From: Kofleriaceae bacterium
GTDB taxonomy: Bacteria; Myxococcota_A; Polyangia; Haliangiales; Haliangiaceae
DNA: 64,000 nt
Assembly: GCA_018058095.1 (NCBI GenBank)
Contig: JAGPCO010000025.1
Span: 1 to 64,000 of the forward strand
Direction: 5' to 3'
Shown: piece by piece, positions 1-64,000 of the stretch
Position numbering within the stretch: position 1 is the first letter of the stretch
Layout: each line of letters begins with the position of its first letter
Notes under the pieces: model-generated
The model's database searches: none
Told to the model about the DNA's origin: nothing
What the model saw: only the letters and a program-made list of their open reading frames with translations
Program-made: the position numbers and the translations under genes

Positions 1-1170
1 GGTGCGGACCATGCGGCGGCGCAGCGGTCCGAGCCAGCGGCTGGTCGGGAAGGTGAGGTCACGCAGCCAGGCCAGCAGGCGCGAGTCGCCCTGGAAGAAC
101 GGGGTGAGGGCGCGGGTCGCGAACTGGTAGTAGGCGAGGTGGCGCCGGCGCGCCGCGCTGTAGGCGCGCAGGCCGTCGGCGATGGTGCCGGCGCCGGCCA
201 GGCAGCGCGCCAGCTCGCGCGCGTCCCACAGCGCCAGGTTGGCGCCCTGCCCCAGCTGCGGGCTGGTGGCGTGCGCGGCGTCGCCGAGGAACACCAGGCG
301 CTCGCCGTGCCAGCGCCGCATCGCCACGTCGCGGTACTGGGTGAAGCGCAGCTGCTCGAGGTCGGTGATCTGCGCCAGCACTGGCGCGGCCTGCGGGTGC
401 AGCCGCAGCGCGTGGGCCCGCCAGGCGTCGAGGCCACGCGCCCGCAGCGCCGCGACCCGGTCGGCCCGCACGCTCCAGAACACGCTCACCACCGGCCGAT
501 CGTCGTCGGGCGCGCGCCCGGTCGGCAGCAGCCCGAACATGGTGTGGGCGCCGTCGAGCACCTGCAGCACCTGGCGCCCGTCGGTCAGGCCCTGATCGGG
601 CGCCTCGGCCACGAACCACAGCGCGCCCCACGGGTACGGGCGCGACCGCACCGGCGCCGGCGCCTCGTGGTGCAGCTCGCTCACGCTGCCGTCAGCCACC
701 ACCACCAGCGGGTACGGGCCGTGCCGCTCGCCGGCGCGGTCGACCACCCAGCGACCGTCGCCACCCGCGGTCGCCGGCGCCGCCACCACGTCGACGCCGA
801 GCCGCACCTGCACCCCCGGCTCGGCGTTGGCGGCGCCGAGCAGCGCGGTGAACAACACGCCGCGGTGCAGGCCGTAACCGACCAGGCGCGGGTCGACGTC
901 GGCGTAGCGCAGGTCGACCACCACCCGGCCGTCGGCGCGCCGGCACACCAGGCCGTCGAGCTCGGTCGCCCGCGCGGTGATCGCCGACAGGAGGCCGAGT
1001 TCGGCCAGGACCGCCTGCCCGGTCGGCTGCAGCGTGATGCCGGCGCCGACCGGTCCCGGCTGGGCGACCCGCTCGAACAGGGTGACCGCGTGCCCAGCCC
1101 GCGCCAGCAGCACGGCGACGGCGGCGCCCGCGGTGCCCGCGCCGACCACCGCGATCGACTGCCCCGGCAT
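1..1170 (-). CDS. FAD-dependent monooxygenase (3' end outside window)
   Basis: Flavoprotein aromatic-hydroxylase type (PheA/UbiH-like, FAD_binding_3). The start ATG is at 1170 and 390 codons run off the window edge without a stop. The N-terminus has the Rossmann dinucleotide fold VVGAGTAGAAVAVLLARAG followed by an acidic residue (LFERV). Near residue 290 is the second FAD motif GDAAHATSPQLGQGANLALWD, which binds the ribityl and pyrophosphate part. These flavoproteins use NAD(P)H and O2 to hydroxylate or epoxidise small molecules. The substrate cannot be read from sequence. It is divergent from the exporter genes starting at 1327, with 156 bp between, so a shared role (making and exporting a product) is possible but unproven. 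Confidence 0.9.
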   Translation of the reverse strand, partial: MPGQSIAVVGAGTAGAAVAVLLARAGHAVTLFERVAQPGPVGAGITLQPTGQAVLAELGLLSAITARATELDGLVCRRADGRVVVDLRYADVDPRLVGYGLHRGVLFTALLGAANAEPGVQVRLGVDVVAAPATAGGDGRWVVDRAGERHGPYPLVVVADGSVSELHHEAPAPVRSRPYPWGALWFVAEAPDQGLTDGRQVLQVLDGAHTMFGLLPTGRAPDDDRPVVSVFWSVRADRVAALRARGLDAWRAHALRLHPQAAPVLAQITDLEQLRFTQYRDVAMRRWHGERLVFLGDAAHATSPQLGQGANLALWDARELARCLAGAGTIADGLRAYSAARRRHLAYYQFATRALTPFFQGDSRLLAWLRDLTFPTSRWLGPLRRRMVRT

Positions 1171-1326
1171 GGGCGAACCCTACTCCAGCCGGCCGCCGCC
1201 GGCCGCCCGTGCGCGAGCGCGAGCGCACAGGCTGCGCCAGCCCGTCCCGTCTTTGCGCCTCCCGACCGCCAAGGCCGCCAGAACGGGCCACCTGGGCCTG
1301 GTCCGGAACTTGCTCTCCCCGCGGGT

Positions 1327-2556
1327 ATGGCCGCTCCACGTCATCTGCGTCGCTGGCTCATCATCGCCGGCGTGGGCGTCGCCGCCGTCGGCGCCGGCCT
1401 GTGGTGGTGGCAGCGCCCGGCCACGGTCACCACCGAGCCGGTCCGACGCGGCCGGGTGATCGAGGCGGTCTACGCCACCGGCACGGTCGAGCCGATCCAC
1501 CGCGTCGTCGTCAAGGCCCGCGTCAGCGACCACGTCGAGGCGATCCTGGCCGAGGAGGGGGACGCGGTGACCGCCGGCCAGGTCCTGGCCCGCATCCACA
1601 ACCCGCTCCGGGCCTACGCGCTCACCCAGGGCAAGACCCAGCTCACCCGCGCCGAGCGCCAGGCCGGCGCCAGCTCGCCGCAGCTGGCCGCCCTGACCGC
1701 GCAGGCCCGGGCGCTCGAGGCCCAGCTCGAGTTCGCCCGCCTCGAGCTCGGCCGGACCGAGCGCCTGCGCGCCAGCGGCGCGGTGACCCAGCAGGCCCTC
1801 GACGCCGCCCGCCTGAGCGCGGTCACGCTCGAGGCCCAGACCGAGGCGGCCAAGCAGGGCCTGCGCTCGGCCCGGCTCGAGCTGGCGGCGGCGCGCGACC
1901 AGCTCGCCACCCAGGTCGACTCGCTCGCCAGCGAGGTCGACGAGCGCGAGGTGGCGTCGCCCATCACCGGCCAGGTCCTGCGCCGCGACGTCGAGCCCGG
2001 CGAGGTGGTCGCGGTCAACCAGGCGCTGTTCGAGGTCGCCGACCTGTCGACGCTGCTGATCGAGCTGCACGTCGACGAGGCCGACATCGCCCGCGTCCAC
2101 GACGGGGCGAGCCCGTCGGTGGTGGCGCTGTCGTTCTTCGCCTTCCCCGGCAAGTCCTTCGCCGGGACCGTCGTCGCCATCCTGCCCGAGCCGGATCGCG
2201 TCCGTCGCTCCTACACAGTCAAGGTCGGGCTCGACGCGCCCGTCCCCGGCCTGCGGGTCGGCATGACCGCCGAGGCCAACCTCGTCGTCACCCGCCGCGA
2301 CGACGCGCTGCTGGTCCCGGCGCCGGCGGTCACCGGCGACCAGGCCTGGTTCGTCGAGCGCGGCCGCGCGGTGCGCCGCCGCCTGACCCTCGGCATCCGC
2401 GACCTCACCCACGTCGAGGTGCTGGCCGGCGCCGCCGAGGGTGACCTGGCCGTCACCGGTGGCGACCTGGCCGGCCTGCGCGCCGGCGACCGGGTCAAGA
2501 CGACCAAGGCCGCCGTGGTCGCCGCGCCCCAGGCCGCGGCCCGGGCCACGCCATGA
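1327..2556 (+). CDS. Periplasmic adaptor subunit of tripartite ABC efflux pump (HlyD/MacA type)
   Basis: 409-residue membrane-fusion protein. A single N-terminal anchor (about residues 9-26, ending in GLWWWQRP) is followed by a biotinyl-lipoyl-like half (about 45-90), a long alpha-helical hairpin rich in Ala, Glu, Gln and Leu (about 95-195), the second lipoyl half (SPITGQVLRRDVEPGEVV) and a beta-barrel plus membrane-proximal domain. Its role is to link an inner-membrane permease to an outer-membrane channel. The ATG at 1327 is chosen because it directly precedes the signal anchor; the longer upstream reading frame is arginine/proline-rich shadow sequence. The stop overlaps the next start (ATGA), so it is translationally coupled to the permease. 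Confidence 0.93.
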   Translation: MAAPRHLRRWLIIAGVGVAAVGAGLWWWQRPATVTTEPVRRGRVIEAVYATGTVEPIHRVVVKARVSDHVEAILAEEGDAVTAGQVLARIHNPLRAYALTQGKTQLTRAERQAGASSPQLAALTAQARALEAQLEFARLELGRTERLRASGAVTQQALDAARLSAVTLEAQTEAAKQGLRSARLELAAARDQLATQVDSLASEVDEREVASPITGQVLRRDVEPGEVVAVNQALFEVADLSTLLIELHVDEADIARVHDGASPSVVALSFFAFPGKSFAGTVVAILPEPDRVRRSYTVKVGLDAPVPGLRVGMTAEANLVVTRRDDALLVPAPAVTGDQAWFVERGRAVRRRLTLGIRDLTHVEVLAGAAEGDLAVTGGDLAGLRAGDRVKTTKAAVVAAPQAAARATP

Positions 2557-3809
2557 GGGCCGAGCTGTACATCGCCGGCCGCCAGCTGTGGCACCGCAAG
2601 CTGCTCGGCGCCATCGCCGTGCTCGGCGTCACCCTCGGCGTCCTGTCGCTGATCGCCATCACCGGCATCATGCGCGGGTTCCAGACCAAGTTCCTGTCGA
2701 CCATCCTGCAGATCAGCCCGCACGTCGTGCTGTTCGACACCACGCTCGGCCAGACCGAGCCGATCATCGACCAGCTCCTCGGCGGCGACGGCCCGGCCGT
2801 CACCGCTGTGGCCCGGCAGGCCAGCAGCGACCGGCAGCGCCGCATCGTCCGCCCCGGCGAGATCGTGCGGACCATCCGGGCCATGCCCGGCGTCGACGCG
2901 GTGGCTCCGCTGGTGGTCGGCAACGCGGTGGCCTCGACCGGCAGCAAGGAGACGCCGGTCGAGATCCGCGGCGTCGATCCGCTGGTGCAGGACCGGGTCA
3001 CCCCGCTGCGTGCCAACATCGTCGCCGGCCGGTTCGACGATCTCGCCGGCGGCAGCGACGGCGCCCTGGTCGGCAGCCAGCTGGCCGACCTGCTCGGCCT
3101 CGGCGTCGGCGACAACCTGACCTGCGCCTCGGCCCGCGGTCAGCGGGTGGTGGTGCGGGTGGTGGCCATCTTCGACACCGGCGTGGCCGTGCTCGACAAG
3201 GGCCGAGTCTACCTCACCACCCGCCTGGCCCAGACCCTGCTCGGCCGCGGCGACGCCATCGACCGCATCGAGCTGCGCCTGCGTGACCCCGACGACGCCG
3301 GCGCCATCACCACCCGGCTCGAGGCCCAGTTCGGCTACGACGCCGAGAGCTGGCAGCAGACCAACGCCAGCATGCTCGGCGTGTTCGGCCAGCAGAACCT
3401 CATCACCGGCATGATGATCGGCGCGGTGCTCCTGGTCGGCGGCTTCGGCATCCTGTCGATCCAGATCATGGTCGTGCTCGAGAAGCGGCGTGACATCGCC
3501 CTGCTCAAGGCGGTCGGCTACTCGTCGCGCAACGTGCTGACCATCTTCCTGGCCGAGGGCGCGGTGGTCGCGGTCATCGGCGCCAGCCTGGGCGCTGGCC
3601 TGGGCCACCTCGTGCTGCTGGGCATGCGGCAGATCAAGAGCGCGTCGGGCATGGGCTACGCCCGCCCGAGCACGTTCGCCATCTACGAGCGGCCGAGCGT
3701 GTACGTGCTGGCGTTCGTGTTCGCGGTGGTGGTCGGCCTGCTGGCCAGCCTGGTCCCGGCCTGGCGGGCGTCGCGCCTCGAGCCGGTCGACGTGCTGAGG
3801 GGCTCGTGA
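2553..3809 (+). CDS. ABC transporter permease, FtsX/MacB/LolC-E family
   Basis: 418 residues with the classic type VII ABC topology. There is one N-terminal transmembrane helix (about residues 15-37), a large periplasmic MacB_PCD domain (about 40-270), then three C-terminal helices (about 278-300, 325-350, 380-400) ending in PAWRASRLEPVDVLRG, the usual FtsX-family tail. Such permeases do mechanotransmission rather than forming a substrate channel. Together with the adaptor upstream and the ATPase downstream (both overlapping by 4 bp) it forms a complete MacAB/Lol-like module. No outer-membrane TolC partner gene is in the window. Substrate unknown. Confidence 0.93.
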   Translation: MRAELYIAGRQLWHRKLLGAIAVLGVTLGVLSLIAITGIMRGFQTKFLSTILQISPHVVLFDTTLGQTEPIIDQLLGGDGPAVTAVARQASSDRQRRIVRPGEIVRTIRAMPGVDAVAPLVVGNAVASTGSKETPVEIRGVDPLVQDRVTPLRANIVAGRFDDLAGGSDGALVGSQLADLLGLGVGDNLTCASARGQRVVVRVVAIFDTGVAVLDKGRVYLTTRLAQTLLGRGDAIDRIELRLRDPDDAGAITTRLEAQFGYDAESWQQTNASMLGVFGQQNLITGMMIGAVLLVGGFGILSIQIMVVLEKRRDIALLKAVGYSSRNVLTIFLAEGAVVAVIGASLGAGLGHLVLLGMRQIKSASGMGYARPSTFAIYERPSVYVLAFVFAVVVGLLASLVPAWRASRLEPVDVLRGS

Positions 3810-4582
3810 CCGCGCCAGCCGCGACCGCGCCGGCGCTCGAGGCGCGCGCGCTGGTGCGTGACCTCGGCGACGAGGTCAAGACCCGCATCCTGCACGGCAT
3901 CGACCTGACCATCGCCGCCGGCGAGTTCGTCAGCGTCACCGGGCCGAGCGGCTCCGGCAAGTCGACCCTGCTGTACCTCCTGGCCGCGCTCGACCGACCG
4001 ACCGCCGGCGACGTCCTGATCGAGGGCGTGTCGCTCGGTGGCCTCGACGACGTCGAGCGCGGCGCCCTGCGCGGCGAGCGGCTCGGCTTCGTCTTCCAGT
4101 TCCACTTCCTCCTGCCCGAGTTCACGGTGCTCGAGAACGTGATGGTGCCGATGCTGCGGCGGCGCGACATCACGCGCGCCGACGCCGCGGCCCGGGCCCG
4201 CGCCGTGCTGACCCAGCTCGGCCTGGGCGAGCTCGGGTCGCGCCGCCCGACCCAGCTGTCGGGTGGGCAGCAGCAACGGGTGTCGATCGCCCGCGCCCTG
4301 GCCCACCGGCCGCGCATCCTGTTCGCCGACGAGCCGACCGGCAACCTCGACAGCGCCGCCGCGCTGGGGGTGATGGACACCTTCGATCGTCTCCACCGCG
4401 ACCAGGGCATGACCATCGTCATGGTCACCCACGAGCCGTCGTACGCGCGCCGGGCCCAGCGCGAGATCCGCCTGCGCGACGGCCGCATCGTCGACGAGCT
4501 GCACCACGCGGCCGCGGCCGCGGTCGCGGGGCTCGCCAGCCCCGGCGGCGTGGTCGCGCCGGCCGCGCCGATCGCTCAGTAG
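3806..4582 (+). CDS. ABC transporter ATP-binding protein, LolD/MacB family
   Basis: 258 residues, GTG start overlapping the permease stop (GTGA). Visible motifs are Walker A GPSGSGKST, Q-loop in FVFQFHFLLPEFTVLENV, signature LSGGQQQRVSIARAL, Walker B ILFADEPTGNLD and H-loop MVTHEP. The family powers lipoprotein, peptide or drug extrusion through FtsX-type permeases. A C-terminal tail of about 30 Ala/Val/Pro-rich residues goes beyond the usual LolD length of about 225-235. It has no C39 peptidase domain, so it could not itself trim a double-glycine leader. The 3' end overlaps the convergent small gene by 7 bp. Confidence 0.93.
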   Translation: MTAPAATAPALEARALVRDLGDEVKTRILHGIDLTIAAGEFVSVTGPSGSGKSTLLYLLAALDRPTAGDVLIEGVSLGGLDDVERGALRGERLGFVFQFHFLLPEFTVLENVMVPMLRRRDITRADAAARARAVLTQLGLGELGSRRPTQLSGGQQQRVSIARALAHRPRILFADEPTGNLDSAAALGVMDTFDRLHRDQGMTIVMVTHEPSYARRAQREIRLRDGRIVDELHHAAAAAVAGLASPGGVVAPAAPIAQ

Positions 4583-4806
4583 TGGTACGCGTTCGACAGC
4601 GCGTTGCCCCAGTCGTTGAACCAGGCGTTGGCCTCGTCCACCGTCATCGGCGTGTCGCTGGCGCCACAGGTGCAGGCCTCCGACCAGCACGTGAAGCAGT
4701 ACTCCCAGCCGTAGCGCACGAAGTTCCCGCCGCTGCCGGACATCGCCTCGAGCTTCTCGGCCGAGAGCTGCTGCGGGCGGAGGGTACGTCGTTCGGGCTT
4801 ACGCAT
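4576..4806 (-). CDS. Small Cys-rich protein with leader-like N-terminus (possible RiPP precursor)
   Basis: 76 residues from ATG 4806. An in-frame GTG at 4872 would add 22 residues and has GGAGG only 3 nt upstream, so the start is uncertain. The N-terminal half is charged and contains LSAEKLEAMSGSGG (residues 14-27), which resembles the LSxEELxxIxGG leader of bacteriocin and RiPP precursors. The C-terminal half is aromatic-rich with four cysteines (37, 40, 45, 47: YCFTCWSEACTC) and many Trp, Tyr and Asn. There is no signal peptide or transmembrane helix. It lies convergent to a complete HlyD-permease-ATPase exporter. A zinc-binding or structural role for the CxxC-x4-CxC cluster is an alternative. 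I do not recognise a named family. Confidence 0.6.
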   Translation of the reverse strand: MRKPERRTLRPQQLSAEKLEAMSGSGGNFVRYGWEYCFTCWSEACTCGASDTPMTVDEANAWFNDWGNALSNAYHY

Positions 4807-4935
4807 GGCCTGGTTCACTGCAGGAACGGAGCCATCCCCCGCCCCAGCCAAATCCAACGCTTGCGCGTGCACCTACCTCCAGCACGTGCACCGGCGCTGT
4901 GTAGCACTGCGCGAACTGTGCACGGGGTGGGCTGC

Positions 4936-4941
4936 TATAAG
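4936..4941 (+). promoter_or_regulatory. -10-like box TATAAG just upstream of the methylase-like gene
   Basis: TATAAG stands out in otherwise GC-rich sequence 6 nt before the GTG at 4948, so transcription from it would start at or next to the start codon. No good -35 TTGACA match is present; GAACTG lies at about 17 nt spacing. Weak evidence only. Confidence 0.3.
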
Positions 4942-4947
4942 GCGCAG

Positions 4948-5652
4948 GTGACCGCGCCGCCGACCTCCACCGCCGCGCCGACGCCGGTGCCGGGCCCCCA
5001 CGCGCCGCCGGGCCGGACCGTGCACCACGGCGACGGCGTGGCCTTCCTCGCCGCCGCCGCGCTGCCGGCCGACCACGCCATCGTCACCTCGCTGCCCGAC
5101 GTGAGCGAGCTGCCACGCCTGGGCGACGACGGCTGGCGCGCCTGGTTCATCACCACCGCGGCGCTGTGCTGCCGCCAGCTGGCCGACGACGGCGTCGCCA
5201 TCTTCTTCCAGACCGACGTCAAGCGCGACGGCCGCTGGGTCGACAAGAGCTACCTGGTGCAGCGCGGCGCCGACGACGCCGGCAGCCACCTCCTGTGGCA
5301 CAAGGTCGTGTGCCGCGCGCCCGCCGGCACCACCACGTTCGGTCGACCGGCCTACGCCCACCTGCTGGCGTTCAGCCGGACCCGCCGCCTGCCCCCGGGC
5401 CGCTCGTCGCCCGACGTGTTGCCCGCGCTCGGAGCCATGACCTGGGCCCGGGCCATGGGCACCGCCGCCTGCGACGCCGCCGCGCGGTTCCTCGTGACCG
5501 AACAGGCCGCGCGCGTGGTGGTCGACCCGTTCTGCGGCGTCGGCACCATGCTCGCCATCGCCAACCGCCACGGCCTCGACGCCGTCGGGGTCGAGCTGTC
5601 GGCCAAACGCGCCGCCCGCGCCGCCACGCTGGTGCTCGCGCCCGACCCGTAG
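4948..5652 (+). CDS. DNA-methylase-like SAM-dependent methyltransferase
   Basis: 234 residues from GTG 4948; sequence upstream of this in the frame is not protein-like. An N-terminal Pro/Ala stretch is followed by HHGDGVAFLAA, a motif IV-like SLPDVSELP (about residue 50, where N6-adenine or N4-cytosine methylases carry DPPY/SPPY), and near the C-terminus VVDPFCGVGTMLAIANRHG then GVELSAKRAARA. The last is the FxGxG SAM-binding motif I of THUMP/N-4/N-6-type methylases in circularly permuted order. Similar uncharacterised proteins occur widely in high-GC bacteria, to my recollection. The substrate (DNA, tRNA or other) is not evident and no restriction gene is adjacent. Confidence 0.8.
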   Translation: MTAPPTSTAAPTPVPGPHAPPGRTVHHGDGVAFLAAAALPADHAIVTSLPDVSELPRLGDDGWRAWFITTAALCCRQLADDGVAIFFQTDVKRDGRWVDKSYLVQRGADDAGSHLLWHKVVCRAPAGTTTFGRPAYAHLLAFSRTRRLPPGRSSPDVLPALGAMTWARAMGTAACDAAARFLVTEQAARVVVDPFCGVGTMLAIANRHGLDAVGVELSAKRAARAATLVLAPDP

Positions 5653-5680
5653 CGACCGTAGGCGCGCCCACGATCGCTAC
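5649..5680. terminator. Stem-loop terminator spanning the methylase-like stop codon
   Basis: A 32-nt near-perfect palindrome: the two 16-nt halves, starting GTAGCGA and ending TCGCTAC around a central GGCGCGCC, pair at 14 of 16 positions. It includes the TAG stop at 5650-5652. There is no strong T-run, as is common at this GC content, so transcript termination or 3' stabilisation is inferred. Confidence 0.55.
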
Positions 5681-5820
5681 GCCCCCGCGTGCTGGCCACC
5701 CCGCTGGCCAGGGAGGCACCTCACCAAGCAGCGTCGCCCGCGGGCCGCGATCGCGGGGAGGGCAGCCCCAGGCATCGACCACCTGCGAGCGGCACGAGCG
5801 CTGCACAGGCCGGCGGCGTG

Positions 5821-6750
5821 ATGCCCTCCACCCACCGCGCCGCCCTCCTCCTGTCGCTCGCCACCACCGCCGCCTGCGCCACCGAGGCCGAGGTCGACTC
5901 GCTCCTCGAGAGCGAGGACTCGACCGCCGGCGCCTCGGTCTCGATCGCGCGCGGCCTGACAGGCTGCCAGGGCCGGGCCGACTCGTCGATCCCGAGCGAC
6001 GGCCGCTACGTCATCACCACGTTCGGCGGCCCCGGCGATCACCAGCCGATGTCGTGCGGCGGCTACGCCGACGGCAGCTGGTACTACGCGGCGTCGCGCC
6101 AGCGCTACGGCTGCGGCTCGCGCATCGCCATCCGCGCAGGCGGCAAGTGCGTGGTGGCGCAGACCGACGACTACGGCCCCGACGTGTGCGTCGAGCGCGC
6201 CGCCAACCAGGAGATCATCGACGTCTCGCCCAAGGTGGCGCGCCACCTGTTCGGCACCAGCGGCGCCGGCTGGAGCGACGGCCTCGTCGTCACCGTGGAG
6301 GAGGTCGCGACGTCGACGCCGCTCGGCCCGTGTGGCGCCTCGGTGCCGACCGACCCGGGCGACCCGGGCGATCCCGGCGACCCCGGCGACCCCGGCGACC
6401 CCGGCGATCCGGGCGACCCCGGCGACCCGCCGGCCGAGTCGACCTGCCCGTCCGACACCCTCGGCCGCGACGTCACCGCCGGCACCTGCGTGCAGGCCGC
6501 CGGCGACGGCCGCTGGTACGAGTGTGTCGCCGGCGCCTGGCAAGGCCGGTCGTCGTCGGCCGGCTGCGCCACCGCCTTCGGCTACTGCCGCTCGGCCACG
6601 CTCGGCCGCTCGGTCCCCGCTCGCACCTGCGTGCAGGCCGCTTCCGACGAGGTCTGGTACCAGTGCAACGGCCAGCGCTGGGCCACCCCCGTCGACGCCG
6701 ACGCCGCGACCGGCCCGATCGGCGCCTGCTCGACCAGCCACCCGCTGTAG
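5821..6750 (+). CDS. Secreted/lipoprotein RlpA-like double-psi beta-barrel protein with Asp-Pro-Gly linker
   Basis: 309 residues. The signal peptide ends TTAACATEAE (lipobox-like AAC, so probably a lipoprotein). A globular domain (about residues 45-165) contains SIPSDGRYVITTFGG and a TDDYGPDVC...IIDVSPKVARHLFG segment that resembles the DRGP...IDLSxAAA signature of RlpA/expansin double-psi barrels. Then come eight Asp-Pro-Gly units (178-201) and two C-terminal Cys-containing repeats beginning CPSDTLGRDV and CRSATLGRSV, each with a TCVQAA motif. Cell-wall or polysaccharide binding is plausible from the fold. The repeats at the end may be a surface-attachment or sorting module. Its stop is directly followed by the convergent oxidoreductase stop. 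Confidence 0.7.
   Translation: MPSTHRAALLLSLATTAACATEAEVDSLLESEDSTAGASVSIARGLTGCQGRADSSIPSDGRYVITTFGGPGDHQPMSCGGYADGSWYYAASRQRYGCGSRIAIRAGGKCVVAQTDDYGPDVCVERAANQEIIDVSPKVARHLFGTSGAGWSDGLVVTVEEVATSTPLGPCGASVPTDPGDPGDPGDPGDPGDPGDPGDPGDPPAESTCPSDTLGRDVTAGTCVQAAGDGRWYECVAGAWQGRSSSAGCATAFGYCRSATLGRSVPARTCVQAASDEVWYQCNGQRWATPVDADAATGPIGACSTSHPL
6352..6423 (+). repeat. 9-bp tandem repeat encoding (Asp-Pro-Gly)x8
   Basis: Eight in-frame copies of GA(C/T)CC(C/G)GGC with synonymous third-base variation, ending in a GAC CCG CCG unit. It encodes a collagen-like flexible or rigid linker between the barrel domain and the C-terminal repeats of the secreted protein. Confidence 0.9.
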
Positions 6751-7752
6751 CTACGACCAGCGCAGCAGCAGCTTGCCGGTGGCCTGCTTGCGCTCGAGCG
6801 CCTCGTGGGCGGCCGCGACCTGGTCGGCCGCGAACACCTGGCCGACGTGTGGCACCAGGCCCATCCGCTGCACCTCCCCGAGCGACGCGGTCAGGCGCTC
6901 GATCCACACCGGGTCGCGCATCACGGTCAGCGCGTTGAGCGCGTACACGCCGGTGCTGTCGCCGAACAGGCGCAGCACGCTGATACGCGGCGTCTCGATC
7001 AGCGTGCGCGCCACCCGCAGCAGGTTGCGCTTGCCGTCGGCCACGCCCGAGTTCATGCCGATACACACGATGCGCCCGGTCAGGCCGAGCCGGGCCCGCT
7101 GCCAGGTGATGTTGCCGCCGCCCGAGGCGTTCAGGACGAGGTCGTAGCCGCGCCGGCTGCGATCGGCCCGGAACTCGTCGCGGGTCAGGGCGGTCGCGCC
7201 CAGGCCCTCGATGAACGCCTTCTTGTGCGGGCTGGTCGTCAGGCCGGTGACCTCGGCGCCGAGGTGCTTGGCCAGCTGGGTGGCGATGACGCCGACGCCG
7301 CCGGTCGCGCACTCGATCAGCACGCGATCGCCGGCGCGGACCCGGGCCATCTCGACCAGCGCCAGGTGCGCGGTGAAGTACGCCACCGGCAACGCGGCCC
7401 CGGCCGCCAGGTCGTGCCCGGCCGGCAGCGGGAACACCTGCGCCGCCGGGATCACCACGCGCGACGCGTAGCCGCCGAAGTAGGTGCCGGCGATGACCCG
7501 GTCGCCGACCTTCACCGTGCTGACCCGGGCGCCGACCGCGGCCACCGTGCCGCTGACCTCGTAACCCGGCACGAACGGCTTCTTCGGCGCGTCGGGGTAC
7601 AGGCCGATGCGCATCTGCACGTCGGCGAAGTTGATGCCCGAGTAGGCGACGTCGATGGCCACCTCGTCGTCGCCCGGGGCCGGGTCGGCCACCTCGCGCT
7701 GGACCAGGGTGGCGGAGGGACCAAAACGCTCGATGAGGATCTGATGGTGCAT
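6751..7752 (-). CDS. NADPH:quinone oxidoreductase / zinc-independent MDR alcohol dehydrogenase
   Basis: 333 residues, medium-chain dehydrogenase/reductase fold of the quinone oxidoreductase (Qor/zeta-crystallin) branch. An N-terminal GroES-like domain (YSGINFADVQMRIGLYP...GYEVSGTVAAVG) precedes a Rossmann domain with the AxxGxxG-type motif IECATGGVGVIATQLAKHLGA. Catalytic-zinc cysteines are absent, which fits quinone or enone reduction with NADPH. The start ATG at 7752 is supported by AAAGGA 8 nt upstream (7760-7765); a longer frame exists but lacks an RBS. It lies 75 bp downstream of the arsR-type gene on the same strand and is the probable target of that regulator. Confidence 0.9.
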   Translation of the reverse strand: MHHQILIERFGPSATLVQREVADPAPGDDEVAIDVAYSGINFADVQMRIGLYPDAPKKPFVPGYEVSGTVAAVGARVSTVKVGDRVIAGTYFGGYASRVVIPAAQVFPLPAGHDLAAGAALPVAYFTAHLALVEMARVRAGDRVLIECATGGVGVIATQLAKHLGAEVTGLTTSPHKKAFIEGLGATALTRDEFRADRSRRGYDLVLNASGGGNITWQRARLGLTGRIVCIGMNSGVADGKRNLLRVARTLIETPRISVLRLFGDSTGVYALNALTVMRDPVWIERLTASLGEVQRMGLVPHVGQVFAADQVAAAHEALERKQATGKLLLRWS

Positions 7753-7759
7753 GGCTGGT

Positions 7760-7778
7760 TCCTTTAGTTTCAAAACTA
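7760..7778 (-). promoter_or_regulatory. RBS and operator-like palindrome before the quinone oxidoreductase
   Basis: On the minus strand AAAGGA (7765-7760) is a good Shine-Dalgarno for the ATG at 7752. Overlapping it is a perfect dyad TAGTTT-CA-AAACTA (7765-7778) in an unusually AT-rich patch. The same ATAGTT core recurs inside the arsR promoter at 8160-8166, which suggests one regulator reads both. Confidence 0.5.
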
Positions 7779-7827
7779 TCGAAGTGAAATCGCGTGGCGC
7801 GGCCCCCGGCACCCGCCGGGGGCGCGG

Positions 7828-8136
7828 TCAGTTGCCGACGCTGAGCGCGGCGCGCAGCCGGGCCAGGCCGTCTGGGTCGACCGAGCAGATGAGCTGCTTA
7901 CCCTCGCGCTGGGTCTGGATGAGGCCGGCGTCGGCCAGCTCCTTGACGTGGTGCGACACCGTCGGTGCGCCCAGGTCGAGGCCGGCCAGCAGCTTGGCCA
8001 GGAAGCAGTCGTGGACCCGGCCGCGCGCCAGGTCGAGCTTGCTCTCGTCGAGCAGGTTCATGAACAGCCGCAGCCGGTTGGGGTTGGCCAGGGCCCGGAA
8101 CATCCGCGCCAGCCGGGCCGTCTCGTCCTGCGCCAT
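7828..8136 (-). CDS. ArsR-family winged-helix transcriptional regulator
   Basis: 102 residues, the usual ArsR/SmtB length. An N-terminal helix (ARMFRALANPNRLRLFMNLL) is followed by LDLGAPTVSHHVKELADAGLIQTQREGKQLIC, the recognition helix and beta-wing. There are single Cys residues but no CVC metal-site motif in the recognition helix, so it is probably not a classical metal sensor; a redox or small-molecule ligand is likely. ATG 8136 sits 6 nt from a near-consensus -10 box, so the mRNA may be leaderless. It precedes the quinone oxidoreductase, and autoregulation plus control of that gene is the likely role. Confidence 0.92.
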   Translation of the reverse strand: MAQDETARLARMFRALANPNRLRLFMNLLDESKLDLARGRVHDCFLAKLLAGLDLGAPTVSHHVKELADAGLIQTQREGKQLICSVDPDGLARLRAALSVGN

Positions 8137-8142
8137 GCTGCA

Positions 8143-8171
8143 TCAATACGAATGTTGTCGAACTATGTCAA
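8143..8171 (-). promoter_or_regulatory. Near-consensus sigma-70 promoter for arsR, leaderless start
   Basis: On the minus strand -35 TTGACA (8171-8166), 17-nt spacer, -10 TATTGA (8148-8143). The expected transcription start, 6-7 nt after the -10, falls on or beside the ATG at 8136. The spacer carries the ATAGTT half-site and an interrupted GTTG/CAAC inverted repeat, a plausible repressor site. Confidence 0.7.
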
Positions 8172-8344
8172 CCCCCGGATCGACCGGAGCCCAGCTGGCC
8201 TGGCCCGGCTGCGACACTGGCCGGTCGCACCCGCGGAAATATCCCGGTGGGCGGCGCCGGTTGAGCCGCTCGCCCGACCGCAGGTCACTCTGCAACCGCA
8301 TGAACTTGCGAGGAAAATCGGCCGAGTTGCGACCCCGCCCGGGG

Positions 8345-8373
8345 TTGACTCCGGCCCGCGCCATGGGTAAAGC
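8345..8373 (+). promoter_or_regulatory. Probable promoter of the Gld-like ABC operon
   Basis: TTGACT (8345-8350), 17-nt spacer, TAAAGC (8368-8373), about 90 nt before the ATG at 8465. That ATG has a GAGAGGGG Shine-Dalgarno 4 nt upstream. The 328-bp gap 8137-8464 otherwise shows no convincing gene on either strand. Confidence 0.5.
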
Positions 8374-8464
8374 CTAGGCCGCCGATGGCCGACGTCCGGA
8401 CCCACCCGTCCGGCCGGCGGCCGCCGGCAGCCAGGCTGAAGCTGGATCGATCGAGAGGGGATGC

Positions 8465-9407
<943 letters not shown>

Positions 9408-9421
<14 letters not shown>

Positions 9422-10133
9422 CATCATCTTCCGCCGCGAGCTCGGCGCCTACCTGCGTAACCCCATCGGCTGGGTCATCACCGGGCTCATCTTGCTGGTC
9501 ATCGGCATCCTGTTCCAGTCGCAGGCGCTGGGCGAGCAGATGCTGTCGGCCGACGTCCTGCGCAAGTTCTTCTTCCTGGCGTGTGGCATCCCGCTCATCG
9601 GCGGCATCGCCCTGTCGTTCCGCCTGCTGGCCGAGGAGCGGCAGAACCACTCGATGGTGCTGCTCAACACCTCGCCGGTGCGCGACACCGAGATCGTGCT
9701 CGGCAAGTTCTTCGCCGCGCTGGTCTTCATGGCCGCCATCCTGGCCCTGTCGGTGTACATGCCGCTCCTCATCAAGGTGAACGGCAAGGTCACCGGCGCG
9801 CAGATCTTCGTCGGCTACTTCGGCCTGCTGCTGATGGGCGCGGCCACGCTGGCCATCGGCATCTTCGCCAGCGCGCTGACCAAGAACCAGCTCATCGCCC
9901 TGGTGGTCGGCGCCGCCATCGTCACCGTCATGTGCCAGCTGTTCCCGCTCAGCAAGCGGCTCGACCCGCCGGTGCGCGACGTGCTGGCCCAGCTCGACCT
10001 GTGGTGGACCCACTACCAGGCGTCGTTCATGAACGGCGTCCTCAACCTCAAGGACGTCATCTTCTACCTGGCGACGACCTACTTCTTCTTGCTGCTGTCG
10101 GTGAAGACGCTGGAGGCCAAGCGATGGGCGTGA
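9408..10133 (+). CDS. ABC-2 type permease, GldF-like
   Basis: 241 residues with six predicted helices: about 20-40 (WVITGLILLVIGILFQS), 60-80, 110-130, 140-160, 165-185 and 220-238. A conserved LAEERQNHSMVLLNTSPVRDTEIVLGKF cytoplasmic loop is typical of ABC-2 membrane proteins of the NosY/GldF type. It starts 14 bp inside the ATPase gene and overlaps the next gene by 10 bp, so the three are coupled. Confidence 0.92.
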
Positions 10134-12139
10134 AGCAATCCCGGTCCGCGATGCGGACCGCGTCCCCCTGGTGGGCCTCGCTGATCTACGTGATCGGCCT
10201 GTTCCTGCTGTTCCTCGGCCAGCGCTCGTTCCACGGCGTCGACGGCATCGGCTCGCTGGCCACCCTGGTCGGCGCGCTGCTCGTCGTCGGCATCACCGCG
10301 GCGCGGGTCTGGACCACCCTCGGCTCGCGCGGCGGTCGGCGCCGGGTCGAGCGCACCCTGCTGCTGGCCCACGTCGGCGCCGGCGCGGCCCTGCTGCTGT
10401 ACGCCCTGACCACCAAGGCCGGCCTCGGCCTGGTCGGCGTGACCGAGGCCAAGTCGGTCGCCCGCTGGGTCGGGTCGATGAACGTGTTGTGGATCATCCT
10501 GCTGGTCGCCTCGCTCATCCCCATCGCCATGGTCGAGTTCACCCTCGGCACCGCGTCGCGCACCGCGTTCGACGTGCAGACCGAGACCGGCGACGACGGC
10601 GCGGTCGAGTACCGGCGCGTGCGCGACATCGCCTGGTCGGGCCTGACCGTGGCGCTGGCCATGGCCTTCCTCATGGTGACCTGCCAGGTTTCGAACGAGC
10701 GCAACGTCCGTCGCGACGTCAGCTACTTCAAGACCTCGGCGCCCGGCGCCTCGACCATCGCCATCGCCAAGAGCTCGACCGAGAAGTTCAAGGTCCTGCT
10801 GTTCTTCCCGCAGGGCAACGAGGTCAAGGTCGAGGTCGAGGGCTACTTCGAGGGCCTGGCCAAGTCGACCGGCAAGGTCGAGGTCGAGGCCCACGACCGC
10901 ATGGTCTCGGCCAAGCTGGCCGGCGACTACAAGGTGACCAAGGACGGCACCGTGGTCATCGTCCGCGGCGACAAGAGCGAGCTGCTCGACCTCGAGACCG
11001 ACTGGGAGAAGGCGCGCCGCGGCAAGAGCAAGCTGCGCACCCTCGACCGCGAGGTCAACTCGCGCCTGCTCAAGCTGGTGCGCGAGAAGCGCAAGGCCTA
11101 CCTCACGGTCGGCCACGGCGAGATCAACGACTACGAGTCGGTCGACCCGTCGCTCAAGGGCCGGGTCCCCGAGCGCCGCACCACCGCGCTCAAGCGCCGG
11201 CTGGGCGAGCTCAACTACGAGATCAAGGACCTCGGCCTCATCGACCTGGCCCAGGGCGTGCCCGACGACGCCACCATGGTCATGGTGCTGGCGCCGACCC
11301 AGCCGCTCGCCAACGAGGAGCTGGCCGCGCTCGACCGCTACCTCGGCAAGGGTGGCCGCCTGCTGGTCGCGCTCGACCCACAGGGCCAGGCCGGGCTCGG
11401 CCCGCTCGAGGGCCGCCTCGGCCTGACCTTCCAGCGCGGCTCGCTGACCGACGACAAGGTGTACCTGCGCCAGCGCGGCAATGCGTCGGACCGGCGCTGG
11501 GCGGTGACCACCCAGTTCTCGGCCCACGCCTCGACCACCACGCTGTCGCGCGCGGTCGACAAGGGCCTGCTCCTCATCGACGCCGGCGCCCTGCGCGAGG
11601 TGCCGTTCACCGTCGACGCCGACAAGAGCAAGAAGACCATGGTCATCCGCTCGATGGCGTCGTCGTGGCTCGACCTCGAGGGCGGCGCCGACTTCACCTT
11701 CGACGAGGGCAGCGAGAAGCGCGACCGCTACAACATCGGCGCCGCGGTCGAGGGCCCCAAGGTGCCGGGCGAGCCCGACAAGGACGGCAAGCCGACCGAG
11801 AAGGACGGCTGGCGAGCCATGGTCTTCGCCGACGGCGACCTGTTCGCCGACCTGGCGATCTCGGAGTTCGGTCCGTCGGGCCCGGTCACGGTGATCATGG
11901 TGTCCGGCCCGCTCCTCGACGACGCCAGCAAGTGGCTGGGCGGCGAGGAGATCTTCGTCGGCGAGGTCACGTCCGAGGAGGACGTGGCGATCAAGCACAC
12001 CAAGAACAAGGACTCGGCCTGGTTCCTGATGATGGTGGTCGGCGCCCCGCTGCTCGTGCTGGGCATCGGCCTCGGCTACACCTGGCTGCGCCGCCGCACC
12101 CGCGGCAAACCCAGCCGCACCTCGGAGGTGACGCCATGA
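10124..12139 (+). CDS. GldG-like ABC transporter auxiliary protein
   Basis: 671 residues. Five N-terminal hydrophobic helices lie between residues about 10 and 200. A long periplasmic ABC_transp_aux domain (about 210-640) begins RNVRRDVSYFKTSAPG and contains KAYLTVGHGE and MVLAPTQPLANEELAALDRYL, the GATase-like segment seen in GldG. It ends with a C-terminal helix (WFLMMVVGAPLLVLGIGLGY) and a basic tail. GldG proteins pair with GldF to form the membrane part of the transporter. Extra N-terminal helices relative to Bacteroidota GldG are notable. ATG 10124 is chosen as the only plausible start after the permease. Confidence 0.88.
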   Translation: MGVKQSRSAMRTASPWWASLIYVIGLFLLFLGQRSFHGVDGIGSLATLVGALLVVGITAARVWTTLGSRGGRRRVERTLLLAHVGAGAALLLYALTTKAGLGLVGVTEAKSVARWVGSMNVLWIILLVASLIPIAMVEFTLGTASRTAFDVQTETGDDGAVEYRRVRDIAWSGLTVALAMAFLMVTCQVSNERNVRRDVSYFKTSAPGASTIAIAKSSTEKFKVLLFFPQGNEVKVEVEGYFEGLAKSTGKVEVEAHDRMVSAKLAGDYKVTKDGTVVIVRGDKSELLDLETDWEKARRGKSKLRTLDREVNSRLLKLVREKRKAYLTVGHGEINDYESVDPSLKGRVPERRTTALKRRLGELNYEIKDLGLIDLAQGVPDDATMVMVLAPTQPLANEELAALDRYLGKGGRLLVALDPQGQAGLGPLEGRLGLTFQRGSLTDDKVYLRQRGNASDRRWAVTTQFSAHASTTTLSRAVDKGLLLIDAGALREVPFTVDADKSKKTMVIRSMASSWLDLEGGADFTFDEGSEKRDRYNIGAAVEGPKVPGEPDKDGKPTEKDGWRAMVFADGDLFADLAISEFGPSGPVTVIMVSGPLLDDASKWLGGEEIFVGEVTSEEDVAIKHTKNKDSAWFLMMVVGAPLLVLGIGLGYTWLRRRTRGKPSRTSEVTP

Positions 12140-13725
12140 GAGGCGCGATCGTCCACGGCGTTCTGTTGCTCGTCATGCTGGTCTACGGGTATCGCACCTG
12201 GACCCGCGACAGGACCGTCGACACCACCACCACCGGCACCGTCGTGCTGTGGAACAAGAGCGAGGCCGAGCTGGTCTCGATCGTGTACGAGACCCCCAAG
12301 CGCACGGTCAAGCTCGAGCGCCGCACCGACGCCGGCGCCGCGTACTGGTGGGGCGTCGAGACCAAGATCGAGCCCAAGCCGGCGCCGCTGCCGCCGCCGG
12401 TGCCGGCCCCGGCGCCGGGTGCGCCGGGCGCGCCGGGTGCGCCGGGCGCGCCGGGCGCGCCAGGTGCCGACCCGCATGGTGGGCACGCCATGCCGGGCGG
12501 CCACCCGCCGACCGGGCGGCCGCTGAACCCGCCGGGCCTGCCGCCGCGCACCAAGCCGCCGACGGTGGCGCCGACGGCGCCGACCACCCCGACGGCGCCG
12601 ACCACGCCACCCGGGCCGGCCAAGATGGCCGACGACACGACGCTGCTGGCCCAGGGCCCGGGAAGCGCCGCCGGCTCGGCCGCGCCGGCCCCGGCCGTGC
12701 GCAAGCCGCCGCCGCCGCCCGCGCCGACCACGCCCGCACCGGGCGCGGGCTCGGGCGCGGGCTCGGCCGGCCTCACCACGCTCGGCGGCCCCACCGGCGC
12801 CGGCTCGGGTGCTGGCTCGGGCTCCGGCAGCGCCGCTCCGGTCGCGCCGCCCGCGCCCGAGGAGACCATCAGCACCACGCGCGAGTTCCCGGTCGGCGAC
12901 GCCGCCGACAAGCTCGTCAAGGGCCTGACCGCCGCCCGCGCCCTGCGCGCGCTCGGCCCGGTCACCGACGCCAACAAGAAGGACTACAAGCTCGAGGACA
13001 CCACCACCACGCTGTCGGTGGTGTTCTCCGGACAGACCCGGACCTTCATCGTCGGCGGCTCGGTCTACGGCGGACGCGACCGCTACGTCATGGACGCCGA
13101 CAGCAACAAGGGCTACGTGCTGGCCGGTGACCTCATCGCGCCGCTCGAGGCGGGCGAGAGCTCGCTGCGCCTGACCGACCCGCGTGGGTTCGACGTCGCC
13201 GCCCTGCACAGCGTCACGGTGTCGGCCGGCGGCAAGGACAAGACCGCGAGCCGGCTGACCCAGGCCGACGACAAGGGCAAGCAGACCAAGACCTGGGCCG
13301 ACGCCACCACCGGCAAGGCCGACCAGACCCTGGCCAACTTCGTCGACAACGCCGATCGCCTGCGCCCGACCAAGTACGAGGCCCAGCTCAAGCCGGCCGA
13401 GATGACCCTGATCGTCGCGCTCACCTACAAGGACAAGGCCGGCAGCAAGCTGGGCAGCATGTCCCTGTACCGGCGCGAGAAGGCCGGGGAGCCGCCGGCC
13501 GGCGCCAGCGCGCCGATGGTGCCGACCACCGTCACCGAGTACTACGTGCTGACCGAGAAGAGCCGGGTCCCGGGCCTGGTGCCCAAGAGCATGGCCGAGA
13601 AGGTCGAGCAGGACATCGCCACGGTGTTCCCGGCCGCGCCCGCGCCCGAGGCGCCGACCGCGCCGACGCCGACCGCGCCGACCGCGCCGACCGCGCCGAC
13701 GCCGACCGCTCCGACCACGCCGTAG
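12136..13725 (+). CDS. DUF4340-type membrane-anchored protein with Pro/Gly/Ala-rich insert
   Basis: 529 residues, ATGA overlap with the GldG-like gene. An N-terminal anchor (about 5-22) is followed by a DUF4340-like beta segment (VLWNKSEAELVSIVYET). A low-complexity insert (about 75-250) has collagen-like Gly-Ala-Pro runs and Thr/Pro/Ser/Gly stretches. The second DUF4340 part (about 255-460) includes FIVGGSVYGGRDRYVMD, and the C-terminal tail is made of Ala-Pro-Thr repeats. DUF4340 proteins regularly sit beside GldG-like genes. The insert and tail probably span the periplasm or bind a surface partner; that is inference. Confidence 0.8.
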   Translation: MRGAIVHGVLLLVMLVYGYRTWTRDRTVDTTTTGTVVLWNKSEAELVSIVYETPKRTVKLERRTDAGAAYWWGVETKIEPKPAPLPPPVPAPAPGAPGAPGAPGAPGAPGADPHGGHAMPGGHPPTGRPLNPPGLPPRTKPPTVAPTAPTTPTAPTTPPGPAKMADDTTLLAQGPGSAAGSAAPAPAVRKPPPPPAPTTPAPGAGSGAGSAGLTTLGGPTGAGSGAGSGSGSAAPVAPPAPEETISTTREFPVGDAADKLVKGLTAARALRALGPVTDANKKDYKLEDTTTTLSVVFSGQTRTFIVGGSVYGGRDRYVMDADSNKGYVLAGDLIAPLEAGESSLRLTDPRGFDVAALHSVTVSAGGKDKTASRLTQADDKGKQTKTWADATTGKADQTLANFVDNADRLRPTKYEAQLKPAEMTLIVALTYKDKAGSKLGSMSLYRREKAGEPPAGASAPMVPTTVTEYYVLTEKSRVPGLVPKSMAEKVEQDIATVFPAAPAPEAPTAPTPTAPTAPTAPTPTAPTTP

Positions 13726-13741
13726 CCGTCGCCCACGACGG
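13726..13741. terminator. Short hairpin directly after the Gld-like operon
   Basis: CCGTCG-CCCA-CGACGG, a perfect 6-bp stem with a 4-nt loop, begins at the first base after the stop codon. There is no T-tract. It is a weak terminator or mRNA-end candidate; the rest of 13742-13902 shows nothing recognisable. Confidence 0.35.
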
Positions 13742-13902
13742 TACGGACCGAGACCGGGTCGCCTTGATCGGCGGCCCGGTCGCCGTTTCGGGCCCCTTGC
13801 GCGCCGCCGCAGCCGAGGCCTTGCCAGCCAGCGTGACCGTGGCCACCGGAATACGGGCAACCCTGGTGACGGTCCTGCACACCAACTACGCACGGGAAGC
13901 CC

Positions 13903-15093
<1,191 letters not shown>

Positions 15094-15141
15094 CCCACTC
15101 AGCGTGACCCATCCGGTGGCGCAGCCGCAGCGGCGGCCGCC

Positions 15142-16971
<1,830 letters not shown>

Positions 16972-17084
16972 GAATTGTAACCGCAAACCAGAGCGGGTAC
17001 CCGGATCTCGCGCAGATCGGCGCCGGCCTACATCCCCCCACGCACGTCGCCCTGCCTGGCGTTGCGGGCTATGGTGCCGTCCGC

Positions 17085-17885
17085 ATGCGGATCGAGCTGC
17101 ACTGCCACTCGACCTGCTCGGATGGGGCGCTGACCCCGGGCGCCGTCGCCGCCCAGGCGGCCGGCGCCCACCTCGCGCTGTTTGCCCTGACCGACCACGA
17201 CACCTGCGCCGGCAGCGCCGAGGCCCAGCCGCTCGGCGTGCCGACCCGGCGTGCGGTCGAGCTGTCGTGCGACTGGAACGGGCGCACCGTCCACATCCTG
17301 GCCTACGACACCGGCGGCGCCTGGCACCTGCTGGAGGATCGCCTGGCCGAGGTGCGAGAGGCCCGGCGCAGGCGCCTGCGGGTGATGGCGGCCAAGCTGG
17401 GACAGCGCGGCATCACCGTCGACCCCGAGCCGATCCTGGCGGCCGCCGGCGACCGCGCCGTCGGTCGACCTGATCTGGCGCGGGCCCTGGTCGAGCGCGG
17501 GGTGGTGACGTCGATGCAGCAGGCGTTCACCCGCTTCCTGCGCGACGGCGGTCCGGTCGACGTGCCCAACCGCAACCTGTCCATCGACGAGGCGCTCACC
17601 GTCGGCCGCGCCGCCGGGGCGCGCCTGGCCCTGGCCCACCCGCACCTGTACGGCGACCGCAGCGTCAGCTTGCTGCAGCGCTACCGCGACGCCGGCCTCG
17701 ACGGGCTCGAGGCCTACTACGGCCACTACGACGCCGGCGAGCGCACCCGCTGGCGCGATCTGGCCAGCAAGCTCGACCTGGTGTGCACCGGCGGCTCGGA
17801 CTTCCACCAGCCGGGCGACCCGGCGCCGGGCGTCGAGATCGACGACGCCGCCTGGGCCCGCCTGGCCACCTGGCTCGGGCTGTAG
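17085..17885 (+). CDS. PHP-domain phosphoesterase (YciV/RNase AM-like)
   Basis: 266 residues, all PHP metal-binding motifs: HCHSTCSDG (I), ALTDHDT (II), a middle His in LALAHPHLYG, and C-terminal GGSDFHQPGDP. The family hydrolyses phosphoesters with a trinuclear metal site. The E. coli relative (YciV/TrpH) acts on 3',5'-bisnucleotides and matures rRNA 5' ends. It stands alone, divergent from the upstream kinase by about 113 bp. Confidence 0.92.
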   Translation: MRIELHCHSTCSDGALTPGAVAAQAAGAHLALFALTDHDTCAGSAEAQPLGVPTRRAVELSCDWNGRTVHILAYDTGGAWHLLEDRLAEVREARRRRLRVMAAKLGQRGITVDPEPILAAAGDRAVGRPDLARALVERGVVTSMQQAFTRFLRDGGPVDVPNRNLSIDEALTVGRAAGARLALAHPHLYGDRSVSLLQRYRDAGLDGLEAYYGHYDAGERTRWRDLASKLDLVCTGGSDFHQPGDPAPGVEIDDAAWARLATWLGL

Positions 17886-17925
17886 CCGGCGCGCGGCGGT
17901 GCGCCGCCGCCGACCGTCGCCAAGG

Positions 17926-18516
17926 TCACCGGGCGGGGTCAGCGCGGCGGTCAGCAGGGCCTGCTGGTACTGCCCGAGCGCGCGCTGGTAGCCGTCGAAG
18001 CTGTCGGGCCCGGTCGCGCAGAGCCAGGGCCAGGAACGCGGAGAGGGCCGGGTAAGGGCCCGGGAAGGGGCAACTCGATCGGAGCTCGCGAACGAGCCGC
18101 CCCGCGGGCAAGGCGCGACGAGGGAGCATACCCATCGGTACGTGACCGAGGAGCAACGCAGCCCCCGGGGATGGATCGTTCGCGAGAACGATCGAGTTGC
18201 CCCTTCCCGGGCCCTAAGCGGGGTGGCGCGCCACCGCGTCGGCCAGGAGCGCCACCGCGTCGTCGGCGCGGCCGACGTTGCGCAGCGTCGATCCGTACCC
18301 GACCAGGAAGCGGCGCTCGTCGAGCGGCGTGGCGAACGAGGCGGGGCCCAGCGCCCAGGCCGCGTCGTAGTGGCGGATCGCCGCGTGCTCGTCGCCGAGG
18401 CGGTCTAGCGCGTAGGCGGCGGCGCGGTGGGTGGCCTCGCTCGGCGTCCGCCGGGCCTCGGCCGCGGCCGCATCGGCGCGCGCGCGCAGGGCGGCCTCGT
18501 CGTCGCTGTCGCTCAC
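17926..18516 (-). pseudogene. TPR protein gene disrupted by MITE insertion
   Basis: The first 100 codons (18516-18217) encode a helical TPR protein (HRAAAYALDRLGDEHAAIRHYDAAWALGP) ending ...AVARHPA, where a TAG is created by the 159-bp inverted-repeat element at 18056-18214. Removing the element and one TTA target copy restores ...RHPA-YPALSAFLALALRD, a continuous TPR helix pair. After that the frame shifts; another frame reads DSFDGYQRALGQYQQALL, which looks like the true C-terminus, so a second deletion or frameshift is likely. The 5' end overlaps the EVE gene stop by 4 bp, so the gene was the last of that operon. A 100-residue truncated product is still possible. Confidence 0.75.
18056..18214. 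mobile_element. 159-bp MITE with 26-bp perfect terminal inverted repeats and TTA target duplication
   Basis: The left terminus 18056-18081 (starts GGGCCCGGGAAGGGGCAACT) is the exact reverse complement of 18189-18214. A further 11-bp inverted pair (18085-18095 with 18175-18185) extends the stem after a bulge. The element is flanked by 3-bp direct repeats (taa at 18053-18055 and 18215-18217 on the + strand). It encodes no protein. Precise excision restores the TPR reading frame, strong evidence for insertion. I cannot assign the mobilising transposase family. Confidence 0.85.
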
Positions 18517-19064
18517 CGGCGGGCCCGCGCTGGCGCCGACGCCTTCTTCGCGGGTGGGCGCCGGGCCGGTTTGCTCGCCGGCGGCGCAACCAGCACCGCC
18601 GGGGCTGGGCGGGCCGCGGCCCGGGTGATGATCTTGTACTCGGCCGCGCTGACCGGCTGCACCGACAGGCGCGAGCCACGCCGCAGCAGCACCATGTCGT
18701 CGAGGCCGGCGGTGGCGCGCAGCTCGGCCAGGGGCACCAGGCGCGGGAAGGTCTCGACGTACGACACCTCGACGCAGATCCAGATCGGCGCGTCGCGCCT
18801 GGCCTTGGGGTCGTAGTACTTGCTGTCGGGGTCGAACTGGGTCTCGTCGACGACGCCGGTGCGGTGCACCCGCGCCAGCCCGGCCGCCCCGGGCGGCTCG
18901 GCGTTGGAGTGGTAGAACAGCACCTGGTCGCCGACCTTCATCTGGTCGCGCATCAAGTTGCGGGCCTGGTAGTTGCGGACCCCGGTCCAGGGCTCGAGCT
19001 TGACCCGCGCCAGGTCGGCGATACCGAAGGCGTCGGGCTCGCTCTTCATCAGCCAGTGGGACAT
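18513..19064 (-). CDS. EVE-domain protein (thymocyte nuclear protein 1-like)
   Basis: 183 residues. The EVE (PUA-like) domain spans 1-150: MSHWLMKSEPDAFGI, WTGVRNYQARNLMRD, GDQVLFYHSN and a C-terminal FPRLVPLAEL. A basic Ala/Pro/Lys tail (about 150-183) follows. EVE domains bind modified bases in DNA or RNA and often sit near nucleases or methylases. The gene is 5 bp downstream of the metallo-hydrolase and 4-bp coupled to the broken TPR gene. Modified-nucleotide recognition is family knowledge; the ligand here is unknown. Confidence 0.93.
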   Translation of the reverse strand: MSHWLMKSEPDAFGIADLARVKLEPWTGVRNYQARNLMRDQMKVGDQVLFYHSNAEPPGAAGLARVHRTGVVDETQFDPDSKYYDPKARRDAPIWICVEVSYVETFPRLVPLAELRATAGLDDMVLLRRGSRLSVQPVSAAEYKIITRAAARPAPAVLVAPPASKPARRPPAKKASAPARARR

Positions 19065-19069
19065 GGGGC

Positions 19070-20014
19070 TCACTCTATCGCCCCGACCGGCTGGCCGGGC
19101 GTCAGCGTCCACACCGGCGTGGCCCGACTGACCGCGGCCACCTCGTCGGCGAACGCGGTCAGGTTGACGTTGAGCGAGAAGCCCATCGGCGCGCCCCACG
19201 GCCGGAAGAAGTCGTCGAAGTGCGAGGCGACCACCACCGCCGGGTCGAGCCGGCCCAGCACCCGCTCGACGAAGCGTGCGGTGTAACGCCGGCCGGCGAT
19301 GCCACACAGGAAGTAGTCGACGCCGCGGTCGGTGATGGCGTCGTCGATCAGGTCGGCCGAGCCCTGGTGGTAGAAGCGCACGCCGGCGACCTCGACCTGG
19401 ATGCCCCAGACCTGGCCGCACCGGTACGCCCGCGGCGTCAGCGCGTCGAGGTGTTCGCAGGTCAGCTCGCCGCCCATGCTGATCGCCAGGCCGAGGACGA
19501 GCTTGCTGTGCACCGACGGCACGAAGTGGAAGGTGAACGGCCCGACCTGGTAGCGCCGGTACGGCTCGACCTCGCGCGCCAGCTCGGGGTGGCCGCTCAG
19601 GGTCATCAGCTGCACCAGCGAGCGCGAGCCAAACACCGGGCAGCCGTGGGCCGCGGCGATGGCCGGGGCGTCGAGCGCGTGATCGAAGTGGGTGTGACCG
19701 ACCAGCACCACGTCGGCCCGATCGACCACCCGCGCCAGCGCCGCCGGGTCGGGCGGCACCATGCGCCGGCCCAGGAACTGCCGGTACGGCAGCCGCGTCA
19801 GGTACGGATCGATCCACAGGGACGTGCCCTGGTAGTCGAGCCGGTAGCCGGCGGTGCCGAGCCAGGTCAGGCGCAGCCCGGGCGGCAGCGCGTGCGCCGC
19901 CGGCCAGGCCAGCTGCCCCATGGCGGCGTGGTCGCTGGCCACCCGCGCGCCGCGCCGGACGCCGTAGCCGACCAGCGACGCGGCGTGGGCCAGGACGTTG
20001 CGCGGGCCTGCCAT
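19070..20014 (-). CDS. MBL-fold metallo-hydrolase (UlaG/NAPE-PLD-like)
   Basis: 314 residues. It carries LRLTWLGTAGYRLDYQGTSLWIDPYLT, metal motif HTHFDHALD, a third metal-ligand region VPSVHSKL and C-terminal VASHFDDFF, the order of lipid- and lactonase-type metallo-beta-lactamase-fold proteins (UlaG/NAPE-PLD branch). It hydrolyses a phosphodiester, lactone or similar bond; the substrate cannot be assigned. A 16-bp gap from the SOD gene and 5 bp to the EVE gene indicate a single transcript. Confidence 0.88.
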   Translation of the reverse strand: MAGPRNVLAHAASLVGYGVRRGARVASDHAAMGQLAWPAAHALPPGLRLTWLGTAGYRLDYQGTSLWIDPYLTRLPYRQFLGRRMVPPDPAALARVVDRADVVLVGHTHFDHALDAPAIAAAHGCPVFGSRSLVQLMTLSGHPELAREVEPYRRYQVGPFTFHFVPSVHSKLVLGLAISMGGELTCEHLDALTPRAYRCGQVWGIQVEVAGVRFYHQGSADLIDDAITDRGVDYFLCGIAGRRYTARFVERVLGRLDPAVVVASHFDDFFRPWGAPMGFSLNVNLTAFADEVAAVSRATPVWTLTPGQPVGAIE

Positions 20015-20030
20015 CGCGACGAGGCGCCGC

Positions 20031-20633
20031 TCAGCCCAGGTTCTTGCTGGCGAAGTCCCAGTTGACCAGCTTCCAGAACTCCTCGATGTACTTGGGGCGG
20101 GCGTTCCGGTAGTCGATGTAGTACGCGTGCTCCCACACGTCGATGGTCAGGACGCAGGTCTTGCCCGTCGCGAACGGGGTGTCGGCGTTGGCCGTCGCCT
20201 CGATGGCCAGCCCGCCGTCGGCGTTCTTGACCAGCCAGGCCCAGCCGCTGCCGAACTGGCCGGCCGCCGCCTTGCTGAACTTGTCCTTGAAGTCGGCGAA
20301 GCTGCCGAACGACGCGTCGATCGCCGCGGCGATCTTCCCGGTCGGCGCGCCACCACCACCGGCGCCGGCCGGGGCCAGCGAGTGCCAGTAGAAGGTGTGG
20401 TTCCACACCTGGGCCGAGTTGTTGAACACCGGCTTCTCGCTGGCCTGCCCGACCGAGGCGCGCACGACCTCGTCGAGCGACATCGCCTCGTACCGGGTGC
20501 CCGGCGCCAGGTTGTTGAGGTTGTTGACGTAGGCCTGGTGGTGCTTGCCGTAGTGGTAGTCGATCGTCTCGGCCGAAACGACGGGCGCCAGGGCGTCCTT
20601 GCCGTACGGCAGTGGGGGTAGCGTGAATGCCAT
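20031..20633 (-). CDS. sodB: Superoxide dismutase, Fe type
   Basis: 200 residues, full length. Metal ligands: His27 (DYHYGKHHQAYVNNLN), the His in SAQVWNHTFYW, and the Asp and His in VLTIDVWEHAYYIDY. The Gln two residues before the VWNHTFYW segment (AQVWNHTFYW) is the hallmark of FeSOD (SodB) rather than MnSOD; cambialism cannot be excluded. It converts superoxide to O2 and H2O2 in the cytoplasm. Strong Shine-Dalgarno GAGGAGG precedes the ATG. It sits between a membrane nuclease-like gene (54 bp upstream) and the metallo-hydrolase. Confidence 0.96.
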   Translation of the reverse strand: MAFTLPPLPYGKDALAPVVSAETIDYHYGKHHQAYVNNLNNLAPGTRYEAMSLDEVVRASVGQASEKPVFNNSAQVWNHTFYWHSLAPAGAGGGGAPTGKIAAAIDASFGSFADFKDKFSKAAAGQFGSGWAWLVKNADGGLAIEATANADTPFATGKTCVLTIDVWEHAYYIDYRNARPKYIEEFWKLVNWDFASKNLG

Positions 20634-20687
20634 CGGATCCTCCTCGGGGAAAAGCGAGGCCTAGCATGTCGGCGCCGATGCGACGAG

Positions 20688-21275
20688 TCAACCGCCCCAC
20701 CCGCTCATCGCCCGCGCCAACGGCGCCGCCAGCGCGACCCCGGCCACGATGCCGACCACCACGCCGACGACCACGCCGTGCGCGAAGCGCGGCCGCGGCG
20801 GCGCCACGCCCGGGCCGCCTTCGCTGGCCAGGCCTCGCCCCGGGAACTCGACCTCCCGCACCAACCCGGCCTCGGCGTCGACCAGGATCACGCCGTCGAC
20901 GTCGGCCGCGACCAGGTACTCGAGCAGCTGGCGCCGGGTCGCCGCGGTCTCGAGCCGGGGCGCCACCGCGCCGGTCTTGACCTCGGCCACGTAGCGGCGG
21001 CCGTCGCGCTCGACCACCAAGTCGAGCCGCAGCAGGGTCGGCACGGGGACCCCGTCGAGCCGTGGCGCCCACTCCAGCTCGACCTGGCGCTCGACCACCG
21101 TGAACCCCGCCGCCTCCACCAGCACCTCGGCCGCGTGTTCACCCCGCACCGCGCGCCGCGCCACCCGCCGGGCCCGCCGGCTGCGCCGCCAGCGGATCAG
21201 CGCCGAGCGCGCCGCGACCAGCACGAGCACCAGGCTCGCGCCGACCAGCCCGCCGACCAGCTGCGAGGTCGCCAC
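20688..21275 (-). CDS. Membrane-anchored PD-(D/E)XK nuclease-like protein
   Basis: 195 residues from GTG 21275, which directly precedes the hydrophobic segment; upstream codons in the frame are shadow sequence. One N-terminal transmembrane helix (about 5-27) is followed by a basic stretch (RRSRRARRVARR), then a core with LRLDLVVERDGRRYVAEVKTG (about 95-115), which fits the D-x(n)-ExK active site of restriction-fold nucleases, followed by RRQLLEYLVAADVDGVILVD. A second hydrophobic helix sits near the C-terminus. Similar membrane-bound holliday-junction-resolvase-like domains are seen in uncharacterised bacterial proteins. Catalysis is inferred from the motif only. Confidence 0.68.
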   Translation of the reverse strand: MATSQLVGGLVGASLVLVLVAARSALIRWRRSRRARRVARRAVRGEHAAEVLVEAAGFTVVERQVELEWAPRLDGVPVPTLLRLDLVVERDGRRYVAEVKTGAVAPRLETAATRRQLLEYLVAADVDGVILVDAEAGLVREVEFPGRGLASEGGPGVAPPRPRFAHGVVVGVVVGIVAGVALAAPLARAMSGWGG

Positions 21276-21372
21276 CGCGAGATCTTGCCGGATCGACCTG
21301 ACACCCGGCTCCGACCGGGGTGATGGCGCGAGTGACGGCGGGCGGCGCCGGGCCGTGCGGCTACAGTGGGGC

Positions 21373-22440
21373 ATGCTCCGCCCACTCGTCGCCGTCCGTG
21401 CCGCCGCCGTGCTCGCCCTGGTCGGCCTCGCCCTGGCCTGCTCCGCCGACCCGGCGCCGGTGCGCGCGGGTGGTGCCGCCCCGGCCGCGGCCGCCGGCGC
21501 CGCTAACCCGGCACGACGCGGTCGCCTGGCCGAGGCCACCTTCCGCAGCGCCGCCCTCGGCGTCGACAAGCGCTACCGGATCTACCTCCCGGTCGGCTAC
21601 GACGACGACCCGGCCCGGCGCTGGCCGGTCCTGTACTACCTGCACGGCCTCGGTGGCGACGAGGACGACTGGGTCGACGGCGGCCACCTCGATCAGGTGG
21701 CCGACCGGCTCGGCCTGGCCGCGATCGTCGTCATGCCCGACGGCGACGACAGCTTCTACGCCGACGCCGTCAGCCCGGCCGCCGACTACGCCGCGTGTCG
21801 GCGCGAGGGCGCCGGCCTCCTGTCGCGGCGCGGCGGCAGGGCCCATCAGTGCGTGCGCCAGCGCGCCTACGAGCGCTACCTGGTCGACGACCTGCTCGGT
21901 CACGTCGACGCCACCTACCGCACCCTCGCCGCCCGGACCGGCCGCGCCATCGCCGGCCTGTCGATGGGTGGCCTCGGGGCCTGGATGCTGGCGCTGCGCC
22001 ACCCCGACCGCTTCGCCGGCGCCGCCAGCCACTCCGGGCTGCTGGCGCTGCTGTACCAGGGCCCACACCCGTACCAGCCGGGCGCGGCCTCGCTCGCCAC
22101 CGACGTCAGCCGCTGGGGCGTTGCCCTCGGTGAGCTCGGCGCCTGGGTCCGCGGCATCTTCGGACCCGACCACGCGCGCTGGCTGGCGCACGACCCGGCC
22201 AGCCTGATCGCCCAGGTGCAGCCGGGGCAGCTCGCCCTGTACCTCGACTGCGGCACCGAGGATCTGTTCCGGTTCGACGCCCACGCCGCGTACGTGCACG
22301 ACCTGCTCACCGCACGCGGGGTGGCCCACACCTTCTTCCTCGGGCCCGGTCGGCACGACTTCCGGTTCTGGCACGATCGCCTCGATGACAGCCTGCGCTT
22401 CCTGGCCGACGCCGTCGGCGCCCCGCTCGCGCCGCGGTAG
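21373..22440 (+). CDS. Lipoprotein esterase (esterase-D/Ag85 family)
   Basis: 355 residues. Lipoprotein signal ends VGLALAC (Cys20). Alpha/beta-hydrolase domain PF00756 type: YRIYLPVGYDDDPARRWPVLYYLHGLGGDEDDW, nucleophile elbow IAGLSMGGLGAW, Asp in LYLDCGTEDLFRF, His in GPGRHDFRFWH. Carboxylesterase or S-formylglutathione-hydrolase-like activity at the cell envelope. The ATG at 21373 lies just ahead of the signal. Followed after 9 bp by the phosphatase gene, so likely co-transcribed. Confidence 0.9.
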   Translation: MLRPLVAVRAAAVLALVGLALACSADPAPVRAGGAAPAAAAGAANPARRGRLAEATFRSAALGVDKRYRIYLPVGYDDDPARRWPVLYYLHGLGGDEDDWVDGGHLDQVADRLGLAAIVVMPDGDDSFYADAVSPAADYAACRREGAGLLSRRGGRAHQCVRQRAYERYLVDDLLGHVDATYRTLAARTGRAIAGLSMGGLGAWMLALRHPDRFAGAASHSGLLALLYQGPHPYQPGAASLATDVSRWGVALGELGAWVRGIFGPDHARWLAHDPASLIAQVQPGQLALYLDCGTEDLFRFDAHAAYVHDLLTARGVAHTFFLGPGRHDFRFWHDRLDDSLRFLADAVGAPLAPR

Positions 22441-22449
22441 GATGGCGCG

Positions 22450-23226
22450 GTGAGCGCGCGCACCTTCGCCTTCGGCGACATCCACGGCGACCTGGTCGCG
22501 CTCGAGACCGTGCTGGCCCTGCTGCCGCCGCTCACCGCCGACGACTCCCTGGTCTTTCTCGGCGACTACGTCGACCGCGGCCCCGACTCGGTTGGCGTGG
22601 TGGCCCGGCTGCGCCAGCTCGCCGCCGCCGGCCCGGCCCGCTGCGTCCTCCTGCGCGGCAACCACGAGGACGCCTGGCTCAAGGTCGTCGACGCCGGCTG
22701 GCCCGAGTTCGTGCTGCCACGCGGCAACGGCTGCTACGAGTGTTACTGCTCCTTCCTCGGTCGACCCGCCCCGGACTTCGAGGACGGGCCGTCCGCTCAG
22801 GACCTGCGCGAGATGTGTACCGGCCAGTTCCTGCCGGCCGACGTGGTCGCCTGGATGCGCGAGCTGGCGTGGTTCCACGAGGACGAACACGCCATCTACG
22901 TGCACGCCGGCATCAAGCGCCAGGACGGCGAGTTCCCTCACCCCTCGAAGGTCGATCCCCCGGCCGCGCTGCTGTGGCTGCGCGACCGCGACTTCTTCAG
23001 CAACTACCGCGGCAAGCTGGTCGTGTTCGGCCACACCGCGACCAGCTCGCTGCCGGCCGAGCTGTCGCAACACACGCCCGACGACCCGTCCGACCTGTGG
23101 GCCGGCCCGGCCTGCGTCGGCCTCGACACCGGGGCCGGCAAGGGCGGCTTCCTGACCTGCCTCGAGCTGCCGCGCCGGATGGTCTACGAGTCGCGCCCCG
23201 TCGTGGCCGCGCCGACGATCGAGTAG
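22450..23226 (+). CDS. PPP-family metallophosphatase
   Basis: 258 residues, GTG start. Signature motifs in order: FGDIHGDLVAL, FLGDYVDRGPDS, LLRGNHED, HAGIKRQDGE, FGHTAT. This is the bimetallic PPP Ser/Thr phosphatase or ApaH-like fold, so it may reverse phosphorylation by the kinases in this window or hydrolyse dinucleoside polyphosphates. A Cys-containing insert (NGCYECYCSF) between motifs is unusual. Confidence 0.9.
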   Translation: MSARTFAFGDIHGDLVALETVLALLPPLTADDSLVFLGDYVDRGPDSVGVVARLRQLAAAGPARCVLLRGNHEDAWLKVVDAGWPEFVLPRGNGCYECYCSFLGRPAPDFEDGPSAQDLREMCTGQFLPADVVAWMRELAWFHEDEHAIYVHAGIKRQDGEFPHPSKVDPPAALLWLRDRDFFSNYRGKLVVFGHTATSSLPAELSQHTPDDPSDLWAGPACVGLDTGAGKGGFLTCLELPRRMVYESRPVVAAPTIE

Positions 23227-23245
23227 CCCGAGCGCGCCCGGCCAG

Positions 23246-25168
23246 CTACGGCCGACGGCGCAGGTAGTAGGTCGTGCCCGACGACTCGGAGATCTTGATG
23301 GCCAGGGCCCGGCCCGTCGCCGGCACGCTGGCGGTGAAGCGATGCTGGTCGTCGAGCGCGAGCTTGACGCCATCGACCGACACGTCGGCCCCGCCCAGCA
23401 CCGCGCCCTTGACGGCCAGCTGCGCCCCCCAGGCGGCACCGACCCCGGGCTGCTCGATGTACGCCTGCGGCGCCACGTTCTTGAACTCGATGCGGATGGT
23501 GGTCGGCTTCGACTTGAGCCCGGTCGCGACGTTCTCGAAGAAGAAGGTGTACTGGCCCTCCTCGAGGTTGTTGACGCTGACCTTGGCGGTCTGGCTGTCG
23601 AGGTTCTGCGCCGGCTTGCGGCCCCCGCTCAGGCTCACCTTGAACGGGCCCCCGGTGGCCCCGCGCCACACCAGGTCGAGCACCGGCAGGAGGTTCTGGT
23701 ACGGCGCGCGCCAGCTCGTGCCGTTGGCGTAGATCTCGTAGCGTGGGCCAGACCGCGGCAGGGCCTTGGTCCCGCTGCCACGCCGGACCGTGATCGAGCC
23801 GCCCGAGGCGATTCCAGAAGCGCCCTCGCACTTGACCCGGTAGCGCCACGACCCGACCGGGACCATCAGGTTGGCGCCATCGGCGCCGGCGCTGATGCGC
23901 GGGTTGCGGAAGCTCTTGTCGCGTGCCAGCTCGACCACGCCGCCGGTCGGGCACTTGTCGACCATGACGAAGCGGACCGCCGTCGGCGGCTTGTGGTCCA
24001 TCACCGTGAAGGACTCCCCGGCCGAGACGCGGAGGTCGAAGAAGTCGGGGATCTCGTCGACCAGGTCGATCGTGCCGTCCGGCAGCATCACCGCGGTCTC
24101 GCCGCGCTGCAGCTGCTCCTTGGCGCCGGTCTTGCTCACCAGCTCGACCTGGCCGCGGGTCACGACGACCCGGGTCTCCTTGCCGCGGAGATCGAGGCTG
24201 ACCCCGCTCTCCTTGCCGTCCTTGAAGCCGATCACGCCGGCCGGCACCGTGACCTGCCCGCCGGTCGGCTCCGCCACCACGTCGACCCGCCGCCCGGCCA
24301 GGACGGTGAGGAAGGGTTCGCCGCCAACGCTCAGCTTGCTCCCGCTCGGTGCCTTGACCGTCACGCCCTGGTGCACGGCCGAGCCCGAGGCCCGGCCGGC
24401 GAAGCTGACGGTGGTGCCCTCGGGCTGCTCGCTGGTCCCGGCCGGCAGCTTGACCGGCTTCTTGTCCAGCGCGCCCTGCTTGGTCGCGCCCCGGCCCGTC
24501 ACCGTCACGGTCGCGGTCGCGGCCGGGACGGCGTCGACCGGCGCGTCCATCGCGGCGTCGGCGATGGCGGCGTCGGGCAGCACGGCGTCGATGTCCTCGA
24601 TGACCGCCTTGCCCAGGCTCTGCAGGACGATCGACTTGCCCTGCTCGAGGTTGGTGATCGAGCCGCTCCCATCGTCGAGGGTGGCGGCGCCTAGCAGCAG
24701 CAAGAAGCGGGTGCCCTGCTCGCCGGCGACGAGCTTCACCCCGCTCTGCCCGGTCAGGTTGAGCGATCCGCTGGCGCCACCGAGCTCGAGCTTGTAGGCG
24801 CCGCTGGTCTCGAGTACGGCCTCGCCGAGCGCGAGGTCGACCGAGCGGCCGCCCTTGCCGCCGAAGCGGATGAGCGAGTGCGGTGACATCCGCAGCGCGG
24901 CGCGCTTGCCCAGCAACAGGCGGGCCTGCCCGTCGCCGGTGCGGACCGCATCGCCGAGGAAGAACTTGGCGCCGACCGCGGCTGCGGCCCAGTCGCCGCT
25001 GGCCAGGGCCTTCTCGGTGCCCGTCGAGGTCTCCGCCAGCACGGCGATGGGCGCCTTGCCCTTGCAGGCAGCCAGGCCGGCCAGGACCAGCACCGCCAGC
25101 AGCACCAGCGTGCGTGGCGCACGCGGCGTCCCGGGGCCCGGTGTCGATGTCGAACGCGCCGTCGTCAC
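23246..25168 (-). CDS. FecR-domain lipoprotein
   Basis: 640 residues from GTG 25168 (GTGA overlap with the upstream gene). Lipoprotein signal ends LAGLAACKGK. It has FecR-like beta domains: VGAKFFLGDAVRTGDGQARLLLG...SLIRFGG (about 65-100) with a repeat-like continuation to about 200, then a second FecR/DUF-like segment around 300-370. An Ig/Fn3-like C-terminal half (about 375-640) carries conserved aromatic and Gly residues. FecR domains occur in many myxobacterial surface proteins without a sigma partner. It probably works with the barrel protein encoded just upstream. Confidence 0.78.
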   Translation of the reverse strand: MTTARSTSTPGPGTPRAPRTLVLLAVLVLAGLAACKGKAPIAVLAETSTGTEKALASGDWAAAAVGAKFFLGDAVRTGDGQARLLLGKRAALRMSPHSLIRFGGKGGRSVDLALGEAVLETSGAYKLELGGASGSLNLTGQSGVKLVAGEQGTRFLLLLGAATLDDGSGSITNLEQGKSIVLQSLGKAVIEDIDAVLPDAAIADAAMDAPVDAVPAATATVTVTGRGATKQGALDKKPVKLPAGTSEQPEGTTVSFAGRASGSAVHQGVTVKAPSGSKLSVGGEPFLTVLAGRRVDVVAEPTGGQVTVPAGVIGFKDGKESGVSLDLRGKETRVVVTRGQVELVSKTGAKEQLQRGETAVMLPDGTIDLVDEIPDFFDLRVSAGESFTVMDHKPPTAVRFVMVDKCPTGGVVELARDKSFRNPRISAGADGANLMVPVGSWRYRVKCEGASGIASGGSITVRRGSGTKALPRSGPRYEIYANGTSWRAPYQNLLPVLDLVWRGATGGPFKVSLSGGRKPAQNLDSQTAKVSVNNLEEGQYTFFFENVATGLKSKPTTIRIEFKNVAPQAYIEQPGVGAAWGAQLAVKGAVLGGADVSVDGVKLALDDQHRFTASVPATGRALAIKISESSGTTYYLRRRP

Positions 25169-26685
25169 TTATTGAGTTCGGCGCCGACGATCGTGCTGCC
25201 GTTCTGATCGACGACGTAGGTGGTGGTCTGGGCCCGGTAGCCCGGCGCCGACACGGTCACCGAGTAGGTCCCGGGCGCGATCGGCACCTCGCAGCTGCCA
25301 TCCGCGGCGGTCTGGATGGTCTTGCCGCCCGGCTCGATGATGACGCTGGCCTGGACCGGCTTGCCCGAGAAGTCGCGGATCTTGCAGTAGATGGTCCCGG
25401 GCGGCAGCTGCGGCGCCAGGGCGGTGTCGGCCACCGAGTTGGCGCCCTCGCGCACGCTGACCACCGACTTGGAGGCGATCCGCTCGGACGCGACCACCTC
25501 GATGTTGACGTCACCCAGCGGCAGGCCCTCGACCGACCAGGTGCCATCGGCGCCGCTGGTGGCGGTGACCACCTTGCCGTCGGTGCCAGTGACGGTGATG
25601 GTCGCGTTGGCCAGCGGCTGGCCGGCGTCGTCGAGCACGCGCCCGGTCAGGTTGCCGAGCTTGGCCGGCGGCGGGGTGTCCTCGCCGCCGCCGGTCCCGC
25701 CGTCGCCCCCGCCGACGATGACCGGGGACTTGCTGCCGCCGAAGCGGGCCTGCAGGCCGATGCCGGCGCCGATGACCGGCTGATACGCGATGAGCGGGAT
25801 CGCCCCGCTGGCGACCTCGGTCAGGGTCACGCCCGGCATCTTGCTGCCGCTGACGTAGAACTCTGCGGTCAGCATCTTCGACAGGGCGAGCCGGACGTCG
25901 CCCTGGGCCAGCACGGCCAGGCCGGGCGCGTCCTCACCGACGTAGTACTCGGCCATCACCTCGGCCCCGATCACCAGCTTGCCGGTCGGATAGGCGACCC
26001 GGATCCCACCGGTGGCCGCGCTCCACTCGCTCACGCCGACCGAGACGTTGTCGACGACCTCGGTGTAGACCACCCGCCCGCCCATGTCGTCCTCGACCGT
26101 GGCCGCGCTGTTGTCGAGGCGAAAGCCGGCGTTGATCGCCACCCGGGCCGGGCCGGCCTGGGTCAAGAACAGGCCGCGAAGGTCGGCGCTGGTCGCCCCG
26201 GGCACGATCGAGGGCGCGTCCTTGCCGGGCACCCAGACCCGGACCTGACCGCCGAACCCCATCTTGCCGTCGAACTTGCCGGCGCGCAGGGTGAGGTGCG
26301 GCTCGCCGACGGCGCCGGTCCCGGTGAAGCCGGTGCCGGAGTGGGAGTCGTAGTAGCCGGTCAGCTCGAGGCTGGCCGACAGCCATGGCGTGGGCGAGAA
26401 GCCGACGCCGGCCGAGGTCGTGCCCCGCTTCATCTTGTGGGCCGGGCCGAGCAGCGTGTTGCGCATGCCGCCGCCGAGGCTGACCGCGGCCGCTACCACC
26501 CGGGCCGGCAGCGCGGCCGGGTACGAGATGAGATCACCGCCAGGAAGCGCGTTGTCGCCGATCTCCAGCGTCGGCGTCTCCGGCTCGGCCGGCTCGACCG
26601 CGGCGGTGACCTCCTGGGCCCCGGCGTTCGACATCATGCCAAGAGGAAGCGACAGCGACAGGACACCGAAGGTTCCCCACCTCAT
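25165..26685 (-). CDS. Outer-membrane beta-barrel protein with C-terminal carboxypeptidase-regulatory-like domains
   Basis: 506 residues. Signal peptide (about 1-23, ends NAGAQ). Residues about 55-335 are alternating amphipathic strands (for example SASLELTGYYDSHSGTG, GKLVIGAEVMAEYY), as in outer-membrane barrels. A Gly/Asp-rich linker is followed by two Ig-like carboxypeptidase-regulatory domains (about 355-430 NLTGRVLDDAGQPLANATIT, and about 435-505 CKIRDFSGKPVQASV). Coupled by a 4-bp overlap to the FecR lipoprotein. The pair looks like a surface adhesion or envelope-structure unit. Confidence 0.75.
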   Translation of the reverse strand: MRWGTFGVLSLSLPLGMMSNAGAQEVTAAVEPAEPETPTLEIGDNALPGGDLISYPAALPARVVAAAVSLGGGMRNTLLGPAHKMKRGTTSAGVGFSPTPWLSASLELTGYYDSHSGTGFTGTGAVGEPHLTLRAGKFDGKMGFGGQVRVWVPGKDAPSIVPGATSADLRGLFLTQAGPARVAINAGFRLDNSAATVEDDMGGRVVYTEVVDNVSVGVSEWSAATGGIRVAYPTGKLVIGAEVMAEYYVGEDAPGLAVLAQGDVRLALSKMLTAEFYVSGSKMPGVTLTEVASGAIPLIAYQPVIGAGIGLQARFGGSKSPVIVGGGDGGTGGGEDTPPPAKLGNLTGRVLDDAGQPLANATITVTGTDGKVVTATSGADGTWSVEGLPLGDVNIEVVASERIASKSVVSVREGANSVADTALAPQLPPGTIYCKIRDFSGKPVQASVIIEPGGKTIQTAADGSCEVPIAPGTYSVTVSAPGYRAQTTTYVVDQNGSTIVGAELNK

Positions 26686-26819
26686 GAGCGAAATTGTAGA
26701 GGACTTTCGCCACCTGGCGCCAGCCCTTGCCCACCTACTTTGGCCGGCCGGGGCGCCTGTCTCACCCGGACCTACCCGTCATCCTCGACGACCGGGCCAG
26801 CGTCGACCTGGTCGGCGGC

Positions 26820-28025
26820 TCAGTAGCGCAGCCAGCGCCACAACTCGCGCAGCGACGGTCGCTTGCCAGTCATCAGGATGCCGACCCGGTAGATCCGCGC
26901 CGCCAGCGCGGAGACCGCCGCGGTCGACGCGACCAGGATGAGGAGGGAGATCCCGACCTGGATCGGCCCGGCGCCGCCGAGCAGGAACCGCATCGGCATG
27001 AGGATGGGCGACGCGAACGGGAGCTGGGTCATGAGCTCGGCCATACCGCCGCGCGGATCGTTGGACACCAGGTTCATCGACACCATCGGCAGGATCAACA
27101 GCATCACCACCGGGGTCTGCGCCTGCTGCGCCTCCTGCTCGGTCGACACCATCGCGCCGACGGCGGCGTACAGCGCGGCGTAGAAGAAGTAGCCCAGCAC
27201 GAAGTAGGCGAGGATCACCACCACCTCGGCCACCCCGAGCGGCGGGATCGAGGCCTGGTCTCGCACCCGCAGGGTGATGACCGCCATGCCCAGCCACACG
27301 GTGAGCTGGACCAGGCCGACCGCGCCGACCCCGAGGATCTTGCCGGCCATGAGCGCCCGCGGCTTGGTGGCGGCGACGATCAGCTCGACCACCCGGCTGG
27401 TCTTCTCCTGCACGACGCTGCGCATGACGTTCATCGCGTACAGCAGGATGGCCATGTACAGCACGAACATGACGGCGTAGCCGACGACGAACGCGGCCGC
27501 GCCCGAGCGCCCGCCGGCCTCGCCGGTGGTGTGCTGGGCCCGGACCCGCACCGGCGCCAGCACCTGGCCGAGCTGGGCTGCTGGCACGCCGGCGTCGAGG
27601 CCACGCGCGGTCTGCACCGTGGTGGTCACGACCTGGCGCACGATCTCGATGACCAGCAGGCTCGACGCGTTGTCGCCCTGGTAGGTGATCTCGCCGGCGC
27701 CCAGGCCATCGACCGGCACGGTCACGAAGCCGTCGATCGTCTCGTCCCCGATCCGCGCCAGCAGGGTCGCCTCCGGGGTCTCGGCCGGCACCACCTCGGC
27801 CTTCCAGCCGATGGCCGCGAAGGCCGCGCTCATGGTCGGCGCCAGCCGGCTGGTCCGGTCGAGGATCTGGATCGAGACGGTCTCGGTCCCGGCCCGCGAC
27901 AGCAGCGCCGGGATGACGATGAGCGCGATCATGCCGATCGGCCCGAGCAGCGTGCCGATGACGAACCACTTGGTCCGGACCCGCTCGGCGAACTCGCGCC
28001 GGGCGATGACCCACCAGCCCTTCAC
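26820..28025 (-). CDS. ABC-2 type permease, NatB-like
   Basis: 401 residues. First helix [20 protein letters not shown]-type start at about 20-45, a periplasmic domain (about 50-215), then five C-terminal helices between about 220 and 385, the ABC2_membrane_3 layout of NatB. The conserved VQEKTSRVVELIVAATKPRALMAGKILGVG segment is diagnostic. With the ATPase gene (4-bp overlap) it forms an exporter related to the NatAB sodium-extrusion pump; the actual substrate is uncertain. Confidence 0.92.
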   Translation of the reverse strand: MKGWWVIARREFAERVRTKWFVIGTLLGPIGMIALIVIPALLSRAGTETVSIQILDRTSRLAPTMSAAFAAIGWKAEVVPAETPEATLLARIGDETIDGFVTVPVDGLGAGEITYQGDNASSLLVIEIVRQVVTTTVQTARGLDAGVPAAQLGQVLAPVRVRAQHTTGEAGGRSGAAAFVVGYAVMFVLYMAILLYAMNVMRSVVQEKTSRVVELIVAATKPRALMAGKILGVGAVGLVQLTVWLGMAVITLRVRDQASIPPLGVAEVVVILAYFVLGYFFYAALYAAVGAMVSTEQEAQQAQTPVVMLLILPMVSMNLVSNDPRGGMAELMTQLPFASPILMPMRFLLGGAGPIQVGISLLILVASTAAVSALAARIYRVGILMTGKRPSLRELWRWLRY

Positions 28026-28999
28026 GACGCCTCCCGGCGCTCGGCGACCCGCGCGGTGTCACCGACGCGATCGACGAAGATCTGGTGCAGCGACGGCACC
28101 ACCAGCTCGAACCGGCGCAGGCTGACGCGGGCCGCCACCAGCGCCGCGAGCAGGGCGTCGCCGCTGGCGCCGGTCGCCAGCTCGACGGTGAGATCGGCGC
28201 CGTCGCCCGCCACCGCCGGCCGGGCCGCGCCGACCAGGGCTGGATCGGCCAGCGGCCCAGCCTCGGCCACGGCCCGGCTGGCCGCGTCGACGAAGCGCAG
28301 GGCCACGGTGCGGCCGCTGCCGGCCGCGTCCTTGATCGCGGCCAGGCTGCCGTCGAGGACCTTGCGGCCGCGGGCGATGATGCAGACCTGGTCGCAGATC
28401 TGCTCGGCCTGCTCCATCAGGTGGGTCGAGAACAGCACGGTGCGACCGCTGGCCTTGAGCTCGAGCACCGTGGCCCGCAGCACCTCGGCGTTGATCGGAT
28501 CGAGCCCCGACCACGGCTCGTCGAGGATGACCAGCTCGGGGTCGTGGATCAGCGCGCAGGCGAACTGCACCTTCTGCTGCATGCCCTTGGACAGGTCGCC
28601 GACCTTGTTCTTGCTCCACTGGGCCAGGCCGAGGCGCTCGAGCCAGGCGGCGGCGCGCCGGCGGGCGTCGGCCGCGGTCAACCCGCGCAGCTCGCCCATG
28701 AAGGCGATCATCTCCGCCACCGGCATCTTGGTGTACAGGCCGCGCTCCTCCGGCAGGTAGCCGACCCGGCCGGCCGCGTCCTGCCCCGGCGCCACGCCAC
28801 CGAGCAGCTCGATGCGGCCGCGGTCGGGCGCGATGATGTCGTTGAGCATGCGCAGGGTGGTCGACTTGCCGGCGCCGTTGGGCCCGAGCACGCCGTAGAT
28901 GACCCCGGTCGGCACGGTGAACGACAGGTCGTCGACCGCGACGTGGTTGCCGAACTGCTTGCCGACCCCGTCGACGACGACCGCCGCGCCCGCGCTCAC
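28022..28999 (-). CDS. ABC transporter ATP-binding protein, NatA-like
   Basis: 325 residues from GTG 28999. Walker [22 protein letters not shown] after the Q-loop, signature [15 protein letters not shown], Walker [15 protein letters not shown]-loop STHLMEQA. The 90-residue C-terminal extension ends [12 protein letters not shown], the typical NatA-type DUF4162 end. The GTG overlaps the pyrB stop by 4 bp, so translation of the exporter is coupled to aspartate carbamoyltransferase. Confidence 0.93.
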
Positions 29000-30018
29000 G
29001 GCCGCACCGACGCCAGCGCCGTCAGGGCCGGGCCGGGTGGGCGCCCGAGCACCGGGGCCTCGGCGACGAGCAGGTCGAGCACCGCCATGCGCACCGCCAC
29101 GCCCCACGACACCTGGTCGAGGATGACCGACCGGCCGCTGTCGGCCACGTCCGGCGCCAGCTCGACGCCGCGGTTGATCGGCCCGGGGTGCATGACGATG
29201 GCGTCCGGCTTGGCGAAGGCCAGGGTCCGCGCCGACAGCCCGTACTGGCGCGACAGCTCGCGCGTGTTGGAGAAGCGCGGCGCCTCGCCGGCGGTGCGCT
29301 CGTTCTGCACCCGCAACATCATCACCACGTCGGCCCCCTCGAGCGCGGCCTCGAGCCGCGGCTCGATCCGCGACCGGGCCCGGCTGACCTCGCCGCCGAT
29401 CTCGGTCAGGCCGGCCGGCACCAGCGTCCACGGCGCGCACAGGCGGACGTTGGCGCCGAGCGTGGTCAGCCCGAGCAGGCCCGAACGCGCCACCCGCGAG
29501 TGGGCCAGGTCGCCGACGATGGCGACCTCGAGCCCGGCGATGCGGCCCTTGTGGCGGCGGATCGTCGCCAGGTCGAGCAGGCCCTGGGTCGGGTGCTCGT
29601 GCTGACCGTCGCCGGCGTTGATGACCGCGCAGTCGACGTGGCGGGCGATCTGCTCGGCCGCGCCGGCGTAGGCGTGGCGGATGACGATGGCGTCGGGCCC
29701 CATCGCCACCAGGTTGCGCGCGGTGTCGATCAGGGTCTCGCCCTTGGTCGTCGACGAGCTGGCCGCGCTGATGTTGATGGCGTCGGCCGACAGCCGCTTG
29801 GCCGCGATCTCGAACGAGGTCCGGGTCCGCGTCGAGTTCTCGAAGAACAGGTTGATGACGGTGCGGCCGCGCAGGCGGTCGAGCTTGCGCACCGCCGGCT
29901 CGGCGAACGGGTGCAGCGCCGCGGCGTGGTCGAGCACGGCCTCGAGGTCGGCCGCCGCCAGGCCGGCCAGGCCCAGCAGGTGGCGGTGGCGCTGGGAAAA
30001 CCGGCGGGCGGCGGTCAC
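28996..30018 (-). CDS. pyrB: Aspartate carbamoyltransferase catalytic subunit
   Basis: 340 residues from GTG 30018; codons further upstream are shadow sequence. Carbamoyl-phosphate motif [13 protein letters not shown], loop with [28 protein letters not shown] and the carbamoyl-phosphate/aspartate-binding [12 protein letters not shown] are intact. Catalyses the committed step of pyrimidine synthesis in the cytoplasm. No pyrC or pyrI is adjacent; instead the gene leads an overlapping ABC exporter pair. Orthologues elsewhere are usually about 305-320 residues, so a small extension is present at the ends. Confidence 0.95.
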
Positions 30019-30130
30019 GACGACGGCGTAGCAGCCGGAGCGACGGCGGGTCAAGGCCCTGCCCGGGCGACCGCGAGTCGAGGCCCCGCCGCAGCGACAG
30101 CGGGCCGGAGCCCGCGGTAAGGTGGGCGCG

Positions 30131-31003
30131 ATGGCCGGCCCCAAGGTCGATCGCACCGGGCAGGTGCTCGACGAGCGTTATCGGCTCGACAAGCTGATCG
30201 GCCGCGGCGCGATGGCCGACGTGTACGCCGCGACCGACCTCGAGGCCCAGCTCGCGGTGGCCATCAAGGTGCAGCGCCTGACCATGTCGCTCGCCGCCGA
30301 CGGCGAGGCGCTCAGCCGGTTCGAGCGCGAGGTCCAGGTCCAGGGCATGATCCGCCACCGCAACGTCGCCGCGCTGTACGGCTCGGGCGTGATGCCGAGT
30401 CGGGAGCCGTACCTGGTGGTCGAGCTGCTGCGCGGCAAGTCGCTGCGTAGCGTCATCAAGAGCGGCGTCCGCGTCGGGCCTCAGCGCGCGCTGGTCTACT
30501 CCTGGCAGGCGCTGCAGGGGCTGTCGGCGGTGCACGCGCTCGGCGTGCTGCACCGCGACCTCAAGCCGGCCAACCTGATGCTCGAGCCGTCGCCGGGGCC
30601 GGTCGAGCGGGTCGTGCTGATCGACTTCGGCTTCGCCTCGCTCGAGGGCGGGGCCAGCCTGACCCAGCAGGGCCACGTCGTCGGCAGCCTGACCTACGTC
30701 GCGCCCGAGCGCCTGCGCGGCGAGACCGCCGACGAGCGCAGCGACCTGTATGCCATCGGCGTCATCCTGTACGAGCTGCTGACCGGGCGCGCCCCGTTCG
30801 TGACCGAGGACGACTTCGATCTCATCGCCATGCACCTGTCCGACCCGCCGACGCCGCTGGCCGCGGTCGCGCCCGAGCTGGCGGCGCTGCCCGGCGTGCA
30901 GGCGGTCGTGACCCGGGCCCTGGCCAAGCACCCCGCCGAGCGCTACGCCACCGCGCTGGAGATGGCGGCGGCGATCGAGGCGGCGGCGACCGCGCTGCGC
31001 TGA
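30131..31003 (+). CDS. Soluble Ser/Thr protein kinase
   Basis: 290 residues, essentially only a kinase domain: glycine loop [12 protein letters not shown], Lys in [37 protein letters not shown], with no transmembrane helix or C-terminal sensor. ATG 30131 is preferred over GTG 30122. Divergent from pyrB. The DFG is followed by FAS instead of the common IA(K/R). Substrate unknown. Confidence 0.92.
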
Positions 31004-31012
31004 GCGCGCCGG

Positions 31013-31639
31013 CTACGGCGCCGGCCCGAGATCTTCTTCGAGGTCGAGGCAGGCCAGCACGACGCGCTCCATGATCGCGCGCAGCTCGTCGTCGGCGGGC
31101 GCCAGCTCCGGCTGGGTCACCGCCAGCAGCACCAGCCCACGCGCGGCGGCGAACGCGGCCGCGACCGAGCGCTCGAGCCGGTCCGGCGGGATGGACGTGC
31201 GGGCCGCCAGCCAGCTCGCCACCGCGGCCACCAGCGCCGCGGTGGTGGCGCGCGCGCTGGCGTGGCTCCACGACGCCGGCACGTTGAGGTTGAGCGCCCG
31301 CCGCATGGCCGGGCTGAGGCCCGGTGGCCGCACCGCGATCTCGCAACACGCGACCAGCGCCTGGCGCGGCGTCGGGTTCGCCGCCAGCACCTCCTGGATC
31401 CGGGTCAGCGCGTCGTGCTGGGCCCGCCGGGCCAGCTCGGCCAGGATCGACGCCTTGCTCGGGAAGTAGCGATACAGCGAAGCCACCCCGACCCCGGCCC
31501 GCTCGGCGATCGCGTTGACCGACGCGTCCGGCCCCAGCTCGAGCGCCGCCGCGACCAGCGCGTCGACGATGGCCGTCGACTCCGGCCGGCTCGGCGCCGG
31601 CGCCTGTGGCGGCGCCAGCGGATCGGGGGAACGGGCCAT
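31013..31639 (-). CDS. TetR-family transcriptional regulator
   Basis: 208 residues. N-terminal HTH: IVDALVAAALELGPDASVNAIAERAGVGVASLYRYFPSKASILAEL (about 28-75), the full TetR signature, then a ligand-binding helical domain. A Pro/Ala-rich 25-residue N-terminal tail precedes the HTH. Convergent with the kinase gene (9 bp apart) and divergent from the lipoprotein gene at 31793. The 153-bp gap between those two could hold its operator, but I saw no clear dyad there. Confidence 0.92.
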   Translation of the reverse strand: MARSPDPLAPPQAPAPSRPESTAIVDALVAAALELGPDASVNAIAERAGVGVASLYRYFPSKASILAELARRAQHDALTRIQEVLAANPTPRQALVACCEIAVRPPGLSPAMRRALNLNVPASWSHASARATTAALVAAVASWLAARTSIPPDRLERSVAAAFAAARGLVLLAVTQPELAPADDELRAIMERVVLACLDLEEDLGPAP

Positions 31640-31792
31640 CTCCCTGCCAACGTACCGCGGACGCGGACGACCTGTCGCCGAGCGCCGCGGAGCACCAGCA
31701 CGTGGCGTGGCCGGATCGTCATCGAATCCGCCGGCTTGTGCCGAGGGAGCCGCGGAGTTGAGGCACCTGCGCCGACGTGACAGTGCTGCGGC

Positions 31793-32272
31793 ATGCACCC
31801 TCGCTGCTCCAGTCCGGCCTGCCTGCTCGCCCTCGTCGCCTGCTCGCGCGCCCCCGACCCTGCCACCTCCCCCGCCCCGAGCCCGATCGCGTCGCACGGC
31901 TCGACCACGGCCAGCGGCGCGGCCGCTCCGGCGACGCGGTGGCTCGACCTGGCCGACCTCGACCTTCAGGCGCACGCCGGCCAGGTGGTGACCGTGCGCG
32001 GCTATCTGGTGCAGCGACCCGACGGGTTCACGCTGCACGAGGCGCTGGCCGAGTCGATGCCGCCCCGACCGGCCGGGGCGAGCGCCGCCCTCGACGGGGT
32101 CGACCCGGCGCGGGTCGCGCCGTGGATGGAGCACGCGGCGGGCCACCCGGGTGGCTGGAGCCGGCACCAGATCGTCGTTGAGGGGCGCGTCCAGGGTCAG
32201 GCCATCGCCGTGCACGAGGTGGTCGAGGCGTGGCCGGGCCCGGCCTGGCCGGCCCGCCCACCCGCGCCGTGA
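31793..32272 (+). CDS. Small lipoprotein of unknown function
   Basis: 159 residues. Lipoprotein signal LLALVACSRA (Cys17), then a Pro/Ser/Thr linker. A single small domain (about 48-150) begins WLDLADLDLQAHAGQVVTVRGYLVQ and ends QIVVEGRVQGQAIAVHEV. The two 'VVxVxGxL / IVVEGRV' strands suggest an OB-fold-like barrel. It lies 53 bp before two beta-propeller lipoprotein or periplasmic genes in the same direction. No recognised family. Confidence 0.7.
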   Translation: MHPRCSSPACLLALVACSRAPDPATSPAPSPIASHGSTTASGAAAPATRWLDLADLDLQAHAGQVVTVRGYLVQRPDGFTLHEALAESMPPRPAGASAALDGVDPARVAPWMEHAAGHPGGWSRHQIVVEGRVQGQAIAVHEVVEAWPGPAWPARPPAP

Positions 32273-32325
32273 CCCCGACACCACCCTCTTTCGCCGTCCG
32301 TCGACACCTCACCTGGAGACCTCTC

Positions 32326-33318
32326 ATGTCTGCACGCGCGCTCGCTGCTGGCTTCCTCCTCGCGACCTCGTTCGCCATTACCCTCAGCACCGCGGTCGCC
32401 CGCGGCGACGACGTCATCGCCCCGCCCGATCGCCACGTCACCTGCCTCGACCAGGACACCGGCGCCGCGCGCTGGGAGATGACGCCGACCAGGCTTGGCC
32501 CCGCCGAGCTGGCCATCGTCGATGGTCGCCTCGTCGTCACCGAGGTCGGCCTGGCGAGCCCGGCCCGCCACGTCCTCGACCTCCAGACCGGCGCCCCCTC
32601 CACCCGGCCGATCGCCACGCGCACCGCGGTGACCTCGGCCGTGCGCTTCGACCGGGCCCAGAGGTGGCGCGGCCACGACCTGACCGGGCCGATCGCCGCG
32701 CTGCGTGTGCCGAGCCCAGCCGGCGGCCCGGCCCGCCGGCTCGTGCGCTGGCCCGACGAGCTGGCCGTCGTCGGCGACGTCGCCATCTTCACCCTGGCCG
32801 GAGCCGCCGCCGACGCCTGGCAGGGGCAGGTGTTCGGCTACGACCTGCGCCGCCGCAAGGTGGTCTGGCGCACCTCGGTGGTGCCGCCAGGCCTGGTGCT
32901 GCAGGACGGCCGTCGCACCGCGTTCTTCGACCATGGCTACACCGGCGTGTGGGCCGACGCCGATGCGGTGTACGTGATGTTCGACCAGGCGCTGACCGCG
33001 CTTTCGCCCACGACCGGGCGGCCGCGGTGGCGGCAGGAGCTGCCGCGCCAGGCGCTGCGGCGCTACGACGTGGCGCGCATGCGGCTGCACCGCCTCGCCG
33101 ATCGTCTGGTGGTGGCGCTGTACGAGGACCTGTTCGTCATCGACGCCGCCACCGGCGCGCTGCGCTGGGCGTTCGACTCGGGCCAGGCGGTCGACCCCGA
33201 GCCGGTGCTCGGCGCCGGGCTGGCCTGCCTGACCCTGCGCCGCAACCCCGCGGTCACCGTCGGGCACACCACCGGGATCCACCTCCAGGCGCCGACGGCC
33301 ACACAAGGACGGCCGTAG
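32326..33318 (+). CDS. Secreted PQQ-like beta-propeller protein, copy 1
   Basis: 330 residues. Signal peptide ends STAVARGDD. It has repeating PQQ/WD-type blades such as DRHVTCLDQDTGAARWEM, GYDLRRRKVVWRTSVVPPG and VIDAATGALRWAFDSG, each with the A-x-D-x-x-T-G-x-x-x-W motif of PQQ-binding-like repeats. No haem or quinone ligand can be identified, so structural or adaptor use is as likely as catalysis. A near paralogue follows 74 bp downstream. SD-like GGAGA precedes the ATG at 32326. Confidence 0.83.
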   Translation: MSARALAAGFLLATSFAITLSTAVARGDDVIAPPDRHVTCLDQDTGAARWEMTPTRLGPAELAIVDGRLVVTEVGLASPARHVLDLQTGAPSTRPIATRTAVTSAVRFDRAQRWRGHDLTGPIAALRVPSPAGGPARRLVRWPDELAVVGDVAIFTLAGAAADAWQGQVFGYDLRRRKVVWRTSVVPPGLVLQDGRRTAFFDHGYTGVWADADAVYVMFDQALTALSPTTGRPRWRQELPRQALRRYDVARMRLHRLADRLVVALYEDLFVIDAATGALRWAFDSGQAVDPEPVLGAGLACLTLRRNPAVTVGHTTGIHLQAPTATQGRP

Positions 33319-33392
33319 CCAGCCCACCGTCGCGGCGCCGGCCTCGTCGGCCGCCACCCGTTCGTACCCACGCCCAGCGCAGGAGCCCTCCC

Positions 33393-34451
33393 ATGCCCGC
33401 CCGTACCCTCGCCGTCCCGACCTGCGTCCTGGTGGCGTTGATCGCCGTCTGTAGCCTCACGAGTCGCGCCCGCGCCGATGAGTTCGGCGCCCCGCGCGAC
33501 CGGCACGTGATCTGCCTCGACGAGCACACCGGCGTGTCGAGGTGGGAGGTCCCGCTGGCCCACCAGGGCCGAGCCGAGCTGGCCATCGTCGACGGTCGAC
33601 TCCTGGTGAGCGCGGTCGGCTCGGCGCGCCCGGAGCGCCACGTCCTCGAGCTGAGCACGGGCGGCGCCAGCGCCCGGATCATCGACCCTGACGCGCCGCG
33701 AAGCATGTCCGTCCGCTTCGACCGGCCCCGCGCCTGGCGTGGCCGCGACCTGACCGGGCCGACCGGCGCAGGCTTCCGCGTCGCCCACCCGGCCGGCGGC
33801 CCGGCCCGTCGGGTCGAGCGCTGGCCCGACGAGCTGGTCGTGCTCGGTGACCTCGCGATCTTCGGCCTGGCCGGCACCAGCACCGACGCCTGGCAGGGCC
33901 AGGTGTTCGGGTACGACCTCGGCCAGCGCCGCGAGGTGTGGCGGACCTCGGTGGTCCCACCCGGCCTGGTGATGCGCGATAGCCGGCGCACCGGCTTCTA
34001 CGACCACGGATACACCGGCGTGTGGGCCGACGCGGGCGCGGTGTACGTGATGTTCGATCAGGTCCTGACCGCGCTCGCCCCGGCGACGGGCAAGATGATG
34101 TGGCAGCAGGTGATCCGGCAGCAGGCGCTGCGGCGCCACGACGTGGGGCGCATGCAGCTGCGGCGCCTGGGCGACCGGCTCCTGGTCACCCTGTACGAAG
34201 GGCTGTTCCTGCTCGACGCGGCCACCGGCGCGCTGCGCTGGTGGTACGGCACGGGCGACCCGGCCGGCCCCCAGCCCGTGATCGGCGGTGGGCTGGTGTG
34301 CCTGGTGCGGCGCGGGCGCGCCTACGTCGTCGACCCCACCGTCGACCTCAGCAACGAGAACGAGAACATGAACGGCATGGGCGGACGCATCCTACCGCCG
34401 CCGGCCGCGCCCACCCCGACACGCACGCCGACCACCAAGCGCCGGCGGTAG
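33393..34451 (+). CDS. Secreted PQQ-like beta-propeller protein, copy 2 (tandem paralogue)
   Basis: 352 residues, aligned with the previous gene over almost its whole length (for example DRHVICLDEHTGVSRWEV, YTGVWADAGAVYVMFDQVL, LLDAATGALRWWYGTG). Signal peptide ends RARADEF. It has an extra C-terminal Asn/Met/Pro-rich tail (about 320-352) not in copy 1. SD AGGAG lies before the ATG at 33393. The strong paralogy points to a local duplication. The two could form a heterodimeric periplasmic scaffold. Terminator-like hairpin follows at 34517. Confidence 0.85.
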   Translation: MPARTLAVPTCVLVALIAVCSLTSRARADEFGAPRDRHVICLDEHTGVSRWEVPLAHQGRAELAIVDGRLLVSAVGSARPERHVLELSTGGASARIIDPDAPRSMSVRFDRPRAWRGRDLTGPTGAGFRVAHPAGGPARRVERWPDELVVLGDLAIFGLAGTSTDAWQGQVFGYDLGQRREVWRTSVVPPGLVMRDSRRTGFYDHGYTGVWADAGAVYVMFDQVLTALAPATGKMMWQQVIRQQALRRHDVGRMQLRRLGDRLLVTLYEGLFLLDAATGALRWWYGTGDPAGPQPVIGGGLVCLVRRGRAYVVDPTVDLSNENENMNGMGGRILPPPAAPTPTRTPTTKRRR

Positions 34452-34478
34452 CGAAGGCGTGCCCGGTGACCCGGACTC

Positions 34479-34502
34479 GGGCACGGGCACGGGCACGGGC
34501 AC
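34479..34502. repeat. GGGCAC hexamer x4 tandem repeat
   Basis: Four perfect head-to-tail copies of GGGCAC in the 213-bp gap between two convergent genes. Probably replication slippage; no coding role. Confidence 0.9.
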
Positions 34503-34516
34503 GGGGCAGGTCGCTG

Positions 34517-34539
34517 CAAACGCGGCTGCGCCGCGTTTG
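34517..34539. terminator. Bidirectional hairpin terminator between convergent genes
   Basis: CAAACGCGGC-TGC-GCCGCGTTTG: a perfect 10-bp stem with a 3-nt loop, with AAA on one side and TTT on the other, so either strand ends in a short U-run. It sits 65 bp after the propeller gene stop and before the end of the convergent beta-helix gene. Confidence 0.65.
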
Positions 34540-34549
34540 TCAGCGTCCT

Positions 34550-34662
34550 GCTAGTCCCCTGGAAACGTGATCGTTGGCAAAACTCACGACGGTTTTCGCC
34601 CACGAGATCGATCGCTTGCGTGACACGCCGACGCCGAGGAACCCCGGATCCAGGGGACTAGC
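34550..34662. repeat. 113-bp inverted-repeat element in intergenic gap (possible MITE)
   Basis: GCTAGTCCCCTGGA (34550-34563) is repeated exactly inverted at 34649-34662. A 7-bp direct repeat GTCAGCG occurs just outside at 34539-34545 and 34664-34670. The inside is less GC-rich than the surroundings and holds an AAAAC/GTTTT hairpin. It encodes nothing recognisable. A miniature element or a large processed RNA hairpin are both possible. Confidence 0.45.
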
Positions 34663-34664
34663 CG

Positions 34665-36224
34665 TCAGCGCGGCTCGAGCGCCCCGATCGCCGGCCGCGC
34701 CGGTCGCGCTCGCCGGCGCTGATCCACCGTCGGCGCCGGCCGCCCGGGTCGGCCGGCGGCGCCGATGAGCGGGCTGCCGTCGCGCGGCGTCAGGTCCGGC
34801 GCCGCCGCCTTGAACCGGCCGGGGCCGACGATCATCGGATCACGCACCGGCCCGGCGTCGGGGTAGCCGGCGATGCTGTGGCTGCCCTCGCCGCACTCGG
34901 GCAGCGGGTTGCCGCCGTTCCAGAACAGGTTGTCGCGCACGACCAGGCCGACGGTGCCGCGCCCGTCGTTGGCGGCATCGAGCGCGCAGCCGAGGTCCCC
35001 CCCGGCGGCGCCGAACACGTTGCTGACGACCAGGTTGTCCTTGTTGGTGAGCACGTCCCCGACCCGACGCGCCGCTCCCCACTCGTCGTAGCTGCCGCCC
35101 TCGAGGATGCTGGGGTACATGCGCATGAAGTCGCGCGCGTGGCCGGCATGGCCCGGCGTGAACCACACGCTGTTGTGACTGGCCTCGCACGACCAGCAGC
35201 CGTAGAAGGTGACGCCCCCCTCGTTGGCGTCGACCACGACGTTGTTGCGGGCGACCACACCGTAGGCCTCGGCCGGGAAGTCGGCCGGCCACATGAAGTT
35301 GTTGTTGCTGCCTTCACCACCCAGCATGATCGCGCGGTGGAACACCCGCTCGAAGCGGTTGCCCTCGATCACCACGTCGTACGAACCGCCCTTGGCCTCG
35401 ACGCCCTGGCCCTCGCCGACCAGGTCGGTGAACGTGTTGCCGCACATGGCGACGTGGTGGACCCCGACGTTGTCGATGCCGTGGCGCGCGGTCCGGCTGA
35501 TGGTGTTGCCGAGGAACCAGACCCACTCGGCCTGGTTGGCCTTGGCGCCGTCGCAGCAGCCGCTCTCGTAGTGGTCGGGGTTGCCGTCGCCGTCGCTGCC
35601 CCGGTTGAGGTTACGCATGGTGTTGGCGCGGACGATGACGTGGTGACTGGGCTGCCAGCGCCCGTAGCTGCGCGGGTCGGACGGCCGGACCGGCTTGCCC
35701 CCGACGTGGACGCCGGAGTCACCGTAGTGACCGCGGGCCGGTCCGAAGGTGAAGCCGTCGATGGCGACGTAGGCGACGTGGACGAAGCCGAAGGCCTGAC
35801 CGTTGCCGTCGGCGCAGTCGATCTGGACCGGGCCGTCGGCGACCAGCCACAGCGGGGCCCGGGCGGTGCGGACGTGGTCCTCGACGTACAGGCACTGGCC
35901 GCGGTAGGTCCCGGCCGCGACCTTGATCCGGGTCGGCTTGCGCCGGTCAGACCGGGCGATGGCCGCGCGCAGGCCGTCCATGCCGGCGGCTGGCGTGACC
36001 TTGCGCTCGACCCAGCGCAGCGCCGGATCCTCGATGAACAGGCGGTCGGCGCAGCTGATCTGCCCGGTCGGCGGCGGGAACGCGACCCGGCCATCCGAGG
36101 CGTCGCTCGGCGAGGGCGCCGCGAACGACGGCGCGGGCGGCAGGGCGACCAGGCCGCACAGCACGAGCGCGACCTGACCGAGGACAGGGAGATGTCGACG
36201 CATGTCGAGAGAAGAGTCGACCAA
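34665..36224 (-). CDS. Secreted right-handed parallel beta-helix protein
   Basis: 519 residues from TTG 36224, which has AGGAG 6 nt upstream; ATG 36203 is the alternative and has no SD. Signal peptide ends APSFAAPS. Residues about 85-470 form a parallel beta-helix: repeated HHVIVRANTMRNL, NTISRTARHGID, VIEGNRFERVF, ARNNVVVDANEGG, LVVSNVFGAAGG, VVRDNLFWNGG, each with the N-x-(I/V/F) turn of pectate-lyase-like repeats. Carbohydrate binding or lyase activity is the family expectation; no catalytic residues can be assigned. The last 40 residues are Pro/Arg-rich. Confidence 0.8.
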   Translation of the reverse strand: MVDSSLDMRRHLPVLGQVALVLCGLVALPPAPSFAAPSPSDASDGRVAFPPPTGQISCADRLFIEDPALRWVERKVTPAAGMDGLRAAIARSDRRKPTRIKVAAGTYRGQCLYVEDHVRTARAPLWLVADGPVQIDCADGNGQAFGFVHVAYVAIDGFTFGPARGHYGDSGVHVGGKPVRPSDPRSYGRWQPSHHVIVRANTMRNLNRGSDGDGNPDHYESGCCDGAKANQAEWVWFLGNTISRTARHGIDNVGVHHVAMCGNTFTDLVGEGQGVEAKGGSYDVVIEGNRFERVFHRAIMLGGEGSNNNFMWPADFPAEAYGVVARNNVVVDANEGGVTFYGCWSCEASHNSVWFTPGHAGHARDFMRMYPSILEGGSYDEWGAARRVGDVLTNKDNLVVSNVFGAAGGDLGCALDAANDGRGTVGLVVRDNLFWNGGNPLPECGEGSHSIAGYPDAGPVRDPMIVGPGRFKAAAPDLTPRDGSPLIGAAGRPGRPAPTVDQRRRARPARPAIGALEPR

Positions 36225-36255
36225 GGGCAGCTCCTGGTGAGGCGGTCGCGGGGCC

Positions 36256-36825
36256 CTACAAGGCGGCCAGGATCAGCAGCAGGGCCACGGCATCGAACGC
36301 CAGCGGCAGGCCGAACACGACCTTGCAGCCGGGGAACTCGCACACGGTCAGGCCGTAGATCAGCGGCGCGCCGATGGCGCCGGTCACCAGCGCGCCGACC
36401 ACCACCGGCGGCACCCCGGCCAGGACCCCCGCTCGATCGGCGCCATCCGGATCGTCGGGATCGGCCACAGACCTCGCCGGCGCGGGCGGCCGGGTCAAGA
36501 CGGTGAACCGCTGCTCGCCCAGCAGCGCCAGCGTGCAGTCGAGATCTTGCTCCGGGTCGCCTCCGCGGCAGCCGGCGATGAGTTCGCGCACGCTGAAGAC
36601 CTGCGGCGCCGAGGTCGCCGTCGCCAGCCAGTGCCCGGTGCCGACGTGGAGCGTGCCCGTGGGCGCGGCCGGGAGCTCGACCTCCCCTGCCGCCTGCAGG
36701 CGCTGCACCTGGGCGTAGAGGTCGGCACCGATGATGGTCGGCCGGGCCGGGCGCGCGCAGGCCGCCACCGCCATGACCGCGGCCAGCGCCACCCGCGACG
36801 CGAGCCTCGACCGGGACGGCGGCAT
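36256..36825 (-). CDS. Lipoprotein with two C-terminal transmembrane helices
   Basis: 189 residues from ATG 36825. Lipoprotein-type signal MAVAACARPA, a soluble part with TLHVGTGHWLATATSAPQVFSVRELIAGCRGG and CTLALLGEQRFTVLTR, then two hydrophobic segments (about 140-160 and 170-188) separated by a Cys pair in CEFPGCK. A lipid-anchored protein with further membrane helices is unusual. Family not recognised. It starts 87 bp from the divergent CusF-like gene and lies 31 bp after the beta-helix gene start. Confidence 0.68.
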   Translation of the reverse strand: MPPSRSRLASRVALAAVMAVAACARPARPTIIGADLYAQVQRLQAAGEVELPAAPTGTLHVGTGHWLATATSAPQVFSVRELIAGCRGGDPEQDLDCTLALLGEQRFTVLTRPPAPARSVADPDDPDGADRAGVLAGVPPVVVGALVTGAIGAPLIYGLTVCEFPGCKVVFGLPLAFDAVALLLILAAL

Positions 36826-36912
36826 GAGGCAGATCGTCGCGACTGCCACCCAGGCCGTCAAGATGATGCGGCGGGTGCTGGCGCCACGACGTGTCGGAGG
36901 TAGGGTGAGGCC

Positions 36913-37302
36913 ATGCGTCGCCTGGTCATCGCCCTCGCCCTCTCCACCCTCGCCGCCGGTCCTGCCGGGTGCAAGGACAAGGCCTCGGCGCCTGGCGCCC
37001 GGGCCGGTACGCCCGAGACCTACACCGTCCGCGGCAAGGTGACCTCGCTGCCGGCCACCGCCGATGGGGAGATCATGATCCACCACGAGAAGATCCCGTC
37101 GTTCCGCGCCGTCGACGGCAAGGTGCGCGACATGATGTCGATGGAGATGCCGTTCGCGCTCGAGCCCGGCGCGGCACCCGGCGGGCTGGCGGTGGGCGCC
37201 CTGATCGAGATCGATCTCGAGGTGCGGTGGGACGCCAAGACGCCCCTCCGCATCAAGGCGGCGCGCCCGCTGCCGGCCGGGACCACGCTCGACCTGAAGT
37301 GA
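36913..37302 (+). CDS. CusF-like periplasmic copper-binding lipoprotein
   Basis: 129 residues. Lipoprotein signal ends GPAGCKDK. Beta-barrel with YTVRGKVTSLP, IMIHHEKIPSF and DMMSMEMPFALEPG, the His/Met-rich pattern of CusF-type (PF11604) copper(I)-binding proteins, where the HEKIP and MxMPF segments supply the ligands. Often found beside copper exporters or SCO/cytochrome oxidase assembly genes; here it stands alone, so a lone copper buffer is inferred. Confidence 0.78.
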   Translation: MRRLVIALALSTLAAGPAGCKDKASAPGARAGTPETYTVRGKVTSLPATADGEIMIHHEKIPSFRAVDGKVRDMMSMEMPFALEPGAAPGGLAVGALIEIDLEVRWDAKTPLRIKAARPLPAGTTLDLK

Positions 37303-37354
37303 GCTCGGGCGCGCCCGGAGCGCGTCGGCGGCGTGACCCGGGCATGATCGGGTC

Positions 37355-40300
37355 ATGGCCAAGGTCCGCTTCTCGCCCGCCGCTGCTACCCATCGGGCTC
37401 GGGTCCACGCCGCCCTCGCGGGCGCGCTCGGCGCCGGGGCCCGTGGTGACGTGGCGACGCGTTACCTGGCCGGCCTGGCCGCGTTCCGCGATCGGGACGG
37501 CGGCCGCGTCGCGGCGCTGATGGCCGATCCGTCGCGCCGCGTGCGCGCGGCCGCGGTGGTGACCACCCCGCTGGCGTGTGACGACCCCCAGGTCCTGGCC
37601 GCGCTGCGGGTGGCGTGGGGCGTGCGCGGCGAGCGGACCCTGCTGCGCCGCCTGGTCCGGCACGGGCGGCGCGCCCCGATCGACGTGTTCCTCGACGAGC
37701 TGGCGGCGCTCGGCCAGCTGCGTGATCTGGTCGACGACCTGCCCTTTGGCTCGGACGCCGCGGTCCGCCGCCACCTGCACCACGCCCTGGCCCGGCCGAG
37801 CCAGCGGTGGTGGCGGCGGCTGGCGCAAGGCCATCCGGCGATCCTGCTCGAGCTGCTGATGACGCGCTGGGGCGAGCACCCGAGCGAGGCCGACCCGGTG
37901 ACCCGGCAGCTGACCGAGGCCCATCATGCCCGCCTGGCCGAGCGGGTGCCCGACGGCGCGCTCGCGCTGGCCGAGCTGCTCCTGGCCCGCGGCATCGAGC
38001 CGGCCGCGCCGGTGTGGACCGAGCTGCTGCGCCTGCGCCCGGCCGCCGCCGTCGAGCTCGCGGTCCGCTGCGCGGCCCGGGTCCCGGCCGGGGTGCTGGC
38101 GTGCCGCCTGCGCGAGCTGGCGCCGGCGGTCCTGGCGCGGGTGGTCGCCGAGGCCCCGCACCTGCTCGGCGAGTTCGGGCCGCGCGTCCGCACGCTGAGC
38201 CCGGACCGGCGCGCCGCCCTGGCCGAGGGCTGGCTCGGCGCCGACGCGCGCTTCGCCGCGCTCGGCACACACCTGCTGCGGTACCTGCCGGACGGACCGG
38301 CGCGTGACGCCGCGTACCAGCGCTGGAGCCTGGCCGCGCGGGATCGCGACGGCGTCATCGCCGCCGACGCGCTGGCCGCGCTGCCGACGGAGCTGGCCAC
38401 GCGCGAGGCCCGCCGCCACGTCGACGAGGTGATCGCGCTCGGCGCCGATCCGATCCGGAGGCTGCGCGGCATCGCTCGCTACCTGCCCTGGGCCGAGCTG
38501 GAGGGCGCGCTGCGCGACCACCTCGGCCACCCCGACCCGACCCTGCGCGGCGTCGCGCTGTCCGAGCTGCTCGCCAACGCCGACGTGTTCGTCGACGATG
38601 CCAGCCTGCCGGCGCGGGCGCTCGCCGTCGTCAGCGCGCGCGCCTTCGAGCAGGACCCCATCCGCCTGATCATGTTCCACGTCCTCGGCCGCTGGCCGCG
38701 CCGGTGCTGGCGGGCCGAGCACCTGCCGGCGGTGGCGGCGGCGGTGCGGGCCGGGCTCGACGCCGCCGACCTGTCGATCGCGACGGTGCGCGAGATCCAG
38801 CACCTGCTGACCCGGCTGTTCGCGCTCGACCCGCGCTGGGCCGCGGCCCAGCTGGCGACGACGATCAAGGAGCGGGGCGCGCTGCACGACGCCAACCTCG
38901 GCGCCAAGCTGACCGACGCCGAGCTGCGCGCGGCGGCGCCGGCGCTGGTCGAGATCGCGACCGACTGGGCCACGCTCGAGCGCGCGCCCTGGCTGGTCGG
39001 GTTCGCCAGCGGCCTCGGTCGTCGCCTCGGCGTCGTCGACGGCCTGGTCGCCCTGCTGATCGAGGTGCGCGACACCACCCCGCACGAGTGGGTCGCGCAC
39101 CAGCTGGCGGTGGTGCTGGCCCGCCACGCCCCGGCCGAACACGCGGCCACGCTGCCGGCGCTGCTGGCCCGCCTGCACGCGCGCAAGTGGCACACGGTGC
39201 TGCTGGCGCTGGCCGAGCAGCACGGCCTGCACGGCCGCGCTCAGGCGCGGCAGCGGCACCGGCGCCGGCCGACGCTGGTCGGGCCGCTGCGCGACGCCGT
39301 GGTGGCGCTGGCGCGTGGGCTCGACCCCCGCTTCGCCGGGCGCGCCCTGGCCGTGCTGCGCCAGCGCGATCCGGAGGCGCTCGATCGGCTCCTGCCCGCG
39401 CTGATCGGCGCCGACGCCAGCGTGGCCATCGTCCCCGACGTGCAGCGCTGGATCCACCGCCACCGCCAGGACCTGCTCGAGCCGTACCTGGGCGATCGCC
39501 CGGTCCGCGGCGCCTGGGCCACCGGCAAGACCCGGTGGGTCCTGCCGTGGCGCGACGGCTTCTTCCGCTGGAGCCCGACCCAGGTCGAACGCTTCGCCGC
39601 GCTCACCGCCCGGATCGTCGACGACCGCGGCCGCGACGTGCCGACCGTGCTGTCGACGCTGACCGTGTGGCCGGCGATGGAGTACGCGTCGATGGACCGC
39701 CTGTGCGCGCTGGCTGACGACTCCCGGCCGGCGGTGCGCGAGAAGGCGATCCGCGTGCTGGCCCGGTGTGACGCCGGGCAAGGCGTGCCGACGCTGCTGG
39801 CCTGCCTGGCCGACGCCCGGGCCCGCTTCGCCGTGTACGGGCTGCGCCGCGCCCTGTTCGCGATGGTCCCGGAGCGTGCCCTCGCGCTCCTGGTCGACGC
39901 GCCGATGCACAAGGTCACCATCGCCAAGGAGGTGGTGCGCCTGACCGGCGAGCTGCGCGCCGCCGGCGCGTTCGCGCGCCTGACCGAGCTGGCGGCGGCG
40001 CCGCTGCACCGCGACGTGCGGATCGCCCTCCTGCGCGCGTTGTGGGATCACCTCGACCACGAGGCGACGTGGGCGACGTTCGCGGCCGCGGTGACCGACC
40101 CGGACTGGGTCGTGGCCAGCCGTCTGGCCGAGATCCCGGCCAACCGCTTGACGGTGGAGCTCGACGCTCGCCTGGCGGCGCTGCTGGCCCGGGTCATCGA
40201 CCGGCCCGAGCCGGAGTCGCGGCTCGACCTGCTCGGCCGGGCTCGCTACCTGGCCCTGGTCGATCGCGAGCGCGTGCTGCTCGCCGCGTGCCGGGCCCGG

Positions 40301-40915
40301 CTGTGGTCGCCGCTCGACGGCGAGGTCGCCGCGGCGATGGACGCGGTGATGGCGCGCAGCAAGGATGACGACCTGGCCGCGCTCGGCGTCGCGCTCGATC
40401 AGCTGCGGGCCGATCCGCGCGCCCTGCACGTGGCGGCCGCCGCGTTGTGCCGGCACAAGGTGCACAGCCGCCGCAGCTGGCAGCGCGCCGCCGACGAGCT
40501 GGTGGCGGTGAGCCGGCGCGACCCGCGCTGGGCGGTGATCGCGGTGCAGGCCACGCTGGCGCGAGCCCGCGCCGGCGACGTGGTCGAGGTGGTGAACGCG
40601 CTGGCCGACCAGGGTTGGCTCGACCACGACGCCCTGAGCGCGGCCATCGCCGGCCTGGCCACGCTGCGCGACCAGGACCTGCCGGCCACCGTGGCGGCGC
40701 TGTGCGCCAGCGCGGCGCCGCGGGCGCGCCGGGTGGCGGTGGCGGCGCTCGCGCACGACGCGCGGCCCGGCCGTGGCTGGAGCCAGGTCCGGCTCGCGCA
40801 GCTGGCCGCCCTGCGCGCCGACCCCGACCCCGAGGTGGCCGGCGCGGCCGCCCGGCTGTGGCCACCACGCGAGCAAGACCCGCCCGCCGCCGGCGCCGCG
40901 GTCAGCCCAGCCTGA
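37355..40915 (+). CDS. Large HEAT-repeat-like alpha-solenoid protein
   Basis: 1186 residues, almost entirely short Leu/Ala-rich helical pairs, for example MADPSRRVRAAAVVTTPLAC, VREKAIRVLARCDAGQGVPTLLACL and the C-terminal RLAQLAALRADPDPEVAGAA. The spacing of about 35-45 residues and the DP-x-VR/DP-x-V turns fit HEAT/ARM repeats. No enzymatic domain, signal peptide or transmembrane segment was seen. Start ATG 37355. A scaffold for protein-protein contacts is the expected role. It overlaps the convergent oxygenase-like gene by 14 bp. Confidence 0.75.
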   Translation: MAKVRFSPAAATHRARVHAALAGALGAGARGDVATRYLAGLAAFRDRDGGRVAALMADPSRRVRAAAVVTTPLACDDPQVLAALRVAWGVRGERTLLRRLVRHGRRAPIDVFLDELAALGQLRDLVDDLPFGSDAAVRRHLHHALARPSQRWWRRLAQGHPAILLELLMTRWGEHPSEADPVTRQLTEAHHARLAERVPDGALALAELLLARGIEPAAPVWTELLRLRPAAAVELAVRCAARVPAGVLACRLRELAPAVLARVVAEAPHLLGEFGPRVRTLSPDRRAALAEGWLGADARFAALGTHLLRYLPDGPARDAAYQRWSLAARDRDGVIAADALAALPTELATREARRHVDEVIALGADPIRRLRGIARYLPWAELEGALRDHLGHPDPTLRGVALSELLANADVFVDDASLPARALAVVSARAFEQDPIRLIMFHVLGRWPRRCWRAEHLPAVAAAVRAGLDAADLSIATVREIQHLLTRLFALDPRWAAAQLATTIKERGALHDANLGAKLTDAELRAAAPALVEIATDWATLERAPWLVGFASGLGRRLGVVDGLVALLIEVRDTTPHEWVAHQLAVVLARHAPAEHAATLPALLARLHARKWHTVLLALAEQHGLHGRAQARQRHRRRPTLVGPLRDAVVALARGLDPRFAGRALAVLRQRDPEALDRLLPALIGADASVAIVPDVQRWIHRHRQDLLEPYLGDRPVRGAWATGKTRWVLPWRDGFFRWSPTQVERFAALTARIVDDRGRDVPTVLSTLTVWPAMEYASMDRLCALADDSRPAVREKAIRVLARCDAGQGVPTLLACLADARARFAVYGLRRALFAMVPERALALLVDAPMHKVTIAKEVVRLTGELRAAGAFARLTELAAAPLHRDVRIALLRALWDHLDHEATWATFAAAVTDPDWVVASRLAEIPANRLTVELDARLAALLARVIDRPEPESRLDLLGRARYLALVDRERVLLAACRARLWSPLDGEVAAAMDAVMARSKDDDLAALGVALDQLRADPRALHVAAAALCRHKVHSRRSWQRAADELVAVSRRDPRWAVIAVQATLARARAGDVVEVVNALADQGWLDHDALSAAIAGLATLRDQDLPATVAALCASAAPRARRVAVAALAHDARPGRGWSQVRLAQLAALRADPDPEVAGAAARLWPPREQDPPAAGAAVSPA

Positions 40916-41426
40916 CCACCAATCGCACCACGGTGGCCGCGCCGAAGGCCTTGCTCAGGTACGTGTGGTTGCTGGTCACCGCCGGGCCACGCTCGACCAC
41001 CGCGGCGGCGCTCGGGTCTGACGGCAGCTCGGCGTAGACCTGACCTCGCCGGCGGTAGTGCACGACGGCGCCCGGCACGACCGCCTCCGACAGATCGAAC
41101 ATCACCTCGACCCCGGCGATCGGGCCCGACTCGACCAGGTCGTGGTGGGCCAGCACGTAGTCGCCGGCGCGCAGGCGCACGGCGAAGCAGGCGCGGACCA
41201 CACCGGCGCCACCGGTGGCCGCCGTCGCCAGCGTACGCGCGCGCGCCACCAGCGCGGGCAGGTCCGGACGCTCGCACAGCTCGGCGGCGGCGCGATCGAT
41301 GCCGAGGAGGCGGCGGTAGCCGGTCGCCTCGAGCGCGGCCCGTGCCGCCGCGCGCGCCGCGCCGTCGATCATGTGCGGCCGCACCACGGCGACCCGTCCG
41401 CCGACGACGTCGTCGAGGGTGGTCAC
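40902..41426 (-). CDS. 2OG-oxygenase-like protein (second of a coupled pair)
   Basis: 174 residues from GTG 41426, overlapping the preceding stop (GTGA). It has RLRAGDYVLAHHDLVESGPIAG (possible HxD metal motif as HHD), and near the C-terminus SNHTYLSKAFGAATVVRLVV (possible distal His and 2OG-binding Arg), the spacing of cupin-fold prolyl-hydroxylase-like enzymes. The match is weaker than for the upstream partner and could also be a diverged structural domain. Function unknown. Confidence 0.6.
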   Translation of the reverse strand: MTTLDDVVGGRVAVVRPHMIDGAARAAARAALEATGYRRLLGIDRAAAELCERPDLPALVARARTLATAATGGAGVVRACFAVRLRAGDYVLAHHDLVESGPIAGVEVMFDLSEAVVPGAVVHYRRRGQVYAELPSDPSAAAVVERGPAVTSNHTYLSKAFGAATVVRLVVRLG

Positions 41427-42100
41427 GGGTAGAACCATCCGGCCAGCGACAGGCGCAGGCCCTCCTCGACCTCGCGCACCTGGTGCAGCGAGGTGGCGCC
41501 GACCTCGAACACCACCAGGCGGTTGGGGCGCGGCTCGACCCGCGCGGCCGAGGTGATGTCGACCAGCTCGTCCCCCTCGCGGCGGCACCGGTACAGCTCG
41601 AGCTCACCACCACGCGGTGGCCGCGGCGTCGGCAGGTAGTAGATGTACGCCAGCACGCGCCCTAGTTCGACCTGGTGGTCGGTGTGCGGCAACAGGTGAT
41701 GACCGGGTCGGTAGCCGAAGGCGCGCAGGTCGGCCCGACCGAGAGCGCGGCCGCACAGGGCGCCCAGCGGCGGCGCCAGCGCGGCGGTCAGGCTGGCGCG
41801 CAGGGCGCGTAGCCCCGCGCTCGCCGGCTCGGGCGCGGTGGCGTCGAACGCGTACAGGTCGGCCTGGTACAGCTCGACCACCTCGTCGTCGAGCACGGCC
41901 ATCACCGTGGCCAGATCGTCCTCGGAGAGCAGGTCGTCGACCACCAGGTGCGGGAACGGTGTCGCTGCGCGCCAGCGCGCCGTGAGCGCGGCCAGCTCGG
42001 TCCAGGCCGCGGCCCGGGCCCAGCACACCGCGGCGGCGGCGGTCGCGACATCCTGCTCGGTGATCACGGCGTGCCGACGGTAACAGGTGGCGGTCGTCAT
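41423..42100 (-). CDS. 2OG-Fe(II) oxygenase, prolyl-4-hydroxylase-like
   Basis: 225 residues. PFPHLVVDDLLSEDDLATVM at about 48-68 is typical of P4H-like proteins. The iron triad is HTD in GHHLLPHTDHQVELGRVLAYIYYL and the distal His in GATSLHQVREV, with Arg in GLRLSLAGWFYP for 2-oxoglutarate. Family enzymes hydroxylate protein or small-molecule targets with Fe(II), 2OG and O2. Coupled by 4 bp to another 2OG-like gene, and divergent from the esterase lipoprotein at 42140. Confidence 0.88.
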   Translation of the reverse strand: MTTATCYRRHAVITEQDVATAAAAVCWARAAAWTELAALTARWRAATPFPHLVVDDLLSEDDLATVMAVLDDEVVELYQADLYAFDATAPEPASAGLRALRASLTAALAPPLGALCGRALGRADLRAFGYRPGHHLLPHTDHQVELGRVLAYIYYLPTPRPPRGGELELYRCRREGDELVDITSAARVEPRPNRLVVFEVGATSLHQVREVEEGLRLSLAGWFYP

Positions 42101-42139
42101 CGCTGGCGGCGGGGCCGGCCCCGGCCGTACCCTGCGCGC

Positions 42140-43066
42140 ATGGAACTCGCCGCTCGCCGAGGACTGCTCGCCGTGACCAGCCTGTGCGCCGCCCTCGCCG
42201 CCGGCGCGTGCGGGGGGCAACCTGCGCCGCGCCCGGCGCCGTCGGCCGGCCCTGGCGCAGCCGCGCCTGCAGCCGCCGACGCCGCACCCGAGGTCGGCGC
42301 CCCGGTCGCCGCGACCCTGGTCGTCCGCGCCCGCCAGATCGGCGAGGACCGCACCGTCAACGTGTACACGCCGCCCGGCTACGACGACGACCCCACCACC
42401 CGCTACCCGGTCATGTACATGCCCGACGGCGGACTCGACGAGGACTTCCCCCACCTCAGCGCGACCCTCGACGCGCTCATCCGCGCCGGCACGGTGCGAC
42501 CGATGCTGCTGGTCGGCGTCGACAACACCGAGCGCAGGCGCGACATGACCGGCCCGACCGAGGTCGCCAGCGACCGCGAGATCGCCCCGCGGGTCGGCGG
42601 CAGCGCCGCCTTCCGCGCCTTCTGGCGCGACGATCTGATCCCGACCATTCGCGCGCGCTACCGGGTCACCAGCGAGGCCGGCATCATCGGCGAGTCGGCG
42701 GCCGGGCTGTTCATCGTCGAGACGTTCCTGCTCGAGCCCGAGCTGTTCACCGCCTACGTCGCGCTGAGCCCGAGCCTGTGGTGGAACGCCGACTGGCTGG
42801 TCACCAACGCGGCCCGGCTGCTGGCCGCGCACGCCCCGGCGCCGCGGCGGCTGTTCCTGGCCAGCGCCGACGAGGACAACGTCGGGCCGCAGACGGCCCG
42901 CCTGGCCGAGGTGCTGCGCGTGCGGGCCGACCCGTCCCTGCGCTGGCAGTACCAGCCCCGGCCCGACCTCACCCACGGCACGATCTACCGCGCGCTGTCG
43001 GCGACCGGCATCACCGCCGTGTTCGGGGTCGACGCCGCTGACGCCCCGCCGCGACCGACGCCCTGA
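42140..43066 (+). CDS. Lipoprotein esterase, enterochelin-esterase-like
   Basis: 308 residues. Lipoprotein signal ends AAGACGG. Alpha/beta hydrolase of the esterase-D/Fes group: YTPPGYDDDPTTRYPVMYMPDGGLDEDFPHL, nucleophile in IIGESAAGLFIVE, aromatic active-site loop SPSLWWNADWL, Asp in SADEDNVG and His in DLTHGTIYR. Could cleave ester bonds of siderophores or other exported compounds. Start ATG 42140. Confidence 0.88.
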   Translation: MELAARRGLLAVTSLCAALAAGACGGQPAPRPAPSAGPGAAAPAAADAAPEVGAPVAATLVVRARQIGEDRTVNVYTPPGYDDDPTTRYPVMYMPDGGLDEDFPHLSATLDALIRAGTVRPMLLVGVDNTERRRDMTGPTEVASDREIAPRVGGSAAFRAFWRDDLIPTIRARYRVTSEAGIIGESAAGLFIVETFLLEPELFTAYVALSPSLWWNADWLVTNAARLLAAHAPAPRRLFLASADEDNVGPQTARLAEVLRVRADPSLRWQYQPRPDLTHGTIYRALSATGITAVFGVDAADAPPRPTP

Positions 43067-43088
43067 GCGCCAGACGTCGGGGCGCCGG

Positions 43089-44003
43089 TCACCGGCAGCT
43101 GCGGGTGACCTGGTACAGGTCGTGCGCGCCGAGGCCGCTCGGGTAGTCGGCGGCAAAGATCATGATCGTGCCGTCGCCCGACAGGGTCGGATCGGCGTAC
43201 CAGATGCCGGCGTCGTTGACCTCGGCGATGGCCTCGGGCGGCGCGAACGCCTGCCCCGGCCCCGGGCGCGTGGCCCGGGCCAGGTCGCTGCTGCCGTCGG
43301 TGCCATCGCGCTCGAAGTACACGGTCTGGGTCCTGGCGTCGAACACCGGCCAGCCCTCGACGGTGCCGACCTGGTTGAGCGCCGCGGTGTCCGAGTCCTC
43401 CACCCACGCCGCCATCGGGTTGGTGCGGGTGGCGTGGCCGACGTCGAGGTCGTCTTGGCCCACGCCCTTGCTGGTGAACAGCTCGAGGTCGTCGGGCGAC
43501 AGCGCGAAGTCGAAGCCGGGGAAGCCCGACACCGGGCTGACGCTGGCGAAGGTGCCCGCGCCTAGGTGATCGGCCCGCCGCAAGCTCGACATCGAGTAGT
43601 AGTACAGGGTGCTGCCGTCACCCGAGAAGGTCGCGCCCGAGTCGTCGCCGTTGCTGGACAGCGCCGGCATCGCCACCGGCGGATCGAACGGCGAGGTCAC
43701 CGTGGCGCGTGTCGCGGCCCAGTGGTCGTAGCCAGCCTGCGCACGATTGCTGCTGAACACCAGGACCAGGCCGGAGGGATCGAGCGCGGGGCTCCACTCG
43801 GTGAAGACGCTCGAGGTGGTCGCCAGGTGCACCGGCGCTCCCCACGGCCCGCACCCGGCGGCGGTGGCGTCGGCTGGGCCCGTCATGCCGGCGTCGGCTG
43901 GGCCCGTCAGGGTGGCGTCGGGCGCCGCTGGCGCGAAGTCGACCCGGCCACAGCCCGGGCCGACCGCCGCGAACACCAGGACGACCACGCGCACGTTCGC
44001 CAT
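43089..44003 (-). CDS. Lipoprotein with TolB/PD40-type beta-propeller
   Basis: 304 residues. Lipoprotein signal ends VGPGCGRVD. Then a short Ala/Asp/Thr linker with GPADA repeats, and a propeller with PD40-type blades: EWSPALDPSGLVLVFSSNR, DDSGATFSGDGSTLYYYS, FDFALSPDDLELFTSK, WPVFDARTQTVYFERDG, YADPTLSGDGTIMIFAAD. Very common in myxobacterial genomes. Probable envelope or extracellular sensing or scaffold; no catalytic residues. Confidence 0.83.
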   Translation of the reverse strand: MANVRVVVLVFAAVGPGCGRVDFAPAAPDATLTGPADAGMTGPADATAAGCGPWGAPVHLATTSSVFTEWSPALDPSGLVLVFSSNRAQAGYDHWAATRATVTSPFDPPVAMPALSSNGDDSGATFSGDGSTLYYYSMSSLRRADHLGAGTFASVSPVSGFPGFDFALSPDDLELFTSKGVGQDDLDVGHATRTNPMAAWVEDSDTAALNQVGTVEGWPVFDARTQTVYFERDGTDGSSDLARATRPGPGQAFAPPEAIAEVNDAGIWYADPTLSGDGTIMIFAADYPSGLGAHDLYQVTRSCR

Positions 44004-44026
44004 CGTCGCACGCCGGGCCCGGATGG

Positions 44027-44773
44027 TCACCGTCCGCCGCGCCGCCTCGACCCCGGCGACGGCGGGCGCGGCGGGCCGGCTCGCCGCGGCGCCTCCGGGC
44101 GCGGCGCGCGCTCGGGCAACCGGGTCGCGATCCACACCAGGTGGTGTGCGCCATGGGCGTCGATCCGCTCGCGCCGCTCGCGGAAGCCAGCCGCGACCAG
44201 GCGGCGGCCGAACCCGGGCGCCTCGAAGGCCGACCACACCGCCAGCACCCCGTCGGGGCGCAGCGCGGCGCGCAGGCGCTGCAGGCCGTCGGCGGTGTAC
44301 AGGCTGGCGTTGCCTGGGGCGGTCAGCGCCTCCGGACCGTTGTCGACGTCGAGCAGGATGGCGTCGTACCGGCCGGGCGAGCGGGCGATGAGCGCGCCGA
44401 CGTCGCCCTCGATGAGGCGCAGGCGGCGGTCCGCCAGCGGCGTCCCCGCCAGCGCGCCGAGGTGCTCGCGGTTCCATCGCACGATGACCGGCAGCAGCTC
44501 GGCCACCTCGACGTTGGCGTCGCGCCCGAGGTGGGTCAGCGCCTCGCCCGCGGTGAAGCCCATGCCGAGGCCGCCGATGAGCACGTTGGGGCGCGGGCGC
44601 CCGGCCAGCTCGGCGCAGGCCAGCCGGGCCAGCGCGCGCTCGGACACGGTGTTGCGGCTGGTCATCAGCTCGATGCCGTCGACGCGAATGACGTACTCGG
44701 CGCCGCGCCGGGCCAGCACCAGCTCACCGCCGCGCGGGGAGCGTTCCCGACCCAGGACCTGCCACGGGATCAT
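44027..44773 (-). CDS. Spermidine-synthase-fold methyltransferase-like protein
   Basis: 248 residues from ATG 44773. It carries a SAM/dcSAM-binding Rossmann motif NVLIGGLGMGFTAGEAL, acidic VEVAELLPVIVRWNREH, and RYDAILLDVDNGPEAL. This is the spermidine-synthase superfamily but without the polyamine-binding D-P-x-G-P segment of true SpeE, so methyltransferase or aminopropyltransferase activity is undecided. The C-terminal 30 residues are Pro/Arg-rich. It lies 23 bp upstream of the propeller lipoprotein. Confidence 0.83.
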   Translation of the reverse strand: MIPWQVLGRERSPRGGELVLARRGAEYVIRVDGIELMTSRNTVSERALARLACAELAGRPRPNVLIGGLGMGFTAGEALTHLGRDANVEVAELLPVIVRWNREHLGALAGTPLADRRLRLIEGDVGALIARSPGRYDAILLDVDNGPEALTAPGNASLYTADGLQRLRAALRPDGVLAVWSAFEAPGFGRRLVAAGFRERRERIDAHGAHHLVWIATRLPERAPRPEAPRRAGPPRPPSPGSRRRGGR

Positions 44774-44829
44774 CCTGGTCGTGTACCACCGATGCCGGTG
44801 GCCATCGACCGCCGCCGGCCACGGTCGCC

Positions 44830-44865
44830 GCCGCCCGGGCCGCCGCCCGGGCCGCCGCCCGGGCC
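44830..44865. repeat. 12-bp tandem repeat x3 (GCCGCCCGGGCC)
   Basis: Three perfect copies of GCCGCCCGGGCC in the 177-bp gap between divergent genes. Each unit contains the palindrome GCCCGGGC, so the array can fold into hairpins. No coding meaning seen. Confidence 0.85.
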
Positions 44866-44950
44866 CTCGGCGCCGGGTGGGCCGGCTGGCAAAGCCGGGC
44901 AACCGGCGGCGCGGTGACCTCCCCCGGCCACGGCGGCGTACCATGGGGGG

Positions 44951-46063
44951 ATGAGCAGCAGAGACCTCGCGGGTGTGCTGTCCGCCCTCCTGATCGGCTG
45001 TGGCGGGGGTGGCGACGGGCCGCGCGTCGATGGCGCGGGCGGAGGCGACGGCGCCAGCGCCGACGCGCGGGTGATCGGCGACGGCGGTGGCGCCGGGTTC
45101 GACGGACCCCGGGGGACCGGCCCGGCCGAGTTCACCTACGTCGAGGTCCCGGGCATGGTGTGCGCCAACGGCACCCCGGCCGGCATCGGCGTGTCCGACT
45201 GGGCCAGCGACACGCTGGTGCTGTTCGTCAACGGTGGCGGCGCCTGCTGGGATCCCAACACCTGCTTCGTGCTGCGCTCGGCCACGCACATCGACACCAC
45301 CTACAGCGCCGCCGTCCTGGCGGCCGACGTGGCCCCGCTGACCGCGTCCGGCCTGACCGACCGCGCCGCCGTCGACAACCCGCTGGCCACCGCGGCGTTC
45401 GCGTTCGTGCCGTACTGCACCGCCGACTTCCACAGCGGCGACGCGACCCGGCCGATCCAGGTCGACATCCTCGGCAACACCCGCGACGTCCACTTCCGCG
45501 GCCGTCCCAACCTGCGCGCCGCCACCGCCGCGCTGGCGGCGCGGATGCCGGGCCTGCGCCAGATCCACCTCATCGGCGCGTCGGCCGGCGGCTTCGGCGC
45601 CATGCTCGGGGTCGACGTCGTCGAGCAGGCCTTCCCGGCGGCGCGGGTCGACCTGCTGGCCGACGGCTCGCCCACCCTCCAGCCAGCCGAGTACGCGACC
45701 TGGCGCTCGGTGTGGAACATGACCGCGGCCGACTGCACGACCTGTGACCAGACCTTCGCCAACCTGCCGGCGCACCTGGCGGCGTCGAGGCAAGGCCGCC
45801 GCCTCGGCCTCATCACCACCACCAACGACGGCGTCATCCGCGCCTTCTTCGGGTTCGGGCTCGGTGACATCACGCCGCAGGTAGGCGCCCTCATCGACAC
45901 CCACTACGCGCAGGCGCCGGCCCACGCCTTCGTCGTCACCGGCACCGAGCACGTCCTGCTCGGTGGCTACCGCACCCTGGTCGGGCCCGGCGGCGTCACC
46001 CTCAAGTCCTGGTTCGACGACTGGGTCGCGGGCGCCCCCGGCTGGACCACGGTCCGGCCCTGA
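44951..46063 (+). CDS. Lipoprotein pectin-acetylesterase/Notum-like hydrolase
   Basis: 370 residues. Lipoprotein signal ends LLIGCGGGGDG, then a Gly/Asp/Ala-rich linker. Catalytic domain: CANGTPAGIGVSDWASDTLVLFVNGGGACWDPNTC (oxyanion region GGGACWD), nucleophile IGASAGGFGAML, distal His in VTGTEHVLLGG. This is the pectin acetylesterase family that deacetylates polysaccharides, and Notum removes fatty acyl groups. Envelope-anchored carbohydrate esterase likely; substrate unknown. ATG 44951 after a GGGGGG tract. Confidence 0.85.
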   Translation: MSSRDLAGVLSALLIGCGGGGDGPRVDGAGGGDGASADARVIGDGGGAGFDGPRGTGPAEFTYVEVPGMVCANGTPAGIGVSDWASDTLVLFVNGGGACWDPNTCFVLRSATHIDTTYSAAVLAADVAPLTASGLTDRAAVDNPLATAAFAFVPYCTADFHSGDATRPIQVDILGNTRDVHFRGRPNLRAATAALAARMPGLRQIHLIGASAGGFGAMLGVDVVEQAFPAARVDLLADGSPTLQPAEYATWRSVWNMTAADCTTCDQTFANLPAHLAASRQGRRLGLITTTNDGVIRAFFGFGLGDITPQVGALIDTHYAQAPAHAFVVTGTEHVLLGGYRTLVGPGGVTLKSWFDDWVAGAPGWTTVRP

Positions 46064-46103
46064 TCGATCCGATCGTGCTCGCGGCCGGGCCAGGTGGTGG
46101 TCG

Positions 46104-46304
46104 TCAGCGGCTCACGGCCGCCAGCAGCCCGAGCGCACCGCCGAGCCCGGCGGTGAGCAGCGGGTTGCTCTGATTGGGTCAACCGCTCGAGCAGCCGAAG
46201 AACCAGTAGTAGGCCAGGCCGGCGCTGACGCCGAGCGCCGCCCCTACCGCCGGGCGCCAGCGGGACGGGCGGAGGTCGGGCACCCCAGGGTCACGATCGG
46301 CCAT
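46104..46304 (-). CDS. Candidate selenoprotein: small membrane protein with in-frame TGA (DUF6132-like)
   Basis: Read through the TGA at 46181-46179, the frame gives 66 residues: basic N-terminus, one hydrophobic helix (about 19-36), FFGCSSG-Sec-PNQSNPLLTAGLGG and a second hydrophobic stretch, ending at a TGA at 46106-46104. From memory, DUF6132-like proteins have GC-S-S/T-G-x-C-P-x-T-SNP there; the TGA replaces the second Cys (C38 then U42, one residue closer) and SNP is kept. An 8-bp hairpin with GG-starting loop lies 31 nt downstream, as bacterial SECIS elements require. Divergent from thioredoxin by 77 bp. The alternative is a pseudogene or a 41-residue truncated product. SelA/B/C genes are not in the window. 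Confidence 0.6.
46136..46155 (-). promoter_or_regulatory. Candidate bacterial SECIS element
   Basis: On the minus strand CACCGCCG (46155-46148), loop GGCU (46147-46144), CGGCGGUG (46143-46136): a perfect 8-bp stem with a 4-nt loop whose first two bases are G. The loop begins 31 nt after the UGA. Published bacterial SECIS rules allow 16-37 nt and want a G in the first two loop positions. High GC raises the chance of random hairpins. Confidence 0.5.
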
Positions 46305-46381
46305 GGCCAAGCCTACGCCGGCGTGAGCGCGTGGCAACACCGCGCGCTGTAACGCGGGGCGCGGTCGCCACCTTGCCAGGC

Positions 46382-46735
46382 ATGTCCTCCTCCTCGCTCC
46401 CCGTCCTCGACGCGACCGCCCTCAGCGTGGAGCTGGCTCGCCCTGGCGTGCTGGTCATCGACTTCACCGCTCGCGGCTGTGCGCCGTGTGCTGCGCTGGC
46501 GCCCGTGCTGGTCGACCTGGCCCGCGAGCTGGCCGGCGCGGTGCGGATGGTCGCCATCGACGTCGGCGACCAGCCCCTCGTGGCCGAACGCTTCCTGGTC
46601 CGGGCCATGCCGACGCTGGTGCTGGTGCGCGACGGCCGCGAGGTCGGGCGCGCCGTCGGCAACCGGCCCCGCCGGTTCATCGCCGGCATGCTGGCCCGGG
46701 CGCTCGGCGGCGAGCACGCGATCACCTCGCCGTGA
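46382..46735 (+). CDS. Thioredoxin-family protein with GCAPC active site
   Basis: 117 residues, thioredoxin length. Active site FTARGCAPCAAL (Cys33, Cys36), with the usual Trp before the first Cys replaced by Gly and the GP dipeptide by AP. Cis-Pro loop AMPTLVLVRDG present. No signal peptide, so cytoplasmic. CAPC shifts the redox potential relative to CGPC. Divergent from the candidate selenoprotein and convergent with the ECF sigma gene (15 bp), in a locus that also encodes AhpC and AhpF. Confidence 0.93.
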   Translation: MSSSSLPVLDATALSVELARPGVLVIDFTARGCAPCAALAPVLVDLARELAGAVRMVAIDVGDQPLVAERFLVRAMPTLVLVRDGREVGRAVGNRPRRFIAGMLARALGGEHAITSP

Positions 46736-46750
46736 TCACGCCTGGCCGGC

Positions 46751-47287
46751 TCATCCCCGCGCCGGGTCGGCCAGGCAGGACGCGAGCTGGCGCCGAGCCC
46801 GGTGCAGCAGGACCCCGACGTGGTTGGCGCTCACGCCGAGCGCCCGCGCCGCCTGCTCACCGGTGAGCTCCTCGAGGACCCGCAGCGTCACGACCAGCCG
46901 ATACGGCTCGCCCAGCTCGGCCATGCAGCTGGCGACCTGCCGCGCGGTGGCCGCCTGCTCGAGCCGCTCGCGCGCCGTCGGGGTCGGCGCCACCTGCGTC
47001 TCGTCCACCCCCTGATGCGGGCGTGCCCGGTGGTGGCGACGGCGCTGGTTGCGCGCGTGGTTGCGGGTGATGGTGATCAGGGTCGCCAGCGCCCGGTCCG
47101 GATCCTGCCGGAGCGCGTCAAGATCGGTCCGGGCCATCAGGGTCTGGAACGCGTCCTGGACGGCGTCGAGTGCGTCTGGTGGGCCCAGCCCCTCGCGGCG
47201 GGCCACGCCGACCAGGCGCCGTCCGTGGGCGCGGGCCAGACCCCCGACCCAGTCGATGCAACAGCAGGAGGAAGCGAGGCTGGGCAT
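46751..47287 (-). CDS. ECF-type RNA polymerase sigma factor with Cys-rich N-terminus
   Basis: 178 residues from ATG 47287. Sigma-2 region RRLVGVARREGLGPPDALDAVQDAFQTLM...ITRNHARNQRRRH, and sigma-4 region MAELGEPYRLVVTLRVLEELTGEQAARALGVSANHVGVLLHRARRQL. The N-terminus has SSCCCIDW (Cys8-10) and the C-terminus a further Cys. No anti-sigma gene is adjacent, so direct redox sensing by the Cys cluster is an attractive inference. It faces ahpC across 225 bp that contain two palindromes. Confidence 0.9.
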   Translation of the reverse strand: MPSLASSCCCIDWVGGLARAHGRRLVGVARREGLGPPDALDAVQDAFQTLMARTDLDALRQDPDRALATLITITRNHARNQRRRHHRARPHQGVDETQVAPTPTARERLEQAATARQVASCMAELGEPYRLVVTLRVLEELTGEQAARALGVSANHVGVLLHRARRQLASCLADPARG

Positions 47288-47360
47288 GGTGGGAAAGGTG
47301 GCGGCCGCCGCGGTCCTTACAACCGGTCGCCGAGTCCGGCTATGCCCGCCGCAACCGCCT

Positions 47361-47376
47361 GAGATCGCGCGATCTC
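47361..47376. promoter_or_regulatory. 16-bp perfect palindrome between sigma gene and ahpC
   Basis: GAGATCGCGCGATCTC is completely self-complementary and lies 74 bp upstream of the sigma start codon and 137 bp upstream of ahpC. Probable operator; it does not match the OxyR ATAG-N7-CTAT pattern. Confidence 0.45.
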
Positions 47377-47399
47377 CGTGATGCTTCTGAACTATCACG
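47377..47399. promoter_or_regulatory. Interrupted inverted repeat CGTGAT-N11-ATCACG
   Basis: Six-bp arms CGTGAT and ATCACG separated by 11 bp, directly adjoining the 16-bp palindrome and at the edge of an AT-richer stretch (47380-47440) that probably holds the promoters of both divergent genes. A dimeric regulator site of the 6-11-6 type is suggested. Confidence 0.4.
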
Positions 47400-47512
47400 T
47401 ATGTAACTACGCTGACTATTCTCTTATCGATTGCCCGGCCGCATAACAGGGGAGTTCACCCAGACCACGGCCGCCAGCCGGCGGCTCCATCCCACGAGAG
47501 GTCCTTCCCGCC

Positions 47513-48076
47513 ATGTCGCTCATCAACCGCAAGATCCCCGAGTTCAAGGTCCAGGCCTTCCACAACGGCGAGTTCCGCTCCGTCACCCACCAGGACGTCC
47601 TGGGCAAGTGGTCGGTGTTCTTCTTCTACCCGGCCGACTTCACCTTCGTGTGCCCGACCGAGCTGGGCGACCTGGCCGACAAGTACGCCCAGCTCAAGGC
47701 CATGGGCGTCGAGGTCTACGCGGTCAGCACCGACACCCACTTCGTGCACAAGGCCTGGCACGACACCTCCGACACCATCAAGAAGATCCGCTACCCGATG
47801 CTGGCCGACCCGACCGCGCTGCTGGCCCAGGCCTTCGGCGTGTACATCGAGGAGGAGGGGCTGGCCTACCGCGGCACGTTCGTGGCCAACCCCGAGGGCC
47901 TGATCAAGGTCGCCGAGATCCACGACAACGGCATCGGCCGCAACTCCGACGAGCTGGTCCGCAAGATCCAGGCGGCGCAGTTCGTGGCCAGCCACCCCGG
48001 CGAGGTCTGCCCGGCCAAGTGGACGCCGGGCGCGTCGACGCTCAAGCCGGGGCTCGACCTGGTCGGCAAGATCTGA
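47513..48076 (+). CDS. ahpC: Alkyl hydroperoxide reductase C (2-Cys peroxiredoxin)
   Basis: 187 residues. Peroxidatic Cys47 in FTFVCPTELGDL and resolving Cys in HPGEVCPAKW near the C-terminus. Typical AhpC1 class. It reduces H2O2 and organic hydroperoxides and is recycled by AhpF, encoded 64 bp downstream. The FTFVCPTE and YRGTFVANPEG segments are characteristic. Intergenic palindromes upstream suggest regulation shared with the divergent sigma factor. Confidence 0.97.
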   Translation: MSLINRKIPEFKVQAFHNGEFRSVTHQDVLGKWSVFFFYPADFTFVCPTELGDLADKYAQLKAMGVEVYAVSTDTHFVHKAWHDTSDTIKKIRYPMLADPTALLAQAFGVYIEEEGLAYRGTFVANPEGLIKVAEIHDNGIGRNSDELVRKIQAAQFVASHPGEVCPAKWTPGASTLKPGLDLVGKI

Positions 48077-48140
48077 TCGGCCCGCCCGCTGCTCGCCCCC
48101 TCGATCACACCGCCGGCCACGCGCCGGCGCGGAGGCCCTC

Positions 48141-49691
48141 ATGCTCGACGCCGATCTGCTCACCCAGCTGCGTACGTTGTTCGCCCCGCTCGAGCACGAC
48201 CTGACCCTGCGGGTGCGCCCGAGTGACCACCCACGCCAGGCCGAGCTGCTGGCGCTGGCCGAGGGCGTGGCGTCGACCTCGCCGCGCCTGCACCTCGAGG
48301 TGGCGGGTGTGCCGGTGCCGACGGTGCAGCTCGAGCTGTGGCGCGGTGACACGCCGACCGGCGTGGTGTTCCGCGCCGTGCCGGGTGGGCACGAGTTCTC
48401 GTCGCTGGTGCTGGCGCTGCTGCACGCCGACGGCAAGGGCAAGCTGCCCGACGCCGCGCTCACCGCCCGCATCCGCGCCGTGCGTGGGCCGCTCGCGCTG
48501 CGTACGTACATGGCGCTGTCGTGCACCAGCTGCCCCGACGTGGTGCAGGCGCTCGACTTGATCGCCCTGCTCCACCCCGAGGTCTCGCACGAGGTGATCG
48601 ACGGCGACCTGGCCGGCGACGAGGTCGCGGCGCTCGGCCTGCAGGCGGTGCCGACGGTGTACCTGGGCGACCGTGTGTTGTCGGTCGGCAAGTCGTCGCT
48701 CGGGCAGCTGCTGGTGTTGCTCGAGGAGGCCGCGGGAACGACCGCCACGGCCGACCCCGCCGTCGCCCCGACCCGCTACGACGTGGTGGTCATCGGCGGC
48801 GGACCGGCCGGCGCCTCGGCCGCGATCTACACCGCGCGCAAGGGCCTGCGCACCGCGCTGGTGGCCGAGCGGCTGGGGGGCCAGCTGCAGGACACGCTCG
48901 GCATCGAGAACCTCATCGGCACCCGCTACACCGAGGGCCCACGGCTGGCGGCCGACCTCGACCAGCACCTGCGCGCCTACCCGGTCGAGGTGCTCGAGCA
49001 CCGTCGGGTCGAGCGCGTCGTCGACGGGCCGGTCAAGCAGGTCGTGCTCAGCGGCGGCGAGGTGCTCGAGGCCGGTCGGATCGTCATCGCCACCGGCGCG
49101 CGCTGGCGCGAGCTGGAGGTGCCGGGCGAGAAGGCCTACCTCGGCCGTGGCGTGGCGTTCTGCCCACACTGCGACGGCCCGTTCTACAAGGGCCGGCCGG
49201 TCGCGGTGGTCGGCGGTGGCAACTCCGGGGTCGAGGCCGCGCTCGACCTGGCCGGCCTGTGCAGCCACGTCACCCTGATCGAGTTCGCCGACGAGCTCAA
49301 GGCCGACGCCGTCCTGGTCGGCAAGCTTCGCGAGCGCGCCAACCTCACGGTCATCACCGGCGCGCGCACCACCGAGATCGTCGGCGACGGCGCCAAGGTG
49401 ACCGCGCTGCGCTACCAGGACCGGGCCAGCGGCGAGGTGCGGGACGTGCCCCTCGACGGGGTGTTCGTGCAGATCGGCCTGTCACCCAACAGCGCCGTGG
49501 CGCGCGGCCTGGTCGAGCTCAACCGCTTCGGCGAGATCGTCGTCGACGGCAAGGGCCGCACCAGCGTGCCTGGCATCTACGCCGCTGGCGACGTCACGAC
49601 CGAGCCGTTCAAGCAGATCGTGATCGCGATGGGCAAGGGCTCGACCGCCGCGCTGGCGGCCTTCGAGGACTCCCTGCGCGCGGCGCCGTGA
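48141..49691 (+). CDS. ahpF: Alkyl hydroperoxide reductase F (flavin disulfide reductase)
   Basis: 516 residues. N-terminal tandem thioredoxin-like folds with redox pair CTSC (SCTSCPDVVQAL), FAD motif VVIGGGPAGASAAIYTARKG (about 215), catalytic CPHC (AFCPHCDGPF), NADH motif VVGGGNSGVEAALDLAG and C-terminal FAD contact YAAGDVTTEPFKQI. Passes electrons from NADH to AhpC. Strong SD GGAGG 5 nt before the ATG. Complete and intact. Confidence 0.97.
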   Translation: MLDADLLTQLRTLFAPLEHDLTLRVRPSDHPRQAELLALAEGVASTSPRLHLEVAGVPVPTVQLELWRGDTPTGVVFRAVPGGHEFSSLVLALLHADGKGKLPDAALTARIRAVRGPLALRTYMALSCTSCPDVVQALDLIALLHPEVSHEVIDGDLAGDEVAALGLQAVPTVYLGDRVLSVGKSSLGQLLVLLEEAAGTTATADPAVAPTRYDVVVIGGGPAGASAAIYTARKGLRTALVAERLGGQLQDTLGIENLIGTRYTEGPRLAADLDQHLRAYPVEVLEHRRVERVVDGPVKQVVLSGGEVLEAGRIVIATGARWRELEVPGEKAYLGRGVAFCPHCDGPFYKGRPVAVVGGGNSGVEAALDLAGLCSHVTLIEFADELKADAVLVGKLRERANLTVITGARTTEIVGDGAKVTALRYQDRASGEVRDVPLDGVFVQIGLSPNSAVARGLVELNRFGEIVVDGKGRTSVPGIYAAGDVTTEPFKQIVIAMGKGSTAALAAFEDSLRAAP

Positions 49692-49707
49692 GCGCACCAG
49701 CCACCGG

Positions 49708-51186
49708 TCACGGCGCGCGCAGCACGCCGAGGTCGAGCGGCTGCCCCGGGCGCTGGTCCTGACAGCAGGCGGCGTCGGTCAACTCGCGCCAGCCCTCGCC
49801 CTGGCGCTTGACCATGAGGTGATAGGTCCCCGGCGCCACACCGGACAGGACGAACGCGCCGGCGCGGTCGGTCCGGGTCCGGATCGCCCCGGGCTCGAAC
49901 CCACACGGCGTCGACGCGGTGCCGGTAGACCGCAGGTCGGTACACAGCTCGAGCTCGGCGCCGACCACGGCCGCACCGCCGGCGCGCAGGCGGCCGCGCA
50001 CGTCGCCGACCGGCGCCGGTGGCGCGCTGGCGCCCGCCAGGTCGGGGCCCTCCCCCACCACCAGGATCGCCCGCAGCTCGCCGGTCAGCAGCGGTTCGGC
50101 CCCGGCCGGCCAGCGATGGACGACCGTGCCGGACCGGTCGAGCACGACCAGCCCGGCCTCGGTGCCGAGCCAGCCTCGGGCGCCGGCGTCGAGGCCAAGC
50201 GACACGACGCGTGAGGTCGCCACGCCACGATCGGCCAGCTCGATGCGGGTCCGAATCCCCCGCCCGCCTTGCACGACGACCTGATCGCGGTGGCTGACCA
50301 GCCAGGCGTCGCCCACGCCGGCGCTGACCGCGTCGATCGAGAACTGCCTGAGCACCCGGCCCTCGATGTCGACGAAGCCGAGGTCGACCGCGGTCCAGCC
50401 GTCGACGCCGGCCAGGTACAACCCCGCGGTGGTCGCGGCCGCCGCGCGACCGGCCGCGTCGACCACCAAGCCGCGCACCAGCGGGGTGCGCGGCAGCGGT
50501 GGCAGCGGCACGAAGGCCGCGTCGCCCTCGCCACGCCGGACCACGACCTTGCCATCGGTGGCGTAGACCGCGCCGGCGCCGGCGACGACGACGTCGAGCA
50601 GGCGGCCCGGGCCGAGCCCGAGCGCGGCCTTGTCGAGGACCTGCCAGGTCCCCGGCCCGCTCGGCCCGACCTCGAGGCGGCCGAGCGCGTCCTTGGCCGC
50701 GACCCACAGGGTGACGCCGCCGCCGGCGCGCGGTCCGGTGGCGATGGCGTTGGGGTAGGTCAGCGCCGGGTCGAGCGCGACGTCGCGGACGTCGTCGTCG
50801 TCGATGGCCAGCACGACCTTGCCGCTGGCGGCGTACACGCGGCCGTCGCCGCCGAGCGCCAGGTCCCACACCGGCAGCCCGGTGACGCGGCGCAGGACGC
50901 CCCCGGCCTCGATCCGCACCACCCCTTCGAGCCCGACCGACACGTACGTGGCCGGCCGCAGCGCCGGGCGCGCCGGCGCCGCGTCGGGCGTGACGGCCAG
51001 CGCCGGCGCCGCATCGACCGTGGCGGCCAGCGCCGGCGCCGCGTCGAGGGTGGAGGCCCGCGGCGGCACGGGCGCGGCCTCGGGCCCGGCCCGGGTCGGG
51101 CCCGGCCCGGGGCAACCGCCGCCGACTGCGAGCGCGAGCGCGGCGGTGACCGTGGCCAGCGAGGCGGTGCGGACGGCGGGCGGCAT
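49708..51186 (-). CDS. Lipoprotein with beta-propeller and C-terminal carboxypeptidase-regulatory domain
   Basis: 492 residues. Lipoprotein signal ends AVGGGCPGPG, followed by an Ala/Asp/Pro linker with DAAPALA repeats. The middle (about 80-380) holds propeller-like blades: VWDLALGGDGRVYAASGKVV, LLDVVVAGAGAVYATDGKVVV, GLYLAGVDGWTAVDLG. The C-terminal domain (about 395-480) has GDVRGRLRAGGAAVVGAELELC...AGAFVLSGVAPGTYHLMVK, the carboxypeptidase-regulatory Ig-like fold. No enzyme signature. The stop is 17 bp from the convergent ahpF stop. Confidence 0.75.
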   Translation of the reverse strand: MPPAVRTASLATVTAALALAVGGGCPGPGPTRAGPEAAPVPPRASTLDAAPALAATVDAAPALAVTPDAAPARPALRPATYVSVGLEGVVRIEAGGVLRRVTGLPVWDLALGGDGRVYAASGKVVLAIDDDDVRDVALDPALTYPNAIATGPRAGGGVTLWVAAKDALGRLEVGPSGPGTWQVLDKAALGLGPGRLLDVVVAGAGAVYATDGKVVVRRGEGDAAFVPLPPLPRTPLVRGLVVDAAGRAAAATTAGLYLAGVDGWTAVDLGFVDIEGRVLRQFSIDAVSAGVGDAWLVSHRDQVVVQGGRGIRTRIELADRGVATSRVVSLGLDAGARGWLGTEAGLVVLDRSGTVVHRWPAGAEPLLTGELRAILVVGEGPDLAGASAPPAPVGDVRGRLRAGGAAVVGAELELCTDLRSTGTASTPCGFEPGAIRTRTDRAGAFVLSGVAPGTYHLMVKRQGEGWRELTDAACCQDQRPGQPLDLGVLRAP

Positions 51187-51203
51187 GCCGCACGGTACCG
51201 CGA

Positions 51204-51268
51204 CTAGCAGGCTGCTGAAGAACCCGTGCCGGCGGCTCCAGCCGACGGGACGGGCTCCATCCTGCTAG
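51204..51268. repeat. 65-bp hairpin element with CTAGCAGG/CCTGCTAG ends
   Basis: CTAGCAGG (51204-51211) and CCTGCTAG (51261-51268) are exact inverses, and inside them a 15-bp arm pairs at 13 of 15 positions around a CC turn. The ctgctgaagaac segment after the left end resembles sequences at the termini of some IS families (recollection, weak). It lies in the 168-bp gap between divergent genes. CCTGCTAG recurs at 34546-34553. Confidence 0.5.
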
Positions 51269-51354
51269 GACCGGCCGGACCTCCCCCCGCTCTCACCACC
51301 GCGCTGGCACCCGCCCTGCCCCACCACCGGCGGCCGCCGTGCGACGCTGCGGCG

Positions 51355-52161
51355 GTGGACCTCGACGCCTACTTCCGCCGTATCGGCTACGCCGGCCCGC
51401 GTGCCCCCACGCTGACCACGCTGCACGCGGTGTGCGCCGCCCACGTCGCCACCATCCCGTTCGAGAATCTCGACGTCCTGCTCGGCCGTGGCATCGACCT
51501 GAGCGACGCCGCGGTCGACCGCAAGCTGCTCCACGACGGTCGCGGTGGCTACTGCTTCGAGCACAACACCCTGCTGCTGCGCGTGCTCCTCGCGCTCGGC
51601 TACCAGGCCGTGCCGATCAGCGCCCGGGTCCGCCTGCAGCGACCGCGCGACTTCACGCCGCCCCGCACCCACGTGTTCGTGCGGGTCGAGCTCGACGGTG
51701 AGTCCTGGCTGGCCGACGTCGGTGTCGGCGGCTTGTCGCCGACCGCGGCGCTCCGGCTGCAGGCCGACGTCGAGCAACCGACGCCGCACGAGCCACGCCG
51801 CCTGGTGCGCGAGGACGGCCGCTGGTTCCACCAGGCCTGGCTGGGCGACGCCTGGGCCGACGTGTGCGAGTTCACGCTGGAGGAGATGCCGCCCATCGAC
51901 CGCGAGGTCGGCAACTGGTTCACCAGCACCCACCCGGCCTCGCACTTCCGCAGCCGCCTGCTCGCCGCCCGGGCTCGGCCCGACGGCGGTCGAGTCACGC
52001 TGCTCAACCGCGAGCTGACGGTCCGGGCCCGCGGCGGCGCCACCACCACCATGACGGTGGCCGACCCCGACCAGCTGCTGGACGTGCTGGCCGAACACTT
52101 CGCGCTGCACCTGCCACCCGGCACCCGCCTGACCTGCCCGGGGCTCGACTGGCCGACCTGA
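51355..52161 (+). CDS. nat: Arylamine N-acetyltransferase
   Basis: 268 residues from GTG 51355; upstream sequence is non-coding and contains the hairpin element. Catalytic triad Cys67 (GRGGYCFEHN), His106 (RTHVFVRVEL), Asp121 (WLADVGVGG). IPFENLDVLLGR near residue 34 is family-typical. Transfers acetyl from acetyl-CoA to arylamines, or acts as a chain-release or aromatic-amine-modifying enzyme in natural-product pathways. No adjacent biosynthetic genes are seen. Confidence 0.94.
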   Translation: MDLDAYFRRIGYAGPRAPTLTTLHAVCAAHVATIPFENLDVLLGRGIDLSDAAVDRKLLHDGRGGYCFEHNTLLLRVLLALGYQAVPISARVRLQRPRDFTPPRTHVFVRVELDGESWLADVGVGGLSPTAALRLQADVEQPTPHEPRRLVREDGRWFHQAWLGDAWADVCEFTLEEMPPIDREVGNWFTSTHPASHFRSRLLAARARPDGGRVTLLNRELTVRARGGATTTMTVADPDQLLDVLAEHFALHLPPGTRLTCPGLDWPT

Positions 52162-52204
52162 CCGGCGCCGCTGCCGCCGGCTCTGGCCTGGTAGCATCGG
52201 CGCG

Positions 52205-56032
<3,828 letters not shown>

Positions 56033-56055
56033 GCGACCTGGGATACCCTGCCGGC

Positions 56056-56679
56056 ATGCGCACCCCGATCGTGGTCCTGCTCCTGTCCGCCTGCGCCAGC
56101 GCCTGCAGCGGCGCCAAGGGCCTCGAGCGTCGCCAGGGCCCGGCCTACCAGGACGAGGTCGCCAGCTGGCGCGCCGCGCTCGACCAGGCCGCGGCCGACG
56201 GCATGATCCTCGTCGTGCGCGGCTACCACGCCGGCGACGACTTCATCGCCGTCATGAGCAACGCCGAGTACTCCCACGCCATGGTGCTCGACCTCGGCCG
56301 TGGCGAGGTCATCGAGGCGGTCGGCGAGGGCGTGATCGTCACCCCGCTGGCCAAGGTGCTGTCCGAGTCGCACCAGATCATGCTCATCCGCCCGGCCGAC
56401 TTCACGGTCGACGCCGGCCGCGCCGCGCTGGCGCGGGCCCGCACCACCGTCGGCGCCGGCTACGACTACACCGGCATCGTCGGCGCACCCAGCCGCGACC
56501 GCTACTACTGCTCCGAGCTGGCGGCGTGGTCGTGGAACGTCCCGGTCGATCGCTGGGGCCCGGGCGCGGTCATCCACCCCGAGCAGCTGACCGCGCTGGG
56601 CGAGGTGCTGTTCACGTCGGGCCCGCGCGACGGCAAGCCCGACGCGGTCGGCCGCGCCGCCGCGCCGGCCGCGCCGTGA
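56056..56679 (+). CDS. YiiX/YebB-like permuted papain-fold lipoprotein
   Basis: 207 residues from ATG 56056. Lipoprotein signal LLLSACASACSG. Permuted NlpC/P60 (YiiX) family: catalytic His in NAEYSHAMVLDLG, then IEAVGEGVIVTPLAKVL, and catalytic Cys in RYYCSELAAWSW. These act as cysteine peptidases or amidases on cell-wall or lipid amide substrates. It follows the kinase gene by 23 bp on the same strand. Confidence 0.85.
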   Translation: MRTPIVVLLLSACASACSGAKGLERRQGPAYQDEVASWRAALDQAAADGMILVVRGYHAGDDFIAVMSNAEYSHAMVLDLGRGEVIEAVGEGVIVTPLAKVLSESHQIMLIRPADFTVDAGRAALARARTTVGAGYDYTGIVGAPSRDRYYCSELAAWSWNVPVDRWGPGAVIHPEQLTALGEVLFTSGPRDGKPDAVGRAAAPAAP

Positions 56680-56689
56680 GCGCCCGCGA

Positions 56690-56714
56690 AGGGGCACGTC
56701 GATCGGGGCTCAGC
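56690..56714. repeat. Partial copy of the 18.06 kb MITE terminus
   Basis: GAAGGGGCACGTCGATCGG and the following GGCTC match the inner part of the MITE end at 18064-18087 (GAAGGGGCAACTCGATCGG then AGCTC) at about 22 of 24 positions. No second inverted arm is visible nearby. Probably a decayed or solo-end copy, lying between the YiiX-like stop and the M32 fragment stop. Confidence 0.5.
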
Positions 56715-57563
56715 CGGCCTTGGCGCGCAGGTTGGTGAGGTGATCGTCGACCGCCAGCGGTCGGCCGGTCGCCCCGACCAGGATCTCCTCGGTCGAGCGC
56801 AGGCCACCGAAGCGGAACACGTGCTGCCGCAGCCAGTCGATGAGCGGCCGCAGGTCGAGCCGGGTGATGGCCGCGGCCAGGTCCGGCACGGCCCGCTCGG
56901 CCGCCGCGAACAGCTGCGAGCCGGCCAGGTTGCCGATGGTGTAGGTCGGGAAGTAGCCGAACATCGCCGCCGCCCAGTGCCCGTCGTCGAGCCAGCCGCG
57001 CCGGGCCGGCGTCGAGGCCCGCAGGTCGCGCGCGTACGCCGCGTCCCACGCCTCGGGCAGGTCCTGCACGCGCAGGTCGCCGGTCAGGAGCGCACGCTCG
57101 AGCTCGACCCGGATCGCGATGTGTAGATCGTAGGTCACCTCGTCGGCGCGGATACGCGACGCGCCCAGATCGACCGCGTTGGTCGCGGCCACGATCTGCT
57201 CGACCGACCACGCGCCCAGCGCCGGCGCCAGCACCACCAGCTGCGGCAGCGCGGCCTGCCAGAAGCCGCGACCGCGACCGATCCGGTTCTCGAGCATGCG
57301 GGCCTGGGCCTCGTGCAGCCCGAGCGACGACGCCTCGCCGACCGGCGTGCCGAACAGCTCGACCGGCAGCTGCTGGTCGTACACGCCGTGGCCGACCTCG
57401 TGCAGCATCGTGAACACGCCGTCGAGCGGCCGGTCGGGCGTGAGCCGGGTGGTCAGGCGCACGTCGCCCGGGCCGATGCGGATCGTCGACGGATGCGCCG
57501 CCTCGTCGATGCGCCCGCCGGCGAGATCGAAGCCGCACCAGGTGGCGATGCGCTCGGTCGACC
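56710..57563 (-). pseudogene. 5'-truncated M32 carboxypeptidase (Taq type)
   Basis: About 284 codons of the C-terminal half of an M32 metallocarboxypeptidase: GFDLAGGRIDEAAHPSTI, zinc motif FTMLHEVGHGVYDQ (HExxH), GLHEAQARMLENRIGRG (third Zn ligand Glu region), DGHWAAAMFGYFPTYTIGNL. The family is usually about 500 residues; the N-terminal ~220 residues are missing. No start codon precedes the homology; the open frame beyond 57563 is arginine/proline-rich shadow of the opposite-strand gene. The break coincides with the break of the facing fragment. Non-functional or mis-assembled. Confidence 0.75.
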
Positions 57564-57842
57564 GCGGCGGCGTGGGACCAGGCCCTGGACGAGGCCGCGG
57601 CCGACCCCGAGCGCTGGGTGGTGCAGCGCCTGGTCGACCTGCCGGTGGCCGAGTTCCCAGTCCGCGACGCCGCTGGCGCCATCCACCCCGAGTCGTTCTA
57701 CGTGGTGTACGGCTTCGCGCCCAGCCCATACGGCCTGGCCACCCTGGTCCGCGCCTCGCAGCGCCAGGTCGTCAACGTGGCGCAGCGCGGCGGCATGACC
57801 GCGGTGATGGTCGGCCAGGCCCCGGCGCTGACCGCGCTGTGA
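57564..57842 (+). pseudogene. 5'-truncated C-terminal fragment (possible circularly permuted ATP-grasp)
   Basis: About 92 codons: AWDQALDEAAADPERWVVQ, FPVRDAAGAIHPESFYVVYG and VRASQRQVVNVAQRGGMTAV before a TGA. The 'RWVVQ...VVNVAxxGG' pattern recalls the ends of circularly permuted ATP-grasp or glutathionylspermidine-synthase-like proteins, but this is tentative. There is no start; upstream sequence belongs to the M32 gene on the other strand. Ends 21 bp before the convergent thrA stop. Confidence 0.5.
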
Positions 57843-57863
57843 CGCGGGCCGGTTCCGCGATCT

Positions 57864-60365
57864 TCAGCCGCCGCGGACGGTGGTGGCCAGGCGCAGCACG
57901 TCGGCCAGCACGCCGGCCGCGGTGACGTCGCCGCCGGCGCCCGCGCCGCGGACGATGAGCGGGTAGGCGGCGTAGCGCCGGGTGGTGAAGGCGATCATCG
58001 CCTCCTGCCCGCGCAGGCTGGTCGCCGGGTGCTCGGCCGGCACCGCGACCGGCCCGACCTTGACGCGCACGCCGGCGCCCGCGCCCACGCGCTCGATCTG
58101 CGCCAGGTAACGCAGCGTCAGGCCGGCGGCGCGGGCGCGCTCGACCCGGTCGGCGAACGCGGCGTCGAGCTCGACCAGCGAGGCGACGAAGCGGTCGGGG
58201 TCGTCCTGCCCCAGCCAGCGAGCGTCGACCAGCGGCTCGATGGCGACGTCGGCCAGCTCGACGCTGGCGCCCAGCTCGCGGGCCAGGATGACCGCCTTGC
58301 GGGCGACGTCGAGCCCCGACAGATCGTCGCGCGGATTGGGCTCGGTCAGGCCCCTGGCCCGGGCCTCGGCCACCGCGCGCGACAACGGCGTGCCGTGCAT
58401 GAGCGCGTCGGTCAGGTACGCCAGCGTGCCCGACAGGCTGCCGTCGATCCGCTCGACCACGTCGCCGGTCCGGACCAGGTTCTTGAGCGTCTCGATCACC
58501 GGCAGGCTGGCGCCACAGGTCGTCTCGTACAGGTAGGCCCGACTGTGCGCGCGTGCGCCGGCCAGCAGCGCCGCCCGCGCCGGCCCGGGCAGCACCAGCG
58601 GCTTCTTGTTGGCGGCGACGACGTGGACGCCGCGCGCGAACGCCTGGGCATAGACCACCTCCATGCCGTCGGCGGCGGTGCAGTCGACCAGCACCGGCAC
58701 CGACAGCCGGGCCAGGCGCTCGAGCAAGGCCGGCATCGCGGCCGCCACCCCGCCGGGCACGACCCGCAGGGCGGCCACCGCCGCCGCCGGCTCGAGGCCG
58801 GTCGGGTCGAACACCACCCGCTCGCGATCCACCACGCCGACCAGGCGCAGGCGCACGCCGTGGTCGCGCCGGAGCAGCTCGCGCTGGGCGTCGATCTGCG
58901 CCAGCAGCGCGCCGCCGACGGTGCCGTGGCCGAGCAGCAGCACGTGCAGCTCGGCCTCGGCGAAGTGGAAGGCGGCGTGCACCGCGCGCACCGCCGCCGC
59001 GGTGTCGGCGCCGTCGACCACGCACGAGATCGAGCGCTCGCTCGCGCCCTGGGCGATGGCCCGCACCCGCACGCCGATGGTGCCGAGCGCGGCGAAGAAG
59101 CGCCCGGCCACGTTGGCGTGCTGGCCCATGCGCTCGGCCACCAGGGTCACCAGCGTCACCGGGTGCGGCGCTGGCGTGACCACCACGTCGGCGCCGCTGC
59201 GCGCCGCCAGCGTGGTCAGCAGCTCGGTCGCCACCGGCAGCGCCGCCACGCCGACCACGAACGAGGCCGACACACCCAGGCCGGTCTGGTTGGTCATCCA
59301 CACCCGCACGCCGCGCTGGTCGAGCGCCGCGTGCGCCTCGGCCAGCAGCGCCGGCGGCAGCGCCGAGCGGGTCGCCTCGACCAGGACCAGCGCCAGCCCC
59401 TCCATGCTGGTCACGCAGGTCGGCTGCTGGTCGGCGCCGTGGCCGTCGGCGTCGATGCGCGTGCCGGGCGCCGCCGGGTCGAGCGTGCTGCGGATGGTCA
59501 GGGCGATGCCGGCGTCGCGCAGGGGCACCATGGTGCGGGCGTGGAACATCCGCGTGCCGAAGTGCGCCAGCTCGAGCGCCTCTCGGTAGGTCAGGCGCGT
59601 CACCGGGTAGGCCTCGGCGACCAGGCCCGGATCGGCGGTGAACACGCCGGGCACGTCGGTCCACACGGTGACGTGTTCGGCTGCCAGCGCCGCCGCCAGC
59701 AGGGACGCGGTGTAGTCCGAGCCGTTGCGACCGAGGGTGGTGGTGCGGCCGCTGCCGCTCTGGCCGATGAAGCCGGTCACGACCGGCAGGCCGGGCCGAT
59801 CGAGCGCGGCCCGCACCAGGGTGCTGGTGGTGGCCACGTCGACCACAGCCTCACCGGCGTGGTCGTCGGTGCGGACGAAGGCGCGGGCGTCGGCGGCCCA
59901 GGCGGCGTGGCCGAGCCGGACCCGCACCGCCGCCGCCACCACCTCGGCGCTGATGCGCTCGCCGAACGCCATGACGTGGTCGAGCGTGCGCGCGGTCAGC
60001 TCGCCGACCAGGCCGACCCCGGCGATGATCTGGCGCAGCTCGGCCAGGACCGGGGCCAGCGTCGCCACCAGCTCGGCCTGGGCCGGGGCCGGCAAGACGG
60101 CGGCCGCGGTCGCGCGCGCCACCCGCTCGACCGCGCCCAGGGCCGCCTCGGCCCGCTCGCGGCGGCCGTCCGCGGCGGCCTGGGCTGCGGCGATGAGCTC
60201 GTCGGTGCTATCGCCCAGCGCCGACACGACGACGACCAGGCGCGGCGGCACCTGAGGGCCCGGGTCCGGCGCGTGCGCGGCGTCGATGAGGGCCAGCACG
60301 CGGTCGAGCCCTCCCGGCGCCGCCAGCGACGAGCCGCCGAACTTGTAGACCTGCCAGCGGGTCAC
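57864..60365 (-). CDS. thrA: Bifunctional aspartate kinase / homoserine dehydrogenase
   Basis: 833 residues from GTG 60365, overlapping metX by 4 bp. Aspartokinase domain begins WQVYKFGGSSLAAPGG (KFGGSS motif) with TTTLGRNGSDYTASLLA and HARTMVPL, about 1-290. ACT domains about 315-470 (VTSMEGLALVLVEATR, NVAGRFFAALG). Homoserine dehydrogenase about 475-833: LLLGHGTVGGALLAQI, VAANKKPLVL, YETTCGASLPVIETL, GSLSGTLAYLTDAL, DDLSGLDVARKAVILAREL. Fusion as in enterobacterial ThrA/MetL; feedback inhibition by threonine or methionine is not readable. Confidence 0.96.
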   Translation of the reverse strand: MTRWQVYKFGGSSLAAPGGLDRVLALIDAAHAPDPGPQVPPRLVVVVSALGDSTDELIAAAQAAADGRRERAEAALGAVERVARATAAAVLPAPAQAELVATLAPVLAELRQIIAGVGLVGELTARTLDHVMAFGERISAEVVAAAVRVRLGHAAWAADARAFVRTDDHAGEAVVDVATTSTLVRAALDRPGLPVVTGFIGQSGSGRTTTLGRNGSDYTASLLAAALAAEHVTVWTDVPGVFTADPGLVAEAYPVTRLTYREALELAHFGTRMFHARTMVPLRDAGIALTIRSTLDPAAPGTRIDADGHGADQQPTCVTSMEGLALVLVEATRSALPPALLAEAHAALDQRGVRVWMTNQTGLGVSASFVVGVAALPVATELLTTLAARSGADVVVTPAPHPVTLVTLVAERMGQHANVAGRFFAALGTIGVRVRAIAQGASERSISCVVDGADTAAAVRAVHAAFHFAEAELHVLLLGHGTVGGALLAQIDAQRELLRRDHGVRLRLVGVVDRERVVFDPTGLEPAAAVAALRVVPGGVAAAMPALLERLARLSVPVLVDCTAADGMEVVYAQAFARGVHVVAANKKPLVLPGPARAALLAGARAHSRAYLYETTCGASLPVIETLKNLVRTGDVVERIDGSLSGTLAYLTDALMHGTPLSRAVAEARARGLTEPNPRDDLSGLDVARKAVILARELGASVELADVAIEPLVDARWLGQDDPDRFVASLVELDAAFADRVERARAAGLTLRYLAQIERVGAGAGVRVKVGPVAVPAEHPATSLRGQEAMIAFTTRRYAAYPLIVRGAGAGGDVTAAGVLADVLRLATTVRGG

Positions 60366-61504
60366 AGCGCCAGCCCCCGGGCCAGCAGCGCCGCCATCTG
60401 CTCCCACTCGATGAGGAAGGCGTCGTGCCCGTGTGGGCTGGTCAGCGTCGCCCGCTCGACCACCGCGGCGTGCCCCCGCAGGTGCGCGGCCAGCTCGTCG
60501 ACCGCGGCCGGCGTGAACAGCACGTCGCTGTCGATGTCGACCAGCAGCGACCGGGCCCGCACCGCGCGCAGGCTCGGTCCGTCGCCAGCGCCGTCCGCCG
60601 TGAGATCGTGCCCGTCCATGGCGTCGAGCAAGGCCAGGTAGGCCCGACCGTCGAAGCGCTGGCGCAGCTTGCGGCCCTGGTGCTCGAGGTACGACTCGAT
60701 CGCGAACCGGTGGCCGGCCGCGGGCGGGCGCAACCGGGGCTGGCTCAGGAGCAGGCCGGGCTCGGACCGGTACGTCAGCATCGCCAGCTGGCGCGCCACC
60801 TCGAGCCCACGCTGGATCTCCGTCGGAAAGCCGGGGTCGAGTCGGATCGCCTGCCGCTGCACGTGCGACAGGCCGATCACCCACGGCGAGGCGGCGGCGC
60901 CGGCGCCGATGCTGACCAGGCGCGCGACCGCGGCCGGCCGCGCCGCCGCCACCGCCTGCGCGATCATGCCGCCGAGCGAGCCGCCGGCGACCAGCGCCAG
61001 CGCGTCGACGCCGAGCGCGTCGAGCGCGGCCCACTGGGCCTGGGCCTGGTCGACCGTCGACAGCCTGGCCGCGTCAGGCCAGCTGGCGTCGAGCGGCCCG
61101 CTGCTGCCGTAGTTGGAGCCGAGGTTGTTGAAGCACAGGATGCGGACCCGGTCGGGGTCGAGCACCCGGCCGGGACCGACCAGCGGGCCCCACCAGCCGG
61201 CCGGGCCACCGACGCGGGCGTCGCCGGTCAGCGCGTGCACCAGCAGCACGGTCGGCACCGCCGGGTCGAGCCGCGCGGCGTCGGCGGCGACCACCGACGG
61301 GCTGCCGCGGGTCGGCCGGCGCACGACCGCAGGCGGCGCGGTCAGCGCGTCGCCGCCCAGCAGCTCGGCCCGCCCGGCCAGCGCCGGCAGGTCGGCCTCC
61401 GGGCCCCACCAGAAGCCGCGCGCGCGGTGGCCGCGCACCCGCCCGCCATGCCGCAGCGGGAGGTCGGGCAGGCGCAGCTCGAACAGGCGAGGCACGGCGG
61501 CCAT
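60362..61504 (-). CDS. metX: Homoserine O-acetyltransferase
   Basis: 380 residues, alpha/beta hydrolase of the MetX family. Nucleophile Ser in ALVAGGSLGGMIAQA, Asp in LLVDIDSDVLFTP, His in SPHGHDAFLIEW. NNLGSNYGSSGP and GWWGPLVGPGRVLD are typical substrate-loop segments. Acetyl versus succinyl specificity cannot be set from sequence alone. It lies 12 bp after metY and is 4-bp coupled to thrA. Direct sulfhydrylation pathway: homoserine, O-acylhomoserine, homocysteine. Confidence 0.95.
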   Translation of the reverse strand: MAAVPRLFELRLPDLPLRHGGRVRGHRARGFWWGPEADLPALAGRAELLGGDALTAPPAVVRRPTRGSPSVVAADAARLDPAVPTVLLVHALTGDARVGGPAGWWGPLVGPGRVLDPDRVRILCFNNLGSNYGSSGPLDASWPDAARLSTVDQAQAQWAALDALGVDALALVAGGSLGGMIAQAVAAARPAAVARLVSIGAGAAASPWVIGLSHVQRQAIRLDPGFPTEIQRGLEVARQLAMLTYRSEPGLLLSQPRLRPPAAGHRFAIESYLEHQGRKLRQRFDGRAYLALLDAMDGHDLTADGAGDGPSLRAVRARSLLVDIDSDVLFTPAAVDELAAHLRGHAAVVERATLTSPHGHDAFLIEWEQMAALLARGLAL

Positions 61505-61516
61505 GGCGGCGGCGCC

Positions 61517-62877
<1,361 letters not shown>

Positions 62878-62890
62878 CATCCAGGATTTT

Positions 62891-62921
62891 GGTCCGTGAT
62901 AACAGACACGGGTGACGGACC
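62891..62921. promoter_or_regulatory. Second inverted repeat in the metY upstream region
   Basis: GGTCCGT (62891-62897) and ACGGACC (62915-62921) are exact inverses with a 17-nt spacer. It lies 40 nt upstream of the divergent gene at 62962 and just upstream of the metY -35, so could serve either gene. Confidence 0.35.
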
Positions 62922-62961
62922 GTGACGGCGAGCCGCCGGACCGGTCGGGGTAGGCTGGCGC

Positions 62962-64000
62962 ATGGCTGGACGCTCGCGCCCGTCGCTCAAGGTGCTCGTC
63001 GTCGTCGCGATCGCCAGCGCCGCCGGCTGGAAGGCCTGGAGCTGGCAGCAAGGCCGCGATCGCCACGCCCGCGCCCGCGACAAGGTCACGACCGCCACCG
63101 ACGCGATCGAGGCGTGGCGCTCGTGCCTCACCGCCGGTCACGGCGAGGATGTCCTGACCGCGCTCATCAGCCGGCGTGCCGCCGCGCCGACGCGCAAGGA
63201 CGCCGCCGACGCGCCGTGCGGCGCCGAGCGCGCGGCCGCCCAGGCGGCGGTGGCCGCGGTCGCGCCGCCCCGGCCCGAGCCCGCGGTCGGCGCCCGCGTC
63301 GACTGGCTGGCGTCGTGCGCCGAGCTGCGCTCCGCCATCGGCGCGGTCGCCGCCCCGGCGATCGCGCGCCGCGTCGCCATCCCGTCGTCACCAGGCTGCG
63401 AGCTCGGCGGGCGCGCCCTGATCCCCGTGACCCTGCCGCCCGGCTGGCGCGACGTCACCACCCGCGACGTGGTGGCGGCCGGCCCGGACCTCGTGCTGAG
63501 CGAGAACTCGCGCGGACGCGGCGCGGCGCGGATCGCCCACACCGGGTCCGCCAAGGAGTGGGCCAAGGTCGGCGCGCGCCGCTGGGTCGAGGTCGACCTG
63601 CCGCCACACGTGTTCGAGCTCGATTGGGGCCGGTCCGGGCTGGTCGCGGTGACCTGGCCGGACGGTCAACCGGCCCAGGTCCAGCGCTGGGATGGCTCGC
63701 GCTGGCGCGCGGGCGCGACCTTCACGCCTGGCAGCGTGGCCTGGGTCCGCGCGACCGGGCCTGGCGGCCTGGCGGTGCTCGGGTCCGAGCGCGGCCGCGC
63801 CCAGGTGGAGACGCTGCGCCGCTCGACCGATGGCGGCGCCACCCTGGGCGCCCCGATCGTGCTCCTCGACGGCGCGGACCAACACGTCCAGGTGCGCACC
63901 AGCCGTGCCGGTGCGGCGGTGGCCGTGGCGGCGTCCACCACCGGCGAGCCGACGTTCGAGGCGCGCCGGCTCGGCCCGACCGACGCGGCGCCGGCGCCGA
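62962..64000 (+). CDS. Membrane-anchored protein, possible BNR/sialidase-like propeller (3' end outside window)
   Basis: 346 codons to the window edge. Short basic N-terminus then one transmembrane helix (about 8-24, KVLVVVAIASAAGWKAW), a helical segment with DKVTTATDAIEAWRSCL, then beta-rich sequence (about 150 onward) with repeating WxR/GxW motifs: RWVEVDLPPHVFELDWG, RWDGSRWRAG, LRRSTDGGATLG. The RSTDGGAT string resembles the Asp-box (SxDxGxxW) of BNR repeats. No stop before the edge. Divergent from metY. Confidence 0.7.
   Translation, partial: MAGRSRPSLKVLVVVAIASAAGWKAWSWQQGRDRHARARDKVTTATDAIEAWRSCLTAGHGEDVLTALISRRAAAPTRKDAADAPCGAERAAAQAAVAAVAPPRPEPAVGARVDWLASCAELRSAIGAVAAPAIARRVAIPSSPGCELGGRALIPVTLPPGWRDVTTRDVVAAGPDLVLSENSRGRGAARIAHTGSAKEWAKVGARRWVEVDLPPHVFELDWGRSGLVAVTWPDGQPAQVQRWDGSRWRAGATFTPGSVAWVRATGPGGLAVLGSERGRAQVETLRRSTDGGATLGAPIVLLDGADQHVQVRTSRAGAAVAVAASTTGEPTFEARRLGPTDAAPAP

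Follow-up and report, generated by a model that had tools for sequence, protein, structure and literature searches.

A 2026 review lists 119 families of prokaryotic selenoproteins and gives limits for bacterial SECIS elements, namely a stem of 4-16 bp, a loop of 3-9 nt with a G in its first two positions, an apical loop 16-37 nt after the UGA and an MFE of at most -7.5 (PMC13188914). One listed form belongs to YeeE/YedE Sulf_transp (PF04143) and carries the motif GUxSG (PMC13188914). The uncharacterised family DUF6132 (PF19628), of which members occur in Bacteroidota, Ignavibacteria and other phyla, has no entry in the same 119-family table (PMC13188914). Here we describe a short gene that very probably encodes a selenocysteine (Sec) counterpart of DUF6132. 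It resembles known prokaryotic selenoproteins in having a UGA with a downstream SECIS-like hairpin, Cys homologues, a redox-type motif and a host genome with Sec machinery (PMC13188914).

The gene is read from the minus strand of the window, by which we mean the whole 64,000-nucleotide stretch of DNA analysed. It opens with an ATG at 46304-46302, runs for 41 codons to an in-frame TGA at 46181-46179, and continues for 24 more codons to a terminal TGA at 46106-46104; with TGA read as U, the full translation is MADRDPGVPDLRPSRWRPAVGAALGVSAGLAYYWFFGCSSG-U-PNQSNPLLTAGLGGALGLLAAVSR, followed by the TGA stop. The initial annotation had read FFGCSSG, a TGA and 24 further codons up to a second TGA, and minus-strand translation confirms this frame. 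Its coordinates, 46104-46304, were correct; the strand was left unstated there and is minus, and the plus-strand frame over these positions encodes nothing relevant. The features referred to below are as follows.

46104..46304, minus strand: coding sequence of the putative Sec protein, 66 residues including Sec42 (translation; 20 homologous genes share the in-frame TGA)
46179..46181, minus strand: in-frame UGA, putative Sec42 codon (same codon in all 21 genes; the G000:C207 paralogue of this genome has Cys)
46191..46193, minus strand: Cys38 codon, the invariant partner in CxxxU (alignment)
46194..46259, minus strand: predicted membrane helix 1, residues 16-37 (AlphaFold2, mean pLDDT 65)
46113..46163, minus strand: predicted membrane helix 2, residues 48-64, encoded past the UGA (AlphaFold2)
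46123..46169, minus strand: SECIS-like element (folding, recoding test, covariation)
46169-46161 paired with 46131-46123, minus strand: SECIS lower stem (covaries across homologues)
46155-46136, minus strand: SECIS apical 8-bp hairpin with loop GGCU at 46147-46144 (loop 31 nt after the UGA)
46310..46315, minus strand: possible -10 element TAGGCT, 5 nt before the ATG (sequence pattern)
46331..46735, plus strand: divergent thioredoxin with active site CAPC; the start may be 46382 (Pfam PF00085, E 5e-18)

Searches of Pfam and NCBIfam assigned no family to the window protein itself, an Rfam scan of the window returned no match, and a plasmid search found no match to the protein. Upstream of the ATG, TAnnnT hexamers (often TACGCT) also occur within about 15 nt of the start in seven Sec homologues (L025, L026, L033, L039, L042, L024 and L052). 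Judged from this pattern only, these hexamers suggest that the window gene and its Sec homologues may be transcribed as leaderless single genes.

The in-frame TGA is widely shared. A search of 76 relative genomes found homologues with exactly one in-frame TGA; they amount to 21 genes with a TGA in the same column, from 19 Myxococcota genomes spanning six genera, three families and one class; 17 of the 30 genomes of the host's family possess such a gene. (A match in G013:C57 has two TGAs and appears fortuitous.) Within this set, identity to the window protein falls as low as 27%, and all 21 genes encode the motif GC-x-S/T-G/S-U, with Cys38, Sec42, P48 and four glycines invariant. Used alone as the query against named genome contigs, the window protein found no relative; an alignment of close homologues did find relatives, those with names being Deltaproteobacteria/Myxococcales MAGs.

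The reading frame past the TGA is likewise conserved across genera. All 21 genes align without gaps over the 24 codons past the TGA, and none has an in-frame stop there; in the nearer subgroup, 13 genes end 24-25 codons beyond the TGA. Per column, this stretch scores 2.19 on BLOSUM62 in frame 0; the two shifted frames score 0.49 and 0.93 and contain 29 and 3 stops. The median dN/dS is 0.45 past the TGA and 0.31 before it; selection at the RNA level probably lowers dS past the TGA.

The window gene forms a perfect 8-bp hairpin, CACCGCCG-GGCT-CGGCGGTG, that starts 23 nt past the TGA, exactly as first annotated in its stem, its GGCU loop and its distances of 23 and 31 nt. With that loop at 31 nt, the 8-bp stem and a folding energy of -27 kcal/mol, it lies within the published bacterial range, as had been claimed. 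Taken by itself, the fold past the TGA of the window gene has a z of -2.65 against synonymous recodings. For all 21 genes together, we compared the 63 nt past the TGA with versions in which synonymous codons were drawn at random from the codon usage of the window genes. The real sequences fold at a mean of -29.1 kcal/mol, the recoded ones at -23.3 (sd 0.75; none of 300 reaches the real value), an excess stability of 7.7 sd. Neither control displays an excess: in the same 21 genes, the 63 nt that precede GCxSG give -22.2 against -24.0 when recoded, and in 13 Cys homologues the stretch past the Cys codon gives -21.0 against -22.7. Three of the TGA genes (L026, L027 and L051), taken singly, have no excess folding past the TGA.

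Numbered from the first base of the UGA (position 0), the lower stem joins nt 12-20 with nt 50-58. These positions can pair in 0.80 of cells; the figure for recodings is 0.57 +/- 0.026 (0 of 1000), and sliding the stem by 1 to 3 columns reduces pairing to at most 0.52. Two wobble-wobble pairs exchange C-G for G-C, pair 14/56 with 9 CG and 8 GC and pair 20/50 with 11 GC and 5 CG; the genes are related, and these counts are not independent events. When all 21 sequences are folded to a single consensus, the result is weak (alifold -0.67), since their apical parts differ, and the signal consequently rests on the lower stem and on the per-sequence test. The fold of the window gene, together with the recurrence of TGA, frame and fold in 20 homologous genes, argues that the element is real rather than a product of chance.

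The initial annotation had likened the protein to DUF6132 and had placed the TGA where a Cys is expected. The likeness holds by profile-profile comparison, in which the Sec group and the Cys group match over the whole domain (hhalign 99.5%, E 2.6e-22, 59 columns) and three tested members of the Cys group all match Pfam DUF6132 (PF19628); the window protein and two Sec homologues do not reach the gathering cut-off of PF19628 in a Pfam search. The Sec protein shares with DUF6132 two helices, the GCxSG loop, the SNP motif and the glycine pattern of helix 2, and differs from it in having Sec for the second Cys and a loop that is usually one residue shorter, CxxxU as against CxxxxC. The common DUF6132 loop is GCxSGxCPITSNP, and because of its CxxxxC spacing the TGA misses the second Cys of most members unless a one-residue gap is allowed.

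The expected Cys is nevertheless found, one for one, in members with the shorter loop. A paralogue in the same genome (L050, G000:C207:43844-44002) reads GCSSG-C-WYQSSP and aligns without a gap to GCSSG-U-PNQSNP of the window protein; the homologues L156 and L158 also have Cys at the UGA column. Among members from other phyla, sequences from Ignavibacteriales (GCESGCAIQSNP) and Bacteroidia (GCSNGCTITSNP) match the loop of the Sec group residue for residue with Cys in this column. In the alignment to relatives, the TGA column thus holds Cys both in the ungapped paralogue and in members from other phyla, and the earlier placement stands for these shorter-loop members, while in most DUF6132 proteins the second Cys lies one residue further on.

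Sec also appears in more distant forms. Three come from other families of the phylum (L071, GCHSTUGITSNP; L101, GCHGAUGLTGNP; L103, G165:C292:2560-2712, GCRVGASUFYLASP). In L103, a distant member, the U lies two residues further along the loop, so that the position of Sec varies within the family. A gene from Candidatus Krumholzibacteriota (L176, about 1109-1264) encodes TCRGGGUHLSSNPW, in which Sec coincides exactly with the second Cys of the usual CxxxxC spacing, and this Sec probably had an independent origin. A tRNA-Sec at or above cut-off is present in each of the four genomes, and these forms suggest repeated Cys/Sec exchange in the family.

The host appears equipped to decode the codon. 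Its genome (G000; 7.57 Mb, 97% complete) encodes SelA, SelB and SelD and has a tRNA-Sec (selC) with anticodon UCA that exceeds the Rfam cut-off, so that all four genes whose search had been proposed are present. Its SelD (L018 about 1474-2514, G000:C27) itself has a single in-frame TGA within the motif GGGUAAK, the known Sec site of SelD; Sec is thus apparently in use in this organism. Across the genomes compared, selA is present in 18 of 19 with the TGA gene, the sole exception being 73% complete and in 1550 contigs, and in 35 of 57 without it (Fisher p 0.008, a statistic that ignores phylogeny); it is absent from 4 of 11 Cys-only genomes.

That the TGA simply terminates the protein, leaving a 41-residue product with one helix or a pseudogene, is very improbable. 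TGA is a frequent stop codon in this high-GC genome and a mechanical ORF of 53 aa does end at it, but the same TGA is shared by 21 genes over six genera, the frame beyond it is kept in both length and amino acids, and a paralogue has Cys there. Absence of Sec machinery, or an unconserved downstream stretch, had been named as grounds for abandoning the Sec assignment, and neither occurred. Even less credible is near-cognate readthrough with Trp or another non-Sec residue. Bacteria do read through some stop codons; against this reading, the TGA column is occupied in the paralogue and relatives by Cys, the chemical analogue of Sec, the Sec machinery is complete, and the SECIS-like structure with its compensatory changes is confined to TGA genes. 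Supported by the machinery, by Cys at the TGA column and by the frame and SECIS-like structure conserved downstream across genera, a selenocysteine reading of the UGA at 46181-46179 is very probable from the sequence data. With high confidence, the best explanation of the whole is a Sec-decoded, 66-residue membrane protein that is the Sec counterpart of DUF6132 and most likely has a redox or sulfur role.

By this account, SelB and tRNA-Sec would decode the UGA at the SECIS hairpin 12 to 58 nt from it, giving a 66-residue membrane protein of two helices and a loop, C-S-S-G-U, that holds the invariant Cys and the Sec. The AlphaFold2 model, of low confidence (mean pLDDT 65), places the CxxxU loop between the two helices; a fold search of solved structures gave no match. 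Basic residues at both ends point to cytosolic ends by the positive-inside rule, and we infer that both termini may be cytosolic, which would put the CxxxU loop at the inner membrane's outer face.

The neighbourhood offers candidate partners. The thioredoxin gene that had been annotated as divergent from the Sec gene is borne out by its PF00085 match; beyond it in the window lie an ORF reading as a sigma factor and then ahpC and ahpF, names that were read off the sequence. A thioredoxin gene lies within about 1.5 kb, usually directly upstream, at 18 of 35 Cys DUF6132 loci as against 0 of 44 unrelated control loci, and is nearby at just 3 of 24 Sec loci. Six Cys genes adjoin a DsbD_TM-thioredoxin fusion (L034, L043, L044, L063, L064 and L068). 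At these six loci the thioredoxin gene is usually on the opposite side, a recurrent thiol-relay operon. A shared neighbourhood of the Sec genes was sought and none was found, save for a sulfur operon in two congeners (L106 2426-4927 and L114 5392-8656), where a metallo-beta-lactamase with a double rhodanese and two Sulf_transp halves come after the Sec gene; this operon is likely a sulfide or sulfane-sulfur detoxification unit. DUF302 lies upstream of the Sec gene in L114 and L115, and OsmC in L116. Directly past one copy of the Sec gene (L115 8288-8884, G009) lies a TehB/TPMT-like methyltransferase, which possibly methylates a thiol, selenol or tellurium compound.

With thioredoxin, DsbD and rhodanese genes nearby, a Cys/Sec pair suggests that electrons or sulfane sulfur are exchanged. 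The pair could accept these at the membrane and hand them on; thioredoxin or a DsbD-type conduit would reduce it, and Sec would speed the exchange and raise resistance to over-oxidation. Drawn from neighbours and motif only, such a redox or sulfane-sulfur relay role seems to us evenly poised. DsbD/CcdA, which adjoins Cys DUF6132 genes together with thioredoxin, is likened here by neighbourhood and proposed role alone; the role in common would be to move reducing power across the membrane. It is tempting to speculate, and this is a tentative proposal, that the protein is a minimal selenol relay embedded in the membrane. In such a relay, the Cys/Sec pair of one helical hairpin may link cytosolic thioredoxin or rhodanese to periplasmic partners by moving electrons or sulfane sulfur at or across the inner membrane; this would be a previously undescribed type of selenoprotein.

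It is also possible, albeit somewhat doubtful, that the Sec is real and that the protein serves as a thiosulfate or sulfane-sulfur carrier, or as an accessory to YeeE/YedE, and not as a general thiol-redox partner. The operon of the two congeners, one of them with DUF302 upstream, favors this carrier, as does a feature shared by both families, a glycine-rich helix that leads into a GC[TS]SG loop. Against it, the operon occurs at only two loci, and the Cys relatives adjoin thioredoxin and DsbD instead. Any homology to Sulf_transp falls below significance (hhalign probability 18-24%, within 3-24% overall), with just 20-26 columns around GCxSG covered. YeeE/YedE proteins are larger and have many helices, and the known Sec form has its Sec at the first Cys, whereas that of the window protein is at the second.

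Turning from carrier to selenoprotein counterpart of DUF6132, NCBIfam 20.0, a collection with numerous models of selenoproteins, gave no match to the family. A literature search, conducted mostly outside subscription papers and preprints, returned no mention of a Sec-containing DUF6132 and nothing relevant on DUF6132 or on myxobacterial selenoproteins. Given this and its absence from the review table, the selenoprotein family appears to be new, and it resides in uncultured Myxococcota. Gene callers that take UGA as a stop shorten or overlook such genes in these organisms. The finding adds a family of the two-helix membrane hairpin type, which is unusual among known selenoproteins. The occurrence of Sec in place of Cys implies that in the uncharacterised DUF6132 the second Cys is likely reactive, and thiol or sulfane-sulfur exchange with thioredoxin or DsbD offers a testable lead for the family as a whole.
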